Assembly: GCA_001856825.1 (NCBI GenBank)
Contig: ATMD01000004.1
Coordinates: 490,568 to 554,567, forward strand
Direction: 5' to 3'
DNA from: Thermoplasmatales archaeon I-plasma
GTDB taxonomy: Archaea > Thermoplasmatota > Thermoplasmata > Thermoplasmatales > GCA-001856825
Length of the DNA stretch: 64,000 nt
Shown one piece after another: positions 1 through 64,000 of the stretch. Position 1 is the first letter of the stretch. Every line of letters begins with the position of its first letter. The position numbers were made by a program, and so were the translations under genes. The notes under the pieces were generated by a model that was given only the letters and a program-made list of their open reading frames with translations, was not told the DNA's origin and ran no database searches.

Positions 1-313
1 GTTCAATGCAATACTCCATTGTTGTCCCGAGAATTGGCACGAAGGGCACCACGTCTGTGGCGCCAAATCTTGGATGCTCTCCTTTATGGGCATCAAGATC
101 GATGAGCTCACTCGCCCTTTTTATCGACTTGAACATTGCGTTGACCATAGAATCGCCATCACCAACAACAGTTACAACCGACCTGTTGTGGTCCGCATTC
201 ATCTCAACGTCTATTACATCCACCGGATACTTCTTCATTGAGTCAATTATTGACTCAACCTTGGCCCTGTCCTTTCCCTCACTGAAATTCGGTACACATT
301 CCACATAGTTCAT
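1..313 (-). CDS. ftcD: Glutamate formiminotransferase, N-terminal part (cut by window edge)
   Basis: About 104 codons are visible, starting with ATG at 313 (MNYVECVPNFSEG). The opening VPNFSEG, followed by the ENHRSVVT-like stretch NADHNRSVVT and the segment DLDAHKGEHPRFGATDVVPF, is the hallmark of the formiminotransferase N-terminal subdomain. The enzyme transfers the formimino group of formiminoglutamate to tetrahydrofolate (or, in archaea, possibly another pterin), the last step of histidine degradation; hutH lies at 46-47.5 kb. The start is only 16 nt after the kbl stop on the same strand, so kbl and ftcD are probably co-transcribed. The reading frame is open to the window edge; whether a cyclodeaminase domain follows cannot be seen. 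Confidence 0.9.
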   Translation of the reverse strand, partial: MNYVECVPNFSEGKDRAKVESIIDSMKKYPVDVIDVEMNADHNRSVVTVVGDGDSMVNAMFKSIKRASELIDLDAHKGEHPRFGATDVVPFVPILGTTMEYCIE

Positions 314-329
314 AAATCTCCCTTCTCGA

Positions 330-1508
330 TCAAATCAGTCTCATTCTTTTTCCGACTTCTTCAAATTTGTCTCCCGCATACTTCAGGTCCTCCCTAGAGT
401 GGACTGCGGATGGCATCAGCCTTATCCTGGCTGTTCCCTTTGCAACAGTGGGATAAACAATGGGAGAAGCGAACACTCCCTCGTCGTAAAGTGATTTGCT
501 GAGTTCCACTGTCTCCTTCTCTCCGCCTATTATAACTGGTGTTATTGGCGTCTTGCTTTTTCCAGTATTGAACCCAAGATTATTGAGTTTCTCCTTTAGG
601 AAATCTGAATTGTTCCAGAGTTTCTTGAGGAGTGAGTCGTCTTTCTCCATTATTTCTATGCTCTTCATGACAGCTGCTACTTCGCCTGGATTCAATGCTG
701 AGCTGAAAAGGAACGGTCTGGCTTTCTGTTTAAGATAGTCTATCAGTTCTTTCCTTCCTGCAACGAACCCTCCCATGACTCCAACAGCTTTCGAGAATGT
801 CCCCATCTCGACGTCTACCTTGTCCCCTATCTTGAAATGATCAACGATCCCCCGTCCATGGTCACCAAGTACCCCTTCACCATGTGCATCATCCACATAG
901 ACCATCGAATCATACTTCTCTCCCAGCTCTGCCTCTTCTTTCAGCGGTGCTATATCACCATCCATGCTGAAAACTCCGTCAGTAACTATTAGCGCCCTCT
1001 TCCCAGTGGAGCGTTCTGTTTTCAGCTTCTCCTCAAGATCAGGAGGGGATACGTGGGAGAACACTACCCTCTTTGCAGAGCTAAGCCTTACTCCATCTAT
1101 TATACTGGCGTGGTTAAGTTCCTCGCTGAATACTAAGTCGTCTTTCCCTACAAGCGCTGGAATAGTTCCTAGGTTAGCAAGCAGGCCTCCCTGGTATACA
1201 AGGGATGACTCCATGTGCTTGAATTGTGCAATCTTTTCCTCGAGCTTTATGTGGATTTCCATTGTACCCGCAATACTCCTCACAGCTCCGGCACCAACAC
1301 CGTATGCGTCTATTGCATCGTGCATTGCCTTCTTTACTTCAGGATTGTTTGCAAGCCCCAGATAATTGTTGGAACATAGGTTCAGCAGTTTTCTTCCATC
1401 TATCTTGACCCACGCTCCCTGTGATGTCTGTAATGTCCTTATGGGAACGTACCGACCGGACTCTTTCAAAAGGTTAATCTCTTCGTTCACCCAGTCCATT
1501 TTCCCCAT
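330..1508 (-). CDS. kbl: Glycine C-acetyltransferase (2-amino-3-ketobutyrate CoA ligase)
   Basis: A 392-residue fold-type I PLP enzyme of the alpha-oxoamine synthase family (Kbl/BioF/HemA group). Visible family marks are NLCSNNYLGLANNP near residue 45, the aspartate-histidine motif VYVDDAHGEGVLGDHGRG in the middle, and the PLP-lysine motif GTFSKAVGVMGG. The reaction converts 2-amino-3-oxobutyrate and CoA to glycine and acetyl-CoA. Assignment to Kbl rather than BioF rests mostly on context: the divergent neighbour is L-threonine 3-dehydrogenase, which makes the substrate. A TATA-like stretch near 1531-1543 fits transcription starting around 1510. A second start is possible three codons in (ATG at 1499). 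Confidence 0.88.
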   Translation of the reverse strand: MGKMDWVNEEINLLKESGRYVPIRTLQTSQGAWVKIDGRKLLNLCSNNYLGLANNPEVKKAMHDAIDAYGVGAGAVRSIAGTMEIHIKLEEKIAQFKHMESSLVYQGGLLANLGTIPALVGKDDLVFSEELNHASIIDGVRLSSAKRVVFSHVSPPDLEEKLKTERSTGKRALIVTDGVFSMDGDIAPLKEEAELGEKYDSMVYVDDAHGEGVLGDHGRGIVDHFKIGDKVDVEMGTFSKAVGVMGGFVAGRKELIDYLKQKARPFLFSSALNPGEVAAVMKSIEIMEKDDSLLKKLWNNSDFLKEKLNNLGFNTGKSKTPITPVIIGGEKETVELSKSLYDEGVFASPIVYPTVAKGTARIRLMPSAVHSREDLKYAGDKFEEVGKRMRLI

Positions 1509-1678
1509 GCCCCGAGATGTTATCAGCAGTCATATACTTTGCTTCACTAAACTCCGCTGATGTTGTTATAATCAGTAGGAATTAGCTTTCCCTTGAATTT
1601 TTGGATATGGTAAAATCGCCTTAAATGCTAAAAAATTTGTACGAAATATTTTTTATTTCTGCATAACTGTTCGTACGA
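1509..1678. promoter_or_regulatory. Divergent kbl/tdh promoter region with two GTAC-centred palindromes
   Basis: The tdh side has an AT-rich TATA-like stretch at about 1644-1658, correctly placed for a leaderless start at 1679. It is bracketed by TTTGTACGAAA at 1636-1646 and by the perfect palindrome TTCGTACGAA at 1670-1679, which overlaps the first base of the start codon. The palindrome centres are 34 bp apart, about three helical turns. The kbl side has its own TATA-like sequence near 1531-1543 on the minus strand. The paired sites look like repressor operators; this is inference. Confidence 0.5.
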
Positions 1679-2617
1679 ATGACATTCGAAAAAATCCTGG
1701 TCACTGGTGCGAGTGGCCAAATAGGCAGTGAGCTTGTACCATTTCTGTCTGAAGTTTTCGGAAAAGAGAGAATTATACCATCGGACGTGAGACCTAATTC
1801 AAACGATCCGAGATTTATCGCCCTTGATGTCACTGACAGGGCCTCGATTGACAGGGCAATGGACAAATACAGGATTGATACTGTTTTCCATCTCGCAGCC
1901 ATTCTCTCGGCAAACGGCGAGAAGAACCCGGAACTGGCGTACAAGGTCAACATTTCAGGTATGTACAACATCCTAGAGTCGGCAGTAAGGAACAAGGTGA
2001 AACTGGTACTGACACCGAGTTCTATAGGCGTGTTCGGGCCTGACACACCCAAAGAAAATGTTCCCATTGAAACTATAGCCAGGCCAGTCACAATGTATGG
2101 AATAACAAAGCTACTGGCAGAACATCTGGGTAATTACTATCATGCTAGATTCGGCCTCAACGCACGCGGGCTAAGATTCCCTGGATTGATAAGCTATAAG
2201 ACTGCACCTGGTGGAGGCACAACAGATTATTCGATAGAAATGATCATTGAAGCAGCAAAGGGAAAAAATTACAAGTGCTTTCTAAGGGAGAACTCTAAAC
2301 TTCCGATGATGTATATGCCTGATGCGCTTGATTCATTATTGAAACTTGCAGAAGCAGAAGATTCCAGACTGAAGCATCGGACAGATTTTAACGTGACTTC
2401 CTTCTCTGTGACACCGAAGGAGCTTGAAATGGAGCTGAAGAAACACTATCCTAAATTCCAGGCGACTTATGAGCCTGACTTCAGGCAGGCCATCGCAGAT
2501 TCATGGCCAGGATCACTCGACGCATCCGCTGCCGTAAGCGAATGGGACTTTCATCCAAACTACAATCTAAGTGCAACAGTGGAGGATATGATTATCCATC
2601 TAAAGACAAGTAAGTAA
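1679..2617 (+). CDS. tdh: L-threonine 3-dehydrogenase, SDR/epimerase-like type
   Basis: A 312-residue extended short-chain dehydrogenase. The N-terminus shows the Rossmann motif GASGQIGSELVPF, then the substrate-loop motif PSSIGVFGPDTPK and the catalytic YxxxK (MYGITKLLAEH). The sequence follows, by recall, the Thermoplasma volcanium L-threonine dehydrogenase closely over its whole length, including ALRFPG- and PMMYMPDAL-type segments. It oxidises L-threonine with NAD+ to 2-amino-3-oxobutyrate, the substrate of the divergent Kbl. The ATG at 1679 gives the expected N-terminus and would be leaderless. Confidence 0.93.
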   Translation: MTFEKILVTGASGQIGSELVPFLSEVFGKERIIPSDVRPNSNDPRFIALDVTDRASIDRAMDKYRIDTVFHLAAILSANGEKNPELAYKVNISGMYNILESAVRNKVKLVLTPSSIGVFGPDTPKENVPIETIARPVTMYGITKLLAEHLGNYYHARFGLNARGLRFPGLISYKTAPGGGTTDYSIEMIIEAAKGKNYKCFLRENSKLPMMYMPDALDSLLKLAEAEDSRLKHRTDFNVTSFSVTPKELEMELKKHYPKFQATYEPDFRQAIADSWPGSLDASAAVSEWDFHPNYNLSATVEDMIIHLKTSK

Positions 2618-2659
2618 GTATGTTCCGTTAATCAAGAAAACCACCACTTGGTATTCTTA

Positions 2660-2678
2660 TTGAGCATTAAGCGCTCAA
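2660..2678. repeat. Short inverted repeat between tdh and the next gene
   Basis: TTGAGC (2660-2665) and GCTCAA (2673-2678) form a 6 bp stem with a 7 nt loop. It sits 43 bp after the tdh stop and just upstream of the TATA-like sequence (about 2684-2695) of the gene at 2716, so it could be a terminator stem or an upstream regulatory site. The match is short and may be chance. Confidence 0.25.
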
Positions 2679-2715
2679 ATGTTTTAAGTATTTAGTTAAT
2701 CTTTGAATCATATTA

Positions 2716-3654
2716 ATGGAGAATGAGATAGTACAGGTATACGACCTGGAAAAACTGCAGGAAGAAACGCCATTCCTGATATTTGTTCCAGGCAATTTGG
2801 AGATCAGGAATGTGACATACCGCACGGGAGGAAGAAAGTGGCCGACATTGCGGTATGAATGCATAATAGATGGAGAGAAGATCAGGGTGAAGGAATTCTT
2901 CCTAGACTGGTTCTATCCAGGATTTCCCAAGAGTCTTATGCAATCTTTCGTCTCCTCATATTCTATGGTTGATAGTATACCAATGAAGGACTGGGTAATT
3001 TTCACTGGCAAGAACTACAAGGGTAAGGAGGCATCGTCATCTTTTTCTCTTGGAACACAGATAGAAGTGGAGGGGGAGTCAAGGAAGAATGTCAGTAAAC
3101 TTAGTGAAACAATGTTCGACCCATTCCCAGATGAAAGATTCAAAAGATTTCCATTTTATAGAAGGTCATTCTTCGCAAATAAGGGAGAGCCTGAATGGTT
3201 TGAGGAGAGGAGGATAAGTAACCTTGACTGGAAACCTCCGAAGAGTGACTTCTGCGTAGGAGACCTCTGCATGGACTCCGTAGGTGTCTTCAAAAAAGAC
3301 GGCAGCACCGTAGAGACAATTTTCACTTTCTCTGAAGAATATTACAGGAGGGCTGCATGGGTCGATATAGCCAGGCCTACAGAGCAAGCCGAGCACTTGA
3401 TATACGACTTAAGGAACAGTGGTAATTTCTTCGAAGAATTCGAAAGTGGAGAACCGACATTTGCATTCAAGAAAGAGCAAGGACCTGCAATAGCCAGATC
3501 GAAATTTGGGGAATATGTCGTCACTGTATCCCTATCCCCCCTGTTCGGTTTTTCTGAGGCAAAAGGTATAGTGAGGGATTTGATGGGTACCGTCGAAGAC
3601 CGATATTGGGACAGAAGTCCCTCTAACTGTGCAATAACATCAAATTGTGAATGA
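2716..3654 (+). CDS. Hypothetical protein with IS-replaced C-terminal tail
   Basis: I do not recognise the family. The 312-residue product is soluble, rich in aromatic residues (EFFLDWFYPGFPKS, ERFKRFPFYRRSFF) and has no transmembrane segment or recognisable catalytic motif. The start ATG at 2716 is about 26 bp after a TATA-like stretch. The last codons are foreign: after codon 295 (V-E-D at 3592-3600) the frame enters an insertion sequence at 3602 and gains a tail ending RSPSNCAITSNCE before stopping inside the element. Joining the sequence across the duplicated target gives V-E-D-Q-K-K-F-I-stop, so the ancestral protein was about 300 residues and nearly all of it remains. It may therefore still work. 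Confidence 0.7.
   Translation: MENEIVQVYDLEKLQEETPFLIFVPGNLEIRNVTYRTGGRKWPTLRYECIIDGEKIRVKEFFLDWFYPGFPKSLMQSFVSSYSMVDSIPMKDWVIFTGKNYKGKEASSSFSLGTQIEVEGESRKNVSKLSETMFDPFPDERFKRFPFYRRSFFANKGEPEWFEERRISNLDWKPPKSDFCVGDLCMDSVGVFKKDGSTVETIFTFSEEYYRRAAWVDIARPTEQAEHLIYDLRNSGNFFEEFESGEPTFAFKKEQGPAIARSKFGEYVVTVSLSPLFGFSEAKGIVRDLMGTVEDRYWDRSPSNCAITSNCE
3592..3601. repeat. Target-site duplication, left copy
   Basis: GTCGAAGACC directly abuts the left terminal inverted repeat of the insertion sequence and is repeated exactly at 4813-4822. Confidence 0.9.
3602..3618. repeat. Left terminal inverted repeat of the IS
   Basis: GATATTGGGACAGAAGT. It matches the reverse complement of 4796-4812 (GACATTGGGACAGAAGT) at 16 of 17 positions. 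Confidence 0.88.
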
Positions 3655-4591
3655 GCCCCTTGCAGAACCCTGACGTTTCTTTTCTGTCCTTCCTCCTCTG
3701 ATATATCAGGCCTCCCGTAGCTCTCTTGTCTGAGGAGAATCCAGATTCTGATGCATTCCTCTTGAAGTATTCCCTGAGATAGTTCATCGGATCATCCATG
3801 AAGCGCCTGATTATTTCCCTCCAGTTCCTTCTTCCCCTTATCCTGGAGTTGCTCTTAGGGATGAGGAATATCATTGTGTTTTCATTGAAATCATCAAGTA
3901 TGCTCTGTCCCGAGTAATATTTGTCCAAACGGATGCTCTTAAGGTCAATGCGCATCTTACCTATCATCTCTAATGCCTTATGATACGCATCCTTCTCCGA
4001 TCTGACGGAAACTGCATATCCAACATACATCCTTGTTGCCAGATCCATCAGTGCGAATGAATAGACAAACTTCCCCTCCTTCACAAATTCACCATCTTTC
4101 TCCCTCATGGAACGGTAGTGCTTCGTGACGGTGAGGGAATACCCGGTACCGTCACCCGATGTGTCAGCGGAAGAGATGCCCTTTCTCATGACGGAGCTGA
4201 TGAAGAGGTTATTCAATATCATCAGGACAAGAGGATCTGAATATAGCCTCTCGACGGTCTTGTAACTGATGTCCTTGCTAATTCCGAGAAGAGGAAGGAG
4301 GTAAGCGGCCTTCCTGTTGCTCAGTCGGAATATCTCCTTCACAAGGATAACGAAGACCTTCTCCCTTGCTTCCAGCAACGAGGGTCTTCCAAACTCCTCT
4401 ACAACGAAGGAAGAGGACTCGTCTATCATTGCTCTGAGCTCCAGAGCCATGCCCTTCATCCTCTGCCTGTAGAGATACTCGTAATCCCTCCAGTTTGTTG
4501 TCACTGGTATGGAGAATTCCTCCCTGTAGCGGGACATGAGTTCTTCAATGGAGTCACGGAAATACTCATAGTCCAGCTGGGTGATCCTCAT
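3623..4591 (-). CDS. DDE transposase of the insertion sequence
   Basis: The 322-residue reading used here begins MRITQLDYEYF at 4591. An upstream in-frame ATG at 4678 would add 29 residues that run through the promoter zone and overlap the divergent ORF, so it is unlikely. Candidate catalytic acids are the aspartates in SADTSGDGTG and SIRLDKYYSG and the glutamate in NASESGFSSDKR, with the usual lysine/arginine next to it. The basic C-terminus (IYQRRKDRKETSGF) ends 21 bp inside the left end of the element. No frameshift or stop is seen. A TATA-rich stretch at about 4601-4622 separates it from the divergent small ORF. Confidence 0.85.
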   Translation of the reverse strand: MRITQLDYEYFRDSIEELMSRYREEFSIPVTTNWRDYEYLYRQRMKGMALELRAMIDESSSFVVEEFGRPSLLEAREKVFVILVKEIFRLSNRKAAYLLPLLGISKDISYKTVERLYSDPLVLMILNNLFISSVMRKGISSADTSGDGTGYSLTVTKHYRSMREKDGEFVKEGKFVYSFALMDLATRMYVGYAVSVRSEKDAYHKALEMIGKMRIDLKSIRLDKYYSGQSILDDFNENTMIFLIPKSNSRIRGRRNWREIIRRFMDDPMNYLREYFKRNASESGFSSDKRATGGLIYQRRKDRKETSGFCKGLIHNLMLLHS

Positions 4592-4628
4592 TACGAAAAT
4601 GTAATATATATGGGGTATATATACATTT

Positions 4629-4793
4629 GTGCGCAAGGTACAGATAAAGGAAGGGAACCAGATCACCGTGAAGAACATTCAGGCTTACATGGAAAGGACA
4701 GTCACAAAATTTGGATCTGGTGCCAAAGTTGACTGTCCTAAGGAGTTTCTGGGGAAGAAGGCCTTCCTGATCATAAAGAAGGATGAAGATTAG
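4629..4793 (+). CDS. Small IS-encoded accessory protein (DUF2080-like)
   Basis: A 54-residue frame starting at GTG 4629 and ending TAG 4791-4793, three bases before the right inverted repeat. The product begins MRKVQIKEGNQITV and continues through MERTVTKFGSGAKVDCPKEF to AFLIIKKDED. This layout (charged start, GSGAKVxxPKE core, K-rich end) matches the small archaeal transposon-encoded proteins called DUF2080, which accompany ISA1214-type transposases. The strand is opposite to the transposase and the two share a 37 bp AT-rich divergent promoter. Its role in transposition is unknown. Confidence 0.7.
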   Translation: MRKVQIKEGNQITVKNIQAYMERTVTKFGSGAKVDCPKEFLGKKAFLIIKKDED

Positions 4794-4795
4794 TC

Positions 4796-4812
4796 ACTTC
4801 TGTCCCAATGTC
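4796..4812. repeat. Right terminal inverted repeat of the IS
   Basis: Reads ACTTCTGTCCCAATGTC on the plus strand, the complement of the left end with one mismatch. Confidence 0.88.
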
Positions 4813-4822
4813 GTCGAAGACC
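4813..4822. repeat. Target-site duplication, right copy
   Basis: GTCGAAGACC, identical to 3592-3601. It is followed by the original end of the interrupted gene (AGAAAAAGTTTATTTGA), which also contains the TATA-like sequence of the next gene. Confidence 0.9.
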
Positions 4823-4859
4823 AGAAAAAGTTTATTTGAAAATTTCAATAGAGTGATCG

Positions 4860-5294
4860 ATGATTTTAGATAAGCCGGCAATGATAAAGGACCTCCTGGA
4901 AAAGAGCAAGACTATTGCAGTAGTTGGAATGTCCCCAAATCCTGAAAGGGATTCCAATAAGGTCGGTAAATACTTGATTGATATCGGATACAACGTAATT
5001 CCAGTAAATCCAACTGTCACGGAAATATACGGTAAAAAAACATATCCTTCCATCCTAGACATACCCAGGGACGTGAAGATTGACATAGTGGACATATTCA
5101 GAAATCCGGAAGCTTCTAAGGAAGTTGTACTCCAGGCACCGAGTTTACATCCAAAGGCCGTCTGGCTCCAGCTCGGAGCTGAAAGCCCGGATGTCATAAA
5201 GACAGCATTATCAGAAAACCTCAATGTAGTCTACGGAATCTGCATAATGGAGACGCATAAAAAAGTATCAAGTGATACGTTCTTTAGTATTTAA
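4860..5294 (+). CDS. CoA-binding domain protein (YccU type)
   Basis: A 144-residue stand-alone CoA_binding_2 Rossmann domain. The glycine-rich turn KTIAVVGMSPNPERDSNKVG is near residues 17-37, followed by NVIPVNPT and, later, VWLQLGAESPDV, as in the YccU/CoA-binding family. These small proteins bind CoA or nucleotides; their metabolic role is not settled. A TATA-like sequence (AGTTTATTTG, about 4828-4838) lies 8 bp beyond the IS target duplication, so insertion left this promoter's core in place. An alternative start is ATG at 4881 (MIKDLLEK). Confidence 0.82.
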   Translation: MILDKPAMIKDLLEKSKTIAVVGMSPNPERDSNKVGKYLIDIGYNVIPVNPTVTEIYGKKTYPSILDIPRDVKIDIVDIFRNPEASKEVVLQAPSLHPKAVWLQLGAESPDVIKTALSENLNVVYGICIMETHKKVSSDTFFSI

Positions 5295-5384
5295 AGAGCA
5301 GGCATTTATATTCGATATTTTCTATAGGATATTTTGAATAAAATCTATATTCCTCACGCCAGCCGTAATATTAAAAATAGCATT

Positions 5385-5400
5385 AACTTTATATATTAAA
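5385..5400 (+). promoter_or_regulatory. TATA box of the HTa gene
   Basis: CTTTATATATTAAA about 27 bp before the ATG at 5417. The spacing implies a leaderless transcript. Confidence 0.6.
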
Positions 5401-5416
5401 TGTAGATATTCTCAAT

Positions 5417-5686
5417 ATGGTCGGAATAAACGAGATTGCCAGAGACATCGCCAAGAGTTCCGGCGTATCTGTCAGAAGCGCTGAGTCAGTAATAAGGGGA
5501 ACCTTCAAGGCTATTGTGACGAACATAAACAAAGGACAGAAGGTTAGAATTGCAGGATTCGGAATCTTCTCGAGGAAGCAAACGAAGGCAAGGAACGCAA
5601 AGAATCCTAGGACAAAGCAGATCATAAGAGTTCCCGCAAAGAACAAAGTACACTTCAGTGCGTCTTCAAAGATAAAATACAAGTAA
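5417..5686 (+). CDS. HU-like chromosomal protein HTa
   Basis: An 89-residue HU/IHF family protein. The GINEIARDIAKSSGVS start, the central RIAGFGIFSRKQTKARNAKN arm base and the NPRTKQIIRVPAKN arm are typical. Thermoplasmatales lack histones and package DNA with this bacterial-type protein (HTa). It is one of the stronger taxonomic marks in the window. The gene is monocistronic: the next 240 bp have no obvious larger gene, and T-rich tracts at about 5694-5720 after the stop look like an archaeal poly-T terminator. Confidence 0.92.
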   Translation: MVGINEIARDIAKSSGVSVRSAESVIRGTFKAIVTNINKGQKVRIAGFGIFSRKQTKARNAKNPRTKQIIRVPAKNKVHFSASSKIKYK

Positions 5687-5722
5687 ACTTCTCTTAATTT
5701 TTCTTATTTTATTTTCTCCCCT
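5687..5722 (+). terminator. T-rich terminator after HTa
   Basis: Immediately after the stop the plus strand has several T runs (AATTTTTCTTATTTTATTTT) without a strong stem, the pattern used for archaeal intrinsic termination. Confidence 0.4.
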
Positions 5723-5927
5723 TCTAATCATTCTCAAAAATTAAATATCAGTTCATTATCCAATTTTGTAGTCCAATTTCGTGAATAGAACATAGGATTT
5801 CCTGCAAAAAGCGGTGCGTATTGCCTGCTTGAGAATAGCGTATATTCTGAATAATGTTCATTTCCGCAAGTGCCCCTTTTGACCCTTAATTTCTGAAAAT
5901 GAATGGAGTTGGACTAGAGGTGTTTTT

Positions 5928-6077
5928 ATGAAAATAGAAATGGATGTGACATGTTTTTGTCTCGGAACTGGAAAGAAATTTTGCATGAACTGCTTCGGAA
6001 AAATGGATGAGAACACAATGGATGTCGAAACACAACCGGCCTTTCTCCTTCGTGATGTGACCAAGGGGGGAAACTGA
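5928..6077 (+). CDS. Small Cys-rich protein (49 aa) heading the ATPase cassette
   Basis: ATG at 5928 to TGA at 6075-6077. The stop shares its last base with the ATG of the next gene (TGATG), which argues for translational coupling. The product starts MKIEMDVTCFCLGTGKKFC and contains CxC and CxxC pairs (C9, C11, C19, C22) in a zinc-ribbon-like spacing. It is too short for most gene callers. I do not recognise the family; zinc binding is inference from the cysteine pattern. Confidence 0.45.
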   Translation: MKIEMDVTCFCLGTGKKFCMNCFGKMDENTMDVETQPAFLLRDVTKGGN

Positions 6078-6634
6078 TGTCTTCATACTGGAAAATTTAT
6101 GTACGGGACAGGGAGAATCTAAGGTTTCTTCTCAATATCTTACTGACCAATAGGGAAACGGAGCTTACGATCAGGAGGAATGACTCACTGTTAGTGTTTG
6201 TTGGCTACAGCCACAAGGAGGCCGAAATTGTCCAGTATATCAGGGAGGAGCTTGGTAATAAGATTGAGAATGTTCTTCTCAGCAAACAATGGAAGGAAAA
6301 TGTGTACTTGTTCAATAAGCCGAGGTTCATATTTGATTCAATTTTTCCTTTTTTGGTTGAAACTTCATCCTTTTTGATGAAAGGTGACGAAGTACACGTG
6401 AGGGTTGAAAGGTACTCTACATTAAATCCCCTGAGGAGGAGGTATTTGGGTCAAAAGGCAGGAAAGGTGCTCTACAGGGTAAGACTTTTTTCGCCAATCC
6501 TGCTGAGGGCCTATACTAACAGGGATGGAAAGCAGTGCCTCACTTTTGAGAGAAGAAATCCCTTAATACTCACAAGCTACGAGCTTTCATCGCTCATAAA
6601 TGGGAGTGGAGACCATGGACTACTGGCCATATGA
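6077..6634 (+). CDS. Hypothetical protein, partner of the downstream ATPase
   Basis: A 185-residue soluble protein of no family I recognise. It is highly basic and aromatic in its second half (YSTLNPLRRRYLGQKAGKVLYRVRLFSP) and has no membrane segment. Its start overlaps the stop of the 49-residue ORF by one base, and its end overlaps the start of the ATPase gene, so the three are almost certainly one transcriptional and translational unit. A role as substrate adaptor or DNA-binding partner of the ATPase is a guess from this coupling only. Confidence 0.65.
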   Translation: MSSYWKIYVRDRENLRFLLNILLTNRETELTIRRNDSLLVFVGYSHKEAEIVQYIREELGNKIENVLLSKQWKENVYLFNKPRFIFDSIFPFLVETSSFLMKGDEVHVRVERYSTLNPLRRRYLGQKAGKVLYRVRLFSPILLRAYTNRDGKQCLTFERRNPLILTSYELSSLINGSGDHGLLAI

Positions 6635-8264
6635 AAACGGCATACCATTCCCCCTCGTAGAGAAAAGAATATGCTTCCCTAGGGAGTTCCTTGAAAACCA
6701 CTCTCTTGTCCTCGGGAAAACTGGAACAGGAAAGTCAAACTTGCTTGCGCAACTGATTAGGATGTACGAGGAAGAGGGTAAAACTGTGTTGGTCTTTGAT
6801 CCTCATGGTGAACTTTGGAAATACGGTAGCCCAAATTCATCCATTGTAACCCTTTCACCTTTTCCCGGCCAGGAAATGGGATTCCTACGGTTCAACATGA
6901 TGTCAGTCCTACCTTACCAGAGCGAAAGGGAACGATTGATAAACGAAGAACTTGTTGTGCAGACTCTTAAGGATATATTCTCCACGGAATCTGCTTTTTC
7001 TATAGGCACTTGGGGACCGAGGATAGAGCTGATATTCACCGTACTTACCAGACTGCTCCTGAAGTACAAGATCAATCCGACAATCCAGGACCTGGCTGAC
7101 CTGCTCCTTAATTATTACAAAAGAAAGGATTTTTCATCTTCGCTTGAACCTGAGGAAAAGACGCAATTCTATTCAATATTCAGCCAGGGGCCGGAGTTCA
7201 TATCATCCAGCGTTAACAAGATTGTCCCTCTACTGACAAGCGATGTATCCAAGAAGCTATTCGCATCAAGGGAGGATTTTTATGACCTTTCGAAACTGAA
7301 GAATACCCTTTACGTAGAACTATCTGGAGAATTTTCTCCAAGTTCCCTTGCCAGGCCATTTTCGATAATGCTTCTATACAAGATTTGGAACAACGTGATT
7401 CTTCGGCGAATGAGCGATGTAGTTCTGGTCATGGATGAATTCCAAACCTTCTCCCCCCACATATCGCAGCGACTGGTAACTGAAGGAAGAAAATTTTCCC
7501 TTTGGGCAGTCATGGCGACACAATCACTCTCATCCCTTGATCAGTCGCTTGCCTCTGCAATACGGACAAATGCCCACAACTTCTTCCTATTTCAGCTCTC
7601 CAACGAAGACGCATCCTCATTTAGATACGGTGGAAAGCCCTTAAGGAATCCGGAATTTCACAGATTCAATTGCCTTGTACCAAGGAGCGAAAGTACATTC
7701 TACGGAATGACTAGATTGGCCTCTCCCAGCAAGGAATTCTCTATTTCAAGGGAATTCTATGATTTCGCGGGTGACGAGGAGATACTCGACAGCGAATTTC
7801 CGGAAAGGATGGACCCGGTTCGCCTTAGCAACCTGATATCTTTGGGCCTGGCAACGATTGTTGACGGAAAGGTGCATATGGAGGAGGAATATTTCGAAAA
7901 GATTGGTTCAAGGCACAAGAGAGGGAGTGAGTCGATGTTCCACAGGTACCTTGTTACAAGATCGTATTTCTTTTTCAGGAATAAGGGGTATGATGTTTAC
8001 GAAGGAATAGAGTACGACGGCCGTCGACCGGACCTTGTTATAGTGAAGGATCAGGAGAGAATTGCAGTAGAATGCGAATATTCCGATGTTCATAATAAAT
8101 CGAGAATCATTGAGAAGATGAAATTCTACAGCAATGTCATATTTTCCGCTTTCAGGGACAAGAAGGGGGAGTTCCCTCCTGACACCAATCTGCTGCTGAT
8201 TCCCCCTATTGGGGATCATTCTGAGCCAGAATACTTGGGGGATAGGAATGTAATTGACCTATGA
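6615..8264 (+). CDS. HerA/VirD4-like ATPase fused to a nuclease-like domain
   Basis: With ATG 6615 (preceded by GGGAGTGGAG) the product has 549 residues; a start at 6600 would add five. Residues 34-41 are the Walker A motif GKTGTGKS, residues 60-65 FDPHGE, 271-277 the Walker B LVMDEFQ, and 301-304 ATQS, the pattern of conjugation-type and HerA-like DNA-translocating ATPases. After about residue 435 comes a separate segment with YEGIEYDGRRPDLVIV and IAVECEYS, followed by lysines K501/K503. It resembles PD-(D/E)xK or replication-relaxation type domains (E463, D473, E486 as candidate acids), although the usual lysine after the glutamate is absent. There is no membrane segment. Context is a three-gene overlapping cassette. 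Confidence 0.75.
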   Translation: MDYWPYENGIPFPLVEKRICFPREFLENHSLVLGKTGTGKSNLLAQLIRMYEEEGKTVLVFDPHGELWKYGSPNSSIVTLSPFPGQEMGFLRFNMMSVLPYQSERERLINEELVVQTLKDIFSTESAFSIGTWGPRIELIFTVLTRLLLKYKINPTIQDLADLLLNYYKRKDFSSSLEPEEKTQFYSIFSQGPEFISSSVNKIVPLLTSDVSKKLFASREDFYDLSKLKNTLYVELSGEFSPSSLARPFSIMLLYKIWNNVILRRMSDVVLVMDEFQTFSPHISQRLVTEGRKFSLWAVMATQSLSSLDQSLASAIRTNAHNFFLFQLSNEDASSFRYGGKPLRNPEFHRFNCLVPRSESTFYGMTRLASPSKEFSISREFYDFAGDEEILDSEFPERMDPVRLSNLISLGLATIVDGKVHMEEEYFEKIGSRHKRGSESMFHRYLVTRSYFFFRNKGYDVYEGIEYDGRRPDLVIVKDQERIAVECEYSDVHNKSRIIEKMKFYSNVIFSAFRDKKGEFPPDTNLLLIPPIGDHSEPEYLGDRNVIDL

Positions 8265-8388
8265 TCAGGAGTAGGGACGGAAGTTATTATCTCTAAATTT
8301 ACCCATTTTATTGCAATCTCCCTCCCAAATGAAATACCGTCATTGTTGCATGGAACAGAAAGGATTTCAGTGTGGAAGTTGATATACC

Positions 8389-8859
8389 ATGGTGGAAATA
8401 TTCATCGATGGGAATTATTCAAATATCAGGTTCTCTGCGGCACACTTCATTCCTGGTGACTGGAAATGCTCGCGTATCCACGGTCACGACTATTCCATAT
8501 CAGTGAGGATAACAGGCTCTCTTGGCGATAAAACATATTTCCTGGACTTCTCGAAGGCTAAATCCAAGCTAAAGGAAATAGCTGACCATCTGGACCACAG
8601 AGTGCTCATTCCTGAGAAGAGGGACGGGATATCCATAGGCAGAAGGGAAGGTAATCTGGTTGTTGGAATTGAAGGTAAGACTTACAGTTTCCCCGAAGAA
8701 GAGGCAAGGATTGTTCCAGTCAAGGATACGACAGCAGAATGTCTGAGTCAATACATTCTCGGAAAATTCATTGATTCCCTAGATCAGGAAGTTGAAGGGG
8801 TGGATATAGAAGTACATGAGGGACCTGGACAGTATGCAAAATCAAGCTGGAAAAAATAA
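8389..8859 (+). CDS. queD: 6-pyruvoyl/6-carboxy-tetrahydropterin synthase family protein
   Basis: A 156-residue QueD/PTPS protein. Zinc ligands are seen in FSAAHF and IHGHDY, the catalytic cysteine in WKCSRIHGH, the LDHR motif near residue 70, and the conserved glutamate in VHEGPGQY at the C-terminus. With QueC downstream it should convert dihydroneopterin triphosphate to 6-carboxytetrahydropterin for preQ0 and archaeosine in tRNA. An insert around residues 78-105 (RDGISIGRREGNLVVGIEG) is longer than in short bacterial QueD. The gene overlaps queC by 26 nt. QueE is not in the window. Confidence 0.9.
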   Translation: MVEIFIDGNYSNIRFSAAHFIPGDWKCSRIHGHDYSISVRITGSLGDKTYFLDFSKAKSKLKEIADHLDHRVLIPEKRDGISIGRREGNLVVGIEGKTYSFPEEEARIVPVKDTTAECLSQYILGKFIDSLDQEVEGVDIEVHEGPGQYAKSSWKK

Positions 8860-9562
8860 GGCTGTCAGCCTTCTTTCAGGTGGCCTGGACAGTTCCACTC
8901 TCCTCTCTTACGTCCTGTCCAAAGGATATGAAGTGATAGCACTGTCATTTGACTACGGACAACGACACACAAGGGAGCTGGATTCTGCTAGGAAAATAGC
9001 AAGTTACTATGGCGTGAAACACAAGATTATGAAACTGGATTTGAGGGCAATCGGTGGAAGCGCCCTTACAGGGGATATTGAAGTTCCCGACGTTCCTGTG
9101 GAAGACATTGGTAAGGAGATACCGGTAACGTACGTCCCGGCAAGGAATACTATACTGCTGTCCATAGCACTTGGTCTTGCGGAGGTGACTGACTCATCCA
9201 AGATATTCATAGGTGCCAATGCACTGGATTACTCAGGTTACCCTGACTGCCGGCCGGAGTATTTCGATTCCATCAACAAAACATTCAATTTGGCAACCAA
9301 GAAGACTGTGGAAGGTGGTAGCATCGAGGTTGAGGCCCCCTTACTGCGATATTCTAAAGCAGATATAGTCAGACTTGCAAACAGGCTCAAAACGCCTCTA
9401 GAGCTGACCTGGTCTTGCTACAACGGGAAGGAAAGAGCTTGCGGCGTATGCGATTCCTGCAAACTCAGGTTGAAGGGTTTCATGGAGGCAGGGCTGGAAG
9501 ACCCGGTTGAGTATGAATCCTACCCTGATTTTTATTCCGATTATATCAAAGAAAGAAGGTAG
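8834..9562 (+). CDS. queC: 7-cyano-7-deazaguanine synthase
   Basis: A PP-loop ATPase with the N-terminal SGGLDSSTLL pyrophosphate-binding motif, SFDYGQRHTRELDSA, the PARNTI segment, and a C-terminal zinc site CYNGKERACGVCDSCKLR. It converts 7-carboxy-7-deazaguanine to preQ0 using ATP and ammonia, the precursor of archaeosine at tRNA position 15. The ATG at 8834 (MQNQAGKNK) is preferred to the one at 8816, which would lie deeper inside queD. The overlap with queD indicates coupled translation. Confidence 0.93.
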   Translation: MQNQAGKNKAVSLLSGGLDSSTLLSYVLSKGYEVIALSFDYGQRHTRELDSARKIASYYGVKHKIMKLDLRAIGGSALTGDIEVPDVPVEDIGKEIPVTYVPARNTILLSIALGLAEVTDSSKIFIGANALDYSGYPDCRPEYFDSINKTFNLATKKTVEGGSIEVEAPLLRYSKADIVRLANRLKTPLELTWSCYNGKERACGVCDSCKLRLKGFMEAGLEDPVEYESYPDFYSDYIKERR

Positions 9563-9634
9563 TTTACTATAGTCTAACAAGATCAATGAATTATTACAGG
9601 GAAAAACAATTTAACAGATTAATACTGGGGTGGT

Positions 9635-10030
9635 GTGATAAAGGACCTTGAGATCACTTCAATAGAGGGCAGAAGGTATGCCCCTATAGACACAAGACCG
9701 CAGGAAGTCAGGATAGATCAAAACTTGACAATTGTTGACGTAAGGAAGGAGAATGAGTTTTCAAGAATCATCTACAAGTTCACATCTTCATTTTCAACTC
9801 TTGGAGCAATTTCACTTGAAGGTTCTCTTCTTTACCAGGGTGGAGAAGAGATAGAGGTAAAATGGAAAAAGGACAAATCGCTTCCAGACCTGGTAGCAAA
9901 CGAGGTGCAAACTGCAATTTTCTCGTCTTCTGTAATTGAGACAATACTGATAGCGAGGGATCTTAGACTGCCACCACCCATTCCCATGCCTACTATACAG
10001 AAGAAGAAAGATGTAGTAGGATTTGGATGA
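9635..10030 (+). CDS. Conserved hypothetical protein, possibly SecB-like fold
   Basis: A 131-residue protein beginning at GTG 9635. The predicted content is mainly beta strands followed by one helix (DLVANEVQTAIFSSSVIETILIARDL) and a proline-rich RLPPPIPMPTIQ tail. That end (helix, then LPPPIPxP) resembles archaeal and bacterial SecB-like proteins, but the similarity is weak and by eye. No catalytic motif is visible. It stands alone between queC and the convergent TFS gene. Confidence 0.5.
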   Translation: MIKDLEITSIEGRRYAPIDTRPQEVRIDQNLTIVDVRKENEFSRIIYKFTSSFSTLGAISLEGSLLYQGGEEIEVKWKKDKSLPDLVANEVQTAIFSSSVIETILIARDLRLPPPIPMPTIQKKKDVVGFG

Positions 10031-10083
10031 TATTCTAGTTATACCAGAACAGGAGGCAATATTCCCTGAAATGTCCTAGACTC

Positions 10084-10389
10084 TCAGTACTCTCTCCAAC
10101 GATGACCGCAGTGAGTGCAGGTGTAAAATCTCGTTTCTGGCTCGTCTGCAGCTCTGGTCTGTAAAGCTTCCCAATAAACGCCAAATTCGTGGCACTTTGG
10201 GCATTGAACTGTCTTGTCTATAGGTAGGTTAATCTCTTCCTTCTCTACTACAATAGTTTCCTTCTTCTTGCCCTTCTCCACTATGCCTTTCTTCTCTTCT
10301 TCTTTGATAGGGAGTGTATTTCCACATTTCCTGCATACCCAAACTTCCCCCTTTGGGAACATCATCGACCCACACTTAGGACAGAACAC
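10084..10389 (-). CDS. tfs: Transcription factor S (RNA polymerase subunit M/TFIIS-like)
   Basis: A 101-residue protein with two zinc ribbons: C3/C6/C19/C22 at the N-terminus (FCPKCGSMM...VCRKCGN) and C63/C66/C91/C94 at the C-terminus. Between the last pairs is QTRAADEPET, with the acidic D82-E83 pair that enters the RNA polymerase active site to stimulate transcript cleavage. The linker is a lysine/glutamate-rich stretch. The gene is monocistronic and 40 bp divergent from the methyltransferase gene. Confidence 0.95.
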   Translation of the reverse strand: MFCPKCGSMMFPKGEVWVCRKCGNTLPIKEEEKKGIVEKGKKKETIVVEKEEINLPIDKTVQCPKCHEFGVYWEALQTRAADEPETRFYTCTHCGHRWREY

Positions 10390-10429
10390 TAATTCCCAAA
10401 GTTATATTAAATAAATACATTTTCCTGCG

Positions 10430-11323
10430 TTGAGAGTCCCGTACATTAAAATCAAGCAATCAAAGGCAAACGAGGAGATTGAAAGGTTAAGAAGAAGCGA
10501 TGAGCTACTGAAACAGTTCAAGATTAGGAGGGAAGGCAGCTGGGTCATGGTACCGGTAAGGAATTCCGAACTGGAGGGTGAGTTTGAAGAGAACTCAAAG
10601 AAGAAGATGGAGCACGTTGGAAGCTTCGAGAAAATATCTGATTTCTTCGTCATAAAAGAGAGGGAAGGATGGGAAAAGGTACTTGACGAGATAAGGGAAA
10701 AACAGAATCCAAGAGCGATATTCCTGGATAAGGGAGTGGAAGGACGGTTACGTATTAGGAAGCTTGAACTGATTTACGGCAAGGGGAAGCCAACTGGTAT
10801 CATCAAGGAAAATGGTCTACGTTACATTGTCGATCTGCAAAGGGCATACTTCTCACCCCGGCTGGCAGGGTTGAGGAGGGAAATCACGGATAACTGTCTA
10901 AATTCTTCTGACTCAGAACTAGTAGTCGATATGTATGCAGGAATTGGGCCAATTTCAATACCTCTGCTGAAAGGAGGGAAGAAAGTGCTTTCAATAGACG
11001 TAAATCCAAGCGCCGTAGAGCTGCTTTCCAAAAACATGAGGCTAAACAAAGTCAGAGGGAATATGTTGATCGCAGATTCTAACAGTATATTCGACTGCCT
11101 TGAGGGTGTAGGTGAGGTAATAATGAATAATCCTACTCAACCTCTGTCCGTGACAAATAGCATAATCGGAAAGATGGAATCCGGTACAGTCATCCATGTG
11201 ACATACATATCCAACAAGACTGATAAGATAGAATTTGACGGCGCGAGCGTTCTTGAAAGAAAGATTGTTCATGGTTATTCACCAACATCCTCACTTTTTT
11301 ATTTTAGAATGCGAAAGAAGTAA
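10430..11323 (+). CDS. tRNA methyltransferase of the Trm5 family
   Basis: A 297-residue SAM-dependent class I methyltransferase starting at TTG 10430. Motif I is VVDMYAGIGPISIPLL (about 165-180), preceded by FSPRLAGLRREI, whose arginine matches the catalytic arginine region of Trm5. The MNxP motif is present as MNNP (N233, P235), where most archaeal Trm5 proteins have MNLP. The likely product is m1G37 in tRNA; a wyosine-pathway Trm5 relative cannot be excluded. The protein is shorter than the Methanocaldococcus enzyme (about 336 residues). It is followed by uppS after 32 bp. Confidence 0.75.
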   Translation: MRVPYIKIKQSKANEEIERLRRSDELLKQFKIRREGSWVMVPVRNSELEGEFEENSKKKMEHVGSFEKISDFFVIKEREGWEKVLDEIREKQNPRAIFLDKGVEGRLRIRKLELIYGKGKPTGIIKENGLRYIVDLQRAYFSPRLAGLRREITDNCLNSSDSELVVDMYAGIGPISIPLLKGGKKVLSIDVNPSAVELLSKNMRLNKVRGNMLIADSNSIFDCLEGVGEVIMNNPTQPLSVTNSIIGKMESGTVIHVTYISNKTDKIEFDGASVLERKIVHGYSPTSSLFYFRMRKK

Positions 11324-11355
11324 ACAATTTATTCCTTTTAACCATCTACTTGACG

Positions 11356-12141
11356 ATGCCAAAGCAGGGATTCTTCAATTCTGTCCTTTCGGGAATAAGG
11401 GAACGGTACGAGCAAAGTCTCCTTGAGGATATAAGAAAGGACCCTCTGCCGAAGCATATTGCCGTTATAATGGATGGTAACAGAAGGTTTGCAAGACAGC
11501 TCAAGGTATCTGACGACGAAGGCCATCTTCTTGGAAAGGAGAGGTTAGAGGAATTTCTAGACTGGGCCTACGATATTGGTATAAAGATTGTGACTGTCTA
11601 TGCCTTTTCTACAGAGAATTTCAAGAGGGATGCATCGGAGATAGAATATCTCATGAATTTATATGCGAATAGCTTCAACGACCTTATACGTGATGAAAGA
11701 ATAACAAAGAACAGGATCAGGGTGAAACTTATCGGTAAGACAGAGCTTCTACCTGAAACGCTCAGGGAAGCTGCAAGGAGGGCCGAGGAATATACAAAGG
11801 ACTTTGACAAGTACCTACTCAACGTAGCAATTGCTTACGGCGGAAGGGAGGAGATTCTAGATGCCATCAAGAACATATCAAAGGAAGTAATGAAGGGGAA
11901 AATAAATCCTGACAGTATTGACGAAAAACTAATTGAGAAATATCTCTACACTGGAGATATAGAAGACCCAGACTTGGTAATAAGAACATCGGGGGAGGAG
12001 AGGGTCAGCAACTTTCTGCTATGGCAGTCAGCATATTCCGAGCTTTATTTTACAGATGTATACTGGCCTGACATAACAAAACTTGACCTTCTCAAGGCCG
12101 TGAGGGATTACCAGAAGAGACAGAGGAGGTACGGAAGATAG
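11356..12141 (+). CDS. uppS: Polyprenyl diphosphate synthase, cis (UppS family)
   Basis: A 261-residue cis-prenyltransferase. The substrate-binding motif HIAVIMDGNRRFAR is near residue 36, TVYAFSTENFKR follows, and RTSGEERVSNFLLWQSAYSE and DVYWPD near the C-terminus complete the family set. It elongates an allylic diphosphate with isopentenyl diphosphate to make the lipid carrier for glycosylation. ATG 11356 is chosen; a TTG two codons upstream is also possible. Its stop (TAG) shares one base with the GTG start of tiaS. Confidence 0.93.
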   Translation: MPKQGFFNSVLSGIRERYEQSLLEDIRKDPLPKHIAVIMDGNRRFARQLKVSDDEGHLLGKERLEEFLDWAYDIGIKIVTVYAFSTENFKRDASEIEYLMNLYANSFNDLIRDERITKNRIRVKLIGKTELLPETLREAARRAEEYTKDFDKYLLNVAIAYGGREEILDAIKNISKEVMKGKINPDSIDEKLIEKYLYTGDIEDPDLVIRTSGEERVSNFLLWQSAYSELYFTDVYWPDITKLDLLKAVRDYQKRQRRYGR

Positions 12142-13412
12142 TGCCTATTATCGGTATAGATGATACTGACTCCAAGACGGAGATGTGCACCACCTACCTC
12201 ACAATTGAAATATTGAAAACCTCAAATCTTGATCTTGTTGGATACCCGAATCTCGTCAGGCTTAATCCGAACATACCACTGAAGACTAGAGGAAATGCAG
12301 CTATTTCCATTACGCTAGGAAGGGGGGGTGGGGAAAGGACAGAAATTGGTAAAATAGGGGATGAACCCATATTCTCGTATGAACGGTATACTGAAGAAAA
12401 AATGGACATTGACGTCATGTCCCTTATAGAAAGATTTTCCCCAAAGGACAAGGATACAAATCCTGCTCTAGTGATAGGAAGTGAGAGGAATGACGAGAAC
12501 TTTTACTGGGATGCCGTCAGGGAATATGTGGACTATGAGAAAGTGATTGGAAGAATAAAGGGGGAATTCAGGACTGTGAATGGACAGATAGGGGTTGTCG
12601 GGGCTAATGCTGCCATCTCTTGGCCTGGAGTAAACAGTACATTTGAATTGATCGCATATCTTGCAAACGAAAGGTGGGGAGGTGAGCATTTTGTTGATGA
12701 CGCAAGTTCTATGAGGATAGAGCAAACATATCCTGACACTTTTGACAGTTTCGACTTCAATAACAATTATAATGCCATCAGGCCAACAACGAAGACTCCC
12801 GTGCTGTTCGGGATAAGGGGTATAAACCCTGCCCGACTAATTAAATACGGAAGTGAAGTGAAAAGCGAGCCTTACCATTCTTACATTGTTTACCGCACTA
12901 ACCAGGGAACAGACGATCATCTGGTAGAGAGGAGTATTGGCGGGTCAAAACTTTACAATTCCTCGATAATACGGGGATTCGTCTCTTCAGAACCTCTATG
13001 GGCGAGGGGGGGAATACTAAGTTTTGATATCACAAACAAGGGAGAAAGTATCAAGGTTGTGGCAATGGAACCAACTAAGGAATTCAGGAACACTCTTTCT
13101 AAACTGAGGAAGGGGGACGAAGTCAGGATATACGGGGGAATCACCAAGGCAGGAATCATAAACGTCGAGAAGATACAACTCATATCCGTTTCATCCGTGA
13201 TAGAAGTTAGGCCACCCCTCTGCCCAAACTGCGGAACTAGAATGGAAAGCGTTGGCAAAAATGGTGGTTTCAGGTGCAGAAAGTGCGGTGCTCGCAGCAA
13301 AACAGGTGAAGTAAAGAAGGAGAAGAGGGAGATAACCCCTGGTTTCTATGAAGTCCCGATCATAGCCAGAAGGCATCTTGCCAGACCACTAAAATTAGGA
13401 ATCGTAAAATGA
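12141..13412 (+). CDS. tiaS: tRNA(Ile2) 2-agmatinylcytidine synthetase
   Basis: A 423-residue protein beginning IIGIDDTDSKTEMCTTYL, the signature start of TiaS. The middle part carries FGIRG and the DUF1743-type kinase core, an OB-fold follows, and a zinc ribbon CPNCGTRME...FRCRKCGAR closes near residue 360-385. TiaS attaches agmatine to C34 of the AUA-decoding tRNA-Ile and is essential in archaea. GTG 12141 is used as start. Its end overlaps the next gene by 4 nt (ATGA). Confidence 0.95.
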   Translation: MPIIGIDDTDSKTEMCTTYLTIEILKTSNLDLVGYPNLVRLNPNIPLKTRGNAAISITLGRGGGERTEIGKIGDEPIFSYERYTEEKMDIDVMSLIERFSPKDKDTNPALVIGSERNDENFYWDAVREYVDYEKVIGRIKGEFRTVNGQIGVVGANAAISWPGVNSTFELIAYLANERWGGEHFVDDASSMRIEQTYPDTFDSFDFNNNYNAIRPTTKTPVLFGIRGINPARLIKYGSEVKSEPYHSYIVYRTNQGTDDHLVERSIGGSKLYNSSIIRGFVSSEPLWARGGILSFDITNKGESIKVVAMEPTKEFRNTLSKLRKGDEVRIYGGITKAGIINVEKIQLISVSSVIEVRPPLCPNCGTRMESVGKNGGFRCRKCGARSKTGEVKKEKREITPGFYEVPIIARRHLARPLKLGIVK

Positions 13413-13894
13413 TATGCGTAACAGGAACACCGGGAGTTGGAAAGTCCACGGTCAAGAATGAATTGAACCAACGTGGGTTCAAGGCCCTGGAATTTGACTC
13501 ACTGATAGGTGATTGTATCGTTGAGGAAGTAGAGGGGGAGAGGATTGTGGATGAGGAGTGTCTTCATGAAATCAATGCAGACGGCATATACTTCGGACAC
13601 TTATCCCACTTTTCCAAATGCAGAAAAGTTGTAGTAATGAGGGCGCACTTAGCTGATATTGAGGCCAGGCTCAAGGAAAGGGGGTACAGCAAATCAAAGA
13701 TCATGGACAACCTTGAAAGCGAGGCTATTGACCTGATAGGCTTTGAGGCAGAGGGATTTCATCCCGGTGACACCTTCGAAGTTCTTAACTCCAGCGTGAA
13801 AGAGACAGCGGACTTCATAGAAAATATAATTAAAGGAAGAGAGCCTAAGAGCCTGAAGATCGACCTTGTGGAGGAGATACTGGATTGGTATTAG
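13409..13894 (+). CDS. AK6/Fap7-type adenylate kinase
   Basis: A 161-residue P-loop NMP kinase with CVTGTPGVGKSTV at the N-terminus and a short lid region LKERGYSKSKIMDNLESEAID, typical of archaeal homologues of Fap7/hCINAP. These have adenylate kinase and ATPase activity and act in small-subunit ribosome maturation. The start overlaps tiaS by 4 nt and the end overlaps the next gene by 10 nt, so it sits inside one operon. Confidence 0.9.
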   Translation: MICVTGTPGVGKSTVKNELNQRGFKALEFDSLIGDCIVEEVEGERIVDEECLHEINADGIYFGHLSHFSKCRKVVVMRAHLADIEARLKERGYSKSKIMDNLESEAIDLIGFEAEGFHPGDTFEVLNSSVKETADFIENIIKGREPKSLKIDLVEEILDWY

Positions 13895-14493
13895 ATAAAG
13901 CTAGAAACAGATCGGGTTTCCTGTTGAACGGCGTTGCGTCAAGACTTGGAAATGTCAATCCAAATTCAATAACCATCATTTCATTCTTTCTTGCAATCCT
14001 GTTTGCTCTTACCTACTACTTCGGGCATAAAGGAATAATTTATCTTGTGGCTGCCCTTGCGCTAATCATTGGGTCTTCATATCTTGATGCTCTTGACGGT
14101 GCGGTTGCAAGAAAATTCAAAAAGGAGTCAAAGAAGGGGGATTTCTTGGATCACCTCCTCGACAGGTATTCTGATTTTGTTATCCTTTTTGGAATGGCAG
14201 TAAGCTCATTCGGGAACCTTTACTTTGGGATAATAGCTATAGCAGGAACCTTCCTGAGCAGTTACGTGGGGACCCAATCGCAGGCTGTAGGACTGAACAG
14301 ATTGTATGGAGGATTCCCTGGAAGGGCTGACAGACTCGTCATCATTATGATTGTGACAGTTCTGCAAATCTTCACTTTGAGAGTTGAGTTGTTTGGGTTC
14401 TACATTACTTCCTGGGCACTGTTATTCCTTGGTGTCATGGGATTTATCAACTCTGTTTACAGGGCTAGACTTGCCTACGCGTCTATCCCCTAG
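13885..14493 (+). CDS. CDP-alcohol phosphatidyltransferase (probably archaetidylinositol phosphate synthase)
   Basis: A 202-residue membrane enzyme with about five to six hydrophobic segments. The catalytic motif is complete: D-x2-DG-x2-AR-x8-G-x3-D-x3-D, seen as LDALDGAVARKF followed by KGDFLDHLLDRYSD. It transfers a CDP-activated lipid to an alcohol in polar lipid synthesis. Archaetidylinositol phosphate synthase is the usual function of such stand-alone archaeal enzymes; the substrate cannot be read from sequence. The start is TTG 13885, inside the previous gene. Its 3' end overlaps the convergent priL by 72 nt. Confidence 0.85.
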   Translation: MVLDKARNRSGFLLNGVASRLGNVNPNSITIISFFLAILFALTYYFGHKGIIYLVAALALIIGSSYLDALDGAVARKFKKESKKGDFLDHLLDRYSDFVILFGMAVSSFGNLYFGIIAIAGTFLSSYVGTQSQAVGLNRLYGGFPGRADRLVIIMIVTVLQIFTLRVELFGFYITSWALLFLGVMGFINSVYRARLAYASIP

Positions 14494-15480
14494 ATTCCTT
14501 ATTCTGTAGAAACTCAGGGGGTGTGATATCTTCCCCGAGCTACAAAGAGGGTCCCTCTCCTTGTAGCATAGTCCAAGGGAGCCCAGTGTCTGGCACGATG
14601 GAACGCTATACTCCCTTCCCCTGCCGGTTCCTGTTATGTGTTCAATCTGGTACTTCGTTATCTTTTCTGCAAAATCAGGAACCTCCCCAAAGTACTTCAG
14701 GATCTCGTCATTTGGAAGTCCTATCCTGTGGAGGAACGTTACGAGAAAGAAACGACCGGCATGAGAAACGTTTGCCCCTTTCTTCATCTGGTCTATTATT
14801 TCGGCAAGGCAAGGGGGGAATGATTTCTCGTTGAGAGGACCCAGGTTTGCCCTCTCCTGCCTGATCTCCCTTCCCCTGGAAATGACCTCGCTCACGTAGG
14901 GTTTGAGCAGGCTGTCTACTTCGGCTGGGAATTCTACAACCTCGTTTACCTCCTGCATGTACTTTCTGTAGAAGGCTTCCCTTATTATTTTTGAAAGTAC
15001 GTGCTTTGATGCCACAACGTACCCATTCCTTAACTCCTGATTGCACAACTTCAGCTCCTTGTCGTTGAATACGACTGCATTCTTTAGGAAGGAAGATATT
15101 GGAATTAGGAACTTTTCTTCCTCCCTTTCAATATCGACGTTGAGCTCATGTGCAATGGATTTCAGGGTTCTGGGGTCTTGCTCCCTTTCTAGGTTATCGT
15201 AAAGGGCATTTCTCTCTCTGATGGCATATCTGGCTGATGTGAAATAATCCCTTATGTAAGTGAGGATGATCTTCGTGATTATGTAACTCTTTACCCTCTC
15301 TTCTCCGTTTATAGGGAATGGTGCATCCTCCCCGTTGATGATACTGTAAAGCAGGTCTGCAGATTTATGGATGTAATATTCGTTTTCCTCAAGGAACTCT
15401 TTTAGCGATATTCCTTCGCCAAAGTATTGTATCAACCCCCTCCTTAGAAATGGATATTTTTCTATGATGTCTTCCTTCAT
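14422..15480 (-). CDS. priL: DNA primase large subunit
   Basis: With ATG 15480 (MKEDIIEKYPFL) the product has 352 residues. The C-terminal half has the 4Fe-4S cysteines of PriL: one in KSFPPCLAEI, then VPSCQTLGSLGLCYKERDPLC, ending with the HPLSFYR motif. It pairs with the catalytic PriS subunit (not in the window) to start DNA and RNA primers. The N-terminus overlaps the pepQ stop by 4 nt, and about 30 residues follow HPLSFYR, an extension that overlaps the convergent lipid gene by 72 nt. Confidence 0.92.
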   Translation of the reverse strand: MKEDIIEKYPFLRRGLIQYFGEGISLKEFLEENEYYIHKSADLLYSIINGEDAPFPINGEERVKSYIITKIILTYIRDYFTSARYAIRERNALYDNLEREQDPRTLKSIAHELNVDIEREEEKFLIPISSFLKNAVVFNDKELKLCNQELRNGYVVASKHVLSKIIREAFYRKYMQEVNEVVEFPAEVDSLLKPYVSEVISRGREIRQERANLGPLNEKSFPPCLAEIIDQMKKGANVSHAGRFFLVTFLHRIGLPNDEILKYFGEVPDFAEKITKYQIEHITGTGRGREYSVPSCQTLGSLGLCYKERDPLCSSGKISHPLSFYRIRNLGDRRVGKSSPVNRVDKSHDTKE

Positions 15481-16553
15481 ACGATTTGAAGTTCTCTTGA
15501 GGCTGACGTAATGATCTGGCACCCGCCCTTCGTAACGATGACATCGTCCTCTATCCTTACCCCTCCCTTTTTAGGTACATAGACTCCAGGCTCTACGGTC
15601 ACGACCATATTTTCCTTGAGGAAAAAATCGGATTGAGGACCCAAAGCCGGATGGTCATGGACATTGAGCCCTACCCCGTGTCCGAGACTGTGTATGAATT
15701 TCCCCTTAAACTTTGAAGAATCTATAACCTTTCTGGAAGCTGCGTCTACCGTTTTTCCGTTCTCCCCACTCCTGATCGCCTTAAAACCAGCATCCTGAGA
15801 ACTAAATACCACCTCATACATTTCCTGCATCTCCTTGTCAGGCTTTCCGAAGAAGTAAGTCCTTGTCATGTCTGAACAGTATCTCTGATATTTAGCTCCG
15901 AAGTCAACGAGTACCACATCACCCTTTTTCAACTTCCTGCTTCCTCCAGAAAAATGAGGTTCTGCAGCATCAGGTCCGAACGCCGCTATGGTGTCAAAGC
16001 TTGTAGAAGATGCCCCGTTCTTCATCATTTCGTAATTGACTTTTGCAGCGAGTTCCCCTTCAGTCATTCCTTCCTTCAGCATCCCCGGGATTTCATCCCC
16101 AACGACTGAAACTATTCTAGCTGCCTCCTTCAATTTTGTTATTTCCCTATCAGATTTCACCTGTCTGAGACTAGATATTGAATCACCCACGTCAATAAAT
16201 TCCTTGTCGGGAAGCTTTTCCTTCAAAGACAAGAAATCCGCATATGAGAGCCCGGAATAATTTATGCCAATGAATGTGGTGCTTTTAGTGACCTCCTTCA
16301 ACAGTTCGTCCTTCTGCTTCCCGGAGGAAAATACCTCCACGTCTAGGTCTTCAGATTTAGCAGTCTCGGCCTCTAGTTGACTCGTGATGACCTTAAGGTT
16401 CTTGCGCGTGAGGAAAACGTATGAACTTTCAAATAACCCCCTTGCAAGCTGGGTAAAATAGAAGAATGATGGGTCGTTCGAAGTCTCCCCTCCATTATAA
16501 ATGAGGACACCTTCGATGTTCTGGTTCAGGTCAAAAAGCTTTTCAACGTCCAT
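15477..16553 (-). CDS. pepQ: Xaa-Pro dipeptidase (M24 family)
   Basis: A 358-residue pita-bread metallopeptidase: an N-terminal creatinase-like domain (about 1-125) and a C-terminal catalytic domain. Metal ligands are visible: the two aspartates in VDFGAKYQRYCSDMTR, the histidine in HSLGHGVGLNVHD, and the glutamates in TVEPGVYV and GGVRIEDDV. It cleaves Xaa-Pro peptides in the cytosol, in keeping with the peptide-degrading machinery of this lineage. It is the upstream partner of priL (4 nt overlap). Confidence 0.93.
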   Translation of the reverse strand: MDVEKLFDLNQNIEGVLIYNGGETSNDPSFFYFTQLARGLFESSYVFLTRKNLKVITSQLEAETAKSEDLDVEVFSSGKQKDELLKEVTKSTTFIGINYSGLSYADFLSLKEKLPDKEFIDVGDSISSLRQVKSDREITKLKEAARIVSVVGDEIPGMLKEGMTEGELAAKVNYEMMKNGASSTSFDTIAAFGPDAAEPHFSGGSRKLKKGDVVLVDFGAKYQRYCSDMTRTYFFGKPDKEMQEMYEVVFSSQDAGFKAIRSGENGKTVDAASRKVIDSSKFKGKFIHSLGHGVGLNVHDHPALGPQSDFFLKENMVVTVEPGVYVPKKGGVRIEDDVIVTKGGCQIITSASRELQIV

Positions 16554-16611
16554 GGTTCATAAGTCCTTATAGATTAATCAAGCTTTCTCCGCCCTCCGTG
16601 CTATTAAAGGT

Positions 16612-17172
16612 TCACTCTTTGAAAGTAACGGCAAAGACCTCGCCCAGATCTGGGGATACCATATGCCCGACATTGTATTTTGAAAAGGAAAAAACTTCCT
16701 CTTTACCGGGAAGATACCATGGACTCGTTCTCACCGAGTCAATTGTAGTGAACGGGTCATACTTTATCTTAGCATAACTCATCCCGATAGCATCCCTACC
16801 GAGAAAAAGGGATGGTCGCTGGACATACGAGAGGTGGAGGAGGTAGATCAAGTGCTCCCTGAACTCCAGTAGCTTAGAGAATGAGTAGTTCTGGAACTTC
16901 CTCATCTCATCGTCATAAAGGACTATCTTTGAATGCCTTCTTTCAATTCTATTCAAGATGCCCTGGCTTTGGATTACGTTCTCTGCAAATTCGACTCCCA
17001 TTGGGAATATTAGAACGAGGAAATTGTTCATTGACTCTATCAGCTCATTTTCATCCTGACCCGACATCTCCGGAAGAAAACAAAGGTACATATCCTTGTC
17101 CGGGAAAGCACTGTAGGCGATAGGGTCCTTGAGCACTAATTCCCTTGCCCTTCGACCTACAGGCTTGAGCAT
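16612..17172 (-). CDS. Hypothetical protein
   Basis: A 186-residue protein I do not recognise. It has no membrane segment and no classical nucleotide or metal motif. Segments such as RIERRHSKIVLYDDEMRKF and EFREHLIYLLHLSYVQRPSLF suggest a mixed alpha/beta fold. It lies 32 bp after the HD hydrolase on the same strand and 58 bp before pepQ, so it may belong to the same transcript as the hydrolase. Confidence 0.6.
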   Translation of the reverse strand: MLKPVGRRARELVLKDPIAYSAFPDKDMYLCFLPEMSGQDENELIESMNNFLVLIFPMGVEFAENVIQSQGILNRIERRHSKIVLYDDEMRKFQNYSFSKLLEFREHLIYLLHLSYVQRPSLFLGRDAIGMSYAKIKYDPFTTIDSVRTSPWYLPGKEEVFSFSKYNVGHMVSPDLGEVFAVTFKE

Positions 17173-17204
17173 ACGTGTAAATGATGATATGCTATAATTC
17201 TTTG

Positions 17205-18308
17205 CTATAGATACTGAATCTTCCGTGTTTTCAGAGTGTCCTTGACCTTCAACTCCTCTTCCTTTTTGAATATTATAAGGCCCATGCCCTCAAGTTCTCT
17301 CTCCAGGAACTGCATTATTAAAGAAAAGTCTGTTATGGGCCTTATCCCTTCTTCTGTCAGTACTTTGAGCACTTCATTCTTGAACGGTGACTTGAAGTAC
17401 TGAGACGATACGAGATTCCCATCTAGTTCCTGCTTCAACTCATTGAACTCTCTTTCACTTTGCCTCACGATGAGCCCTTTTGGTATCTTCCTGTGCTTAA
17501 GCGAATCGTAGATTTTTAAATCCGTTTTCTTCAGCTCAGCCATGAAATCACAATCATTCCACTGTACGAACTCATCATAATCAGGATTCATAGAATATAG
17601 CGCATCGTTTGCCAGAGAAGATGCTATAAGGGCAGTCTTATGCCTGTAGACAGTTCTATACATCAGCATTCTTGCGACCATCAAACCCTCGACAGAAGGA
17701 AGCCCCTTCACCTCAACGCACAATTCATTTCTGTAGATAGAAAGGACCCTCATTATTCTCGGTATGTCCACCGCTCCGAGGGCAACGCCAGTGTAGTATG
17801 AGTCCCTGGCAAGATAATCTATCTGATCCACGTCACCATTCCCTGATATTATCCTGCTAAGTACCCCGGCCTCTCCCTTTAATATCTTCAATATCCGATT
17901 CTTATGGTCCCCTAGTGAATCGCTAAGTTCGTTCCTAGGAGTTTTTCCTTCTATTATGTCGACTGTGACCCCGAGATGTTCCTTTCCATAGATCTTCATC
18001 ATTGAGTCTTCTAGTGAATGCGAGAAAGGTGAGTGCCCTATGTCGTGAAGAAGCCCTGCAAGTGAGACGTCAACAACATCTTCTTCCTCTAGGCCCAATC
18101 TAGTTGAAACTTCCCTGGCCAGGTAGTAAGTCCCAAGGGAATGCTCAAATCTCGAGTGTGTGGCGCCGGGGAATACAAGGTACGTGAAACCCAGTTGTTT
18201 GACCATATTCATCCTCTGAAATTCATTCGTAGAAACTATCTTAGAGACCGTTTCATCCAAGTCGATTGAACCATATATAGAGTCGTGGATTGTTTTAATA
18301 TTGCGCAA
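17205..18308 (-). CDS. HD-superfamily phosphohydrolase
   Basis: A 367-residue protein with the full HD signature: THSRFEHSLGTYYLA near residue 50, LAGLLHDIGHSPFSHSLE near 83-100, and GDVDQIDYLARDSYYTG near 158-175. This arrangement is that of the SAMHD1/dGTPase-like archaeal HD proteins, which hydrolyse (d)NTPs or related nucleotides with a divalent metal. The exact substrate is unknown. Confidence 0.88.
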   Translation of the reverse strand: MRNIKTIHDSIYGSIDLDETVSKIVSTNEFQRMNMVKQLGFTYLVFPGATHSRFEHSLGTYYLAREVSTRLGLEEEDVVDVSLAGLLHDIGHSPFSHSLEDSMMKIYGKEHLGVTVDIIEGKTPRNELSDSLGDHKNRILKILKGEAGVLSRIISGNGDVDQIDYLARDSYYTGVALGAVDIPRIMRVLSIYRNELCVEVKGLPSVEGLMVARMLMYRTVYRHKTALIASSLANDALYSMNPDYDEFVQWNDCDFMAELKKTDLKIYDSLKHRKIPKGLIVRQSEREFNELKQELDGNLVSSQYFKSPFKNEVLKVLTEEGIRPITDFSLIMQFLERELEGMGLIIFKKEEELKVKDTLKTRKIQYL

Positions 18309-18352
18309 TTTTCCTCAATTTTAATTATTCTTTGATTATTAAGTTATTCGTG

Positions 18353-18508
18353 ATGCAGATATACCTATGGAACATCACTCCGATCACAGTAGATTGTTCA
18401 GCTGTTGAGTTATCCAAGAGAGATCCTGAATTTCAGATAAATTGGGCTTATCAAAATTTGAAGCACATTTGTACTTATCCTTTGGTGATAAGCTCAAATT
18501 TCTTATAA
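18353..18508 (+). CDS. Possible small ORF ending at the SRP RNA gene
   Basis: A 51-codon frame starting at ATG 18353 (MQIYLWNITPITVDC) and ending TAA 18506-18508, next to the 3' end of the oppositely transcribed SRP RNA. It has an AT-rich upstream sequence but no recognisable domain or ribosome-binding site. It may be chance or the remnant of a longer gene. Confidence 0.2.
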   Translation: MQIYLWNITPITVDCSAVELSKRDPEFQINWAYQNLKHICTYPLVISSNFL

Positions 18509-18509
18509 A

Positions 18510-18815
18510 GCCGGGCCACCGACATCAAAGGGCGATAGATAGATGCGGTGACCTTCTCTATTCTCCGCTCCGTGCCCCCATCGGCATCCGCGGTCCACGT
18601 AACCGTTGCTCCCTTCCGGTCCTGGCGGATTCCCGTGATAACGCATGCCCCTCTCCCCTCCGGGAAAGATGCATACAACCTGGATCTGATGGGACAGAGT
18701 TTCGCCGAACGTCAAAGGCTCGCACCTTCAAGGTTGCCTTCTATATCGGCTGTCGCCCCCGCGTATAGACGGTTTCGAGTAACAGGAGACGCCTACCCTC
18801 CCGGCCAGCCCGGCA
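18510..18815 (-). ncRNA. ffs: Signal recognition particle RNA (archaeal 7S RNA)
   Basis: The RNA is read on the minus strand, about 306 nt and far more GC-rich than its surroundings. The diagnostic domain IV (helix 8) sequence CCAGGACCGGAAGGGAGCA is present at about 18613-18631 on the minus strand. The 5' end GCCGGGC (18814-18808) pairs with GCCCGGC at the 3' end (about 18516-18510) to close helix 5. A TATA-like stretch (TTTATCTTAAAAAG) lies upstream at about 18828-18842. The ends are estimated from this pairing. SRP19, which binds this RNA, is encoded at 33.7 kb. Confidence 0.92.
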
Positions 18816-19333
18816 TGTTGCTTATCAACTTTTTAAGATAAACTTATCGTTCTGACATTTCTCTAGCCATTCTTTCCTTCATACATATCATTGATTTCAG
18901 GAATTCAATGGGAACTAATGGAGTCTTTCCATCTCCAATAGTACCAACCTGATTCCAGTGGCATATGGATTCAGTATCCCAGACCATTTGGCATTATCGA
19001 AAACCTGCAAATTGCCATGATTCCTATCCTTTCCTCCATAACATTCATTACGCAATAGTGGGATATTTATTTCTCAGTCTATTTGAAGCTTAGCTGTCTT
19101 ATCACTTCTCCCATGAAGAATGGTCCATTCTTCCTTACCCCCTCTTAGCTTACATTAATATCCATACCACTGGCTTGACCTTCACATCCTGAAGTTCCGG
19201 TGGAGCGCTCGAATCGACTGCCCATCCACTTTGCCCATTTATCAGTTAGTCAATTTGTACAAGTGCATCCCCTAAAACCCTGAGTTCAGGCACGATGATT
19301 CCTCATGAAGAGCGACATTGGTCACCCTTAATA
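18816..19333. other. About 500 bp without an intact gene
   Basis: Apart from the SRP RNA promoter, no frame longer than about 45 codons is convincing on either strand. On the minus strand, fragments such as WAVDSSAPPELQD and GDGKTPLVPIEFLKSM appear in different frames, separated by stops, which looks like a decayed gene rather than never-coding DNA. The original identity is not recognisable to me. Confidence 0.35.
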
Positions 19334-20053
19334 TCACTCCCTCCATCTGATAAATTTCCTCCCAAGGAGGGTCAGTATTACTGTTTCTATTAGGAGTATG
19401 AATATCATGGAAACCTGGAAAGGTTCCAATCCCACTATTCCCTGGATAAGAACTGCAGCCGGGGTTACCGGAGATATAGACAGGATGTAAATTACACCTT
19501 GCGGCAGGAAGGTATAGGGGTAGAAGGTAGGCGGGAGGACAGTCATTATTATAGAGAGTATTGCCGTTATCCCCCAGACATTTCTTATGTGCTTGAGCAG
19601 GCCTGCAATTATGAACGAGAGATTTGATATTGTAAGCGTTAGAAGCACCAAAACTGCTATAACCTGCAAAGCAGAAGATAGCATAAAAACCTTGAAATAC
19701 GCTCCTAGAACGGCATAAAGTGCAATGCCTGGAAGGGAGAATACTAGATAGCTCAAGGAAAGTGCAAACATGTAATCCTGAGATGTTATTCTTGTAGCAA
19801 CAAAGAGGTCCTGTATCCTTATCTGGATCCTGAAGAACGCTGCGTCCGCTGCTCCGTTTATGCTGTTGGCTGCAACTATTGCTATGGGTCCGCCTGCAAT
19901 TGCATAAGCTATTAGTGTTCCGTGTGTGAAAATCGTCACCATAAACAGAAGAGTGAGAGGAAGGGATAGGGAAGCGACAAGGTAAGACGGCCCCCTCAAT
20001 ATAATGTAGAATCCATAGTACCAGGCAAAATAGAGAATGAACTTAGGATTCAA
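19334..20053 (-). CDS. ABC-2 type transporter, permease subunit
   Basis: A 239-residue membrane protein with about six hydrophobic segments (for example LTLLFMVTIFTHGTLIAYAI near residues 32-51 and FALSLSYLVFSLPGIALYAV near 96-115). Length and topology fit ABC-2 permeases paired with a DrrA/NatA-type ATPase. The start overlaps the end of the upstream ATPase gene by 11 nt. The cargo (drug, lipid or ion) is not predictable. Confidence 0.85.
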   Translation of the reverse strand: MNPKFILYFAWYYGFYIILRGPSYLVASLSLPLTLLFMVTIFTHGTLIAYAIAGGPIAIVAANSINGAADAAFFRIQIRIQDLFVATRITSQDYMFALSLSYLVFSLPGIALYAVLGAYFKVFMLSSALQVIAVLVLLTLTISNLSFIIAGLLKHIRNVWGITAILSIIMTVLPPTFYPYTFLPQGVIYILSISPVTPAAVLIQGIVGLEPFQVSMIFILLIETVILTLLGRKFIRWRE

Positions 20054-20882
20054 GCAATACCCCCTTTGAGAGGAAGATGTCGTCCAAATTTATCCTCTTG
20101 ATATCGTACCCCTTTGCTATGAACTCGTCGACCCTTTCCTTTTCTATGTATTTTATTGCAACATTTGCAATCTTTATGTCGTATTCCTCTCCGTCCATCT
20201 TCTCTGCCCTCATCTTGCCACCGAATGAAGACAGAAGATTTCCTATAGCCCCATGAGTAATTATGTTCCCCTGATCTATCACCACTACCTCGTTGGAAAG
20301 CTCTTGCGCCTCCTCCATGTAGTGGGTCGTGAGTATGATCTTGGACGATAGCCGCTTTATTGCAGACCAGACTTCTATTCTTGAAAGCGGATCCAAGCCT
20401 GTTGTTGGCTCATCTAGAAATATTACTGGTGCTTTTGCAGCTAGTGCCATAGCCACGAAAACCTTCCTCTTCATCCCTCCAGAGAGTGTGTCTGATGGAG
20501 CATTTCTGTAGTCATACAGCTCAAGCTCATCCAAGGCCTGCTTAGATTCCTCTCTTGCCTGAGATGCGGTGAACCCCCTGGCCATAAGGTATAGCTGCAT
20601 CTGCTCAAGGGGTGAAAGTATTCCAATTAACTGTGATTCCTGCGGGATACTGCTGATTATCTCCCTGACCTTCTTTGTCTCTTTGAGGATGTCAAGTCCT
20701 TCTATCGTCGCTGTTCCTGTGGTTGGAAACAATTGTGTGGACAGTATCCTTATAAGAGTTGTTTTCCCGGCACCATTTCTTCCTATAACTGTGGTTACCC
20801 TTTCCCTAAGCGACGCAGTTATTCCCTTAAGTGCATAGGTACGTCTGTCATACCTCTTTGTAACTTCTTGAATTTCAATCAT
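20043..20882 (-). CDS. ABC transporter ATP-binding protein (DrrA/NatA type)
   Basis: A 279-residue ATPase with Walker A GRNGAGKTTL near residue 34, Q-loop IPQESQL, signature LSGGMKRK, Walker B VIFLDEPTTGLD and switch histidine LTTHYMEEA. The extended C-terminus ends FLSKGVLLES, as in exporter ATPases. It partners with the downstream permease. The gene directly follows the Lrp-type regulator, and the three form one minus-strand operon. Confidence 0.93.
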   Translation of the reverse strand: MIEIQEVTKRYDRRTYALKGITASLRERVTTVIGRNGAGKTTLIRILSTQLFPTTGTATIEGLDILKETKKVREIISSIPQESQLIGILSPLEQMQLYLMARGFTASQAREESKQALDELELYDYRNAPSDTLSGGMKRKVFVAMALAAKAPVIFLDEPTTGLDPLSRIEVWSAIKRLSSKIILTTHYMEEAQELSNEVVVIDQGNIITHGAIGNLLSSFGGKMRAEKMDGEEYDIKIANVAIKYIEKERVDEFIAKGYDIKRINLDDIFLSKGVLLES

Positions 20883-21347
20883 CTAGGCTCTCAATTTTAC
20901 AGATAATTCTTCCTTGAATATCCCCAAGCTCAGCGTTGTCCCCACTGCCCTAATTCCCCTTATCGCCCCTACCTTTTCGACTTCGAAGTCCTTCAGCTCG
21001 TTACTGTCTCTAACCTTGATCTTGAGCAGGAGGTCGCTATCTCCGGAAGTGTGATGAACATCCAGAACTTCGTCGAACCTTGAAAGCTCCTTCGCAATCC
21101 TGTCAAGCTCCTTTATGTCGCTTATTGAAATTGTTACAAATGCAGTCAGCTTATAATCAAGCTTGTCGTGGTCGATCAGCGGAACCATCTTCTTTATGAT
21201 TTCCCTGTCCTTCATTCTCTTGACCCTCTGAAATACCGTTGTAGGAGGGGACTTGACTTTCCTGGATATCTCGTTGTAACCTATTGTCGCATCCTCCCTA
21301 AGAACGTTAAGAATTCTTATGTCCAGAGAATCATACTCGCCTTTCAT
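20883..21347 (-). CDS. Lrp/AsnC family transcriptional regulator
   Basis: A 154-residue protein with an N-terminal winged HTH (LDIRILNVLREDATIGYNEISRKV and PTTVFQRVKRMKDREII) and a C-terminal RAM-type ligand domain (KLTAFVTISI and HHTSGDSDLLLKIKVRD). It heads the operon with the ABC exporter, with no gap to the ATPase gene, so it probably regulates the exporter and itself in response to a small molecule. Confidence 0.92.
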   Translation of the reverse strand: MKGEYDSLDIRILNVLREDATIGYNEISRKVKSPPTTVFQRVKRMKDREIIKKMVPLIDHDKLDYKLTAFVTISISDIKELDRIAKELSRFDEVLDVHHTSGDSDLLLKIKVRDSNELKDFEVEKVGAIRGIRAVGTTLSLGIFKEELSVKLRA

Positions 21348-21438
21348 TGTAGTCCATTTTCAAAAGGTATTTAGAAATTTTGTGTGCATCCCTAAATCGA
21401 ATGTTTATTAGGCACGGAATCTATCAGGCTTGACGATT

Positions 21439-22104
21439 ATGGGAGAGCTGTCTGCTTCTATACTTGCAGCTGATCTGCTGAACCTGGAAAGGGACATAGA
21501 ATTAGCCATTAAGTCTGGAGTCACATGGATTCATCTTGATATAATGGACGGTCACTTCGTCCCAAACCTAACTATGGGCATACCGTTTGGAGAAGCAATA
21601 AAGAAGAGGTTCAGTGTAAATGTGGAAAGTCACATGATGGTAGATAATCCAGACGTTCTTCTTGATCAGTATTGCTCCTTCTCCCAACTGGTTACGATCC
21701 ACTATGAGGCTCCTGTTCAGACATTCAGGGTTCTAAAGGAGATTGAAAATAGGGGTTCCATGCCCGGACTCGCAATAAATCCTAAGACCCAGCTCTCTAA
21801 TATAGAAGCACTACTGCCATATGTGAGATATGTACTGGTAATGACAGTTGAGCCAGGTTTCTCCGGGCAGGGAATGATAACGGAAGCTGCAGATAAGATA
21901 CCCCTTCTTGTAGATTACAGAAGGAGAGAAAATCTTGATTTCCTCATTGGAGTTGATGGAGGCATAAAGAGGGAAAACATATCAAGGATAGCAAAGATGG
22001 GACCAGACATAATAGTAAGTGCATCAGCCATATTCCGTGGGAATATCGAGGAAAACGTTAAATCCCTAAAAAGTTGTATGAAGGAGAACGAAAATGGACA
22101 CTGA
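21439..22104 (+). CDS. rpe: Ribulose-phosphate 3-epimerase
   Basis: About 221 residues of TIM-barrel fold. Family motifs are SASILAADLLNLERDI at the start, WIHLDIMDGHFVPNLTMG, ESHMMVDNPD, VTIHYEA, VMTVEPGFSGQ and GVDGGIKRENI, with the metal-binding histidines and aspartates in place. It interconverts ribulose-5-phosphate and xylulose-5-phosphate in the non-oxidative pentose phosphate pathway. ATG 21439 is chosen over the TTG at 21430. The 3' end overlaps the TPR gene by 11 nt. Confidence 0.93.
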   Translation: MGELSASILAADLLNLERDIELAIKSGVTWIHLDIMDGHFVPNLTMGIPFGEAIKKRFSVNVESHMMVDNPDVLLDQYCSFSQLVTIHYEAPVQTFRVLKEIENRGSMPGLAINPKTQLSNIEALLPYVRYVLVMTVEPGFSGQGMITEAADKIPLLVDYRRRENLDFLIGVDGGIKRENISRIAKMGPDIIVSASAIFRGNIEENVKSLKSCMKENENGH

Positions 22105-22825
22105 AATCGTCGAGAAGGCAAGGGAGCTTGAGGATAATGGAGACTTAAAGGGGTGCATAAAATATATTGATGAAAACATAGGCTCCATACAGGATGCCCT
22201 GTTTAAAACTGACATACTCAAAATTAAGTCAGAATGCTTTCTCTATCAAGAGACTCCGGATCCTGAAATGGCGAAAAAATCTGCAGAGGAAGCTCTGAAG
22301 ATTTCGACGGAAAAGAACGACACGAAGAGAATTGCGGAAACTAACCTTCTTCTATCCCAGATACTTGTGCTTGAAGACAACACTAAGGCGATAGAGTATG
22401 GGAGGAAGGCCCTTGAACTTTACCAGAAAATTAATGACAAGGGAGAATACATCTATTCTCTTATTTCCCTCGCAACCATACTGGAGGATTTCAAGGAGGC
22501 ATCTTCCCTTTTCGAGAAAGCTATTCAGGAAGCGGAAAGTTCCAATAATATTGACATGCTGGCACAGGCCTCAGTTAACTATGCCTATCTGCTCGTTGAA
22601 CAAAAAGGCGGTGATGAACCTCTCAAGGTCCTGGAAAGGGTCATAAAAAGGATAATAGGAGAGGCAGCGAAACTGAAGAGGAAGGAGGAGAGGATAAGAG
22701 CAGTCAATAACTATTCTGAAATATTTGATGCAGCATCCGATATAGCAATGGAGCTCGACCAGTATGACCTTGCTACAAAATACGCATCCTACCTGAACAA
22801 GGACCCGCAAGAATCCGCAAAATGA
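22094..22825 (+). CDS. TPR-repeat protein
   Basis: A 243-residue all-helical protein with tetratricopeptide-like units (AIEYGRKALELYQKINDKGE, EASSLFEKAIQEAESSNN). It has no catalytic motif, signal peptide or membrane segment, so it is probably a cytosolic scaffold. It overlaps rpe, with which it is probably co-transcribed, but a functional link is not evident. It converges with the DUF2240-like gene at its stop. Confidence 0.75.
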   Translation: MDTEIVEKARELEDNGDLKGCIKYIDENIGSIQDALFKTDILKIKSECFLYQETPDPEMAKKSAEEALKISTEKNDTKRIAETNLLLSQILVLEDNTKAIEYGRKALELYQKINDKGEYIYSLISLATILEDFKEASSLFEKAIQEAESSNNIDMLAQASVNYAYLLVEQKGGDEPLKVLERVIKRIIGEAAKLKRKEERIRAVNNYSEIFDAASDIAMELDQYDLATKYASYLNKDPQESAK

Positions 22826-23290
22826 TCAAGAAGCTACCAGAAATCTTTCGACATCCACCCGGTTCAGCCTTGCAACAACAAGTGCTGCCACCTTTGTGCT
22901 TAGGAATGGGTTTTTGTCCCTCATCTTATTGATTTCTGATATAACATCCCTCTTGCTTTTGCCTGTTTTTTCCGTGATGAGGGTAATCACCAAATCTGTG
23001 ACATCCTCCCCATCCTTTTGGTTAACTATTGCGTTGAAATCAGGTTTATAATCCAGGCTCAACTCTATTCCGTTGATTGAGCAGGTAATTGAATAGAGGT
23101 CCCCTGACTGCCTCAGGCATCTCATTTCCATGGCTATTCTTAAAAATTCCCTGACCTGATCAGGAGTAAGGAACCTCGTCTTTATTGAAAGAATTGTCAG
23201 AATTTCTGTTTCGGAAAACTCGTACTTCCCAGTAGTTTTCTTAAGGTATAGCAGGAGCTTCCTTATCTCTTCCACCATCGAAACCTCCAA
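22826..23290 (-). CDS. Conserved archaeal protein, probably DUF2240
   Basis: A 154-residue mostly helical protein. The opening half (LTILSIKTRFLTPDQVREFLRIAMEMRCLRQ) looks like a winged-helix unit and resembles the archaeal DUF2240 family from memory; function is unknown. The second half ends DKNPFLSTKVAALVVAR. A start at M5 (ATG 23278) is equally possible. It overlaps the upstream HisA-like gene by 50 nt if the first ATG is used. Confidence 0.6.
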   Translation of the reverse strand: MEVSMVEEIRKLLLYLKKTTGKYEFSETEILTILSIKTRFLTPDQVREFLRIAMEMRCLRQSGDLYSITCSINGIELSLDYKPDFNAIVNQKDGEDVTDLVITLITEKTGKSKRDVISEINKMRDKNPFLSTKVAALVVARLNRVDVERFLVAS

Positions 23291-23735
23291 TCGGAACGAT
23301 TATATTGCATGTACCACAATTTTGTCTGGTTGTATACAATGTTGCATTTCCATTGAACATCAATGAATCAGAGTACACTCTGCTTCCACCGTTTGAAAAG
23401 AAGAAATCAGCTATTTCCCTGTTGTCTCTTACATAAAGTATTAGTGAATCCGTATAGAACAGTGCTGCCCTCAGTTTATCCTTGTCGATAGATTCAGAAA
23501 TTGTGACCATGGTCGCCCCTCCTGTTATAGAATCGGCGACATCATCCACCCTAGAAATTTCAGCATCAAGGTACAGTTCATAGATTCCCGAAAGATCGTC
23601 GTACCTCCTGAAATTGAGCTCTCTCCCCTTCTTATAGTCTTCATCAATGAGCCACAGTGGTCCTGATTCATATTTCTCCAGGGCTCCCTCTTCCACTATC
23701 CTCCTCCTTCTCAGTGTGACTGAAGGGATTATCAT
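23241..23735 (-). CDS. HisA-like half-barrel protein
   Basis: A 164-residue protein beginning MIIPSVTLRRRRIV. Its order of elements (IIPxxxL start, PLWLIDEDYKKG, YELYLDAEISRVDDVADSI, GGATMVTISESI) is that of the first half of HisA/HisF-type TIM barrels, but it is too short for a full barrel (about 240 residues) and the phosphate-binding loops are not conserved. Divergent HisA-related archaeal proteins of unknown role exist. The end (GTCNIIVPIGGFDGG) carries a CxxC-like pair nearby (NCGTC). The role is not known. Confidence 0.5.
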   Translation of the reverse strand: MIIPSVTLRRRRIVEEGALEKYESGPLWLIDEDYKKGRELNFRRYDDLSGIYELYLDAEISRVDDVADSITGGATMVTISESIDKDKLRAALFYTDSLILYVRDNREIADFFFSNGGSRVYSDSLMFNGNATLYTTRQNCGTCNIIVPIGGFDGGRDKEAPAIP

Positions 23736-24829
23736 CTTCGTTCTCTAGATGTGTTAGCCATGAGGAGATTAAAAATATTATCCTGAACTAGCGCTATGGA
23801 ACCAGACTGATTGAATGAGCTGACGGTATCATTTTCCTCCTTTGTCAAGTGTATACCAATGGGTGCTGTCAGTTCTGTGTGATATGCAACCATCGCAGAG
23901 GAGTTGCCATTGTCTGTCCATTCAACAATAGAGTTTGGATACTTTACTAGGAAACCCCTTCCAAGGTCCTGCCCCCCCACTTCAACTGTCAGGTCTATAT
24001 TCACATAGTTACCGGAGCTGTTAGACAATGGAATGTAAGTTTGGACCCACGCATGCTCCCCCAACCTCACCTGGCCTCCCGTTTCCTGGATCAATAAACC
24101 ATACTGCGTCCAGGATGGAATTCCTATGCTCCTACTCATTGACTCAAAGAGGTACGAAAGCTCTTCGCAATCACCCTCCTTGATTTGGTAGACCTGTTGC
24201 GCAGAAAGCGGGACATTACCCAGGTTGTAAGTGATGTTGTAATTGTAGTTCCCGACTATATAGTTGTAGATTGATCTTAACATTTCGGCGACGGTAGTAT
24301 CATTTGAAGTGACCTTTAAGGTGAGATTTCTGAAGAAAGAGGGGTTGATTACCTCTAAATTTGTCCCGCTAGCGTTGAAGTACTCATGGTGATCGTATTC
24401 CGCCTTTAGAAATTCGGGGATTTGAGATGGCACTCCCGTTGAGTTTTCGATGTTCTGCCAGCTTTTGCCATATGATGTGATGTTATAATTGATATCTACG
24501 TAAGAATTCCCTGCACCAACAGAGAACTTCCAATATGTTCTGTTATCTGACGTATCGGTCGTTACGCTAACATCATGGGAATGAGAATTAGAGACCTGGC
24601 TCTGCTGAAGCGCATCATTTACAGTAGGGGTAAGGTAGAATGTGAAGGATTCGCTCGAAGCAAAGGTGAAGTTTCTCGAGAAACTAGTTGTTAAAACTGA
24701 TGGAACCTGATACGATCCAGAGGAAGTCACTCCGTTTAAAATGCCCGGATTTTCCACAAAATAGTATAAGGTAGTGATGGCCAAAATAACCACTATCGCA
24801 ACAGCAATTCCCTTAATCACGGCGCTCAT
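23732..24829 (-). CDS. Membrane-anchored transglutaminase-like protein
   Basis: A 365-residue protein with one N-terminal transmembrane helix (IKGIAVAIVVILAITTLYYF) and a long external, Asn/Ser/Thr-rich domain with many N-glycosylation sequons. A transglutaminase/protease-like core is seen at about residues 213-275: EGDCEELSYLFESMSRSIGIP with the nucleophile cysteine, GEHAWVQTYIP with the histidine, and NIDLTVE with the aspartate. It may act as an extracellular peptidase or cross-linking enzyme. The start overlaps the end of nothing but abuts the upstream membrane-protein gene (stop 24830). Confidence 0.75.
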   Translation of the reverse strand: MSAVIKGIAVAIVVILAITTLYYFVENPGILNGVTSSGSYQVPSVLTTSFSRNFTFASSESFTFYLTPTVNDALQQSQVSNSHSHDVSVTTDTSDNRTYWKFSVGAGNSYVDINYNITSYGKSWQNIENSTGVPSQIPEFLKAEYDHHEYFNASGTNLEVINPSFFRNLTLKVTSNDTTVAEMLRSIYNYIVGNYNYNITYNLGNVPLSAQQVYQIKEGDCEELSYLFESMSRSIGIPSWTQYGLLIQETGGQVRLGEHAWVQTYIPLSNSSGNYVNIDLTVEVGGQDLGRGFLVKYPNSIVEWTDNGNSSAMVAYHTELTAPIGIHLTKEENDTVSSFNQSGSIALVQDNIFNLLMANTSRERR

Positions 24830-25462
24830 TCAAGCTGTACCTATTTTATGGTGGATAAATCTGATATATAACAGTATTGTCAACGCGATTTCCGGGATGA
24901 TAGTTATAAATGCATAAGAGCTTTTGATATACTCTACGTATATTGATGAAGAGAATAACATCTGGACCAGGAAGGCGGAAATGAAATAAAGCAAGCCCCT
25001 GTTCCTGGAAACGCCAATTGAGAGTATTGCACTTGAGATCACGTTTGTGAAGAAAGCAAAGAATGCGATCAGGGCAATGAAGAAGTAATTCAAATATGAC
25101 GAGCTAGTGACTATGGCAACTGCAAAAGAAACAGGGAAAGAGAATGCGCCCCCAAGGGACGTAGAGAGTTGGATGAGATCCTTCCTGGTTCTGTATTTTC
25201 CGGTAATTATCGCCAACTGCTCGCCTGCCGATAGGAGTGGGAGAAAGAGCATGATTGAAATGAACATGAGGTCGATATATTGGTCAAGTGCGAAAAATGA
25301 ATAAAGAAACATCACAATGTATACTATACCTAGTAGAACTCCAAACAGCAGGAACCGTGCGAAGAGAGATTCATCTACTATCCGGTCTATCCTGTTCCAG
25401 TTCAGGTAAAAGAGGGGAGTGAAAATAGCCAAGGGAATGAGAATGGCAGGATAGAAATTCAT
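24830..25462 (-). CDS. Polytopic membrane protein
   Basis: A 210-residue protein with about seven predicted membrane helices (for example FARFLLFGVLLGIVYIVMFL and LNYFFIALIAFFAFFTNVIS) and no recognisable motif. It is directly followed, with no gap, by the transglutaminase-like gene, so the two may act together at the membrane. I do not recognise a family. Confidence 0.65.
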   Translation of the reverse strand: MNFYPAILIPLAIFTPLFYLNWNRIDRIVDESLFARFLLFGVLLGIVYIVMFLYSFFALDQYIDLMFISIMLFLPLLSAGEQLAIITGKYRTRKDLIQLSTSLGGAFSFPVSFAVAIVTSSSYLNYFFIALIAFFAFFTNVISSAILSIGVSRNRGLLYFISAFLVQMLFSSSIYVEYIKSSYAFITIIPEIALTILLYIRFIHHKIGTA

Positions 25463-25512
25463 TCTTTAAGGTGATAAGATAAATAGTAATTATAATTTCT
25501 GACTTAGTGAAG

Positions 25513-25842
25513 ATGGCCATAGCAGTCAGGAAGGATCTCGATATGGGCAAGGGCAAGATTGCAGCCCAGGTAGCTCATGCCGCCGTGGAATGCTCAATGA
25601 AGGATTCCGAAAAGAGGAACAAATGGATCTCCGAAGGACAGAAGAAAATAGTCGTTTGGGTAAAGGACGAGGCGCAACTGCAGGAATTGATCAGGAAGGC
25701 AAGGTCTACAGGCATAAACTGCTGCCCGATAAGGGATGCAGGGCTCACTCAGCTAGATCCCGATACCCTAACATGTTCAGGCTTTGGACCTGATGAAGAC
25801 TCCGTTATAGATTCCATCACGGGCGGCTTCAAGCTCGTTTGA
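25513..25842 (+). CDS. pth2: Peptidyl-tRNA hydrolase 2
   Basis: About 109 residues of the archaeal/eukaryotic Pth2 family. The motifs VRKDLDMGKGKIAAQVAHAA at the start, KIVVWVKDEAQLQEL in the middle and GLTQLDPDTLTCSGFGPD near the end are characteristic. It releases tRNA from stalled peptidyl-tRNA. ATG 25513 is used; a GTG two codons upstream is also open. The stop overlaps the next gene's start by 4 nt. Confidence 0.93.
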   Translation: MAIAVRKDLDMGKGKIAAQVAHAAVECSMKDSEKRNKWISEGQKKIVVWVKDEAQLQELIRKARSTGINCCPIRDAGLTQLDPDTLTCSGFGPDEDSVIDSITGGFKLV

Positions 25843-26264
25843 TTATTAAGAGATATCAGACAAATTTATATCAGCCATCTGACTGGCCGCCAATGGTAAA
25901 CCAGCCGTATGGGACAGGCCAGGATCAGATTCCATTTGATGTGCCAGAGAAATCAACGATTAAGGATATGCTGACTATATCATGGGTCTTGGCACTAATA
26001 GTAGGCATCATCCTTCTCATTACAGGAATCTTTTCATTCGGGATAACTGCCATTTTCGGTGTTATCGACATCGTTGTATTTTATGAGTGCAGGGAGATCA
26101 TCAGGCTTACCGATAGGCGGCAATTATCTGCAGCCAAGGAAAAAACACTGATTTGGATGATAGTAGGATTGATATTCGGGTTTATCATAGTAGGAATATT
26201 CATGCTGATAGCTTACATTAAATTCGATGATCTAATGAGGGCATACCAGAATATGGCCAAATAG
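25839..26264 (+). CDS. Small membrane protein
   Basis: A 141-residue protein with a hydrophilic N-terminus and three hydrophobic stretches (ISWVLALIVGIILLITGIF, GITAIFGVIDIVVFY, and WMIVGLIFGFIIVGIFMLIA). The start overlaps pth2 by 4 nt. The start codon is uncertain: ATT-AAG follows the pth2 TGA region, and ATG at 25893 (MVNQPYG) is an alternative. Function is unknown. Confidence 0.55.
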   Translation: MIIKRYQTNLYQPSDWPPMVNQPYGTGQDQIPFDVPEKSTIKDMLTISWVLALIVGIILLITGIFSFGITAIFGVIDIVVFYECREIIRLTDRRQLSAAKEKTLIWMIVGLIFGFIIVGIFMLIAYIKFDDLMRAYQNMAK

Positions 26265-26276
26265 CCGAATCAGTAA

Positions 26277-27038
26277 TTACTCGAGCCAGTCAGTACCAAC
26301 TGATCTGAAGCCAACCTTTGGAATATAGAAGTTAATTCTCTTGTGAGCACTGCTCTTTACAAGAGCATAGATCCTCCTTACCTCCTGAATGCTGCATCCA
26401 GCCACCTTGCATTGTTCAGGTACCTTCAGATACTCAAGACATTCAAGTATCCTGTCAAGCTTTTCATATGAGATTCCCAGCTCGCCCTCATCCGTCTGAC
26501 CTTCCCACAGGTCAGCACTAGGAGGCTTTTTAAGCAACCATTCAGGGAAGTTATACTTACTTGCTATAGCATATATCTGAGTCTTGTACAGGTCTCCCAA
26601 GATTTGAAAATCTGATCCTCCGTCCCCGAACTTTGTGAAATATCCTGTAAGAAGCTCACTTTTATTCGATGTGCCTGCGACCAGTCCTTTATATTCGTTG
26701 GCCTTATAATATAGGAAAACCATCCTCAGCCTTGACTTAACGTTACCTAGCAGTTTGTTATCGTTAGTCATGTTTTTGAAGGGTGCCAGTGAGCCACTGA
26801 GATCTACAGTCTCATATGGCATATCCAAGAATTCTGAAACCCTTTTGACATCATTGCCTTCCTTTCCGAAAGGAAGAGAGTAGAGGTGAATCTTCTTTTT
26901 GTTGATGTTCCTTCTTAGAATATAAGCTACCATTGTGGAGTCGATTCCTCCTGATACTCCGACTACCACGTCTTTCTTACCGACAAATTCCTTCGTGAAA
27001 ACGTCAAGAACTTCAGTCGCCCCCTCAAGAAGATCCAT
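26277..27038 (-). CDS. nadE: NH3-dependent NAD+ synthetase
   Basis: With ATG 27038 (MDLLEGATEVLDVF) the product has 253 residues, the size of archaeal NadE without a glutaminase domain. The PP-loop VGVSGGIDSTMVAYI is near residue 26, and GTSNKSELLTGYFTKFGDG and KPPSADLWEGQTDEGELG carry the remaining substrate motifs. It amidates deamido-NAD+ with ATP and ammonia. A longer frame begins at 27134, but that extension runs through the tRNA-Ser gene on the other strand, so it is rejected. The AT-rich stretch at 27055-27070 serves as its TATA region. Confidence 0.93.
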   Translation of the reverse strand: MDLLEGATEVLDVFTKEFVGKKDVVVGVSGGIDSTMVAYILRRNINKKKIHLYSLPFGKEGNDVKRVSEFLDMPYETVDLSGSLAPFKNMTNDNKLLGNVKSRLRMVFLYYKANEYKGLVAGTSNKSELLTGYFTKFGDGGSDFQILGDLYKTQIYAIASKYNFPEWLLKKPPSADLWEGQTDEGELGISYEKLDRILECLEYLKVPEQCKVAGCSIQEVRRIYALVKSSAHKRINFYIPKVGFRSVGTDWLE

Positions 27039-27093
27039 TGTGATTGGAAACGTGGAAATAATAATAAACCTTGTGTATTTGTGGATGAGCAAA

Positions 27094-27190
27094 GCCGGGG
27101 TGGCCCAGACCGGTAAGGCGCAAGCCTGGAACAAATTTACGGAAAGCTTGTTCTCGCAAGAGATCGGGAGTTCAAATCTCCCCCCCGGCG
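27094..27190 (+). tRNA. tRNA-Ser (GGA) with a 13 nt intron
   Basis: Acceptor GCCGGGG (27094-27100) pairs with CCCCGGC (27183-27189), with discriminator G at 27190 and no encoded CCA. The anticodon stem CAAGC/GCTTG encloses 20 nt rather than 7; taking GGA at 27128-27130 as anticodon leaves a 13 nt intron at 27132-27144 in the canonical 37/38 position. A long variable arm with TCTC/GAGA stem (27151-27165) is class II and, with G73, supports serine. T-arm GGGAG-TTCAAAT-CTCCC is at 27166-27182. Confidence 0.92.
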
Positions 27191-27263
27191 CTTATTGACC
27201 TTCTCGCTGATATTCTTGCGAAGAGAACAAAATATAAACACTTCCTGCTGCTCTATCAATGGA

Positions 27264-27743
27264 GTGGATGAAATTTTGAAGAAGTGCATCGTCGCAGGTG
27301 TCTTGATAATAAACAGAGAAGGGGACAAGGTGCTACTCGTCAAGCACAGGAAACTTGGGGTATGGATATATCCCGGCGGACACTTAGAAGACGGAGAGAA
27401 TCCGCTTGAATGTGCAATCAGGGAATCGAGGGAGGAAACAAGCTCTACCTTCAAAATATTATCTACCGATAAATTCTCCATATCGGAAGAAGGGGCAAAA
27501 AGTCTACCCCAACCGCTCATAATAATGGATGAGATCGTACCATACTCCAACGGGCCACACGAACACTTTGATTTAATTTATATTGGTATTGCTGAGAACA
27601 TGGAATTTCGTTCTAATGATGAGTCATCGGACTGCAGATGGTTCAAGCAAGATGAGATTGACAGCCTGGAGACATTCGACAACGTAAAAAAAATAATTGG
27701 AAAGGGATTTGAGACCTTCTCTAGAATTACTGGCAAAGCGTAA
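27264..27743 (+). CDS. Nudix hydrolase
   Basis: The Nudix box is complete: GHLEDGENPLECAIRESREETSS fits Gx5Ex7REUxEExGU, with Thr/Ser in place of the final glycine region. The product of about 159 residues should hydrolyse a nucleoside diphosphate linked to another moiety; the substrate is not predictable. Start choice: a TATA-like AAAATATAAAC at 27228-27238 places the transcript start near 27262, so GTG 27264 or TTG 27276 (MKKCIVAGVLI) is more likely than the upstream frame reaching 27195. Confidence 0.82.
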   Translation: MDEILKKCIVAGVLIINREGDKVLLVKHRKLGVWIYPGGHLEDGENPLECAIRESREETSSTFKILSTDKFSISEEGAKSLPQPLIIMDEIVPYSNGPHEHFDLIYIGIAENMEFRSNDESSDCRWFKQDEIDSLETFDNVKKIIGKGFETFSRITGKA

Positions 27744-27832
27744 TTTTGCTAAATAATCTAAAGGCTATTATGATGGACTTGTGTAGTCCGATGACCTTGG
27801 CAAGTATTAAATTGACCTTTGGATAACACATT

Positions 27833-28621
27833 ATGCAAGAAGAAATGATTGAATATCCGTCATTTGACGGATCAACTGTTAAGGCCTTTCTAGTCGGGGA
27901 TAAGGGTTCCAAAAGTGCCGTAATAGTAATTCAGGAAATATGGGGGCTGACCAATTTCATAAAAAATTACTCGAGGAAGCTCTCATCCCAGGGTCACCTG
28001 GTACTTGCACCACACCTCTATTCTAGAAAGGAAGAATATGAGACATTTTCTCAGGAGAACATCATGATGGCCATGAAACTCTTCTTTGATCTGCCGCCTG
28101 AAAAAAGAGGAGACAAAGAATTAATTAACGCAACGCTTGAGAGGGCCACTCCCGAGCAGAGGGAAGTGATAACGAAACTGATGATGGGACGAGGGCAGCT
28201 AGAGGAGCGAATGGTAAAGGACCTTGCAATGGGCTACGACTTTTTAAAAGGAAAGTTCAAGCCATCAAAGATGGGGGTGGTAGGGTTCTGCATGGGAGGA
28301 GGACTATCCTTCCGGATCTCCACTCAACTTCCATTCGATGCCACAGTAGTATACTACGGCGCGAATCCCCCAAATCTGGATGACATTTCAAAGATGAAGG
28401 GCCCAGTGCTTGGACTTTATGCGGGTGAAGATCCGAGAATTAATGCCGGAATACCAGATGCTGTTGCACACTTCGTGAAATTCAAGAAACAGATAGAACT
28501 GAAACTTTACCCAAACACGAATCACGCCTTCGCGAATAACGATGGGTCAGTTTATAACAAGGAAGCGGCTGATGATGCGTGGGAAAGGGCATCATCATTT
28601 TTCAGGAGGTATCTGCAATGA
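27833..28621 (+). CDS. Dienelactone hydrolase family protein
   Basis: A 262-residue alpha/beta hydrolase of the DLH family. The nucleophile is a cysteine in GVVGFCMGGGLS, the acid aspartate is in LYAGEDPRI and the histidine in PNTNHAFANN, giving the Cys-Asp-His triad of the family. VIVIQEIWGLTNFIKN near residue 32 carries the conserved glutamate. A TATA-like sequence lies upstream at about 27805. The physiological ester substrate is unknown. Confidence 0.88.
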   Translation: MQEEMIEYPSFDGSTVKAFLVGDKGSKSAVIVIQEIWGLTNFIKNYSRKLSSQGHLVLAPHLYSRKEEYETFSQENIMMAMKLFFDLPPEKRGDKELINATLERATPEQREVITKLMMGRGQLEERMVKDLAMGYDFLKGKFKPSKMGVVGFCMGGGLSFRISTQLPFDATVVYYGANPPNLDDISKMKGPVLGLYAGEDPRINAGIPDAVAHFVKFKKQIELKLYPNTNHAFANNDGSVYNKEAADDAWERASSFFRRYLQ

Positions 28622-28734
28622 AAGATGAAGGGCAGCTCCTGAGCAACTGCTTCCTTACCTGGACCTCAATACTAGAAGAAAGGGAATTAAATAACAAAAA
28701 GAGTGAAATAGGTCGGAATTCAGAGACCAGATAG
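28618..28734 (+). CDS. Possible 38-residue ORF after the hydrolase
   Basis: ATG 28618 overlaps the hydrolase TGA (ATGA) and the frame runs to TAG 28732-28734. The product MKDEGQLLSNCF...SETR has no known motif. The overlap is suggestive but the ORF is short and may be chance. Confidence 0.22.
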   Translation: MKDEGQLLSNCFLTWTSILEERELNNKKSEIGRNSETR

Positions 28735-28739
28735 ATCTG

Positions 28740-29168
28740 TTACTTCCTCATTGCCACTGAAATCGCACTTACTGGGCAGGCCGTAACGCAGGCGTTGCAG
28801 AATATGCAGTCGGACTCCCTTATTGGGTCGCACTTGTCAGTCCTGTACTTGTTCCATTCCTCTGTTCCCTCTGCAATCTTCTTGTCGTTGCCGGTCCCCT
28901 TGTTCCCCGGATTAAGAAACCATTCGTAGACATTGACCGGACACACGTCCATGCACGAACCGTCTGCTATGCAGGATTCCCAGTCTACCGCAACGTTGGT
29001 TCCATGAATACCAAGTGTAGTAGGATAAGGCTTTCCGTCCTTGTCCATCCTAACTTTTCCTTCAGCCCTGACCTCGTGACCAGCATGATTTCCGGTGATT
29101 GGATATTCATCCTGCTTATCGAAGAAATTGTCATCAATAGGTTTAGAATTGTAGTCAACCTTGGCCAT
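28740..29168 (-). CDS. Zinc-containing seven-iron type ferredoxin
   Basis: A 142-residue ferredoxin. The N-terminal extension (about 50 residues) has the histidines of the zinc site (TGNHAGHEVRAEG), as in the zinc-ferredoxins of Thermoplasma and Sulfolobus. Cluster ligands are in CIADGSCMDVCPVNVYEW and, after the insert, SDCIFCNACVTACPVSAIS. It is the main low-potential electron carrier for the 2-oxoacid oxidoreductases in these archaea. Translation starts with ATG 29168. Confidence 0.95.
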   Translation of the reverse strand: MAKVDYNSKPIDDNFFDKQDEYPITGNHAGHEVRAEGKVRMDKDGKPYPTTLGIHGTNVAVDWESCIADGSCMDVCPVNVYEWFLNPGNKGTGNDKKIAEGTEEWNKYRTDKCDPIRESDCIFCNACVTACPVSAISVAMRK

Positions 29169-29339
29169 ATTTTGAGAGAAAAAGATGATATTAATAATTT
29201 TTGACCTTAAAACGGTGAAAGATATGAGATTCTAGTGAGCCGTCATAGATGCCTATCATGAACTCAAGAAACTGTCAGGGGGTCTATATCTTGAATTAAT
29301 CCCGCACAAAACATTAATATAAACTTATAATAGACTTGT

Positions 29340-30272
29340 ATGATATTCCCATATACGGCAACTGCGTTAGCAATCACTTCTAATGTAGGCGAAGACGCCC
29401 TCATTGCTCTGGTTGCCATAATAATACTGGCATTTCTCTTTTACTCAATAAAGATAGTGAGAGAATACCAGAGGATTGTAGTCTTCAGATTTGGAAGGGC
29501 ACTGGCACAGAAAGGACCGGGAGTTGTATTTATTTATCCTATAATTGATGTCCCGGTCAGAGTTGATCTTAGGGAAAGATTCCTCACAATACCGCACCAG
29601 ACCTGTATAACGAAAGATAATGCTCCAGTGGACGTTGATTTTATCATCTACTTCAAGGTCATAAGTGCTTCTGATTCAGTAATTCAGGTACAGAATTTTG
29701 AGGGGGCTGCAATGGGTATTGCAACTACAACACTAAGGGCAGTAGTAGGTGACATAATCCTGGATGAAGTACTTTCAAAGAGGGAGAATATAAACGCAAT
29801 TCTGAGGACAAAGCTAGATGAAGTGACAACAAGGTGGGGGGTCAAGGTCACGAACGTCGAAATCAGGGAAATACTCCCTCCAAAGAATGTTTCTGATGCA
29901 ATGATCATGCAGATGAGTGCTGAAAGGTCAAGGAGAGCTGTTGTCACGGAGGCAGAAGGAAAGAAACAGGCAACAATCACAGTAGCTGAAGGAGATAAGC
30001 AGTCGAACATTCTCAGGGCAGAAGGAGACAGGCAATCCGCCATCCTAAGGGCAGAGGGTTATGCAATGGCTCTGACGACAATATTCAACGCTGCTAAGGA
30101 GATAGACCAGAAGACGATGGCGCTACAATATCTCGACATGATGAAGGGACTCGGGTCAAGCAATTCCACGAAGTACATCATACCGATGGAATTCACCGAA
30201 ATGTTCAAGCCATTTACTGAAACGCTGAGGGCAGCATCGTCAGCATCTAACACGAGTAACAAGAAAGAGTAA
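29340..30272 (+). CDS. Stomatin/SPFH membrane protein
   Basis: A 310-residue prohibitin/stomatin-like protein: one N-terminal membrane helix (LIALVAIIILAFLFYSI), the SPFH domain with REYQRIVVFRFGRAL and GPGVVFIYPIIDVP, then a charged alpha-helical region with repeated AEGDKQ-type units (about residues 200-245), a coiled coil. It forms membrane microdomain oligomers. It is 8 bp upstream of the short NfeD gene, the usual partner. The TATA region at 29311-29325 supports the ATG at 29340. Confidence 0.92.
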   Translation: MIFPYTATALAITSNVGEDALIALVAIIILAFLFYSIKIVREYQRIVVFRFGRALAQKGPGVVFIYPIIDVPVRVDLRERFLTIPHQTCITKDNAPVDVDFIIYFKVISASDSVIQVQNFEGAAMGIATTTLRAVVGDIILDEVLSKRENINAILRTKLDEVTTRWGVKVTNVEIREILPPKNVSDAMIMQMSAERSRRAVVTEAEGKKQATITVAEGDKQSNILRAEGDRQSAILRAEGYAMALTTIFNAAKEIDQKTMALQYLDMMKGLGSSNSTKYIIPMEFTEMFKPFTETLRAASSASNTSNKKE

Positions 30273-30280
30273 GAACAAAG

Positions 30281-30697
30281 ATGCCGAAGCAACCCAGCAA
30301 GTTTGCCGTTAAGTATGGCTACAGGGCGGTGGTTCCCCTAGCCATCCTTCTTATTTTTGCTATTTATCTTCTTATTGAATACCTGATAACGGGAATGAAC
30401 AACAGTTTCCTCCTCGCATTCTCCATTGTTTTCTTCTTGATCACTTTACTGTTATTTGTTGGTTTTTCCATCACCATATCTAAAAGGATAACTAAGAAAT
30501 ATTTTCATCCAGAAACATTGGTGGGACAGACGGGAAGGGTCCTAAAGGGTGTTCCTGCGAATGAGCTTGGAACCGTGGTTGTCATGAGTGAAGACTGGAG
30601 TTTCATATGCGATTCTGAAACTCACGATAACGACCAAGTCACAGTGATTGGAGTACAGGAAGAAAGTGCCACGCTCAGGGTCAAGAAGATTTCTTGA
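30281..30697 (+). CDS. Short NfeD-like membrane protein
   Basis: A 138-residue protein with two membrane helices (VPLAILLIFAIYLLIEYLI, SFLLAFSIVFFLITLLLFVGF) followed by a small OB-fold-like end (GQTGRVLKGVPANELGTVVVMSEDWSF). This is the NfeD architecture without the protease domain, and it forms an operon with the stomatin gene. It converges with, and overlaps by 17 nt, the long NfeD gene on the other strand. Confidence 0.8.
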   Translation: MPKQPSKFAVKYGYRAVVPLAILLIFAIYLLIEYLITGMNNSFLLAFSIVFFLITLLLFVGFSITISKRITKKYFHPETLVGQTGRVLKGVPANELGTVVVMSEDWSFICDSETHDNDQVTVIGVQEESATLRVKKIS

Positions 30698-31937
30698 CAG
30701 TCACGATTCCCTCGCTATAACTCAGCACAACTACCTGATCGCCCGCACTGATTGCTTCTGCTGATGTTGCAGTCCATTCCTCTGATTGCACATTTACCAC
30801 TCCCTTCTCATTTGGCTTTATGTCGGTGACAGCCTTTCCTTTCTTTCCTATTATTGTATCTGGACCGACCTTTGAAGGCTTTCCCATCACTGCTTTTCTC
30901 AATCCTATTAGGTAGAGAGCACCTATAGGAAGGACAGTTGCCTCGAGAGCGATGAGTGCATAATTTGTGCTTCCCAGTACGGGTACGTTAGAAGAGTAGC
31001 TAACGCCCACCATCAGTATAAGTCCGCCTGCAACGACCAAAATCACCCCTCCAACCATTGCAAGCCCATGACCTAGCTTAATCTCCAGGAATATCAACGC
31101 AATGCCCATAACCATCAGCAGGATGGCAATTGGCTGGAAACTGATCAATGTCACCCCCCAGAATCCAAGTGCTATAGCCACAATGCCTGCCACACTCAGC
31201 ACGATGGAGCCGTGGAATATATCCAGCAGGATTGCAACTGCACCTATCAATATGAGGAAATCTGCGACCGTAGAGTTTGAAAGGAATGACTCGAGTTGCT
31301 CAACGGTGTTTTCATAAAACTGGATCTGCGGAAGACCCTGATAGCCGAGTTTCTGAATGACTGCTGAAAGATTGTCCGAGACACCTGTAATTAGCCCGAT
31401 TCTTGATGCATTCTGGGCTGTATAGGCCACATTATGTTCCACCATCTGCATTACAGCAGACTGGTTCCACCCATGCACCTCTGCAAGGGACTCCATAAAC
31501 GCTAGGGATGCGTTTGTGACGTGCTGTTGCTCCAGGGATGTCCCACCGATTATGTATGGGGTGGAGGGACCAATGAAACTCGCGTTCCCCATGTAAACGT
31601 AATTTGATGCAAGTGCTATATACGATCCTGCGGAAGCAGCCATATTTCCTGAAGGTACATAAGTGGTGACAGTTATGGATTTCTCGGCTGAAATCGTGTA
31701 ATTAACAATCGCAAATCCGTTGGTCAAATAGCCTCCCGGAGTGTTCATTACAATAATTACCGGATCGCCATGCAACTCTGCGTAAGATAATACAGACTGG
31801 AAATAATCCTGGGCTCCTGGGTCCACTTGATAGGTGAAATTTATTATTACTAATGAATGGGAATCCGCATGGCCAGCTGGAACTGAGAATAGCACCAGCA
31901 GTGCAAGGAATAGCACTAAAAGCAGTGCAAGCTTCAT
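30681..31937 (-). CDS. Long NfeD/ClpP-class serine protease-like membrane protein
   Basis: A 418-residue protein: signal peptide (about 1-24), a ClpP-class protease domain (about 27-200), four to five membrane helices and a C-terminal OB-fold (KGKAVTDIKPNEKGVVNVQ). The nucleophile serine is seen at S102 in GNMAASAGSYIALAS. By recall of the Pyrococcus 1510-N protease (Ser97/Lys138), the catalytic lysine should align with H139 in EQQHVTNASLAF, so the usual base seems replaced by histidine. Family members cleave stomatin C-termini, matching the neighbouring stomatin gene. Confidence 0.85.
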   Translation of the reverse strand: MKLALLLVLFLALLVLFSVPAGHADSHSLVIINFTYQVDPGAQDYFQSVLSYAELHGDPVIIVMNTPGGYLTNGFAIVNYTISAEKSITVTTYVPSGNMAASAGSYIALASNYVYMGNASFIGPSTPYIIGGTSLEQQHVTNASLAFMESLAEVHGWNQSAVMQMVEHNVAYTAQNASRIGLITGVSDNLSAVIQKLGYQGLPQIQFYENTVEQLESFLSNSTVADFLILIGAVAILLDIFHGSIVLSVAGIVAIALGFWGVTLISFQPIAILLMVMGIALIFLEIKLGHGLAMVGGVILVVAGGLILMVGVSYSSNVPVLGSTNYALIALEATVLPIGALYLIGLRKAVMGKPSKVGPDTIIGKKGKAVTDIKPNEKGVVNVQSEEWTATSAEAISAGDQVVVLSYSEGIVTVKKSS

Positions 31938-32040
31938 GCTTATGCATCTCTAATGGAGAAATAAGGATTTCTTCACTTTTTCGCTAAATGTAATTAGGCT
32001 AATGTTAAGTATTTAACACCAATTATCTTAATCGATAATT

Positions 32041-33192
32041 GTGACAGAAAAACCAGTAATCAACTATGGACTGGAGGGCATCTACGTAGATGAAAGTGCG
32101 ATTTCAAAGGTAGACGGACAGAACGGAAAGTTGTGGTACAGGGGATATTCCGTCGAAAGCCTTGCGGAGCAATCCAACTTCGAAGAAGTCTGCTATCTTC
32201 TACTGAATGGAAAGCTTCCGTCAAAGGCCGAATATGATGAATTTTCTAGGAAGTTGTGGAATAGGAGAGACCTGCCTGCAGAGGTTAAGGACATTATAAA
32301 GGTGATGGCACCTCGTTCCCATCCGATGGACATAATGAGAACAGCAACGTCTATGCTCGTTATGTACGATAACGATCCAAACAACAAGGAGAACTCTGCA
32401 ACTTTGGATAAGGTCATCACGCTCATCGCAAAACTTCCATCTATTGCCGCTGCAACTGGAAGATTCAGGGAAAAGAAGGAATATATACCACCAGATGACT
32501 CCCTCAGCATTCCTTCCAACTTCCTCTACATGCTCACAGGAAAGAAGCCTACTAAGTTCGAGAGCAAGCTGATTGACCTCATGTTCATACTGCATGCAGA
32601 GCACAGCACGAATGCATCCACTTTCTCCGTCCTTGTGACTGCATCCACCCTTGCAGACGTGTATGCTGCAACAACGTCAGGCATAGGAACACTGAAGGGA
32701 CCACTGCATGGCGGTGCAGATGAGGCTGCACTGAGCATGATGAATGCAATAGGCAACCCTGACAACACGGAGAAGTACATAGAGGAGGCACTTGAGGGGA
32801 AGCAGAGGATAATGGGGTTCGGGCACAGGGTGTACAAGACGTACGATCCTAGGGCAAAGCTTGTGAGGAGCTACCTTGAGGAGAGCCTGACAAAGGAGCC
32901 TTCTGATGAGGTGAGGAGGCTGCTGCAGATTGCACTCAGGGCAGAGAAGCTCATGATAGACAAGCTGGGGAGTACGAAGGGCATATGGCCAAACATAGAT
33001 TTCTTTGCAGGTCCGTTGTACAGGGTGATGGGAATAGAGGGACAGATGTTCACCCCCATATTCGTCGCTTCAAGGATGGCAGGATGGGGATCGCACATAG
33101 TTGAGTACTGGCACAACAACAAGCTGGTGAGACCTGTAGAATGGTACACAGGTCAACTGGACCTAAAATATATACCGATGAGTGAGAGGTAG
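32041..33192 (+). CDS. gltA: Citrate synthase
   Basis: A 383-residue hexameric-type archaeal citrate synthase. Catalytic histidines and the aspartate are seen in GPLHGGADEAAL, MGFGHRVYKTYDPRA and NIDFFAGPLY. It condenses oxaloacetate with acetyl-CoA. The start is GTG 32041, about 25 bp after a TATA-like sequence (AAGTATTTAAC near 32007-32017). Codon use changes within the gene: after about 32590 it is richer in AGG, CTG, GCA and G/C bases than the first half. Confidence 0.95.
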   Translation: MTEKPVINYGLEGIYVDESAISKVDGQNGKLWYRGYSVESLAEQSNFEEVCYLLLNGKLPSKAEYDEFSRKLWNRRDLPAEVKDIIKVMAPRSHPMDIMRTATSMLVMYDNDPNNKENSATLDKVITLIAKLPSIAAATGRFREKKEYIPPDDSLSIPSNFLYMLTGKKPTKFESKLIDLMFILHAEHSTNASTFSVLVTASTLADVYAATTSGIGTLKGPLHGGADEAALSMMNAIGNPDNTEKYIEEALEGKQRIMGFGHRVYKTYDPRAKLVRSYLEESLTKEPSDEVRRLLQIALRAEKLMIDKLGSTKGIWPNIDFFAGPLYRVMGIEGQMFTPIFVASRMAGWGSHIVEYWHNNKLVRPVEWYTGQLDLKYIPMSER

Positions 33193-33295
33193 AAACGGGT
33201 CAATCTGGTGAAACTGACTATTAATCAAAGATCCCCTTCCCCAAGCTAAATGCGATGTGAAAGGTTTAACTACTTTTTATTCATAGCCTTTTCAC

Positions 33296-33679
33296 ATGGC
33301 CATATATCACGGAAGAGCTAGTGCTAAGATAAGCGGTGGCAAACTCAGGTCGAACAGGCACAAGAAGAGATTCGAGCTTGGGAATGAGCCAACACTCACG
33401 GTACTTGGAAACGTAAAGAGAAAACAAGTAAGAGGGATGGGCGGAAATACTAAGACCGCTCTTTTAAGGGGCAACGAGGCTAACGTAACAGACCCGAAAG
33501 GAAAAGTCACGAAGAAAGCCAAGATAATAAATGTTTTAGAAAACATCGCTGATCCACATTTTGCCCAGAGGAACATAATAACCAAGGGGGCAATAATCGT
33601 TACAGAACTCGGCAATGCGAGAGTGACGTCAAGGCCCGGACAAAATGGAAGAATCAACGCAGTATTAATCAAGAAATGA
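33296..33679 (+). CDS. rps8e: Ribosomal protein S8e
   Basis: A 127-residue archaeal S8e: start AIYHGRASAKISGGKLRSNR, then KKRFELGNEPTLT, and NIADPHFAQRNIITKGAIIVTELGNARVTSRPGQNG near the end. It belongs to the small subunit. The ATG lies about 28 bp after a TATA-like GTTTAACT. The stop overlaps the srp19 start (ATGA). Confidence 0.96.
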   Translation: MAIYHGRASAKISGGKLRSNRHKKRFELGNEPTLTVLGNVKRKQVRGMGGNTKTALLRGNEANVTDPKGKVTKKAKIINVLENIADPHFAQRNIITKGAIIVTELGNARVTSRPGQNGRINAVLIKK

Positions 33680-33927
33680 AGAAAATTCTCTGGGAAACTT
33701 ATTTTGATACCACTGTAACAAGGAAGATGGGCAGGAGAGTAAAGAAGAATTTTCAGACCCAAAGGTTAATGGAAATCATCAATGCTATGAACCTGAGTTA
33801 CAGTGTTACTGAAGCAAAGTACCCGAAAATCCCCTGGAAAACTGTTAAGAAAATAGAAGTGGAATGGGAAGGAAGTAAAGAAGAATTAATAAAAAAAATA
33901 GAGTCCAGTTCTTCTAGTGTGTCTTGA
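33676..33927 (+). CDS. srp19: Signal recognition particle SRP19 protein
   Basis: An 83-residue SRP19. The start KKILWETYFDTTVTRKMGRR and NAMNLSYSVTEAKYPKIPWKT agree with the archaeal family, which binds helices 6 and 8 of 7S RNA and allows SRP54 loading. The RNA itself is encoded at 18.5-18.8 kb. The gene overlaps rps8e by 4 nt. The 3' end converges with, and overlaps by 14 nt, the cyclic 2,3-DPG synthetase-like gene. Confidence 0.88.
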   Translation: MKKILWETYFDTTVTRKMGRRVKKNFQTQRLMEIINAMNLSYSVTEAKYPKIPWKTVKKIEVEWEGSKEELIKKIESSSSSVS

Positions 33928-35233
33928 CGAACTTCGCAAGTATGTCCGTCAAGTCTGGTTTCCCAATTTCCTGAAGCTCGTACTTGACATTTATCAGCGG
34001 CTTGTTTATCTTTACTACTTTTGTTAGGTCAATCGGAGTTCCTGAAACGACTACATCCGCCGGCGTTGCATTTATTGTTGCTTCCAGGTCCTTCACCTGC
34101 TTAGGCGAATAACCCATGGCTGGAAGATAGTTGTGTATCTGCTTGTATTTCTCATACACACCTTTGATGGTCCCCTTGGCATATTCCTTTGCGTCTACTA
34201 GTTCAGCTGCTCCGTACTTTATAGAGAAAAGGACTGCTGCACCATAGCTCATCTCCCCGTGAGTTAGCGTTGGACCATCTTCTATTGCTAGAACTTTCTT
34301 ACCTCTCACCTTTTCCGAGTCTGGGCTGAAGAACGGCGATGCACCATCGACGACTATTGCCTTGGGATTCAATTGTCTTATGTTTTCCCTAACGATGTTA
34401 ATATTATCCAAACTCGCAGTTTCTTCCTTGTTTATGACTATCACATCCGCAGACCTGAGATTTACCTCACCAGGATGATACCTGATCTCATGGCCTGCCC
34501 TGTGTGGATCCGCTACAACAATCTGCAAATCACTCTTGTAGAATGAGAAATCGTTGTTTCCCCCATCCCAGAGTACGATATCTCCTTCCTTCTCTGCCTG
34601 CCTGAGAATTGCCTCATAATCCACTCCCGCATAGATGATCACATTCCTCTTTATGTGGGGTTCATATTCTTCCCTCTCCTCTATCGTGCACTTCTGTCTG
34701 TCCAAGTCTTCCATTGTTGCGAATCTCTGTACCTTTTGCTCGAGGAGATTACCATAAGGCATTGGATGCCTGATTGCAACCACCTTCTTCCCCATACCAA
34801 CAAGAATGTCTTCCACTCTTCTGGTAGTCTGTGATTTCCCGGAGCCCGTTCTGACTGCGCATATCGATATTAGTGGCTTCTTGCTCTTCACCTGGGTATC
34901 CTTTGGCCCTAGAAGCATATAATTTGCACCTGCGGCCAGGACCTCAGATCCTTTATGCATCACGTATTCATGCGGCACATCGGAGTAGGAAAAGACCACT
35001 AGGTCAACTTGCTTCTCCTTTATCAGCTTCGTCAGCTCAGATTCTGGGTAAATTGGTATACCTTTCGGGTAGAGCTTTCCCGCGAGTTCCTTTGGATATG
35101 TTCTACCTTCTATATTTGGTATCTGTGTTGCGGTAAATCCAACAACATTGTACTCCTTCTTGTCTCTGAAGTACGTGTTAAAATTATGGAAATCGCGTCC
35201 TGCTGCACCCATTATCAAAACATTCTGGGTCAT
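33914..35233 (-). CDS. Cyclic 2,3-diphosphoglycerate synthetase-like P-loop protein
   Basis: A 439-residue protein with an N-terminal Rossmann-like domain (LIMGAAGRDFHNFN) and a P-loop GTPase-like core (SICAVRTGSGKSQTTRRVEDIL near residue 125). Further motifs are DIVLWDGGNNDFSFY, VVADPHRAGHEI and DVIVINKEE. The family is annotated as cyclic 2,3-diphosphoglycerate synthetase after a Methanothermus enzyme, but many members are in organisms not known for that solute, so the function here is unproved. Confidence 0.85.
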   Translation of the reverse strand: MTQNVLIMGAAGRDFHNFNTYFRDKKEYNVVGFTATQIPNIEGRTYPKELAGKLYPKGIPIYPESELTKLIKEKQVDLVVFSYSDVPHEYVMHKGSEVLAAGANYMLLGPKDTQVKSKKPLISICAVRTGSGKSQTTRRVEDILVGMGKKVVAIRHPMPYGNLLEQKVQRFATMEDLDRQKCTIEEREEYEPHIKRNVIIYAGVDYEAILRQAEKEGDIVLWDGGNNDFSFYKSDLQIVVADPHRAGHEIRYHPGEVNLRSADVIVINKEETASLDNINIVRENIRQLNPKAIVVDGASPFFSPDSEKVRGKKVLAIEDGPTLTHGEMSYGAAVLFSIKYGAAELVDAKEYAKGTIKGVYEKYKQIHNYLPAMGYSPKQVKDLEATINATPADVVVSGTPIDLTKVVKINKPLINVKYELQEIGKPDLTDILAKFVKTH

Positions 35234-35336
35234 ATTATCACTCTACCCTATCCGGTAAATAGATTTATTTTTTCTCGTTTTCCTGGATTCACTGTTGATT
35301 CCAGAAACGTTATTAATGATTTTTGAATGTAATTAC

Positions 35337-36275
35337 GTGGTAAGTAGCCCTGAAACATTCTATCTGAATGAGCTTAATGATGCAAGTCTCTACAAAGACA
35401 TATCTGCTAGGATAATGACCTCTGTAAGAAAAAGCAGGAGAAATCATACTGTGGCAAAGAAATTAATGGAACTGTCTGCTATTGAGGCAACCCATGCACA
35501 ATTCTGGGCAGAACTGCTGAAGAAGAAAGGCATACCTCCGCCACCTTTCAAGAGAAGGAATGCAAGCTATTATCATTACCTTGGATTCCTCCAAAGAATA
35601 TTTGGAATATCTTTCCTAGTCCGTTATCTAGAGAGGGGGGAGATAGAAGCAATAAAAGAATACTCTGACTACATCGAGAAAGAGTCAAAGGAGCAGTGGG
35701 AAAGGGATCAGTTGAACAAGATACTGGCGGACGAAAAGGATCACGAAGATGTTTTCATTAAGATGATGAACGAGCTAAAGGTAAATGCAGATACTGTCAG
35801 AGATGCCATTTATGGAATGTCTGACGGGCTGATCGAGGTTCTTGCTAGTGTTGCTGGACTAACTGGCGTTTTCATAAACAACATATACGTGGCTGTCGGA
35901 GGTATAGTATTCGGTGCATCAGGGCTAATTTCAATGACAATAGGTGCATACCTATCCGAGCACGCGAAGGGCCAGATATCTGAGAGAGGGGCGTATACTC
36001 CTGGAAGGGCTGCCGGAAACACTGCACTATACTATTTCTTCGGAGCAATCGTCCCCATTATACCATTCCTTTTCCTGCAAAAATACGTTGCACTCATTAC
36101 CGCATTCGGACTGGTAATAGTCGTTGACTTGATAGTAACTTCAGTGATATCTATACAATCAAATGGACGGCTAAGAAGGGACCTTCTTAGATCGCTAGGC
36201 CTTGTAACACTTGGTTTCCTCGCTACTTTCGCAATAGGAATGATAGCGCACCATTTCATAGGATTTATTGGCTGA
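35337..36275 (+). CDS. Membrane ferritin-VIT1 fusion (Fe/Mn transporter)
   Basis: An N-terminal ferritin-like helical domain (about residues 1-145) is followed by a VIT1/CCC1-type membrane domain. In the first part, glutamates in LSAIEATHAQFWAELL, RGEIEAIKEY and ADEKDHEDVF can form a di-iron site. The second part begins DAIYGMSDGLIEVLASVAGL, has the SMTIGAYLSEHAKGQISE motif, and about five helices. This is the domain order of MbfA-like iron exporters. Start choice: GTG 35337 follows a TATA-like TTATTAATGA; ATG 35316 or TTG 35295 are alternatives. Confidence 0.88.
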   Translation: MVSSPETFYLNELNDASLYKDISARIMTSVRKSRRNHTVAKKLMELSAIEATHAQFWAELLKKKGIPPPPFKRRNASYYHYLGFLQRIFGISFLVRYLERGEIEAIKEYSDYIEKESKEQWERDQLNKILADEKDHEDVFIKMMNELKVNADTVRDAIYGMSDGLIEVLASVAGLTGVFINNIYVAVGGIVFGASGLISMTIGAYLSEHAKGQISERGAYTPGRAAGNTALYYFFGAIVPIIPFLFLQKYVALITAFGLVIVVDLIVTSVISIQSNGRLRRDLLRSLGLVTLGFLATFAIGMIAHHFIGFIG

Positions 36276-36276
36276 T

Positions 36277-36741
36277 CTAGCGCTTGTACCTGCCCATAAA
36301 CTCGGCCTGCTCTATTATCTTCCCCTCCATCGCTTTCAGAATGCTCTCCCTGGTAGCATTTTCCCTGATAGATAGGAGGGAACTGACTGCGAAAAGCCTG
36401 AAAAAGTATCTATGGAACCCGTGGCCTTTTGGTGGGCAAGGTCCGTCATAACCAACCCTGCCAAAATCATTCTTCCCCTGAAGAAATCCCTCCCCCGTTT
36501 TAGGTGTTTTCTCAATTCCTCCCCTCAATTTTGTAACAGCTGGCTCGATATCATAAATCACCCAATGCACGAACAGACCAACAGGTGCATCCGGGTCCTC
36601 TACAATCAATGCTAACGACCTGGTCCCTGCAGGAACTCCCGTTATGATCAACTCTGGCGAATGATTGATGCCCTCACAGGTGAATTCAGACGGTATTAAA
36701 TCTCCGTGTTTCATTCCTTTTATTTCCACTTTAAGTGACAT
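36277..36741 (-). CDS. PEBP/YbhB family protein
   Basis: With ATG 36741 (MSLKVEIKGMKHGDLIP) the product has about 154 residues. The ligand-binding motif SLALIVEDPDAPVGLFVHWVIYDI and GYDGPCPPKGHGFHRYFF identify the phosphatidylethanolamine-binding/Raf-kinase-inhibitor-like family. In prokaryotes the role is unknown. A longer frame from 36813 would add 24 residues with no family similarity. Confidence 0.9.
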   Translation of the reverse strand: MSLKVEIKGMKHGDLIPSEFTCEGINHSPELIITGVPAGTRSLALIVEDPDAPVGLFVHWVIYDIEPAVTKLRGGIEKTPKTGEGFLQGKNDFGRVGYDGPCPPKGHGFHRYFFRLFAVSSLLSIRENATRESILKAMEGKIIEQAEFMGRYKR

Positions 36742-36851
36742 AGTTGAGCATGCATATCTCATTAGAAGTTTTTTGTTAATACCATTCTTCAGGGAAAATT
36801 TGGTTGGCCTCATGTCAATAATGATTTTATTAGGTGTCTGTATTACTCAGA

Positions 36852-38000
36852 GTGCAAGAAGACGACTTCAAGGTCACTCCTTGGGAAGTAAGTGGAAAGA
36901 TAGACTACGATAAACTGATCAGACAGTTCGGTACACAGAAGATTTCTGAAGAAATACTGAGTGAATTTTCAAGGATTTCCAAAGGGAATATGCATGTCAT
37001 GCTACGCAGAAATATCTTCTTCTCCCACAGGGACCTAGATTTAATTTTAAATGATTATAAAGGTGGGAAGGACTTCTTCCTGTATACAGGAAGAGCACCA
37101 TCCCTTGGAATGCACATAGGTCATCTCATCCCTTTCCTTTTCACCAAATGGCTGCAAGATATATTCGACGTGAATGTCTACATAGAGATCACAGACGATG
37201 AAAAATTCATGCGTAACCAGGAATATACTCTAAAGCAAACCTCTGAATGGGCCCACCAGAACATCCTGGATATAATCGCCGTAGGATTCAACCCAGATAA
37301 AACATTCATTTTCAAGGATACGGAATACATAAGGAATATGTATCCTCTTGTAACATCAATTGCAAAGAAGCTGAACTTCTCCCAGGTGAAGGCAACCTTT
37401 GGACTTGATGCCACTTCCAACATAGGTATTCTCTTCTATCCTGCTATCCAGATCGTTCCAACCATGTTTGAAAGGAAGAGGTGCCTGATACCCGCTGCTA
37501 TAGATCAAGACCCGTACTGGAGGCTCCAAAGGGACCTCGCAGAATCGCTTGATTACTATAAGGCCGCAGAGATACACAGTAAATTCCTTCCCCCCCTTGC
37601 AAGTTCTGGTGGTAAGATGAGTTCTTCGATACCGGAGTCAGCAGTATACTTGTCAGACCCACCTAAAACAGTTGAGAAGAAGATAATGAAGTATGCTTTT
37701 TCAGGAGGCCAGGCCACAACGGAATTGCAAAGAAAACTTGGCGCAGACCTTAAGGTGGATGTACCGTATCAGTGGCTCTATTATATTTTCGAGGAGGATG
37801 ATGATGAGATCAGGAGAATTGGGAATGAATATTCAAGTGGGAAGCTGTTGACAGGGGAAGTGAAGAAAATCCTGGCACAGAAGGTGAATCAGCTACTAGA
37901 AAAGCACAGGGAGAAAAGAGAAAGAAGTGAGGAAATGTATTCGACATTCCTGTATGACGGAAAACTGGCAAGGATTATGTGGGATAAGATACATTCCTGA
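36852..38000 (+). CDS. trpS: Tryptophanyl-tRNA synthetase
   Basis: About 382 residues of the archaeal/eukaryotic TrpRS type. The HIGH motif is TGRAPSLGMHIGHLIPF, AIDQDPYWRLQRDLA is diagnostic, and KMSSS occurs as GGKMSSSIPESAVYL. A TATA-like TGATTTTATTAGG (about 36822-36833) puts the transcript start near GTG 36852 (MQEDDFKVTPW); a frame reaching GTG 36834 is also open. Confidence 0.95.
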   Translation: MQEDDFKVTPWEVSGKIDYDKLIRQFGTQKISEEILSEFSRISKGNMHVMLRRNIFFSHRDLDLILNDYKGGKDFFLYTGRAPSLGMHIGHLIPFLFTKWLQDIFDVNVYIEITDDEKFMRNQEYTLKQTSEWAHQNILDIIAVGFNPDKTFIFKDTEYIRNMYPLVTSIAKKLNFSQVKATFGLDATSNIGILFYPAIQIVPTMFERKRCLIPAAIDQDPYWRLQRDLAESLDYYKAAEIHSKFLPPLASSGGKMSSSIPESAVYLSDPPKTVEKKIMKYAFSGGQATTELQRKLGADLKVDVPYQWLYYIFEEDDDEIRRIGNEYSSGKLLTGEVKKILAQKVNQLLEKHREKRERSEEMYSTFLYDGKLARIMWDKIHS

Positions 38001-38051
38001 GAAATTGCATCATGTATAGGCCCGTAATGATTAATACTGCATTTGATGCCA

Positions 38052-40001
38052 TCATTTCTGACTTTTTCTGATCTTCTTTGCTATTTCCATATATTCGTCT
38101 AGGGATTCTGGGTTTGCCATTGACCCGACGTTCATTGCCTTCTCTGGTTGAATTCCCATCAGCAGTTTCTTCAGCGGAACTTCCATTTTCTTGCCATTTA
38201 TTGTCCTTGGAATCTGTGATACCCTTATTATATCGTCAGGAACGTGCCTTGGAGATAAGCTAATCTTCAGTTTCTCAACTATTTTCTTTTTCACCTTGTC
38301 AAAATCTTCTTCTTTCTCTGTTACCACAAATAATGGCATGTAGTATTCCCCGCCCTCCAGCTCAAGGCCTACGATGATGCTATCCTTGACCTCGTCTATC
38401 TCATCCAATACACCATAGATTTCTGCTGTACCTATCCTGATACCCCTCCTCTTTAGGGTAGAATCAGAACGTCCATATATGACGGCAGAGCCATACTGCG
38501 TAACCAGTAACCAGTCACCATGTCTCCATATCCCTGGAAACTGAGAGAAATAAGTTTCTTTCAATTTTTCTCCATTGTCGTTCCATAGATAGATCGGCAT
38601 TGAAGGCATGGGTTTCTTTATAACCAGTTCACCAACCTGGTCTATGACGGATTTGCCATTATCGTCGAATGAATGTATGTCTGCACCTAGATTCCTGCAT
38701 TGCAGTTCTCCTTCTACTACTGGAAGGCAAGCACAACCGCCTAGGAATGACGTGCAAAGGTCCGTTCCGCCGCTTATTGACGCCAACCAGACATCTTTCT
38801 TGATACTTTCGTACACATACCTGAAGGCTTCATTTGAAAGGGGGGAGCCTGTGGAGCCTATAGCATAAAGATTCTCCAAAGCATATTTTCCGATAACCCT
38901 GACCCCCTCTTTCATCAGATGAGATAGATATGCCGCACTTGTCCCAAAGAACCCGATTTTATTTCCATCTGCAATTTCCCACAAATGGTAATTGTCAGGG
39001 TAGGTGGGACTTCCATCGTAGAGAACTGCCGTCGCACCTGTAGATATGGAGCTGACTAGAACGTTCCACATCATCCACCCTGTGGTCGTGAACCAGAAGA
39101 ACCTCTTCCCCCTGTTCAAATTGTAGTGGATATTCAACAGTTTGAGATGCTCCAGCAGAATTCCACCCTGACTGTGAACGATTGCCTTTGGCGGACCAGT
39201 TGTGCCGGAAGAGTACAATATCCATAACGGGTGGTCGAATGGAACCCTTTTGAATGATAACTGCCTCCTTTCATTCAGCATTGAATCCATTTGTACCGCA
39301 CCGCCAATTTCTTCAGAAGAATCCCCGAAAACAACGACCTCCTTAATGCTCGGTATCTTGTCCGCGACCTTCCTTATAATTTCTTTCTTCCCATACTTCT
39401 TTCCATTGTAGCTATAGTCACTAGGAGCAAACAGTACTTTTGGATTTATCTGTCTAAACCTCTCGAGAATCGCATCTGACCCAAAATCTGGAGACGAGCT
39501 TGACCATATTGCCCCCGTTGCTGCAGTTGCATAAAGGGCTTCCATTGTCTCTGGTATGTTTGGAAGGAATGAAGCAACTCTGTCGCCCTCCCCGACTCCG
39601 GAGTCTAACAAGAATCTCTGGATACCACCTGCCTTCCCTTGGAACTCTTCCCTCGAAACACTTTTCCCTTCAGCAGTTTCATTGAAGAACATTGCAATTT
39701 CATCCTGTTCACCCAGGTAAAGATTGTTTTCAGCGTAATTCAGCTTGAGCCCATTGAACCATCTATTCCCAGGCATCATTTCTGAGTTTAGGACCTGAGA
39801 ATAATTTCCTTCGCTCCTGACGTTGAAGTATCGTAGTATAGATTCCCAGAAATCTGAAATGTTCTCTATAGACCACCTTCTCAGGTCCTCGTAACTTTCA
39901 AACCTCTTATCGTAGGTATTGTTCACCCAGTCTGTGTACTTCCTTATGTTTGACCCTTCGCACAGATCCTTTGATTCCCAGAGGATGTTTCTTTTTGTCA
40001 C
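38052..40001 (-). CDS. Acetoacetyl-CoA synthetase
   Basis: A 649-residue adenylate-forming enzyme. The AMP-binding core is WILYSSGTTGPPKAIVHSQGG; the N-terminal region (DFWESILRYF, NRWFNGLKLNYAENNL) and the C-terminus (SLSPRHVPDDIIRVSQIPRTINGKKMEVP) match acetoacetyl-CoA synthetases rather than plain acetyl-CoA synthetases. It activates acetoacetate (or another short oxoacid) with CoA and ATP. The start is GTG 40001. The gene is monocistronic. Confidence 0.88.
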   Translation of the reverse strand: MTKRNILWESKDLCEGSNIRKYTDWVNNTYDKRFESYEDLRRWSIENISDFWESILRYFNVRSEGNYSQVLNSEMMPGNRWFNGLKLNYAENNLYLGEQDEIAMFFNETAEGKSVSREEFQGKAGGIQRFLLDSGVGEGDRVASFLPNIPETMEALYATAATGAIWSSSSPDFGSDAILERFRQINPKVLFAPSDYSYNGKKYGKKEIIRKVADKIPSIKEVVVFGDSSEEIGGAVQMDSMLNERRQLSFKRVPFDHPLWILYSSGTTGPPKAIVHSQGGILLEHLKLLNIHYNLNRGKRFFWFTTTGWMMWNVLVSSISTGATAVLYDGSPTYPDNYHLWEIADGNKIGFFGTSAAYLSHLMKEGVRVIGKYALENLYAIGSTGSPLSNEAFRYVYESIKKDVWLASISGGTDLCTSFLGGCACLPVVEGELQCRNLGADIHSFDDNGKSVIDQVGELVIKKPMPSMPIYLWNDNGEKLKETYFSQFPGIWRHGDWLLVTQYGSAVIYGRSDSTLKRRGIRIGTAEIYGVLDEIDEVKDSIIVGLELEGGEYYMPLFVVTEKEEDFDKVKKKIVEKLKISLSPRHVPDDIIRVSQIPRTINGKKMEVPLKKLLMGIQPEKAMNVGSMANPESLDEYMEIAKKIRKSQK

Positions 40002-40041
40002 TTGAGTTCAATGAATATTCTAACACCTATAATATTACTTT

Positions 40042-41073
40042 CTAAATCGATTCTACTTTTTCTATGATAGAGTCCTTTCCCTTGTCTTTCAGCTGATTAA
40101 GTTCAGAGCTCTTGAAAACACCATATTCAGTTATGTAACCGGTCACGTACCTGTTTGGAGTTACGTCGAAGGCAGGGTTATAGGCGCTTGACTCCCTTGG
40201 TGATACCTTCACTCCCTTTATCTCCTTTACTTCATCCTCGGACCTCACCTCAATTGGTATTCCTTTTCCATCCTCTATGCTGAAGTCAAAAGTGCTCAGG
40301 GGAGCTGCAACATAGAAATTGACGCCATTCTCCTTTGCGAGAACAGCCTTCTCATAGGTACCTATCTTGTTTGCAAAATCCCCATTCGCCGTGATCCTGT
40401 CTGCCCCTACTATTACCAGATCGACCTGTTCTCTCTGCATGAGGAACCCGGCTGCGTTATCAGCAATTACTTTGTGCTCTATTCCCTCCTGTACTAGCTC
40501 CCATGCAGTGAGCCTGGCCCCTTGGAGCCTAGGTCGCGTCTCATCCACCCAGACAAAAGGCTTCTTTCCTGCGTCGTTTGCGGCTCTTATGGGTGAAAGG
40601 GCAGTTCCGTAATCCACCGAAGCAAGGGCACCTGCATTGCAGTGAGTGAGTATCTTCTTATTATTGCCTATAAGCCCATTCCCATTGACGCCAATCAGCC
40701 TCGACCTTTCTACGATGGAATCTACGTACATTTCCGCGTATTTTTTAGCTTCATTCTTGTGCTGAAGAACGAAATCTACTGCGTAGAATAAATCGTTTGC
40801 AGTCGGTCTTGAAGATTTTATAAACTTTCCAGCCTCTTCTATATCCATACCAAGTGCCTTTGCCTGTGCCACACCATAAGCGGCAGCCGCACCTATTGAC
40901 GGGGCGCCCCTGACCGTCATATTTCTTATTGCCTCATAGAGTTCCTTCGTGTTGTTAATATCAATAATTTTGAATGTTTCAGGCAGTATCCTTTGGTCAA
41001 TCATCTTGATGACAGGTTCTTCGTACCATACTGCATTGACATCTCTCTTCTTCCCATCTACGTTTATCTTCAT
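40042..41073 (-). CDS. mtnA: S-methyl-5-thioribose-1-phosphate isomerase (or related ribose-1,5-bisphosphate isomerase)
   Basis: Starting at ATG 41073 (MKINVDGKKRDVNAVW) the product has 343 residues. NMTVRGAPSIGAAAAYG, the catalytic cysteine in LTHCNAGALASVDYG, and GADRITANGDFANKIGTY with the catalytic aspartate are typical of eIF2B-like sugar isomerases of the MtnA group. It converts methylthioribose-1-phosphate to the ribulose form in methionine salvage; archaeal relatives can act on other aldose-1-phosphates. A longer frame from 41124 runs through the promoter palindrome and is not favoured. Confidence 0.9.
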   Translation of the reverse strand: MKINVDGKKRDVNAVWYEEPVIKMIDQRILPETFKIIDINNTKELYEAIRNMTVRGAPSIGAAAAYGVAQAKALGMDIEEAGKFIKSSRPTANDLFYAVDFVLQHKNEAKKYAEMYVDSIVERSRLIGVNGNGLIGNNKKILTHCNAGALASVDYGTALSPIRAANDAGKKPFVWVDETRPRLQGARLTAWELVQEGIEHKVIADNAAGFLMQREQVDLVIVGADRITANGDFANKIGTYEKAVLAKENGVNFYVAAPLSTFDFSIEDGKGIPIEVRSEDEVKEIKGVKVSPRESSAYNPAFDVTPNRYVTGYITEYGVFKSSELNQLKDKGKDSIIEKVESI

Positions 41074-41090
41074 GAATCCAAAACCGCAAT

Positions 41091-41135
41091 GCATTAATTT
41101 AATCTTTGTCTCGACCTGAGACAAAGGTTTTAACT
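41091..41135. promoter_or_regulatory. Divergent mtnA/rfcL promoter with a shared palindrome
   Basis: CTTTGTCTC (41104-41112) and GAGACAAAG (41118-41126) are perfect 9 bp inverted arms around GACCT. The mtnA TATA-like stretch (41091-41103, minus strand) abuts one arm and the rfcL TATA-like GTTTTAAC (41127-41134) abuts the other; both are about 25-27 bp from the respective start codons. Each arm thus occupies the BRE position of one promoter. Confidence 0.55.
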
Positions 41136-41153
41136 TAGGAACTATCTATAAGC

Positions 41154-42374
41154 GTGGAACTTCCTTGGACAGAGAAATATAGACCAACACTGCTTACCCA
41201 GCTCAGAAGGGACAAGGCGGTAGAGGCTATGATTTCCTGGGCAAAGAAGTGGGAAAACGGAACACCCTCAAAGAAGGGCTTGATAATATACGGAGCCCCT
41301 GGTACAGGCAAGACGTCTTCTGCAATTGCACTAGCAAAGGAGATGGACTGGGAGTACGTTGAATTCAACGCATCTGACATCAGATCTAGGGACTTGATTG
41401 AGCAGAATGCCATAAAGGGCTCCTTTTATTCATCAATCTCGGACGTAAAGAATAGAAAGAAACTGATCGTGATGGACGAGGTAGATTCACTGTACGAAAG
41501 AAACATAGAGGGATCTGATGCTGGAGGCAAGGCAGCAATATCGAGCCTGCTTGAAAGAACGCTAAATCCAGTTATTTTGATTGCCAACGACCTATATGCC
41601 CTTAAATCATCCAGCACCGGGAAGGCTATTGCAGATAAGTGTGAAGTTGTAGAATTCAGGAGATACATGAAATCTCAGATCGCAACAGTCCTGAAGGAGA
41701 TACTGCAGAAGGAAGGGGTATACGCTTCTCCGGAAAGGATCAACGAGATTGCAGAAAACTCAAACGGAGACATGAGGGCTGCAATAAACGACATACAGGG
41801 TATCGGGGAATTCTATGGAACAGAAGAGAGGGACCTGACGCTGAGCGCCTACACTGTCATAAACGACATTCTTCATGGCCACAAGGAAGATGTTCGAACA
41901 ATAAAGTCCGAGATGATGAACATAGGAATGGACCCGAACGATTTCATACTTTACCTCATCGAGAACGTTTACCCTCTCCAGTACAGAGTAGATGACTTTG
42001 TCCTGGCTCTTAGGAACATAGGGAGGGCCGACCTATTTCTCGGAATGGTAGGCAAGAAGATGAACTACTCCCTCTGGTCATACGCAAACGACATGATGTC
42101 ATACGTTTCTAGACTCCAATTGAAGAGTGAAAGATTTGAAAAATTCTCTTTCCCATCCCTAATAAGGAATATGGGAGCGCTAAAGAAGTATAGGGGGATC
42201 AGAAAAGAATTCTCAACTGTCATGGCAAGATACATCCATAAATCAGAGGCATTCGTGAACAGGGATTCCCTCCCATATTTCTATTACCTACTTCAAAGAG
42301 ATGAAGAACTTAGAAAGCAGATTGAGGAGAGAACTGACCTGGATATGGAAGAAGTACTTTCACTTGATATCTGA
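41154..42374 (+). CDS. rfcL: Replication factor C large subunit
   Basis: A 406-residue clamp loader ATPase starting at GTG 41154 with LPWTEKYRPTLLTQL. Walker A is IYGAPGTGKTSSA near residue 43, Walker B LIVMDEVDSLYER, and a sensor region SNGDMRAAINDIQ follows. The C-terminal third forms the collar. It loads the PCNA sliding clamp with RfcS. The transcript appears leaderless. The 3' end overlaps the convergent Pop5-like gene by 15 nt. Confidence 0.95.
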   Translation: MELPWTEKYRPTLLTQLRRDKAVEAMISWAKKWENGTPSKKGLIIYGAPGTGKTSSAIALAKEMDWEYVEFNASDIRSRDLIEQNAIKGSFYSSISDVKNRKKLIVMDEVDSLYERNIEGSDAGGKAAISSLLERTLNPVILIANDLYALKSSSTGKAIADKCEVVEFRRYMKSQIATVLKEILQKEGVYASPERINEIAENSNGDMRAAINDIQGIGEFYGTEERDLTLSAYTVINDILHGHKEDVRTIKSEMMNIGMDPNDFILYLIENVYPLQYRVDDFVLALRNIGRADLFLGMVGKKMNYSLWSYANDMMSYVSRLQLKSERFEKFSFPSLIRNMGALKKYRGIRKEFSTVMARYIHKSEAFVNRDSLPYFYYLLQRDEELRKQIEERTDLDMEEVLSLDI

Positions 42375-42611
42375 TAGCTTTTTCCTGAGTGATTTCAGTG
42401 TCCCGGAAACCCTGTCTATTATTATGCCATTGTCGGCTGCTAATTCCCTCAGGTAGGGCAATTGAGTATGCCTGATTCTCATTGCTACTATCCCATGATA
42501 GTGCACTATCCTGGATTCATCCAGTATGCGAACCAGTTTGCGAACACTGTCTGAGGCCGGGTCGTTGAAGTGAACGTACCTCTTCCTGCCCGTCCTTTCC
42601 TTGACGGTCAT
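42360..42611 (-). CDS. Probable RNase P protein component 2 (Pop5-like)
   Basis: An 83-residue basic protein. It starts ERTGRKRYVHFND and ends GIIIDRVSGTLKSLRKKLSD; the (R)YVxF opening strand and the VSGTxKSxRxK end are the marks of Pop5/Rnp2. It is clearly shorter than the usual 110-130 residues, so the identification is tentative. It overlaps the tbp stop by 4 nt (ATGA), suggesting coupled expression. Confidence 0.55.
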   Translation of the reverse strand: MTVKERTGRKRYVHFNDPASDSVRKLVRILDESRIVHYHGIVAMRIRHTQLPYLRELAADNGIIIDRVSGTLKSLRKKLSDIK

Positions 42612-43165
42612 TTAACTGCTGTTATCTTCTCCAGGTCCTTCTTGAGGATCTTCACTGCCTGAGAAATTTCTCCCTTCTCCTTTGCCCCGGTACATACTAC
42701 CTTGCCGGAACCGAATAACAGTAGGACGACCTTTGGTTCCTCTATTCTATAAACGAGGCCAGGGAACTGCTCCGGCTCGTATTCCACATTCTCCAATCCC
42801 AGGGACATCGCTATGTTCGTGAGATTGAGCTGCATGTTCAGGTCATATACTGCAACTATGTTCTGGACAACGATGTCAGGGTTGCTGTTGACAGCTATTC
42901 CTGTCTTCTTAAGCTTGTCCACTATTGTGCTTATGGTCTTGTTTACAGAGTCAATTGTCTTCGCTCCCGTGCAGTTCACCTTTCCTGACCTGAATATCAG
43001 TACAGCTGTCTTTGGTTCAGACAATCTGTATATCAATCCAGGGAACTGCTCTGGTTCGTACTCTGATCCCTCTAGTGCAAGTGCAATTTTGCTCAGGTCC
43101 AGCTTATCGGCAAGTGATGTTGATGCGACTATGTTTTCAATTGCTATGTTCTCTTCTTCAGCCAT
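42608..43165 (-). CDS. tbp: TATA-box-binding protein
   Basis: A 185-residue TBP with the expected two direct repeats: IENIVASTSLADKLDLSKIA ... EPEQFPGLIYRLSEPK ... FRSGKVNCTGAK in the first and VQNIVAVYDLNMQLNLTNIA ... EPEQFPGLVYRIEEPK ... FGSGKVVCTGAK in the second. It starts archaeal transcription with TFB. The upstream region has strong TATA-like runs (43176-43197). It is followed by the Pop5-like gene. Confidence 0.97.
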   Translation of the reverse strand: MAEEENIAIENIVASTSLADKLDLSKIALALEGSEYEPEQFPGLIYRLSEPKTAVLIFRSGKVNCTGAKTIDSVNKTISTIVDKLKKTGIAVNSNPDIVVQNIVAVYDLNMQLNLTNIAMSLGLENVEYEPEQFPGLVYRIEEPKVVLLLFGSGKVVCTGAKEKGEISQAVKILKKDLEKITAVK

Positions 43166-43203
43166 AACGTTCGCAGTTTATATATAGTGTATATAAATAG
43201 TTA

Positions 43204-43224
43204 ATTGTAGCCTTAAGCTACAAT
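43204..43224. promoter_or_regulatory. Perfect 8 bp hairpin between icd and tbp
   Basis: ATTGTAGC (43204-43211) and GCTACAAT (43217-43224) with a CTTAA loop, two bases after the icd stop. It may be a terminator stem for icd or an operator upstream of the tbp promoter; there is no long T run after it. Confidence 0.45.
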
Positions 43225-43226
43225 CC

Positions 43227-44420
43227 TCACTTCTGAACCATATGCTGCACTATGCTTTCCGCGAATTCTGATGTCTTGAGTGATTTTACACCGAGGTGCC
43301 TAGCAAGGTCCTGTGGTACCTGCTTATCTCTCAGCGTGTTAACGAACGCTTTCTCTATCAAATCTGCAGGATCATTCCATTTGATGTACCTGAGGAGCAT
43401 AACTGCAGACAGTAGAAGGGAAGATGGATCAGCTACATCCAGGTTTGCGTACTTTGGAGCGGAACCGTGAACCGCCTCGAAGACTGCATAATTGTCACCC
43501 ATGTTTCCCGATGGAGCCACCCCAATACCACCAATCTGAGCTGCAAGAGCATCTGAAATATAGTCACCATTTAGGTTTGGGCACAGAATAATGTCGTATT
43601 CATCTGGCCGCAGCAGGATCTGCTGGAACATATTATCTGCTATCCTGTCCTTGATCACGATCTTGCCCTGCACACTCTTTCCTGCAAGGTCGGTTTCAGT
43701 GACCACCTTGTCTCCGTAGCCTTTGGCGGCCTCATAGGCCCATTCCTTGAATGCGCCCTCTGTATACTTCATAATGTTCCCCTTGTGCATTATGGTCACG
43801 CTTTTCCTACCGTTCAAGAGCGCATAATCTATCGCCATCTTTGAAATTCTTGACGTTCCAAACTTGCTGATCGGCTTTATCCCAATTCCAGAGCCCTTCC
43901 TGATATTGTATCCTAGTTTGCTTATTAGCTCTATGACCTGCTCTGCCTCTTTGCTGTTTGAGGGGAATTCTATTCCCATGTAAACATCCTCTGTATTTTC
44001 CCTGAAGACTACCATGTCGACCTTCTCTGGATTTTTGAGTGGACTGGGCAATCCCGGGTAATACTTCACTGGTCTCACGTTTGCGTACAGGTCCATTATT
44101 TGTCTAAGTGTAACATTGATGCTTCTGAAGCCCCCTCCTACTGGTGTTGTCAGAGGCCCCTTCAGTGAAATCCTGTACTCCGTCATTTTCTTTACAGTAT
44201 CGTCCGGCAAAGGCGTATTATACTTTGATATGGCCTTCTCCCCTGCCATCAGCTCAATCCAGTTAATCTTCCTTTTAGATCCATAAGCGATCTTTATCGC
44301 TTCGTCAACAACCTTCTTAGTCGCGCGAGTGATGTCAGGTCCTATACCATCACCTACAACGTATGGAATATCTACAATATTAGGTACGTTTAGACCATTA
44401 TTATCAACGGTAATTTTCAT
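43227..44420 (-). CDS. icd: Isocitrate dehydrogenase
   Basis: A 397-residue decarboxylating dehydrogenase. YVVGDGIGPDITRATKKVVDEA near the N-terminus, LKGPLTTPVGGGFRSINVTLRQ with the substrate serine/arginines, VFRENTEDVYMGIEF, IMHKGNIMKYTEGAF, and NLNGDYISDALAAQIGGIGVAPSGNMGD give a complete active site. The coenzyme is probably NADP, judging from archaeal relatives. It works with citrate synthase (32 kb) in the oxidative TCA branch. Confidence 0.95.
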   Translation of the reverse strand: MKITVDNNGLNVPNIVDIPYVVGDGIGPDITRATKKVVDEAIKIAYGSKRKINWIELMAGEKAISKYNTPLPDDTVKKMTEYRISLKGPLTTPVGGGFRSINVTLRQIMDLYANVRPVKYYPGLPSPLKNPEKVDMVVFRENTEDVYMGIEFPSNSKEAEQVIELISKLGYNIRKGSGIGIKPISKFGTSRISKMAIDYALLNGRKSVTIMHKGNIMKYTEGAFKEWAYEAAKGYGDKVVTETDLAGKSVQGKIVIKDRIADNMFQQILLRPDEYDIILCPNLNGDYISDALAAQIGGIGVAPSGNMGDNYAVFEAVHGSAPKYANLDVADPSSLLLSAVMLLRYIKWNDPADLIEKAFVNTLRDKQVPQDLARHLGVKSLKTSEFAESIVQHMVQK

Positions 44421-44528
44421 AGGTATCGTGCCTATATCTGCTCCTCTTATAAATGATTAGTCTGGTACCATGCAGATGCAAATTTTAACATAGTTCTGGA
44501 TTATGTAGAAAGAGAGAGTGCAATATCG

Positions 44529-45764
44529 ATGGTGGAGAGACTTAGAGGGTTCAGGGATTTCTATCCTGAGGAACAAGAAATCAGGAGCGAGATTTTCAGG
44601 ATAATGAAAGAATCCTGCAGGCAGTTCGGGTTCAGGGAGATAGATGCCCCGTCTGTTGAGAGCGTAGAGCTATTCGCAAACAAATCTGGGATGGAAATAA
44701 TGAACCAGATGTTTTCTTTCAGCGACAAGGGTGGGAGAGATGTCACGCTAATTCCAGAGTTCACTCCAACGCTCTCAAGAATGGTCGCGGCGAGAAAGGA
44801 CCTGGTAAAACCATTGAAATGGTTCAGTATCGAAAAATTCTGGAGATATGAAGAACCCCAGTCTGGGAGACAGAGGGAATTCTACCAGCTGAATGCTGAC
44901 ATTATAGGGAGTGAAAGTTATCTTGCTGATGCAGAAGTGATATCACTCGGCGGTTACGTCCTTAGGCGCCTGGAGATAGCAGGTTATTCAAGAATCAGGC
45001 TTAGCTCGAGGGTCCTGATAGACAGGCTAATCGAAAAAATGTTGCCGGGAAAGAAGCAGGATGTCTACTACATACTGGATAGATGGTCCAAGATATCTCC
45101 GAATGACAGGGACTCATTTATGGAGGAGAAGGGACTGGATAAGGACGCCGTATTATCATTTACCAACGGGAATATATTGAATGGACTTGAGGATCAGGAG
45201 TTGCAGAATCTTTACAGCATTATAGATTACGTCAAGTCTTCTGTAGGGGCCTCAATAGAAATAGACCTGAAGATAGTGAGGGGAATAGCGTACTATACCG
45301 GCTGTGTGTTTGAAGCGTCCGATACGGAAGACAAATTCAGGGCGATACTAGGTGGAGGTAGGTACGATAGCGTAATTGCACAACTGGGGGGCGAAAATAC
45401 CCCAGCAACCGGCTTTGCAATGGGAGATGCGGTACTTGAAAATATTCTAAAAGCAAAGGGGCTGTGGAACAGGAAGAAGGAGCCGCAGGTATTTCTGGCA
45501 CCGGTAGATCTTCCAGGAAGGTCTTTTGCGGTCAAGGTGGCATCCGAAATCAGGAGTCTTGGCATAAGGGTAGACCTGAATGTGACGGAAAGAGGGATAA
45601 GCAAGCAGCTTGATTACGCTTCAAAAATGGGGTATGAGTATGCGGCAATCCTTGGAGAAAATGAGGCAAAAAAAGGGTCAATTTCCCTGAAAAATATGTT
45701 AACAGGCCAGCAGATGGAGATTGAGCTCAGAAACATAAAGCAACTTCTAGATATCATAAAGTAG
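44529..45764 (+). CDS. hisS: Histidyl-tRNA synthetase
   Basis: A 411-residue class II synthetase. Motif 1 region is LRGFRDFYPEEQEIR, motif 2 EKFWRYEEPQSGRQREFYQLNADIIG, histidine A motif YYTGCVFEAS and motif 3 GGGRYDSVIAQLGGENTPATGFAMG. A C-terminal anticodon-binding domain follows (PQVFLAPVDLPGRSFAVKVA). It charges tRNA-His. Confidence 0.96.
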   Translation: MVERLRGFRDFYPEEQEIRSEIFRIMKESCRQFGFREIDAPSVESVELFANKSGMEIMNQMFSFSDKGGRDVTLIPEFTPTLSRMVAARKDLVKPLKWFSIEKFWRYEEPQSGRQREFYQLNADIIGSESYLADAEVISLGGYVLRRLEIAGYSRIRLSSRVLIDRLIEKMLPGKKQDVYYILDRWSKISPNDRDSFMEEKGLDKDAVLSFTNGNILNGLEDQELQNLYSIIDYVKSSVGASIEIDLKIVRGIAYYTGCVFEASDTEDKFRAILGGGRYDSVIAQLGGENTPATGFAMGDAVLENILKAKGLWNRKKEPQVFLAPVDLPGRSFAVKVASEIRSLGIRVDLNVTERGISKQLDYASKMGYEYAAILGENEAKKGSISLKNMLTGQQMEIELRNIKQLLDIIK

Positions 45765-45830
45765 TTTCATGGCTGGAGGCGGCATTAATCCAAGAAACTT
45801 TTATAGTTACCAACGAATAACGAACCATAG

Positions 45831-46016
45831 ATGGACTCCCTCGAAGATAAGATAGTTCACAGGAAGATAGGGAGAAATACTAATCTCACTGTAAAGGAAA
45901 TCCTGGATATGGTTGAAGAAGTCAGGAGACAGTATCCGGAGAGAGAGGTTTTCTTCGACGGTGACGAATTCGCTATTTGTTCTAGAAAGAAGAAGAAGCA
46001 GGTTTTCACAGTTTGA
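45831..46016 (+). CDS. Small conserved-looking protein
   Basis: A 61-residue protein (MDSLEDKIVHRKIGRNTN..., ending KKKKQVFTV) with helical centre and basic end. A TATA-like CTTTTATAGTTAC (about 45798-45810) is placed about 25 bp before the ATG, supporting real expression. No known domain is recognised. The 3' end converges with, and overlaps by 11 nt, hutH. Confidence 0.55.
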   Translation: MDSLEDKIVHRKIGRNTNLTVKEILDMVEEVRRQYPEREVFFDGDEFAICSRKKKKQVFTV

Positions 46017-47499
46017 TGGGAATCTCCTCCAGCATTTTGTTGGAATTCATCATTGTGGTGATTTTCTCTATAAGGGTAGTGGTTTCCATGTCCCCCTTGA
46101 ATTCTCCTATCGTATCGTTCATAATAGAAAATGCCGTATTGAGGTTCTTGCCTGAAACACCGTATTTTTCCATCCCTCTGTAGGCTGTTAGCATCTCTAT
46201 AGCTATGATTCCCTTTACATTATTGACAATCTCCCTCATTTTCCTGGTTGAAGTGCCTCCCATTGAGTTGTGGTCTTCCTGATTTGCCGATGTTGGAATA
46301 TTGTCCGCAGACGACGGATAAGCTAGAACCTTGTTTTCGTTGCAAAGTGCGGCCGAAACGTACTGGGGAATCATCAACCCCGATTCTACCCCTGGTCTAT
46401 CCGCCAGGAATGGGGCCAGTCCTGAAAGGGATTTATCTAGTGCCCTAAATACCCTCCTTTCTGAGATGTTTCCCAATTCAGTCAGTGCAATTGAAAGATA
46501 ATCTGCGGCAAGTGCAAGTGGCTCTCCGTGGAAATTGCATCCAGACGTGATTTCTTTTAGAACCAGAGGATTGTCAGTGGCTGAATTCAGTTCTATATCA
46601 ACAATTCCCTTTACATAATTCATTGTCTGGAGTACTGAGCCAAGAACTGTGGGGATACACCTAAGGGAATAGGCATCCTGGACCTTTGATTCAGTCCCGT
46701 TCCGTATCCTCTCGCTCCCTTCCACGAACGATCTGAGCGCACTGGCAACGATACCCTGTTCGGCAAAAGGTCTTGCCTCGAAAAGGCCACAGTCAAGAGC
46801 CTTCTCTGTGGCGCTAAGTAAATGCATTGACATACCTGCAGCTATTATGGAATGTTTGAAGAGGTTGAGAGAGTCGTAGAGGCCGAGAGAGAGGTTTGCT
46901 AGCATGTATGACGTTCCATTGATTAACGAAATACCTTCCTTTGCTTCAAGTGAAATGGGCTTCAGTTCCACTTTCGAAAATACCTTCTCTGCTTCCACTA
47001 TCTTTCCCTTTTCTATGAACCTCCCTTCACCTATCAAGGCAAGTGCGAGGTGTGCAAGTGGAGACAAATCACCTGAGGAACCAACGCTCCCTTTTTCCGG
47101 GATGTATGGAATGACATTTGAGTTAAGCATGTCAAGGAGTGACTGTATCAACTCGAGCCTTACTCCTGAATATCCCTTGCTTAGTGAGTTGGCCCTCACC
47201 AGCATCATTGCCCTCACCGTCCTAGTGTCGAGCGGTTTGCCAAATCCAGAAGAGTGCGATCGGATAAGATTAGTCTGGAGTTCATTTATCTTATCAAGAT
47301 CGATTCTTTCGCTGATCAAGTCCCCAAACCCTGTGGTAACACCGTAAATTGGCTTTCCAGCGGTTATCAGTTTGTCAATTCTCTCTCTGCTTGACTTTAC
47401 GCGGTTCACGGCACCCTTAGATATAACAACTTTCTCCATTCTGTCAGAAACCTTTACTACCTGATCGAGAGTCAAGTCGTTGCCCGTGAGTATTATCAT
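46006..47499 (-). CDS. hutH: Histidine ammonia-lyase
   Basis: A 497-residue MIO-type lyase. The prosthetic-group triad is at residues 141-143 in EKGSVGSSGDLSPLAH; it reads Ser-Ser-Gly instead of the usual Ala-Ser-Gly, a variant allowed by the family pattern. YGVTTGFGDL near residue 52 carries the active-site tyrosine and NCHGE-type SGCNFHGEPLA and SANQEDHNSMGG are also present. It deaminates histidine to urocanate. The ftcD gene at the left edge covers the last step of the same pathway; hutU and hutI are not in the window. Confidence 0.93.
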   Translation of the reverse strand: MIILTGNDLTLDQVVKVSDRMEKVVISKGAVNRVKSSRERIDKLITAGKPIYGVTTGFGDLISERIDLDKINELQTNLIRSHSSGFGKPLDTRTVRAMMLVRANSLSKGYSGVRLELIQSLLDMLNSNVIPYIPEKGSVGSSGDLSPLAHLALALIGEGRFIEKGKIVEAEKVFSKVELKPISLEAKEGISLINGTSYMLANLSLGLYDSLNLFKHSIIAAGMSMHLLSATEKALDCGLFEARPFAEQGIVASALRSFVEGSERIRNGTESKVQDAYSLRCIPTVLGSVLQTMNYVKGIVDIELNSATDNPLVLKEITSGCNFHGEPLALAADYLSIALTELGNISERRVFRALDKSLSGLAPFLADRPGVESGLMIPQYVSAALCNENKVLAYPSSADNIPTSANQEDHNSMGGTSTRKMREIVNNVKGIIAIEMLTAYRGMEKYGVSGKNLNTAFSIMNDTIGEFKGDMETTTLIEKITTMMNSNKMLEEIPIKL

Positions 47500-47724
47500 A
47501 ACTTGAGATTGCTGACGGGAATAAATAATGATACTTTCCTTTATAGATCATTCTCTACAAGGAATCAAACAGTTCTGGATAGCCTGCAATTTGTCATTCT
47601 CTCGTAAGGTACCGATGACTGTTGTTGAAGCAATTTTTAGAATAACGGACCTTCTGGGTTCCCAAACCGAATAATGAAACAGACCTTCTTGGTGCAATAT
47701 TCCTGCAAAGTAGTGCTGTCCTTT

Positions 47725-48066
47725 TTACCTTACTCCCTTTAGTTCACTGTAGAAGTCATTCATTTTGACAGCTTCCATAAGGGCAGGTGAACCGTCCATA
47801 AGAAAAGAGACGAAGGCCACCTCTATGAGCTCTTCGTAAGTAGCACCTGATTCAATGGCAAGTTTAAGATGATAGGAAAGGCACCATTCACACTTCTTTG
47901 TCAAGGAGAGTGCAACAAACATGAGCTCCTTGTATTTTTGAGGTATCGTCCCATCCTTCAGGATGCTCTCCACTAGTTGTGAATAATTTTTTGCAACGTC
48001 TCCCTTCTGTTTTAGGATGCTTTCGAACAGGTCCTGAACCTCCTTGAGCCTTCCTTGGGCTTCCAT
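47725..48066 (-). CDS. Carboxymuconolactone decarboxylase/AhpD-like protein
   Basis: A 113-residue helical protein with the redox motif CEWCLSYH (CxxCxxxH) near residue 65 in the pattern LSLTKKCEWCLSYHLKLAIESGAT. AhpD-like proteins use the two cysteines as a peroxidase or reductase site. The 225 bp between this gene and hutH have no gene. A link with the nearby mercury-type genes is possible but unproved. Confidence 0.85.
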   Translation of the reverse strand: MEAQGRLKEVQDLFESILKQKGDVAKNYSQLVESILKDGTIPQKYKELMFVALSLTKKCEWCLSYHLKLAIESGATYEELIEVAFVSFLMDGSPALMEAVKMNDFYSELKGVR

Positions 48067-48163
48067 GTTCTATAAATTAATGGCAATGATTTAACCCTGT
48101 TGTAGTTTTACCAGTGATCAGGTCAAAGAATGAGCGAGGGACAAAGACCGTCATTGGTATTGT

Positions 48164-48547
48164 CTAAATGACCAGTGTGTCAAGCAAACCGACAAGTTCA
48201 TTCTCAAATTTCTTTATGCTGTTTGCGCCAGCTACTTCAAATTTCTTTGCAATTTCTGATGATAAAACAAGGCGGACCCTGGTCTTTCCCCTGTCCTCGT
48301 ATGCAACCATCTTGCAGGGAAGGAATAAGCCGTTAGTATCGTCCTCCCCTATAAGCTCCTTAGCTGCCTGAGGCTTGCATATCTCGTATATGTGATATCT
48401 CTTGAATTCGAAGTTCAAAGCCTTTCTTAGTATGCTCTTTACATCAACATCAGCTACTATAACGTACCCTCCATCTTTTAAATGGAAGAGCAAGCTCTCA
48501 ATTATGTCGTCAAAATTTCCTTCAAATTCTCTTTCCACAAAGAGCAT
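48164..48547 (-). CDS. DUF302 family protein
   Basis: With ATG 48547 (MLFVEREFEGNFDDII) the product has about 127 residues and matches DUF302 in its usual start, in DGGYVIVADVDVKSIL and in YHIYEICKPQAAKELI with its conserved cysteine, followed by GLFLPCKMVAYEDRG. The longer frame from 48634 adds 29 unrelated residues. A TATA-like AACTTTATTGC lies about 26 bp upstream of the chosen ATG. DUF302 proteins often occur near sulfur or metal-stress genes; function is unknown. Confidence 0.8.
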   Translation of the reverse strand: MLFVEREFEGNFDDIIESLLFHLKDGGYVIVADVDVKSILRKALNFEFKRYHIYEICKPQAAKELIGEDDTNGLFLPCKMVAYEDRGKTRVRLVLSSEIAKKFEVAGANSIKKFENELVGLLDTLVI

Positions 48548-48696
48548 TGAAGGAAGATGAAAAAGGGGTGCAATAAAGTTATGTATCCCTTCTAGCAGAA
48601 TTCCTACTCTTGGATTAAGCCGTCTCTTGACCAAGATTTGGAGAATTCCTTCCTAATACAGCTTTATTGATCGTCTCCTTTATCAGCATAATGCAA

Positions 48697-50133
48697 TCAC
48701 TCCACGCAACAAGCCATTTTTGAAATGTCCCTTATAAATGACTGGGCTGCCAGTTTTACTCCCTCTGAAAATGATGGAAAGATGTGGCTTGTGGATATTA
48801 CGTCGTCTATTGTATAGCCGTTCCTCACCGCATACGCCCCCTCAGTTATGATATCTGTTGCATTAGGAGCAAGAATTTGCATCCCTACTATCCTGTTATC
48901 CTTTGGATCTACGACTATTTTTATCAACCCTTCCGTCTCTCCCGTAATGCTCGCTTTCGTCAGATTCAAGAGAGAGAATGTCCTGGTTGAACATGATCCA
49001 TTCATTTTTGAGAATTCCCTTTCTGTCATTCCAACACCTGCAACTTGAGGGTTCGTGAATACAGCCCAGGTTGTTGAATTGTAATCAATCTTTATGTTCT
49101 CTCCGAAGATGTTGCTCACCGCTACAACCCCCTCCCTTGCAGCCAGCGTTTCTAGGAACATATTTTTGGAGACACAATCTCCCGCTGCATATATCCCAGA
49201 TGCCGACGTTTTCATCGTATCTGATGTAATAATGAGCCCTCTTGGATCTGTTTTAACGTCGACCCTTTCCAGGTTCAAGTATTCGGTATTAGGCTGTCTT
49301 CCGGTAGCTACAATGATTTCCTTTACAGTTATCTTCTCATTCCCTTTGTGAGTTATGACATCTAATGATTTCCAGTTGCCAGACCGGCTTACGGCACTGA
49401 CTCTTGCCCTCAGGTAGAATCTCATCCCTTCGCTTTCAAGTTCCTTTTTAAGTGCTTCCCTAATTTCTCCTTCTGTTTGTGGCAATATGGAGTCCATTGC
49501 CTCTATCACAATCACCTTGGACCCGAAATGCAGGAGTGCCTGTCCTATCTCCAGCCCAATCGCACCTCCACCTATTATCGCGACGGATTCAGGCAGTTCA
49601 TTCATTTCCCAGATAGTATCGCTTGTGATAAATCCAGTATTGCTAAGCCCTTTAATGTTTGGTATTGACGGGTGTGATCCAGTTGCAATTAGTATGTTTG
49701 AACCTGACACCTTCCCAACTTCTTTCCCGTCCGGACCCGTTATAACAACAGTTTTCTTGTCCAAGAATGAGCCGAGTCCGGTGAAAAGCTTTACGTTACT
49801 ATAATTTTCTATTACTTTGACGTACTTACTGTCCCTCGCATGACTAACATACGATCTAAGACCTTCCATTATCTTTGAAAAGTCATATTTGACTTCTGTC
49901 TCGTGCAGTCCTGGCATTCTCGGGTGTGCTGGCTTGAAAACGGAATGTGACGCCTCAAGGAGATATTTTGAGGGTACGCAACCAACATTTACGCAAGTTC
50001 CTCCAATAGGTCCGGTTCCAACCATAGCTATAGTCATTTCGCCATTGCTGAGCTCTGATGCCTTTATAGCTGCAGAAAATGCAGCAGCCCCTCTTCCAAT
50101 TATCACAAGGTCGAACTTCTCTGGTTCACTCAT
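48697..50133 (-). CDS. merA: Mercuric reductase-like flavoprotein
   Basis: A 478-residue FAD/NAD(P) disulfide reductase. The FAD motif is LVIIGRGAAAFSAAIKA, the redox pair is in GGTCVNVGCVPSKYLLEA, NAD(P)-binding is VAIIGGGAIGLEIGQALL, and the C-terminus ends MACCVE with the vicinal Cys-Cys pair that marks MerA and delivers Hg(II) to the active site. It has no N-terminal HMA domain; that domain is the separate protein encoded 17 bp upstream. The two should be co-transcribed. Confidence 0.9.
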   Translation of the reverse strand: MSEPEKFDLVIIGRGAAAFSAAIKASELSNGEMTIAMVGTGPIGGTCVNVGCVPSKYLLEASHSVFKPAHPRMPGLHETEVKYDFSKIMEGLRSYVSHARDSKYVKVIENYSNVKLFTGLGSFLDKKTVVITGPDGKEVGKVSGSNILIATGSHPSIPNIKGLSNTGFITSDTIWEMNELPESVAIIGGGAIGLEIGQALLHFGSKVIVIEAMDSILPQTEGEIREALKKELESEGMRFYLRARVSAVSRSGNWKSLDVITHKGNEKITVKEIIVATGRQPNTEYLNLERVDVKTDPRGLIITSDTMKTSASGIYAAGDCVSKNMFLETLAAREGVVAVSNIFGENIKIDYNSTTWAVFTNPQVAGVGMTEREFSKMNGSCSTRTFSLLNLTKASITGETEGLIKIVVDPKDNRIVGMQILAPNATDIITEGAYAVRNGYTIDDVISTSHIFPSFSEGVKLAAQSFIRDISKMACCVE

Positions 50134-50150
50134 TTAGAGCTTTCTCCTCT

Positions 50151-50384
50151 TCAGTCGTTTATTATAATGGCCTTATAGTGGGAAGGTCTCGTAAAAACTT
50201 CGTTTCTCAGAAGCTCCTCAGGTTTTACCTCTTTGTTGTTGATATTAACCTCTCCTGTTCCATCCTTAAGTGACACTTTGACATCTATGACCCCTTTCTG
50301 CTTCTTGAGGCCTGCAGTTACAGTTGAAACGCAATCGTCACAGGTCATTCCATATATTCTCAGTTTTACCTTTTCCTTTTCCAT
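50151..50384 (-). CDS. Heavy-metal-associated (HMA) protein
   Basis: A 77-residue protein with the metal-binding motif RIYGMTCDDCVSTV (C15 and C18) and the ferredoxin-like fold of MerP/CopZ (VSLKDGTGEVNINNKEVKPEEL). There is no signal peptide, so it is cytosolic. It lies immediately upstream of merA and probably hands Hg(II) to it, replacing the N-terminal domain fused to MerA in many bacteria. Confidence 0.9.
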   Translation of the reverse strand: MEKEKVKLRIYGMTCDDCVSTVTAGLKKQKGVIDVKVSLKDGTGEVNINNKEVKPEELLRNEVFTRPSHYKAIIIND

Positions 50385-50460
50385 AAATTAATATTGAAAA
50401 CATATACTAATATGGAAACGTAAACTATTATTTACCTTAGGAGATGATGAACAGAGCAAC
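50385..50460. promoter_or_regulatory. Divergent promoter between the HMA/merA genes and the regulator
   Basis: The 76 bp are AT-rich. CATAT-ACTA-ATATG (50401-50414) is a short inverted repeat that covers the TATA position of the HMA gene (minus strand, about 26 bp before ATG 50384). TAAACTATTATTTACC (50421-50436) can serve the regulator. A binding site for the regulator here is inference. Confidence 0.4.
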
Positions 50461-50883
50461 TTGGGAACAGTTAAAAGAGAAGACAAGAAGAGATTCCTCA
50501 ATAAGAATAAGGCCTGCATGCTAGATGATCATAACTCGACCGTATGCATTGATCCTTCACTTCCGCTTCTTAATTTGATTGGAAAGAAATACACCATGAT
50601 GGTACTTGGCGTTATAGGGAACAGAGGAAACAGGAAGAATTTTAATGAAATACTGAGAGACATACCCTTTTCAAGTTCTACCATCATTTCCAAGAGACTC
50701 AAGGAGCTTCAGGATTTGAATCTAGTTGAAAGGATCGAAAAATCTGGGGGAATAACTTACACCCTAACCGAATTCGGAAAGAGTGTTAGAGAGAGCCTTC
50801 TACCTCTTTTGCGTCTCACAGAAAAGTCTTCAATTGATTCAATGAAAGGAAGTCAAGGCACAGATAGACTAAATCGTAAGTAG
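50461..50883 (+). CDS. HxlR-family transcriptional regulator
   Basis: A 140-residue winged-helix protein: LLNLIGKKYTMMVLGVIGN, KNFNEILRDIPFSSSTIISKRLKELQ, and GGITYTLTEFGKSVRESLLPLL form the HxlR core. Two cysteines lie in the N-terminal arm (KACMLDDHNSTVCIDPS, C19 and C29), where they could sense thiol-binding metals. It is divergent from the HMA and merA genes and probably controls them. The start is uncertain: TTG 50461 is used; ATG 50518 would remove the first cysteine. Confidence 0.8.
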   Translation: MGTVKREDKKRFLNKNKACMLDDHNSTVCIDPSLPLLNLIGKKYTMMVLGVIGNRGNRKNFNEILRDIPFSSSTIISKRLKELQDLNLVERIEKSGGITYTLTEFGKSVRESLLPLLRLTEKSSIDSMKGSQGTDRLNRK

Positions 50884-51206
50884 TACTAAAGACCAAGACC
50901 GATTAATGAGTTTGTGGAATAGAGTTTAAAATCATCTATGCGCTAAAACCAAAGCCTGATAAACTGATCAGATGAAACAACCAAGTTTTCCAAAATTCCA
51001 AATTGAAGTTGATTCCTCCACTCGAAGGAGAACTCTAACATAACTGAGTAAAGCATTTACTGCTACAGTTGTGATGTGCGTAGTCTGCATCCTTTTTTAT
51101 TGAGAATCGGTCGGTCATAGTCGGATACGTCGTGAAAACTAAACCTGCTGGAATACCTTATACGCCTTTTAAGAGCTTCCAGGCATTCTCCCGTTAAAAA
51201 ACAATT
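50884..51206. other. 323 bp intergenic region without a recognised gene
   Basis: No frame on either strand is convincing and no tRNA-like fold is seen. It separates the mercury-type module from the alpha-glucan cluster. Confidence 0.4.
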
Positions 51207-52343
51207 TTAGGTACTATTTTTCACGTATTCTCTCCTAAAATCCTCAAGTATTGACATATAGCTCAAGAATGCATAGTAAGGTGACTTATACGGATTGAAA
51301 TACTCATGAACTATCTGATCGGGCGAAGTGCCAGTTGACATATAATATACTATGTCAGATGTTTGGAGATGCCTCCAAAGAGATCTGTTTCCATTATCCC
51401 TTAGTTTTTGCATCTCAGAAAATGCTTCCTTCTGCATGTCATTCCCAAGCCATGGTGACGTGTCCCTATTCGTGTCTGCCCAAGAAATCAGTTCCTTTAT
51501 TGATATCACTTCTCTTTTCTCGAACATTTCAGCAGCCTCATTCACAGTAAGCATCTTGATATTTCTCTCCTTAAGCTCTATCGGAAGTCTCTCCAGAAAT
51601 CCAAATATCCCTGTTTCTGCTACTTGATGCTCCCCAAATGTTTCGTAATCCATGAAAAGGTTGGCAAGATCACCTGGCGAGTCATCGATCCACCTTGCGT
51701 ACTTATCTGCCGTTAATGGGTATTCGTTCCACCCCCAGTTCGAGAATCTGAAAGAAATGTCATCGCTGAGCCTGAAGTTCCTTAAAAATAGATTCAACTT
51801 TGAAGGTGATCTATATACAAAATTCGGTGAGTGTGCTGATATAAGCTGTTCCGTTCCTTCCGCAAGGATATTCCTGTATCCAAGCGATGATACGTAATCT
51901 GAAATTGTATCGCTATAGATCAACTCGGTATTTCTGAAAGTTACTGGCTTGATTTTGAAAATGTCTCGCAAAACCCTTTCCTGTTCCCTCACCTGCTCCT
52001 TGAATTCGTCCCTATCCCATATCGATGCAAGACTGTGGTAATATGTTTCTGCAATGAGTTCCCCAAGCCCGGAACTAAAATATTCTTTGAATACTTCAAT
52101 TACTTCTGGCCTGTATTCAAGTGCCTGCTCTATGAACGTCCCGGATAGTGAGAAGCTGGCTCTTATCCCTTTTTTGATGAATAATCTGGTCGTAGGAATG
52201 TAGCACCTGTCTGCTGCCCTCTGGAATATTTCCTTGTTTTTTGATTCCCAGAAATAGTCGTGGTTTCTCCCAATTTCATTCAACCTATATGTCCTCAGCC
52301 TCCTTGGTTGATGTACTTCGAAGTAGAAAACCACATTTTTCAT
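51207..52343 (-). CDS. Glycoside hydrolase family 57 (alpha-amylase type)
   Basis: A 378-residue GH57 protein. FYFEVHQPRRLR at the start is the family's first conserved region; the nucleophile glutamate is in TFRNTELIYSD and the acid/base aspartate in LFMDYETFGEHQ. It hydrolyses or rearranges alpha-1,4-glucan. It is the third gene of a minus-strand operon (debranching enzyme, glycosyltransferase, GH57) with 4 nt overlaps between genes. Confidence 0.92.
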   Translation of the reverse strand: MKNVVFYFEVHQPRRLRTYRLNEIGRNHDYFWESKNKEIFQRAADRCYIPTTRLFIKKGIRASFSLSGTFIEQALEYRPEVIEVFKEYFSSGLGELIAETYYHSLASIWDRDEFKEQVREQERVLRDIFKIKPVTFRNTELIYSDTISDYVSSLGYRNILAEGTEQLISAHSPNFVYRSPSKLNLFLRNFRLSDDISFRFSNWGWNEYPLTADKYARWIDDSPGDLANLFMDYETFGEHQVAETGIFGFLERLPIELKERNIKMLTVNEAAEMFEKREVISIKELISWADTNRDTSPWLGNDMQKEAFSEMQKLRDNGNRSLWRHLQTSDIVYYMSTGTSPDQIVHEYFNPYKSPYYAFLSYMSILEDFRREYVKNST

Positions 52344-53455
52344 AACGATGAATACACCTCCATCGTTTCCAGTGCAGATTCTTCCCAGGTGAATCTCTTG
52401 GCCTCGATCTGCCCGACAGCACCGAGTGTGCTTCTTAAGCTCCTGAATTTCAATGTTCCAATAATGTAATCTGCAATTAGGTCAGTATCCCAGAAGTCTG
52501 TTTTAAGGACGTTCTTCAAAGCTTCTCCCACGCCAGTGGTGGTGCTGATTATTGCCGGGGTCCCAGAGCTCATTGCTTCAAGAACGGTTATGCCAAATGG
52601 CTCAGAGACTGCGGGAAGAACGAATACGTCGCTAGTCCTGTAATATCGGATAGCTTCGCTTAGACCTACGAATCCGGTGAAAATTACGTTCCTTTCTATA
52701 GATAGCGTTCTTGCGAGGAACTTCAACTCCTCAACCTGCTCCCCTGTGCCGGCAACTATGAATCTGACATCGTGAATCTTGTCGGCAACTTTCTTTGCAG
52801 CCTCAATAAAAAATTTTGGCCCTTTTTGCATTGTCACCCTGCCGAAATACAGTACATTCCCAGATAGATCGTAATTCTTAGGGGGTAGGAGGTAGAAGTG
52901 CTTGCCAAGACCGTTGTGAATTGTAGCTATCTTGTCAGGAGAAATGCCATATGTATCAATAACAAGTCTTCTTGTGTAATCTGAAACTGCAATTATGTGG
53001 TCAGCATGTCTCATTCCCTCTCGCTCAATATCCATGATCCACTTTTGTGGATAGAAATTCCCTGATCTGTCTATTTCCGTGCTGTGTACAGTAACTACAA
53101 GCGGTATTCCGTACCTCTCCTTCAATTCTATCCCGGCATTGAATGTAATCCAATCATGGCAATGAATAACAGAGGTACCATCTGCATCGAAAGCATCGAC
53201 TACCTTCTGATTGTACTCCATAACCGCTTGGTTGAAGTCTGGGACCTGCAGTTCATAATTGCCTTTCATTCCATTGTAGGTCAGTGGAACGAGTTTAACC
53301 TTGAATGGATAACTGGGATAGAGCATCGACATTTTAGGGATGTATACCTCCACCTCCGCAAACTTGCTTATGATGCTGAAAAGGTTTATAGTGTGGATTC
53401 CAAGTCCCCCAGAAAAGGCAGGTGGTAGTTCCCATCCTATCACGCCTATCTTCAT
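52340..53455 (-). CDS. Glycosyltransferase family 4 (glycogen synthase-like)
   Basis: A 371-residue GT-B enzyme. WELPPAFSGGLGIHTINL near the N-terminus is the loop seen in glycogen/starch synthases; NVLYFGRVTMQKGPKFFIEAA and SEPFGITVLEAMSSGTPAI with the EX7E motif carry the donor-binding site. It probably extends alpha-1,4-glucan from a sugar nucleotide, or makes a related glucoside. It is placed between the debranching enzyme and GH57 with 4 nt overlaps on both sides. Confidence 0.87.
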   Translation of the reverse strand: MKIGVIGWELPPAFSGGLGIHTINLFSIISKFAEVEVYIPKMSMLYPSYPFKVKLVPLTYNGMKGNYELQVPDFNQAVMEYNQKVVDAFDADGTSVIHCHDWITFNAGIELKERYGIPLVVTVHSTEIDRSGNFYPQKWIMDIEREGMRHADHIIAVSDYTRRLVIDTYGISPDKIATIHNGLGKHFYLLPPKNYDLSGNVLYFGRVTMQKGPKFFIEAAKKVADKIHDVRFIVAGTGEQVEELKFLARTLSIERNVIFTGFVGLSEAIRYYRTSDVFVLPAVSEPFGITVLEAMSSGTPAIISTTTGVGEALKNVLKTDFWDTDLIADYIIGTLKFRSLRSTLGAVGQIEAKRFTWEESALETMEVYSSL

Positions 53456-55260
53456 CTTCTATCTCTCAAATCCTCAAAGTATGCCCTGATCAGCTCGGCA
53501 TAACTCCATGCCTGAATAATGCAGCCTTTTGGCCTATGCGGTGGATCGCCGTCAAATATTTCCGGTACATATTGGAGAGACAGAAGATTCTTGAAATATG
53601 ATATCAATTCCCTACGGTCCCTTCCTCCTCTCACTGATGCCGTTATGTATGGACCTGCCAACCATGGCCAGACAGACCCGTTGTGATACGCGGAATCCCT
53701 ATGATACTGGTCTCCCTCGTAGGTGCCGATATATCTCTTGTCCTCAGTTGAAAGAGACCTCAGGCCATATGGGGTTAGAAGGTTATCAAACATTCCTTTA
53801 TATTCGTTGAAGTCGTCAAGAACGGGGAAGGGAAGGGAGAATGCAAATATAGGATTGGGTCTGATGCTGTAATCATCTGGCTCAGATACATCAAGAATGA
53901 CATCCTCCTTCACGAACTTTTCACGAAATTTCTCTTTAATTTCAGGAATCATTGCATCGGTATTCTCTGGCAGGTTCATGTTCAATTCCGCTGAAAGGAA
54001 CTTTACCGTTTGGAGTGCGTTGTACCACAGGGCATTTATCTCCACCGGTTTGCCTATCCTTGGAGTAAAAATTGTGCTGCCAGTTTTAGCATCCATCCAA
54101 GTGAGTTGGGGCTTCTTCACCTTTATGAGAAAATCTTCCATTCCAAAGAGATCGTTGCCCTTAATGTACGCGTCAATAATCTCTAGAATTCTTGGGTATA
54201 GTAACCTGACGAGGTCAGCGTCCTCTGAATATTGGAAATATTTGTAAATAGCGTAGATGAACCACAGAGATGTATCTGCTGTGTCGTAATTTCCATCATC
54301 TGTCATATTTTTTGGGATTAACCCATCCCTGATCATCCCGGCATAAATCAGTAAAACTTCACGTGCTTCCCCATGTCTCTTTGGAACCAGCAATAGCCCT
54401 GTCAAAGAAATTAGCGTATCCCTACCCCACGGGCCAAACCAGTAATACCCGGCAATTATATTGTTTCTAGTTATGAATTTGGTCGAATTCTTCACTGCCG
54501 CTATTATCTTCCTATCCCTTGCATTTACCTTGGACAAGGAATCTAGGTATCTCTTCTTTATCTCCTCAAAGCTGTAATCTTGGAGCTCATCCGTGTGTAT
54601 TGATATGGTAATCCTTTTGGGTACATCATTTATTTCGAAATGGCCTGGAAGATAGAGGTCTTCCTCGTGATTTGTGCCTCTTGCCTCATCAATAGGGTAC
54701 CTGAAGTTGTAATACCATAGATCGTCCCTTTTGAAAGCCCCAACTCGTGATATCCTGAAACTTAAGTTGTCACTTGAAAATTTGACGGCTTTATCTTCCT
54801 CTTCAGAGATAACCTTCTTATCTGACTTTCTAACTACGTTGTGGTAACTTCGAAAGGCAACTAGCGGATACAGTCTAAATTGGTCAGGCAACTTCCCGCC
54901 AAACTCATAGCTGATCATAACCACATCATCAAAAGGGTCCATAACGACACGCTTCTCTATCTTAGTTCCATGAATTTCATAGCTGAAGGTTGGAATTGAT
55001 GACTTGTCGAAGTTCGTAAGGAACTCATATCCATGCGGGTATACCACATCCCTGTAGTAATTTGAATCCAAGGATACTTCCTTCCCCTCAATTTTAAGTT
55101 CCTCAAACAATTTTGACAACAACACAAATCTATCGTACCTGTCATTCAGATTCCTGACGTATATTCCGTGATAGGTCCTTAAGTTTGAAAAAGATGCTGA
55201 AGAAGATGAGTAACTGCCATTCCTGTTGCTTATCAACCATTCTTCATCATAGTTCATCAA
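53452..55260 (-). CDS. Glycogen debranching enzyme (amylo-alpha-1,6-glucosidase)
   Basis: A 602-residue protein with an N-terminal beta-rich domain (SNLRTYHGIYVRNLND near residue 26) and a GH-type (alpha/alpha)6 catalytic domain: GYYWFGPWGRDTLISLTGLL, DGNYDTADTSLWFIYAIYKY, and YHNGSVWPWLAGPYI. It removes alpha-1,6 branches. First gene of the operon; the promoter is in the 108 bp gap to the divergent GH15 gene. Confidence 0.9.
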   Translation of the reverse strand: MMNYDEEWLISNRNGSYSSSSASFSNLRTYHGIYVRNLNDRYDRFVLLSKLFEELKIEGKEVSLDSNYYRDVVYPHGYEFLTNFDKSSIPTFSYEIHGTKIEKRVVMDPFDDVVMISYEFGGKLPDQFRLYPLVAFRSYHNVVRKSDKKVISEEEDKAVKFSSDNLSFRISRVGAFKRDDLWYYNFRYPIDEARGTNHEEDLYLPGHFEINDVPKRITISIHTDELQDYSFEEIKKRYLDSLSKVNARDRKIIAAVKNSTKFITRNNIIAGYYWFGPWGRDTLISLTGLLLVPKRHGEAREVLLIYAGMIRDGLIPKNMTDDGNYDTADTSLWFIYAIYKYFQYSEDADLVRLLYPRILEIIDAYIKGNDLFGMEDFLIKVKKPQLTWMDAKTGSTIFTPRIGKPVEINALWYNALQTVKFLSAELNMNLPENTDAMIPEIKEKFREKFVKEDVILDVSEPDDYSIRPNPIFAFSLPFPVLDDFNEYKGMFDNLLTPYGLRSLSTEDKRYIGTYEGDQYHRDSAYHNGSVWPWLAGPYITASVRGGRDRRELISYFKNLLSLQYVPEIFDGDPPHRPKGCIIQAWSYAELIRAYFEDLRDRR

Positions 55261-55368
55261 TTAATCTAGCATAATATGAATAATAAACCCTTCTTCACTG
55301 AAAATTTAATAGCACATTATCTTGAACCAACTGCAAAACTTTAAATTTGAGACGATGGATATTGCCAT

Positions 55369-57267
55369 ATGGTTAGATATCTCCCCATGGGGAACGGCAA
55401 GGTTTTGGTTAGTTTTGACGGCGATTACAGGCTCGTAGATTTTTATTATGCACGCGACCAGTCTGACAACCACGCCGTTGGCCACCCATTCAGATACGGT
55501 GTATCTATAAACAATAAGTTCAGGTGGGTAGACCGCACAGTCATAACATCAATGGATTATCTCGATGACACAATGATAGGTGATGTCAAATACCGAATGG
55601 GAGATATTAGCTTCGAGAACCAAGATTTTGTAGACATATACCAGGATATCTACGTAAGAAGGATAAAAGTGGAAAACAGTGGGAGTGGGACAGACGAACT
55701 TAAGTTCTTCTTCCACCAGGATTTTTATATCTACGGAAATGACATGGGAGATACTGCATTTTACTACCCAGAACTTAACTCTGTGATACATTACAAAGGG
55801 AGCAGATACTTCCTGATGGCAACGCTTGACGGACAGAACAACTCCATAGACCAATATGCCATAGGAATCAAAGCCTTCAGGGGATTCGAGGGAACTTGGA
55901 AAGATGCTGAAGATGGAAAACTTTCGTTCAACCCTGTTGCGATTGGTTCTGTGGATTCAGTAGTTAGCAATACTATTCTTGTGCAACCTGGAGAAACTAA
56001 GGAGTTCTTCTACTTCATAATCTGTGGAGAGAATATGGAAAACGTCGCAAGGGACAGGAAAATGATGACAATAGATCATTTTAAGGAGATGTACAGGAGG
56101 ACCAACAACTACTGGGAGGTGTGGAGTGCAAAGAAAAAGATCGACGTATCAAACGAGATTGAGTCGCTATTCAAGAAATCTCAGTTCATAATCAGGACTC
56201 ATATTAACAATGATGGTGGGATAATGGCATCATCCGATACCGACATACTCAAGGATAACAGAGATGGATACTACTACGTCTGGCCTCGGGATGCGGCACT
56301 TGCAGCTTATGCGCTTACAAGAACACTTCATTTCAGCGCATCAAGAAAATTCTTTGATTTCGCAATAAAATCGGTATCAAATGAAGGATACTTTTATCAT
56401 AAATACATGGCAGACGGGAAAATTGCGAGCAGCTGGATTCCAAGGATTATCAACGGTGAGCCCATTCTACCAATTCAGGAAGATGAAACAGCTCTTGTCC
56501 TATGGGCATTCTGGCAATATTATCTTCAGTCCTTTGATGTTGAATACTTCTTCCCATTCTACGACTCCCTGATCAAGAAGAGTGCTGACTTCCTCGTCAA
56601 ATTTACCAATGAAGACGGATTACCAAAACCATCATATGATCTGTGGGAAGAAAGATACGGTATTCACTCATTTACAGTGGCTGCGGTTTACGCGGGATTG
56701 AAAGCTGCGTCCAATTTCGCGATGACTTTTGGAGATACCGGCCCCGGTGAAAGGTACAACAACGCAGCCCTAAAAATGGCTTCCTCTTTTGAGAGAACCT
56801 TCTATTCGGAAGAAAAGAGATATTATGCAAGGGCGATAATTGATGGAGCACCTGACTTTACTGTCGATTCACAGAACATGGCATTATTTATGTTTGGAAT
56901 GAAAGATGCAAATGATCCAAGGATCAAATCTAACATGGACAAAATTATGGAAAAGCTGTGGGTTAAGAATACTGGAGGGATCGCAAGGTATGAAAATGAC
57001 GGATATCAGAGACTAAAGTCAGACCAGAGTGTTCCAGGAAACCCTTGGATTATAACCACACTCTGGGCCGCTAGGTACTTCTTAAAGATAAGGGAGAAGG
57101 AAAAGGCCATGAACTTGATAAAATGGGTTCTTGACCATAAACAGCGTTCCGGGGTACTATCAGAGCAGATAAATCCATATGACAACACGACTCTTTCAGT
57201 CTCCCCCCTAATCTGGAGCCACGCAGAATTTATTCTGACCATAATGGACTACGTTGATTCAAAGTGA
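55369..57267 (+). CDS. Glucoamylase, GH15 family
   Basis: A 632-residue enzyme: N-terminal super-beta-sandwich domain (about 1-250) and (alpha/alpha)6 catalytic domain. DGYYYVWPRDAALAAYAL starts the catalytic part, the acid glutamate is in YDLWEERYGIHSFT, and the base glutamate in GVLSEQINPYDNTT, followed by SPLIWSHAEFI. It releases glucose from glucan ends. No signal peptide is visible, so it is probably intracellular, acting on stored glycogen. It is divergent from the other three genes of the cluster. Confidence 0.92.
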   Translation: MVRYLPMGNGKVLVSFDGDYRLVDFYYARDQSDNHAVGHPFRYGVSINNKFRWVDRTVITSMDYLDDTMIGDVKYRMGDISFENQDFVDIYQDIYVRRIKVENSGSGTDELKFFFHQDFYIYGNDMGDTAFYYPELNSVIHYKGSRYFLMATLDGQNNSIDQYAIGIKAFRGFEGTWKDAEDGKLSFNPVAIGSVDSVVSNTILVQPGETKEFFYFIICGENMENVARDRKMMTIDHFKEMYRRTNNYWEVWSAKKKIDVSNEIESLFKKSQFIIRTHINNDGGIMASSDTDILKDNRDGYYYVWPRDAALAAYALTRTLHFSASRKFFDFAIKSVSNEGYFYHKYMADGKIASSWIPRIINGEPILPIQEDETALVLWAFWQYYLQSFDVEYFFPFYDSLIKKSADFLVKFTNEDGLPKPSYDLWEERYGIHSFTVAAVYAGLKAASNFAMTFGDTGPGERYNNAALKMASSFERTFYSEEKRYYARAIIDGAPDFTVDSQNMALFMFGMKDANDPRIKSNMDKIMEKLWVKNTGGIARYENDGYQRLKSDQSVPGNPWIITTLWAARYFLKIREKEKAMNLIKWVLDHKQRSGVLSEQINPYDNTTLSVSPLIWSHAEFILTIMDYVDSK

Positions 57268-57538
57268 AGCAGCTAAACGTGCCTTGTGCTATGAGTTTGA
57301 GGTAATCAGACCCCGATAACCTAAGCCTGGCATGTTACTTCCATAAACTCCCTAGAGAATTTGTCAGAATTCTATGAGATGTCTTTTGATCAATCAAAAA
57401 TTGTCAATAGAAAATTGGCTTCTATTTATTACTTTGGTATTGATTGCATTTCATGCATAATTAGCATAAATCATCGAAAATCAAACACGGTCACTCACGA
57501 CGGAAAACGTATTATAATGTTAGATTCTGTAATATGTG
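57268..57538. promoter_or_regulatory. Intergenic region with tricorn promoter
   Basis: ATTATAATGTTAG at 57511-57523 is a TATA box about 26 bp before ATG 57539. Upstream, TTTTGAT-CA-ATCAAAA (57384-57399) is a perfect 7 bp inverted repeat, about 120 bp from the promoter. No gene is seen in the rest. Confidence 0.45.
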
Positions 57539-60500
57539 ATGAAACACTATCTTATGTCACCATATATTTCCGGAAACAGAATCACTTTCATATGGAACGA
57601 TGATTTATGGATGGTAGAAGGCGATTCACCTGCAGTTAGACTTACAAACAAATTGGGCATAGTTACAAATTCAAGATTTTCGCCTGATGGAAAGAAAGTT
57701 GCATTTAGGGTAGAACAAGGGGTTGACGGCAGTTCGGCCGATGTCTATGCGATTGATCTGGAAAGTGGAAAAATAGATCGAATTACATACCTGGGAGGGA
57801 AGAGTACCAGCAGAAGAATGTATACTGATATAGCTGGGTGGACACCTTCCGGAGAAATAGTCGTATCTACGGACGCTTACAGCCCGTTTACGGCAATGAC
57901 TGAACTCTATTCTGTAAAACCAAAAGGAGGGCCTTTAACAAAATTACCGTACGGTCCGGCTTCTCAAATAATATTTACAAATAGTAGCGTAGTGATTGCA
58001 CGACATGCAATAGATATGCCACACTGGAAGCACTACAGAGGAGGAACTTCTGGAGTTTTATGGGCTTCAGACAGAAAAGGCAAATTCAAAAAGATAGTAG
58101 ACCTAAAGAATCATCTTTCTTCCCCTTTTTACGCAGAAGGAAGGATATACTTTGTTACAGATGTAAACGGCACAGGAAATCTATATTCAGTTGACGAGAA
58201 TGGTAAAGGGCTAAGGAAACATACTAATTTCAACGAATATTACGTTAGAAATGCAAAATCAGACGGACGAAGATGTGTCTTTCAAATGGGAGGTGAAATT
58301 TACGTTTTCGACCCAAAATCAAACGCCACGAAGCCCTTCTCCCCAAAAATTATTTCCTCACCAGACAACATAGAGGAAAAATATCCCGACGTATCCAAGT
58401 ACTTACAACAGTTCTCCCCAGATTTTAATGGTGATAATATTGCAATTACTGTCAGAGGAAGAGGATTTACTACTTCTTTTGAAAATGGTTTTGTTTATGA
58501 GGTAGGAACTTCTAAAGAGAGAATCAAGTGGGCAACTAGAATAAGTCCTGGTGAACTTCTCTACGTGTCAGATAAGAAAGGTGAGGAGAATCTGTACCTA
58601 CTTGACCTTAGAAGTTCCACTTCCTCGGAAATATCATTTTCTAAGGGCATCGTGGAGTGGTTAATGACTGACAAAATCGGAAAGAAGATTGCAGTGTCTA
58701 ACAACAGAGGGGAACTTTACCTAATAAGGGAATCAGCGAAAGGAAAGATAGAGATTGAGGTCATTGACAAAAGCGATCAGGGAATAATATCAAACCTGAC
58801 ATGGTCCCCAGACGGTAAACTACTTGCATATTCTGCTCCCATAAAGACTATGATTGGAAGGGGACCTTCTAGCGTCATTAGGGTATATTCAGAACAGGAG
58901 AAAAAGACGAGTGACGTTACGGAAAATGGATCTTATGATTACAGTCCTTCTTTCTCTATTGATGGTAAATTCCTATATTTCCTATCTGACAGAAATTTGG
59001 ACCCTACTTCAGATAATTTTGTCTTTGACCTTTCATTCCAGACCACTGGCATTCCGATGTTAACTCCATTAGATGCATCTGCATCTAGAAAGCTGGATAA
59101 TCTTCCTGACGATCTGGGAGAGACAAAAGGAAAGAAAAACAAAACTGAACTGTTTCCCTTGGATGAATTGAAAAGCCAAGTCAGGAGCCTAAAACTTAAA
59201 CCATCGAATTACGAAAAGATAGCTGCGTGCATAGAGGGTGTTCTCTTGCTCGAATTCCCTGTTGAGGGCATGTCAAAGTATGGATTATTTGGAGGTGGAG
59301 CAAGAGTTGGTAAGCTGATAAAGTACGATCCTATTTCGGGAAGAGAAGAAGTAGTAAGAGAAGGTGTAGCAGACTTCTCTGTGTCCAGGGATGGAAAAAT
59401 TGTTATTTTAAAGGATAAGGAATCAAACCTTACAAGGATAAATATTGAACACTATGACAAAAACCACGGTTCAGAGAAAAATGACAAGAAGTTCGATTTC
59501 AAGAGAATCATATTAAGGGTAAACCCAAAAGAAGAATGGACTCAGATGTTTTTGGAATCAAAAAGGCTCGTAAGAGAAAACTACTGGAATGAAAAGAAAA
59601 TGAGGGAAATGCACGAAACTGCATTCTCGAAATATGATAATCTAATACCAAAACTCTCTTCAAGATACGAGCTTTCGGACGTTCTAAGAGAGTTTCAAGG
59701 AGAGTTCGCAACTTCTCATTCCTATGAGGTAGGTGGCGACCTCTCTGATGTCAAATCTGTCCCCATTGGGAAACTAGGGTTGGACGTGAAGTATGAAAAT
59801 GGAAAGTATTTCATTGAGAATATCCTGAAAGCCAATCTCACAAATGAAGGAGAGAAATCTCCAGCTTTTGTAGCTTCTATTCCCCTTAAAAAGGGGGATA
59901 TAATATTAGCCATAAATTCAATACAGTTGAATGAAGAAAACACCGTTGAAAAAGCCCTTTTGAACAGAGCTGAGGAATTTGTTTCTGTGACAATTGAAAG
60001 GAAAGGAATGAAGCTTACATCATACATCAAGGCAGTAGCTGACGAAAGAAGGTTAAGATACAGGGAATGGGTTGAACGCAATAGAGAAATCGTTCACAGA
60101 AAAACGAATGAAAGAGTTGGGTACATTCACATCCCCGACATGGGATCATCAGGATTTGCTGAATTTGCAAGGCTCTATCCTATTGAGTCAAAGAAGGACG
60201 CGCTGATAGTTGATGTAAGGTACAACGGCGGCGGTTTCGTTTCGCAACTGTTGCTAGAAAAACTAGCTAAGAGAAGAATTGGTTACGATATTCCCAGGAG
60301 GGGGGAAATACAGCCGTACCCCGCATATACGCTCAACGGACCTATGGTAGAGCTTGTAGATGAAAATGCAGGGTCTGATGGCGATATTTTTACACATTCG
60401 TTCAAGTTATTTGGACTGGGGCCTGTTATAGGTAAACGTACATGGGGAGGAGTCATAGGGATAAGCCCCCGCCACGCACTTGTAGACGGAACGATTGTTA

Positions 60501-60694
60501 CTCAACCGGAATTCGCCTTCTGGTTCAAGGATGTAGGATTCGGAGTAGAAAATTACGGTACCGAGCCTACGGTGGAAGTGGAGATTACGCCGGAGGAATG
60601 GGGGATGGGGAAGGACACGCAACTGGAGAAGGGAATTGATGTTGCAATGAAATTGATGAAAAAGTACGAAGGACGGGTGAAATATAAGGAGTGA
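57539..60694 (+). CDS. tri: Tricorn protease
   Basis: A 1051-residue protein aligned by recall with Thermoplasma tricorn (1071 residues). It has two beta-propeller regions (about 1-310 and 320-660), a PDZ domain (about 740-830) and the C-terminal serine-protease core. The catalytic tetrad is complete: S726 and H727 in ATSHSYE, S946 in NAGSDGDIF, and E1004 in GVENYGTEP, each 19 lower than in the Thermoplasma enzyme. It degrades proteasome products to di- and tripeptides as a giant hexamer. The start ATG 57539 is leaderless relative to the TATA at 57511; a GTG one codon upstream is in frame. Confidence 0.96.
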   Translation: MKHYLMSPYISGNRITFIWNDDLWMVEGDSPAVRLTNKLGIVTNSRFSPDGKKVAFRVEQGVDGSSADVYAIDLESGKIDRITYLGGKSTSRRMYTDIAGWTPSGEIVVSTDAYSPFTAMTELYSVKPKGGPLTKLPYGPASQIIFTNSSVVIARHAIDMPHWKHYRGGTSGVLWASDRKGKFKKIVDLKNHLSSPFYAEGRIYFVTDVNGTGNLYSVDENGKGLRKHTNFNEYYVRNAKSDGRRCVFQMGGEIYVFDPKSNATKPFSPKIISSPDNIEEKYPDVSKYLQQFSPDFNGDNIAITVRGRGFTTSFENGFVYEVGTSKERIKWATRISPGELLYVSDKKGEENLYLLDLRSSTSSEISFSKGIVEWLMTDKIGKKIAVSNNRGELYLIRESAKGKIEIEVIDKSDQGIISNLTWSPDGKLLAYSAPIKTMIGRGPSSVIRVYSEQEKKTSDVTENGSYDYSPSFSIDGKFLYFLSDRNLDPTSDNFVFDLSFQTTGIPMLTPLDASASRKLDNLPDDLGETKGKKNKTELFPLDELKSQVRSLKLKPSNYEKIAACIEGVLLLEFPVEGMSKYGLFGGGARVGKLIKYDPISGREEVVREGVADFSVSRDGKIVILKDKESNLTRINIEHYDKNHGSEKNDKKFDFKRIILRVNPKEEWTQMFLESKRLVRENYWNEKKMREMHETAFSKYDNLIPKLSSRYELSDVLREFQGEFATSHSYEVGGDLSDVKSVPIGKLGLDVKYENGKYFIENILKANLTNEGEKSPAFVASIPLKKGDIILAINSIQLNEENTVEKALLNRAEEFVSVTIERKGMKLTSYIKAVADERRLRYREWVERNREIVHRKTNERVGYIHIPDMGSSGFAEFARLYPIESKKDALIVDVRYNGGGFVSQLLLEKLAKRRIGYDIPRRGEIQPYPAYTLNGPMVELVDENAGSDGDIFTHSFKLFGLGPVIGKRTWGGVIGISPRHALVDGTIVTQPEFAFWFKDVGFGVENYGTEPTVEVEITPEEWGMGKDTQLEKGIDVAMKLMKKYEGRVKYKE

Positions 60695-60866
60695 TTCCTC
60701 ACTGAAGGCCCTGTAGAATCGGGCAGTTTAGGGGTAGCTGTGAAATTAGTCTAGAGAGGCAGGTTTCTAATTGCGTTAAAGCGATTGAAGCACATATGAC
60801 AATAGAGTATCTGTCCTGGGAAATGCTATGCTATCACTTAGCTGGGCAATATACAGAATTTTGACT

Positions 60867-61274
60867 CTAGCCTATGAACGAAGAGAGAAGATATATTGCT
60901 ACCCCACTTCCTATGTATAGAAATCCAATGAGAATATATATAAGTGTCATTATAAGCTGTTGCTTATTTATATAAACCAAGTCAGCCTCTGTTATGGACT
61001 TCCTGTAGAAATCTTTGAGGTCCTTAATGTAACTTTCTGCCCCGAAATCATACCAAGCACCGAAAAACATCACTATAACCGCAGAAATGAAAAGTATATC
61101 AGGCATTACAGTGAAGAATGTGCCTATGCCGAACACGGAATAATAAATAAAAGTGGAAACTAGCATAGCAACCAAAATGTAGAGAGGCGGCTTGGCATAC
61201 TTCCACCTACCTCTCCTAACAGACTCCTTCACCGACTCGTTGACCAAACTCAGAACAGCTTCTTCATTCGGCAA
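60867..61274 (-). CDS. Small membrane protein
   Basis: A 135-residue protein with a charged start and three membrane helices (PLYILVAMLVSTFIYYSVF, ILFISAVIVMFFGAWY, LIMTLIYILIGFLYIGSGVA). I recognise no family. It lies 26 bp downstream of the fused transporter ATPase gene on the same strand, so it may be part of that operon. The 172 bp between it and tri hold nothing recognisable. Confidence 0.65.
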   Translation of the reverse strand: MPNEEAVLSLVNESVKESVRRGRWKYAKPPLYILVAMLVSTFIYYSVFGIGTFFTVMPDILFISAVIVMFFGAWYDFGAESYIKDLKDFYRKSITEADLVYINKQQLIMTLIYILIGFLYIGSGVAIYLLSSFIG

Positions 61275-61300
61275 TATGCGTAGATGAAGAATCTTTTAAA

Positions 61301-63508
61301 TTAACTTTTCCTAGCCAAACCTTCGTGTATCCTTGAAAGTTCTTCCTGTGAGAAATGACAGAGATACCAGTGTTCTTTCCCCACTTCCATCTTCGGAGGA
61401 GGCGTATCTTTGCAGACACTCTGTGCATAAATACATCTCTTGAAGAACCTGCACCCTTTTGGGACATCAACTGCATTACCTATCTCCCCTATTATCTCAA
61501 CTGATTGTGGGTCCCAGTCGGGACTAGGCACGGGGACAGCCTTGAGGAGTGCTTTTGTGTATGGATGCAACGGAGTCCGGATGACATCCTCGCTTCTTCC
61601 GCTTTCCATACCTACTCCTAGATACATCACCAGGAGCCTATCACACACATACCTTGCCGATGCAAGATCGTGGGTTATGTATAGGACTGTTATACCGAAC
61701 TGCTTCCTCATCTCCAGTATCAGATTCATGAAGCCTGCCCTTAGTGACACATCCAGCATTGATATCGGTTCGTCCATCACGATAAATTCAGGTTTAAGAA
61801 CTAGTGCCCTAGATGCAGCTACCCTCTGCCTTTCCCCACCAGAAAGTTCGTGGGAGAACCTTTCGAAATAATTTTCAGGGGGACGGAGATTTACAGTGGA
61901 CAGTGCATTCCCAACCATGTCCCTTGCAACAAGGGGGTCCCTGGTAATGTTGTGTGCAATGATAGGTTCATTTACAACATCATATACTGACATTGTCGGG
62001 TCTATAGAATCATACGGGTCTTGAAAGATGAGCTGGGAATATTTCCTCAACATTTTCATTTCTCTGCTTCTGTCTTTGATAGCCGTTATATCTATAACGC
62101 CATCTCTCTCCTCGCTCTGCCCCACTCTGTCCTTCCTAGATTTGAAATATAGAACCTTTCCTGATGTTGCATCAAGGAGCCTGACGATTACACGAGCCAG
62201 CGTAGTCTTCCCTGATCCGCTTTCCCCTATGACTCCGAATATCTCCCCTCTTTGAATTTCTATACTTAGGTCATCGACTGCCCTGACATATCTTGAGCCT
62301 TCTTCACGAGAGAAAAGGGAACCTGCAGCAGATGCCCTTAGAGTGAAGTATTCCTTGACGTTTTCAAGCTTCAGTATTGTTCCGTTTCCGTTGCTATATT
62401 CTTCAATATTCAAATCTGCTTGCTCAAGGTCAGAACCCGCTTGAATACCGATCAGTTTTTCTGCATAGTGGCATCTGCTGTATCTCCCCTGCTGGATTTC
62501 CCTGAGCTCTGGGGTCTCATTGAAACACTTGTCGTCTGCGAAACTGCACCTTCCTGCAAAAAGGCATCCCTTTCTCTCCGCATACGGATCCGGTGTTTCT
62601 CCTGGAATACCGTTCATCTTTCTCTTTGCGCGTTCCAGAGAGGGATAGCTGTTCATGAGGGCGAGAGTATAGGGATTCAGCGGCCTCTGGTATACGTCCC
62701 ATGTTGGCCCGCTTTCCATGATTCTTCCTGCATATAACACGACAACCTTCTTAGAAAGCTGAGAGACGACTCCAATATCGTGAGAAATGATTATCATCCC
62801 CTTCCTTTGCTGCCTCTGTATCTTCTTTAGTTCCTCTATTATCTTTGCCTGGATCACGACATCAAGTCCGGTTGTAGGTTCGTCTGCAATTATTAGGCTA
62901 GGAGACAACGATAGTGCCATAGCTATGACGGCCCTCTGCTTCATTCCGCCGCTCAGCTCGTGAGGGAATGATTTTAGAACGGACCTATTTAGGCCTGCAG
63001 CTTCTATTACTTCAATACTCTTCTTCCTTATCTGTTCATCAGTAAGTTTCGTGTGAATCTTGAATACCTCACTTATCTGTTTTTCTATAGTGTATGCAGG
63101 ATTGAAGGCATTCATCGAGCCCTGAAAGACCATAGAGACATCTTTCCACCGCATGTTTATCAGTTTTTCATAAAGTATCTTTTTTTGTCTCCTTTTAAGG
63201 TTCCTGAAACTACGTCCTGATATCTCCCTGCTGGCAACCGTTTCACCCTTAACCTTCACGTATCCATCCACTTCCGCATTGTCTGCCACCATGCCCATAA
63301 TTGAGGTGGCCAGCGTAGTCTTACCGGAGCCGCTTTCACCTATTATACCAATGGTGTCTCCTTCGTATATGTCCAGATTCACATTCTCTAGCGCCTTGAG
63401 CGTTCCATCAAAAGTCTTAAAGGTAAGGGTAAAATCCTTGATGCTTACAATGACCCTTCCAGAATCTTTATCCTGTCTTTCATCAGTATTAACTTCCAAC
63501 ATCTTCAT
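61301..63508 (-). CDS. Fused oligopeptide ABC transporter ATPases (OppD-OppF in one chain)
   Basis: A 735-residue protein with two complete ABC domains. The first has GESGSGKTTLATS, LSGGMKQR and LIIADEPTTGLDV, then the oligopeptide-type cysteine end (GCLFAGRCSFADDKCFNETP). The second has GESGSGKTTLARV, LSGGERQRVA, FIVMDEPISMLDVS and a second cysteine end (GCRFFKRCIYAQSVCKDTPP). In most organisms these are two genes. It powers uptake of peptides, or sugars of similar transporters, with the upstream permease, whose stop overlaps its start by 4 nt. Confidence 0.93.
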   Translation of the reverse strand: MKMLEVNTDERQDKDSGRVIVSIKDFTLTFKTFDGTLKALENVNLDIYEGDTIGIIGESGSGKTTLATSIMGMVADNAEVDGYVKVKGETVASREISGRSFRNLKRRQKKILYEKLINMRWKDVSMVFQGSMNAFNPAYTIEKQISEVFKIHTKLTDEQIRKKSIEVIEAAGLNRSVLKSFPHELSGGMKQRAVIAMALSLSPSLIIADEPTTGLDVVIQAKIIEELKKIQRQQRKGMIIISHDIGVVSQLSKKVVVLYAGRIMESGPTWDVYQRPLNPYTLALMNSYPSLERAKRKMNGIPGETPDPYAERKGCLFAGRCSFADDKCFNETPELREIQQGRYSRCHYAEKLIGIQAGSDLEQADLNIEEYSNGNGTILKLENVKEYFTLRASAAGSLFSREEGSRYVRAVDDLSIEIQRGEIFGVIGESGSGKTTLARVIVRLLDATSGKVLYFKSRKDRVGQSEERDGVIDITAIKDRSREMKMLRKYSQLIFQDPYDSIDPTMSVYDVVNEPIIAHNITRDPLVARDMVGNALSTVNLRPPENYFERFSHELSGGERQRVAASRALVLKPEFIVMDEPISMLDVSLRAGFMNLILEMRKQFGITVLYITHDLASARYVCDRLLVMYLGVGMESGRSEDVIRTPLHPYTKALLKAVPVPSPDWDPQSVEIIGEIGNAVDVPKGCRFFKRCIYAQSVCKDTPPPKMEVGKEHWYLCHFSQEELSRIHEGLARKS

Positions 63509-64000
63509 CTTCTCCTGAGTCTAGGATTCACAAGTTCGTCAACTCCCCTTGACAGGAATATGAAGCCCATGACAAATAGCGTAAGAGCTATTGTAGGCGG
63601 AAAGACCCACCAAGGTGCAATTGCAGCGAGATAATAATTGTCATAGAGTGGATTGAGCATACCTCCCCAAGTGAGAATGGTCAAGGGGGCTATACCCAGG
63701 AACTGAAGTGTTGCGATAGCGCCAACTGCGCCACTAATGCTAATAGATGTTAGATAGATGAGAAGTGGCGTAATGTTCGGCATCATGTGACGCCTAAGTA
63801 TCTGAAGAGTACCTGCACCCGAAACTTTGGCTGCATCCACAAATGTCCTTTGTTTTACGCTTCTGATTATGCCTAGTATCGTGAATGTAGTAAATGGCCA
63901 CGCGGTGAAGCTTAGAACAAGGATGATATTGGTCAGAGAGGGCTTAAGAACGGAAGTCAGCGCAATAAGGAGTGCAAGCCCTGGGATAAGATAAATTACG
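63505..64000 (-). CDS. OppC/DppC-type ABC permease, C-terminal part (cut by window edge)
   Basis: At least 165 codons of an inner-membrane permease. The coupling loop (EAA-type) reads TFVDAAKVSGAGTLQILRRHMMPN, followed by helices AVGAIATLQFLGIAP and WWVFPPTIALTLFVMGFIF and the end GVDELVNPRLRRR, a common DppC C-terminus. The frame stays open to the right edge. It belongs to the operon with the fused ATPase. Confidence 0.9.
   Translation of the reverse strand, partial: VIYLIPGLALLIALTSVLKPSLTNIILVLSFTAWPFTTFTILGIIRSVKQRTFVDAAKVSGAGTLQILRRHMMPNITPLLIYLTSISISGAVGAIATLQFLGIAPLTILTWGGMLNPLYDNYYLAAIAPWWVFPPTIALTLFVMGFIFLSRGVDELVNPRLRRR

Follow-up and report, generated by a model that had tools for sequence, protein, structure and literature searches.

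The locus analysed here raises the question of why an acid-loving archaeon with a genome of 1.69 Mb should carry, on its chromosome, a compact group of overlapping genes in which a DNA-translocating type of motor is joined to a nuclease-like domain. The original prediction had placed three overlapping open reading frames in the window (the whole stretch of 64,000 nucleotides that was analysed) and had proposed that they form an undescribed DNA-processing or defence unit, with end processing, conjugation and defence named as possible settings. The three reading frames were found where that prediction had put them, and the features discussed below are as follows.

5928..6077, + strand: 49-aa ORF ahead of the partner gene, probably serving as a leader or in translational coupling
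6077..6634, + strand: 185-aa partner protein, modelled as a tandem ferredoxin-like (beta-alpha-beta) protein
6600..8264, + strand: 554-aa fusion of a motor and a putative nuclease domain, VirD4/TraG-type as judged by DUF87, TrwB_AAD_bind and tree
6687..7784, + strand: RecA/FtsK-HerA-type ATPase core, residues 30-395 of the 554-aa numbering
7815..7904, + strand: small winged-helix-like segment, residues 406-435, between motor and nuclease domain, from model secondary structure and alignments
7935..8261, + strand: PD-(D/E)xK-type domain, residues 446-554 of the 554-aa numbering

The junction between the 49-aa ORF and the 185-aa gene reads TGATG (6075-6079), as had been noted, and the 20-nt overlap described for the second junction holds if the motor gene starts at ATG 6615 (549 aa, the numbering of the original prediction), becoming 35 nt with the alternative ATG at 6600 (554 aa, the numbering used here unless stated). 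In close species pairs NG86 dN/dS is 0.07 for the motor and 0.11-0.15 for the 185-aa gene, so that both are genuine genes under purifying selection. These ratios bear directly on the idea that an integrated conjugative plasmid has decayed and left the unit without present function. That idea would be in keeping with the occurrence of the nearest architectures on plasmids and with the near-neutral evolution of the 49-aa ORF. Values of 0.07-0.15 for partner and motor largely refute this idea, the motifs are intact in all 58 homologous sequences and synteny is shared across the family, and we therefore regard it as extremely improbable.

The smallest reading frame had been described as a Cys-rich microprotein belonging to the cassette. 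Its position, a Shine-Dalgarno-like GAGGTG, the start codon, the frame and the approximate length (42-50 aa) are kept within the genus, but the peptide is fast-evolving, its cysteines come and go between relatives, and its dN/dS is 1.1-1.6 in the two closest species pairs, a value based on few sites and small counts. With cysteines unconserved and dN/dS about 1, a Cys-rich protein was rejected as a component, and the ORF is probably a leader or translational-coupling ORF. The expectation that the three genes stay together thus held in part: in all loci of the host's family for which upstream sequence exists, the 185-aa gene lies ahead of the motor gene and overlaps it, while the 49-aa ORF is no conserved third protein. 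Counterparts of this ORF in two sister genera (L016/L017) are under purifying selection (dN/dS 0.15), and it may therefore be a real small protein elsewhere.

The large protein was examined as two parts. All elements of the HerA/VirD4-like motor that had been recognised are present: Walker A (residues 39-46; 34-41 in the 549-aa numbering), DPHG (67; 62), the Walker B DEFQ (279-282; 274) and ATQS (306-309; 301), together with TWGPR (137-141). Two Pfam families match above cut-off, DUF87 (2.6e-12) and TrwB_AAD_bind (4.4e-8; for PF10412, 32.9 bits against a cut-off of 20.5). A tree of motor cores, in which the deep branches are weakly supported, places the unit with VirD4-like plasmid proteins, apart from VirB4 (support 1.0) and from the organism's own HerA; the CedB-like ATPase of the type IV secretion system (T4SS) cluster described below sits next to the unit, on a long branch. 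On these sequence criteria, the large protein is a motor ATPase of the VirD4/TraG type, the type IV secretion coupling kind, and not the organism's HerA. An N-terminal transmembrane anchor is usual, but not universal, in T4SS coupling proteins. The highest 19-residue hydropathy is 1.06 in the motor and 1.11 in the partner, neither of which has a transmembrane anchor, and homologues from the plasmid pT33-3 and from Natronorubrum are also low (1.45 and 0.83). The winged-helix-like segment that follows the motor is small in this protein; a fuller winged helix-turn-helix occurs in a second Thermoplasmatota family (f3), in the genome G127 of another family, and in plasmid relatives, where matches of the MarR/TrmB type were obtained.

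The C-terminal domain had been proposed to resemble PD-(D/E)xK or replication-relaxation proteins, and its AlphaFold2 model (pLDDT 84.9) does fold as a nuclease domain, with the order helix, three strands, helix, strand of PD-(D/E)xK domains. The top Foldseek matches are largely members of that superfamily (3dnx, CdiA-CT, Bax1, R2 endonuclease, Cdn1, Hjc and McrC). Among the sequence searches, a profile search against PDB sequences gave nothing meaningful, single members match MTES_1575, CoiA_nuc, Replic_Relax and Hjc, all below threshold, and Replic_Relax (PF13814) was matched by 1 of 58 members at an E-value of 0.059, under the Pfam cut-off. Among the 58 homologues, some only about 20% identical, five residues are invariant in the pattern H..PD..ExE..D: H448 in the first helix of the model, D478 where the second strand begins, E491 and E493 at the third strand, and D496. 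R502 and K506, the latter in the next helix, are near-invariant. The site as first proposed was therefore partly right: D473 and E486 (549-aa numbering) are invariant in all 58 sequences, E463 is unconserved outside the family, and H443, E488 and D491, equally invariant, had been missed.

The domain thus has the core fold of the superfamily and the acidic residues of motifs II and III (D478 and E491), but the (D/E)xK lysine is absent in all 58 sequences, with the invariant Glu493 in its stead. In BamHI, a D..ExE site with glutamate in place of the lysine is catalytic, and by this analogy nuclease activity of the C-terminal domain is plausible. The missing lysine can also be read differently, with the domain as a non-catalytic DNA- or protein-binding module (a dead PD-(D/E)xK fold) that docks the substrate while another protein nicks it. 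In bacterial coupling proteins the C-terminal domain often docks the substrate, and dead PD-(D/E)xK folds are known, so that there are precedents for such a module. Five residues held invariant at about 20% identity are, however, more than docking needs, and plasmid relatives keep the same PD..ExE pattern that is catalytic as D..ExE in BamHI. A docking role is accordingly possible in our view, if doubtful.

For the 185-aa protein, AlphaFold2 gives a confident model (pLDDT 90.6) of a tandem ferredoxin-like protein without a transmembrane helix. Foldseek returned generic ferredoxin-like folds (best E 0.026), a sequence search found no relative in the PDB, and the protein belongs to no known family. 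Its place beside the motor is nevertheless occupied in other lineages. In family f3 and in Thermoplasma, an ORF of 206-221 aa overlaps the motor likewise; the f3 counterpart aligns with the 185-aa family (hhalign 2e-4), whereas homology is undetectable for the Thermoplasma protein (206-208 aa). Partner proteins of the G127 type and of haloarchaea are alignable in part (2e-5), and in most genomes of family f6 there is no recognisable partner beside the motor. Since the partners are alignable only in part and mostly unalignable between lineages, we infer their equivalence from position.

Relatives of the unit are found on archaeal conjugative plasmids. A tblastn search against plasmids returned haloarchaeal TraM-recognition proteins and a 103-kb plasmid of Thermococcus nautili 33-3 (NZ_OX281346.1, 103,230 bp), which strain and size indicate to be pT33-3; the relatives carry names such as 'TraM recognition' or 'T4SS DNA-binding' protein. 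A layout of motor, winged helix and PD..ExE domain is common to the VirD4-like proteins of haloarchaeal plasmids, of Sulfolobus plasmids of the pNOB8 type and of pT33-3, which is self-transmissible, and each archaeal plasmid that was examined shows PD..ExE towards the C-terminus of its VirD4-like protein. The direct comparison of the Thermoplasmatales and plasmid domains is weak (hhalign 16%, 0.0015), and their homology therefore rests on an intermediate, G127, a member of the Thermoplasmatota from another family in which partner, motor, winged helix and nuclease-like domain have the same arrangement. The Thermoplasmatales C-terminal profile matches the G127 motor at 1e-10, and nearly the whole length of that motor is matched in turn by proteins of Sulfolobus conjugative plasmids. 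With a profile built from C-termini of the G127 type, matches were obtained to the C-terminal parts of VirD4-like proteins of haloarchaeal plasmids (2e-14 and 2e-12), Sulfolobus plasmids (6e-6 to 2e-3) and pT33-3 (5e-4); hhalign returned 96%, 3e-9.

Gene order on the plasmids is similar. On haloarchaeal plasmids a partner ORF overlaps the start of the motor gene and is itself preceded by a conjugal-transfer gene or a second motor gene ('TraM recognition' in Halorussus), and on pT33-3 an upstream ORF overlaps the VirD4-like gene. Sulfolobus plasmids and pT33-3 carry 270-324 residues ahead of the motor within the same protein, and the 185-aa protein appears to be the positional counterpart of the N-terminal region of the one-piece Sulfolobus VirD4-like proteins. 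Conjugation had been among the options named at the outset. A review reports that transfer of pT33-3 requires its VirB4 and VirD4 genes and that the plasmid has no known relaxase (PMC12857230), and traG is essential for the transfer of pM164 (PMC9899855). Because archaeal conjugation proceeds without an identified relaxase, the PD..ExE domain is a candidate substitute for one. The T. nautili 33-3 plasmid also encodes a CoiA-family protein and a PD-(D/E)XK nuclease family protein (L164:5118-6398 and 26753-27508), which are other candidates for DNA processing in transfer.

On chromosomes the motor has a pattern of vertical inheritance. It occurs in 15 of 15 genomes of the host's family at 45-96% identity (once as a fragment at a contig edge), in single copy in every one and with conserved synteny, and in families f3 and f6 at about 25-34% identity, including MAGs of Thermoplasma and Cuniculiplasma (L093, L095, L080); family f4 and several f6 genera lack it. 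Two divergent copies of the motor-nuclease, in different gene contexts, are present in some Thermoplasmata MAGs (L055 and L086, L083 and L088, L056 and L084). Across 62 loci the neighbours are mostly housekeeping genes, such as queD/queC, HU, citrate synthase, FAA hydrolase and TenA, together with one recurrent unknown family of about 300 aa ('cluster 1'); no defence genes and no toxin or methylase partner were seen among them. IMG/VR gave only distant motor matches, and a viral origin was rejected.

This distribution weighs on the suggestion that the unit acts in restriction-like defence against mobile elements, translocating on foreign DNA and degrading it. HerA-nuclease pairs do act in defence, and in PADLOC the motor scores best against mad8 (3.7e-16) and also hits several HerA defence models. 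The mad8 match is nonetheless confined to the motor among the three window proteins scanned, and no other Mad genes lie beside it. A single copy per family genome with conserved synteny among housekeeping genes makes defence very unlikely, and the unit can hardly be called undescribed in full, as an ATPase of this kind is already annotated in Thermoplasmatales (arCOG04816; PMC5155288).

The recurrent neighbour family immediately adjoins the motor gene, on one side or the other, in many other genera, and a member is encoded in the window:

2716..3654, + strand: 312-aa protein of the cluster 1 family, a recurrent neighbour of the motor in other genera

Members are present in 22 of 33 genomes with the motor and in 0 of 28 without it (61 genomes; Fisher 1e-8, kinship ignored), and within f6 in 7 of 13 against 0 of 8 (p 0.018), and co-occurrence persists even when the two genes lie on different contigs. 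As the family is found only in motor-bearing genomes, the 312-aa protein is a probable further component or partner of the motor. A profile search of the family against PDB sequences gave nothing meaningful, and a relationship with the 185-aa protein was rejected, as the two show no similarity. A transposase-like ORF on the minus strand (window 3623-4678) overlaps the 3' end of the 312-aa gene, and the last residues of the protein differ from those of a 92%-identical relative (L036), in which no such insert was seen.

A compact cluster of secretion genes was found in the same genome, outside the window:

G000:C2:153859-160008 (L098:5860-12009): Ced/Ted-like T4SS cluster

It encodes a T4SS-pilin-like protein with two transmembrane helices (PF18895, 8.7e-5, just under cut-off), a VirB6-like protein with eight, a protein with one, a VirB4-like ATPase (CD1110 family, 6e-22) and a CedB-like ATPase of 677 aa, and a Gins23-like gene comes next. 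All f6 genomes that were examined, and most genomes of the host's own family, have the pilin, so that DNA exchange may be general in Thermoplasmatales. T4SS genes occur in 19 of 19 motor-bearing genomes of at least 90% completeness and in 13 of 18 motor-less ones (p 0.02, kinship ignored), and in about 15 motor-less genomes overall. The motor is encoded apart from the cluster and, because motor-less genomes also have T4SS genes, its link with the T4SS is not obligate and it does not define the system; it may mark those lineages that also process or export DNA.

The same genome carries a true HerA elsewhere (HerA NCBIfam 5e-46, with a HAS-barrel match), and NurA was not found in it. This combination invites the reading that the unit is a housekeeping DNA end-processing machine replacing HerA-NurA, in which the motor would pump while the fused domain resects ends in recombination repair. 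Such a role would agree with the missing NurA, with the single-copy, core status of the unit in its family and with motor-nuclease coupling that is the same in principle. It is harder to reconcile with the presence of the true HerA, with a motor that lacks a HAS barrel and stands nearer to TrwB/VirD4, with relatives on conjugative plasmids, and with the many related genera that have no motor, unlike a core repair enzyme; we consider it unlikely. The HerA gene, at G000:C3 (L099:6970-8421 and 9175-13891), lies next to a small helical ORF and to two paired genes, one of them for a UvrD-like helicase, and these neighbours are a possible alternative nuclease partner for HerA.

The reading that we prefer, with a probability of roughly 0.6, is that the unit, chromosomal and vertically inherited, is a coupling module of an archaeal T4SS-like DNA transfer system, in which the C-terminal domain would replace the relaxase. 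The 185-aa protein would be the detached N-terminal part and would form, with the motor, a cytoplasmic coupling ring; the winged helix would position the nuclease domain, which would nick or trim chromosomal DNA; and the motor would pass the resulting DNA to the VirB4/VirB6/pilin machine, whose genes lie elsewhere in the genome, for DNA exchange between cells, the nuclease domain thus filling the place of the relaxase missing from archaeal systems. It should be noted that the roles in nicking and transfer are deduced from sequence and models. A broader proposal, which we offer tentatively, is that the PD..ExE domain on VirD4-like motors is the missing nicking enzyme of archaeal conjugation and chromosomal exchange alike, so that the coupling protein would cut and pump its own substrate. 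The proposal has the merit of naming a concrete enzyme with named residues, and a mating assay already exists for pT33-3; if the preferred reading is true, Thermoplasmatales keep a domesticated DNA transfer system. VirD4-like ATPases and PD-(D/E)xK domains are individually known. As far as our searches show, the regular occurrence of the two as one protein in archaeal conjugation systems, and the possibility that the fusion replaces a relaxase, are apparently undescribed, and a limited literature search found no paper describing the PD..ExE domain.

Compared with known systems, the unit shares a fold group with Replic_Relax (PF13814), CoiA_nuc and MTES_1575, two of these three being tied to DNA transfer or uptake, although its domain is fused to a motor and matches them only below threshold. 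With HerA-NurA it shares the pairing of a HerA-superfamily motor with a nuclease. Its nuclease domain is, however, fused and of the PD-(D/E)xK rather than the RNase H-like kind, and the earlier remark that neither partner is a NurA agrees with this difference and with the absence of NurA from the genome. No HAS barrel was found in motor or partner and HerA_C stayed under cut-off, and membership in HerA-NurA was rejected on the HAS barrel, the absent NurA and the separate true HerA. The Ced/Ted systems (CedA, CedA1, CedB, CedD; PMC9905601, PMC11868833) resemble the proposed system in being chromosomal, T4SS-like machines for DNA exchange with related motors, but CedB and CedD are VirB4-like and are not described as having a nuclease domain. 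Among NCBIfam models the motor matches CedD best (1.2e-8), yet at 34.1 bits the match lies far below the 600-bit equivalog cut-off of NF053655, and membership was rejected.

The closest chromosomal comparison is with Cuniculiplasma, of the same order, for which PMC5155288 lists a TraG/TraD/VirD4 ATPase (arCOG04816; CSP5_0791, CPM_0795) lying apart from the T4SS cluster. This is the same kind of ATPase, likewise encoded apart from the VirB4 cluster, and is very likely the orthologue of the motor, given a Cuniculiplasma MAG (L080) that carries the motor; the text consulted describes neither a nuclease domain nor a partner gene nor the 312-aa neighbour for it. Finally, the unit is most like the VirD4/TraG ATPases of archaeal plasmids (pT33-3 WP_285519946, pNOB8 WP_011229432, pARN3, pAH1, pTC and those of haloarchaea), with which it shares the TrwB/TraG-type core, the winged helix and PD..ExE, and with haloarchaeal plasmids and pT33-3 also the overlapping ORF upstream of the motor. 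Unlike them, the unit in the window is chromosomal, vertically inherited and not beside VirB4; its N-terminal region appears as the separate 185-aa gene rather than in one piece as on Sulfolobus plasmids and pT33-3; and its family adds an invariant histidine to the site.
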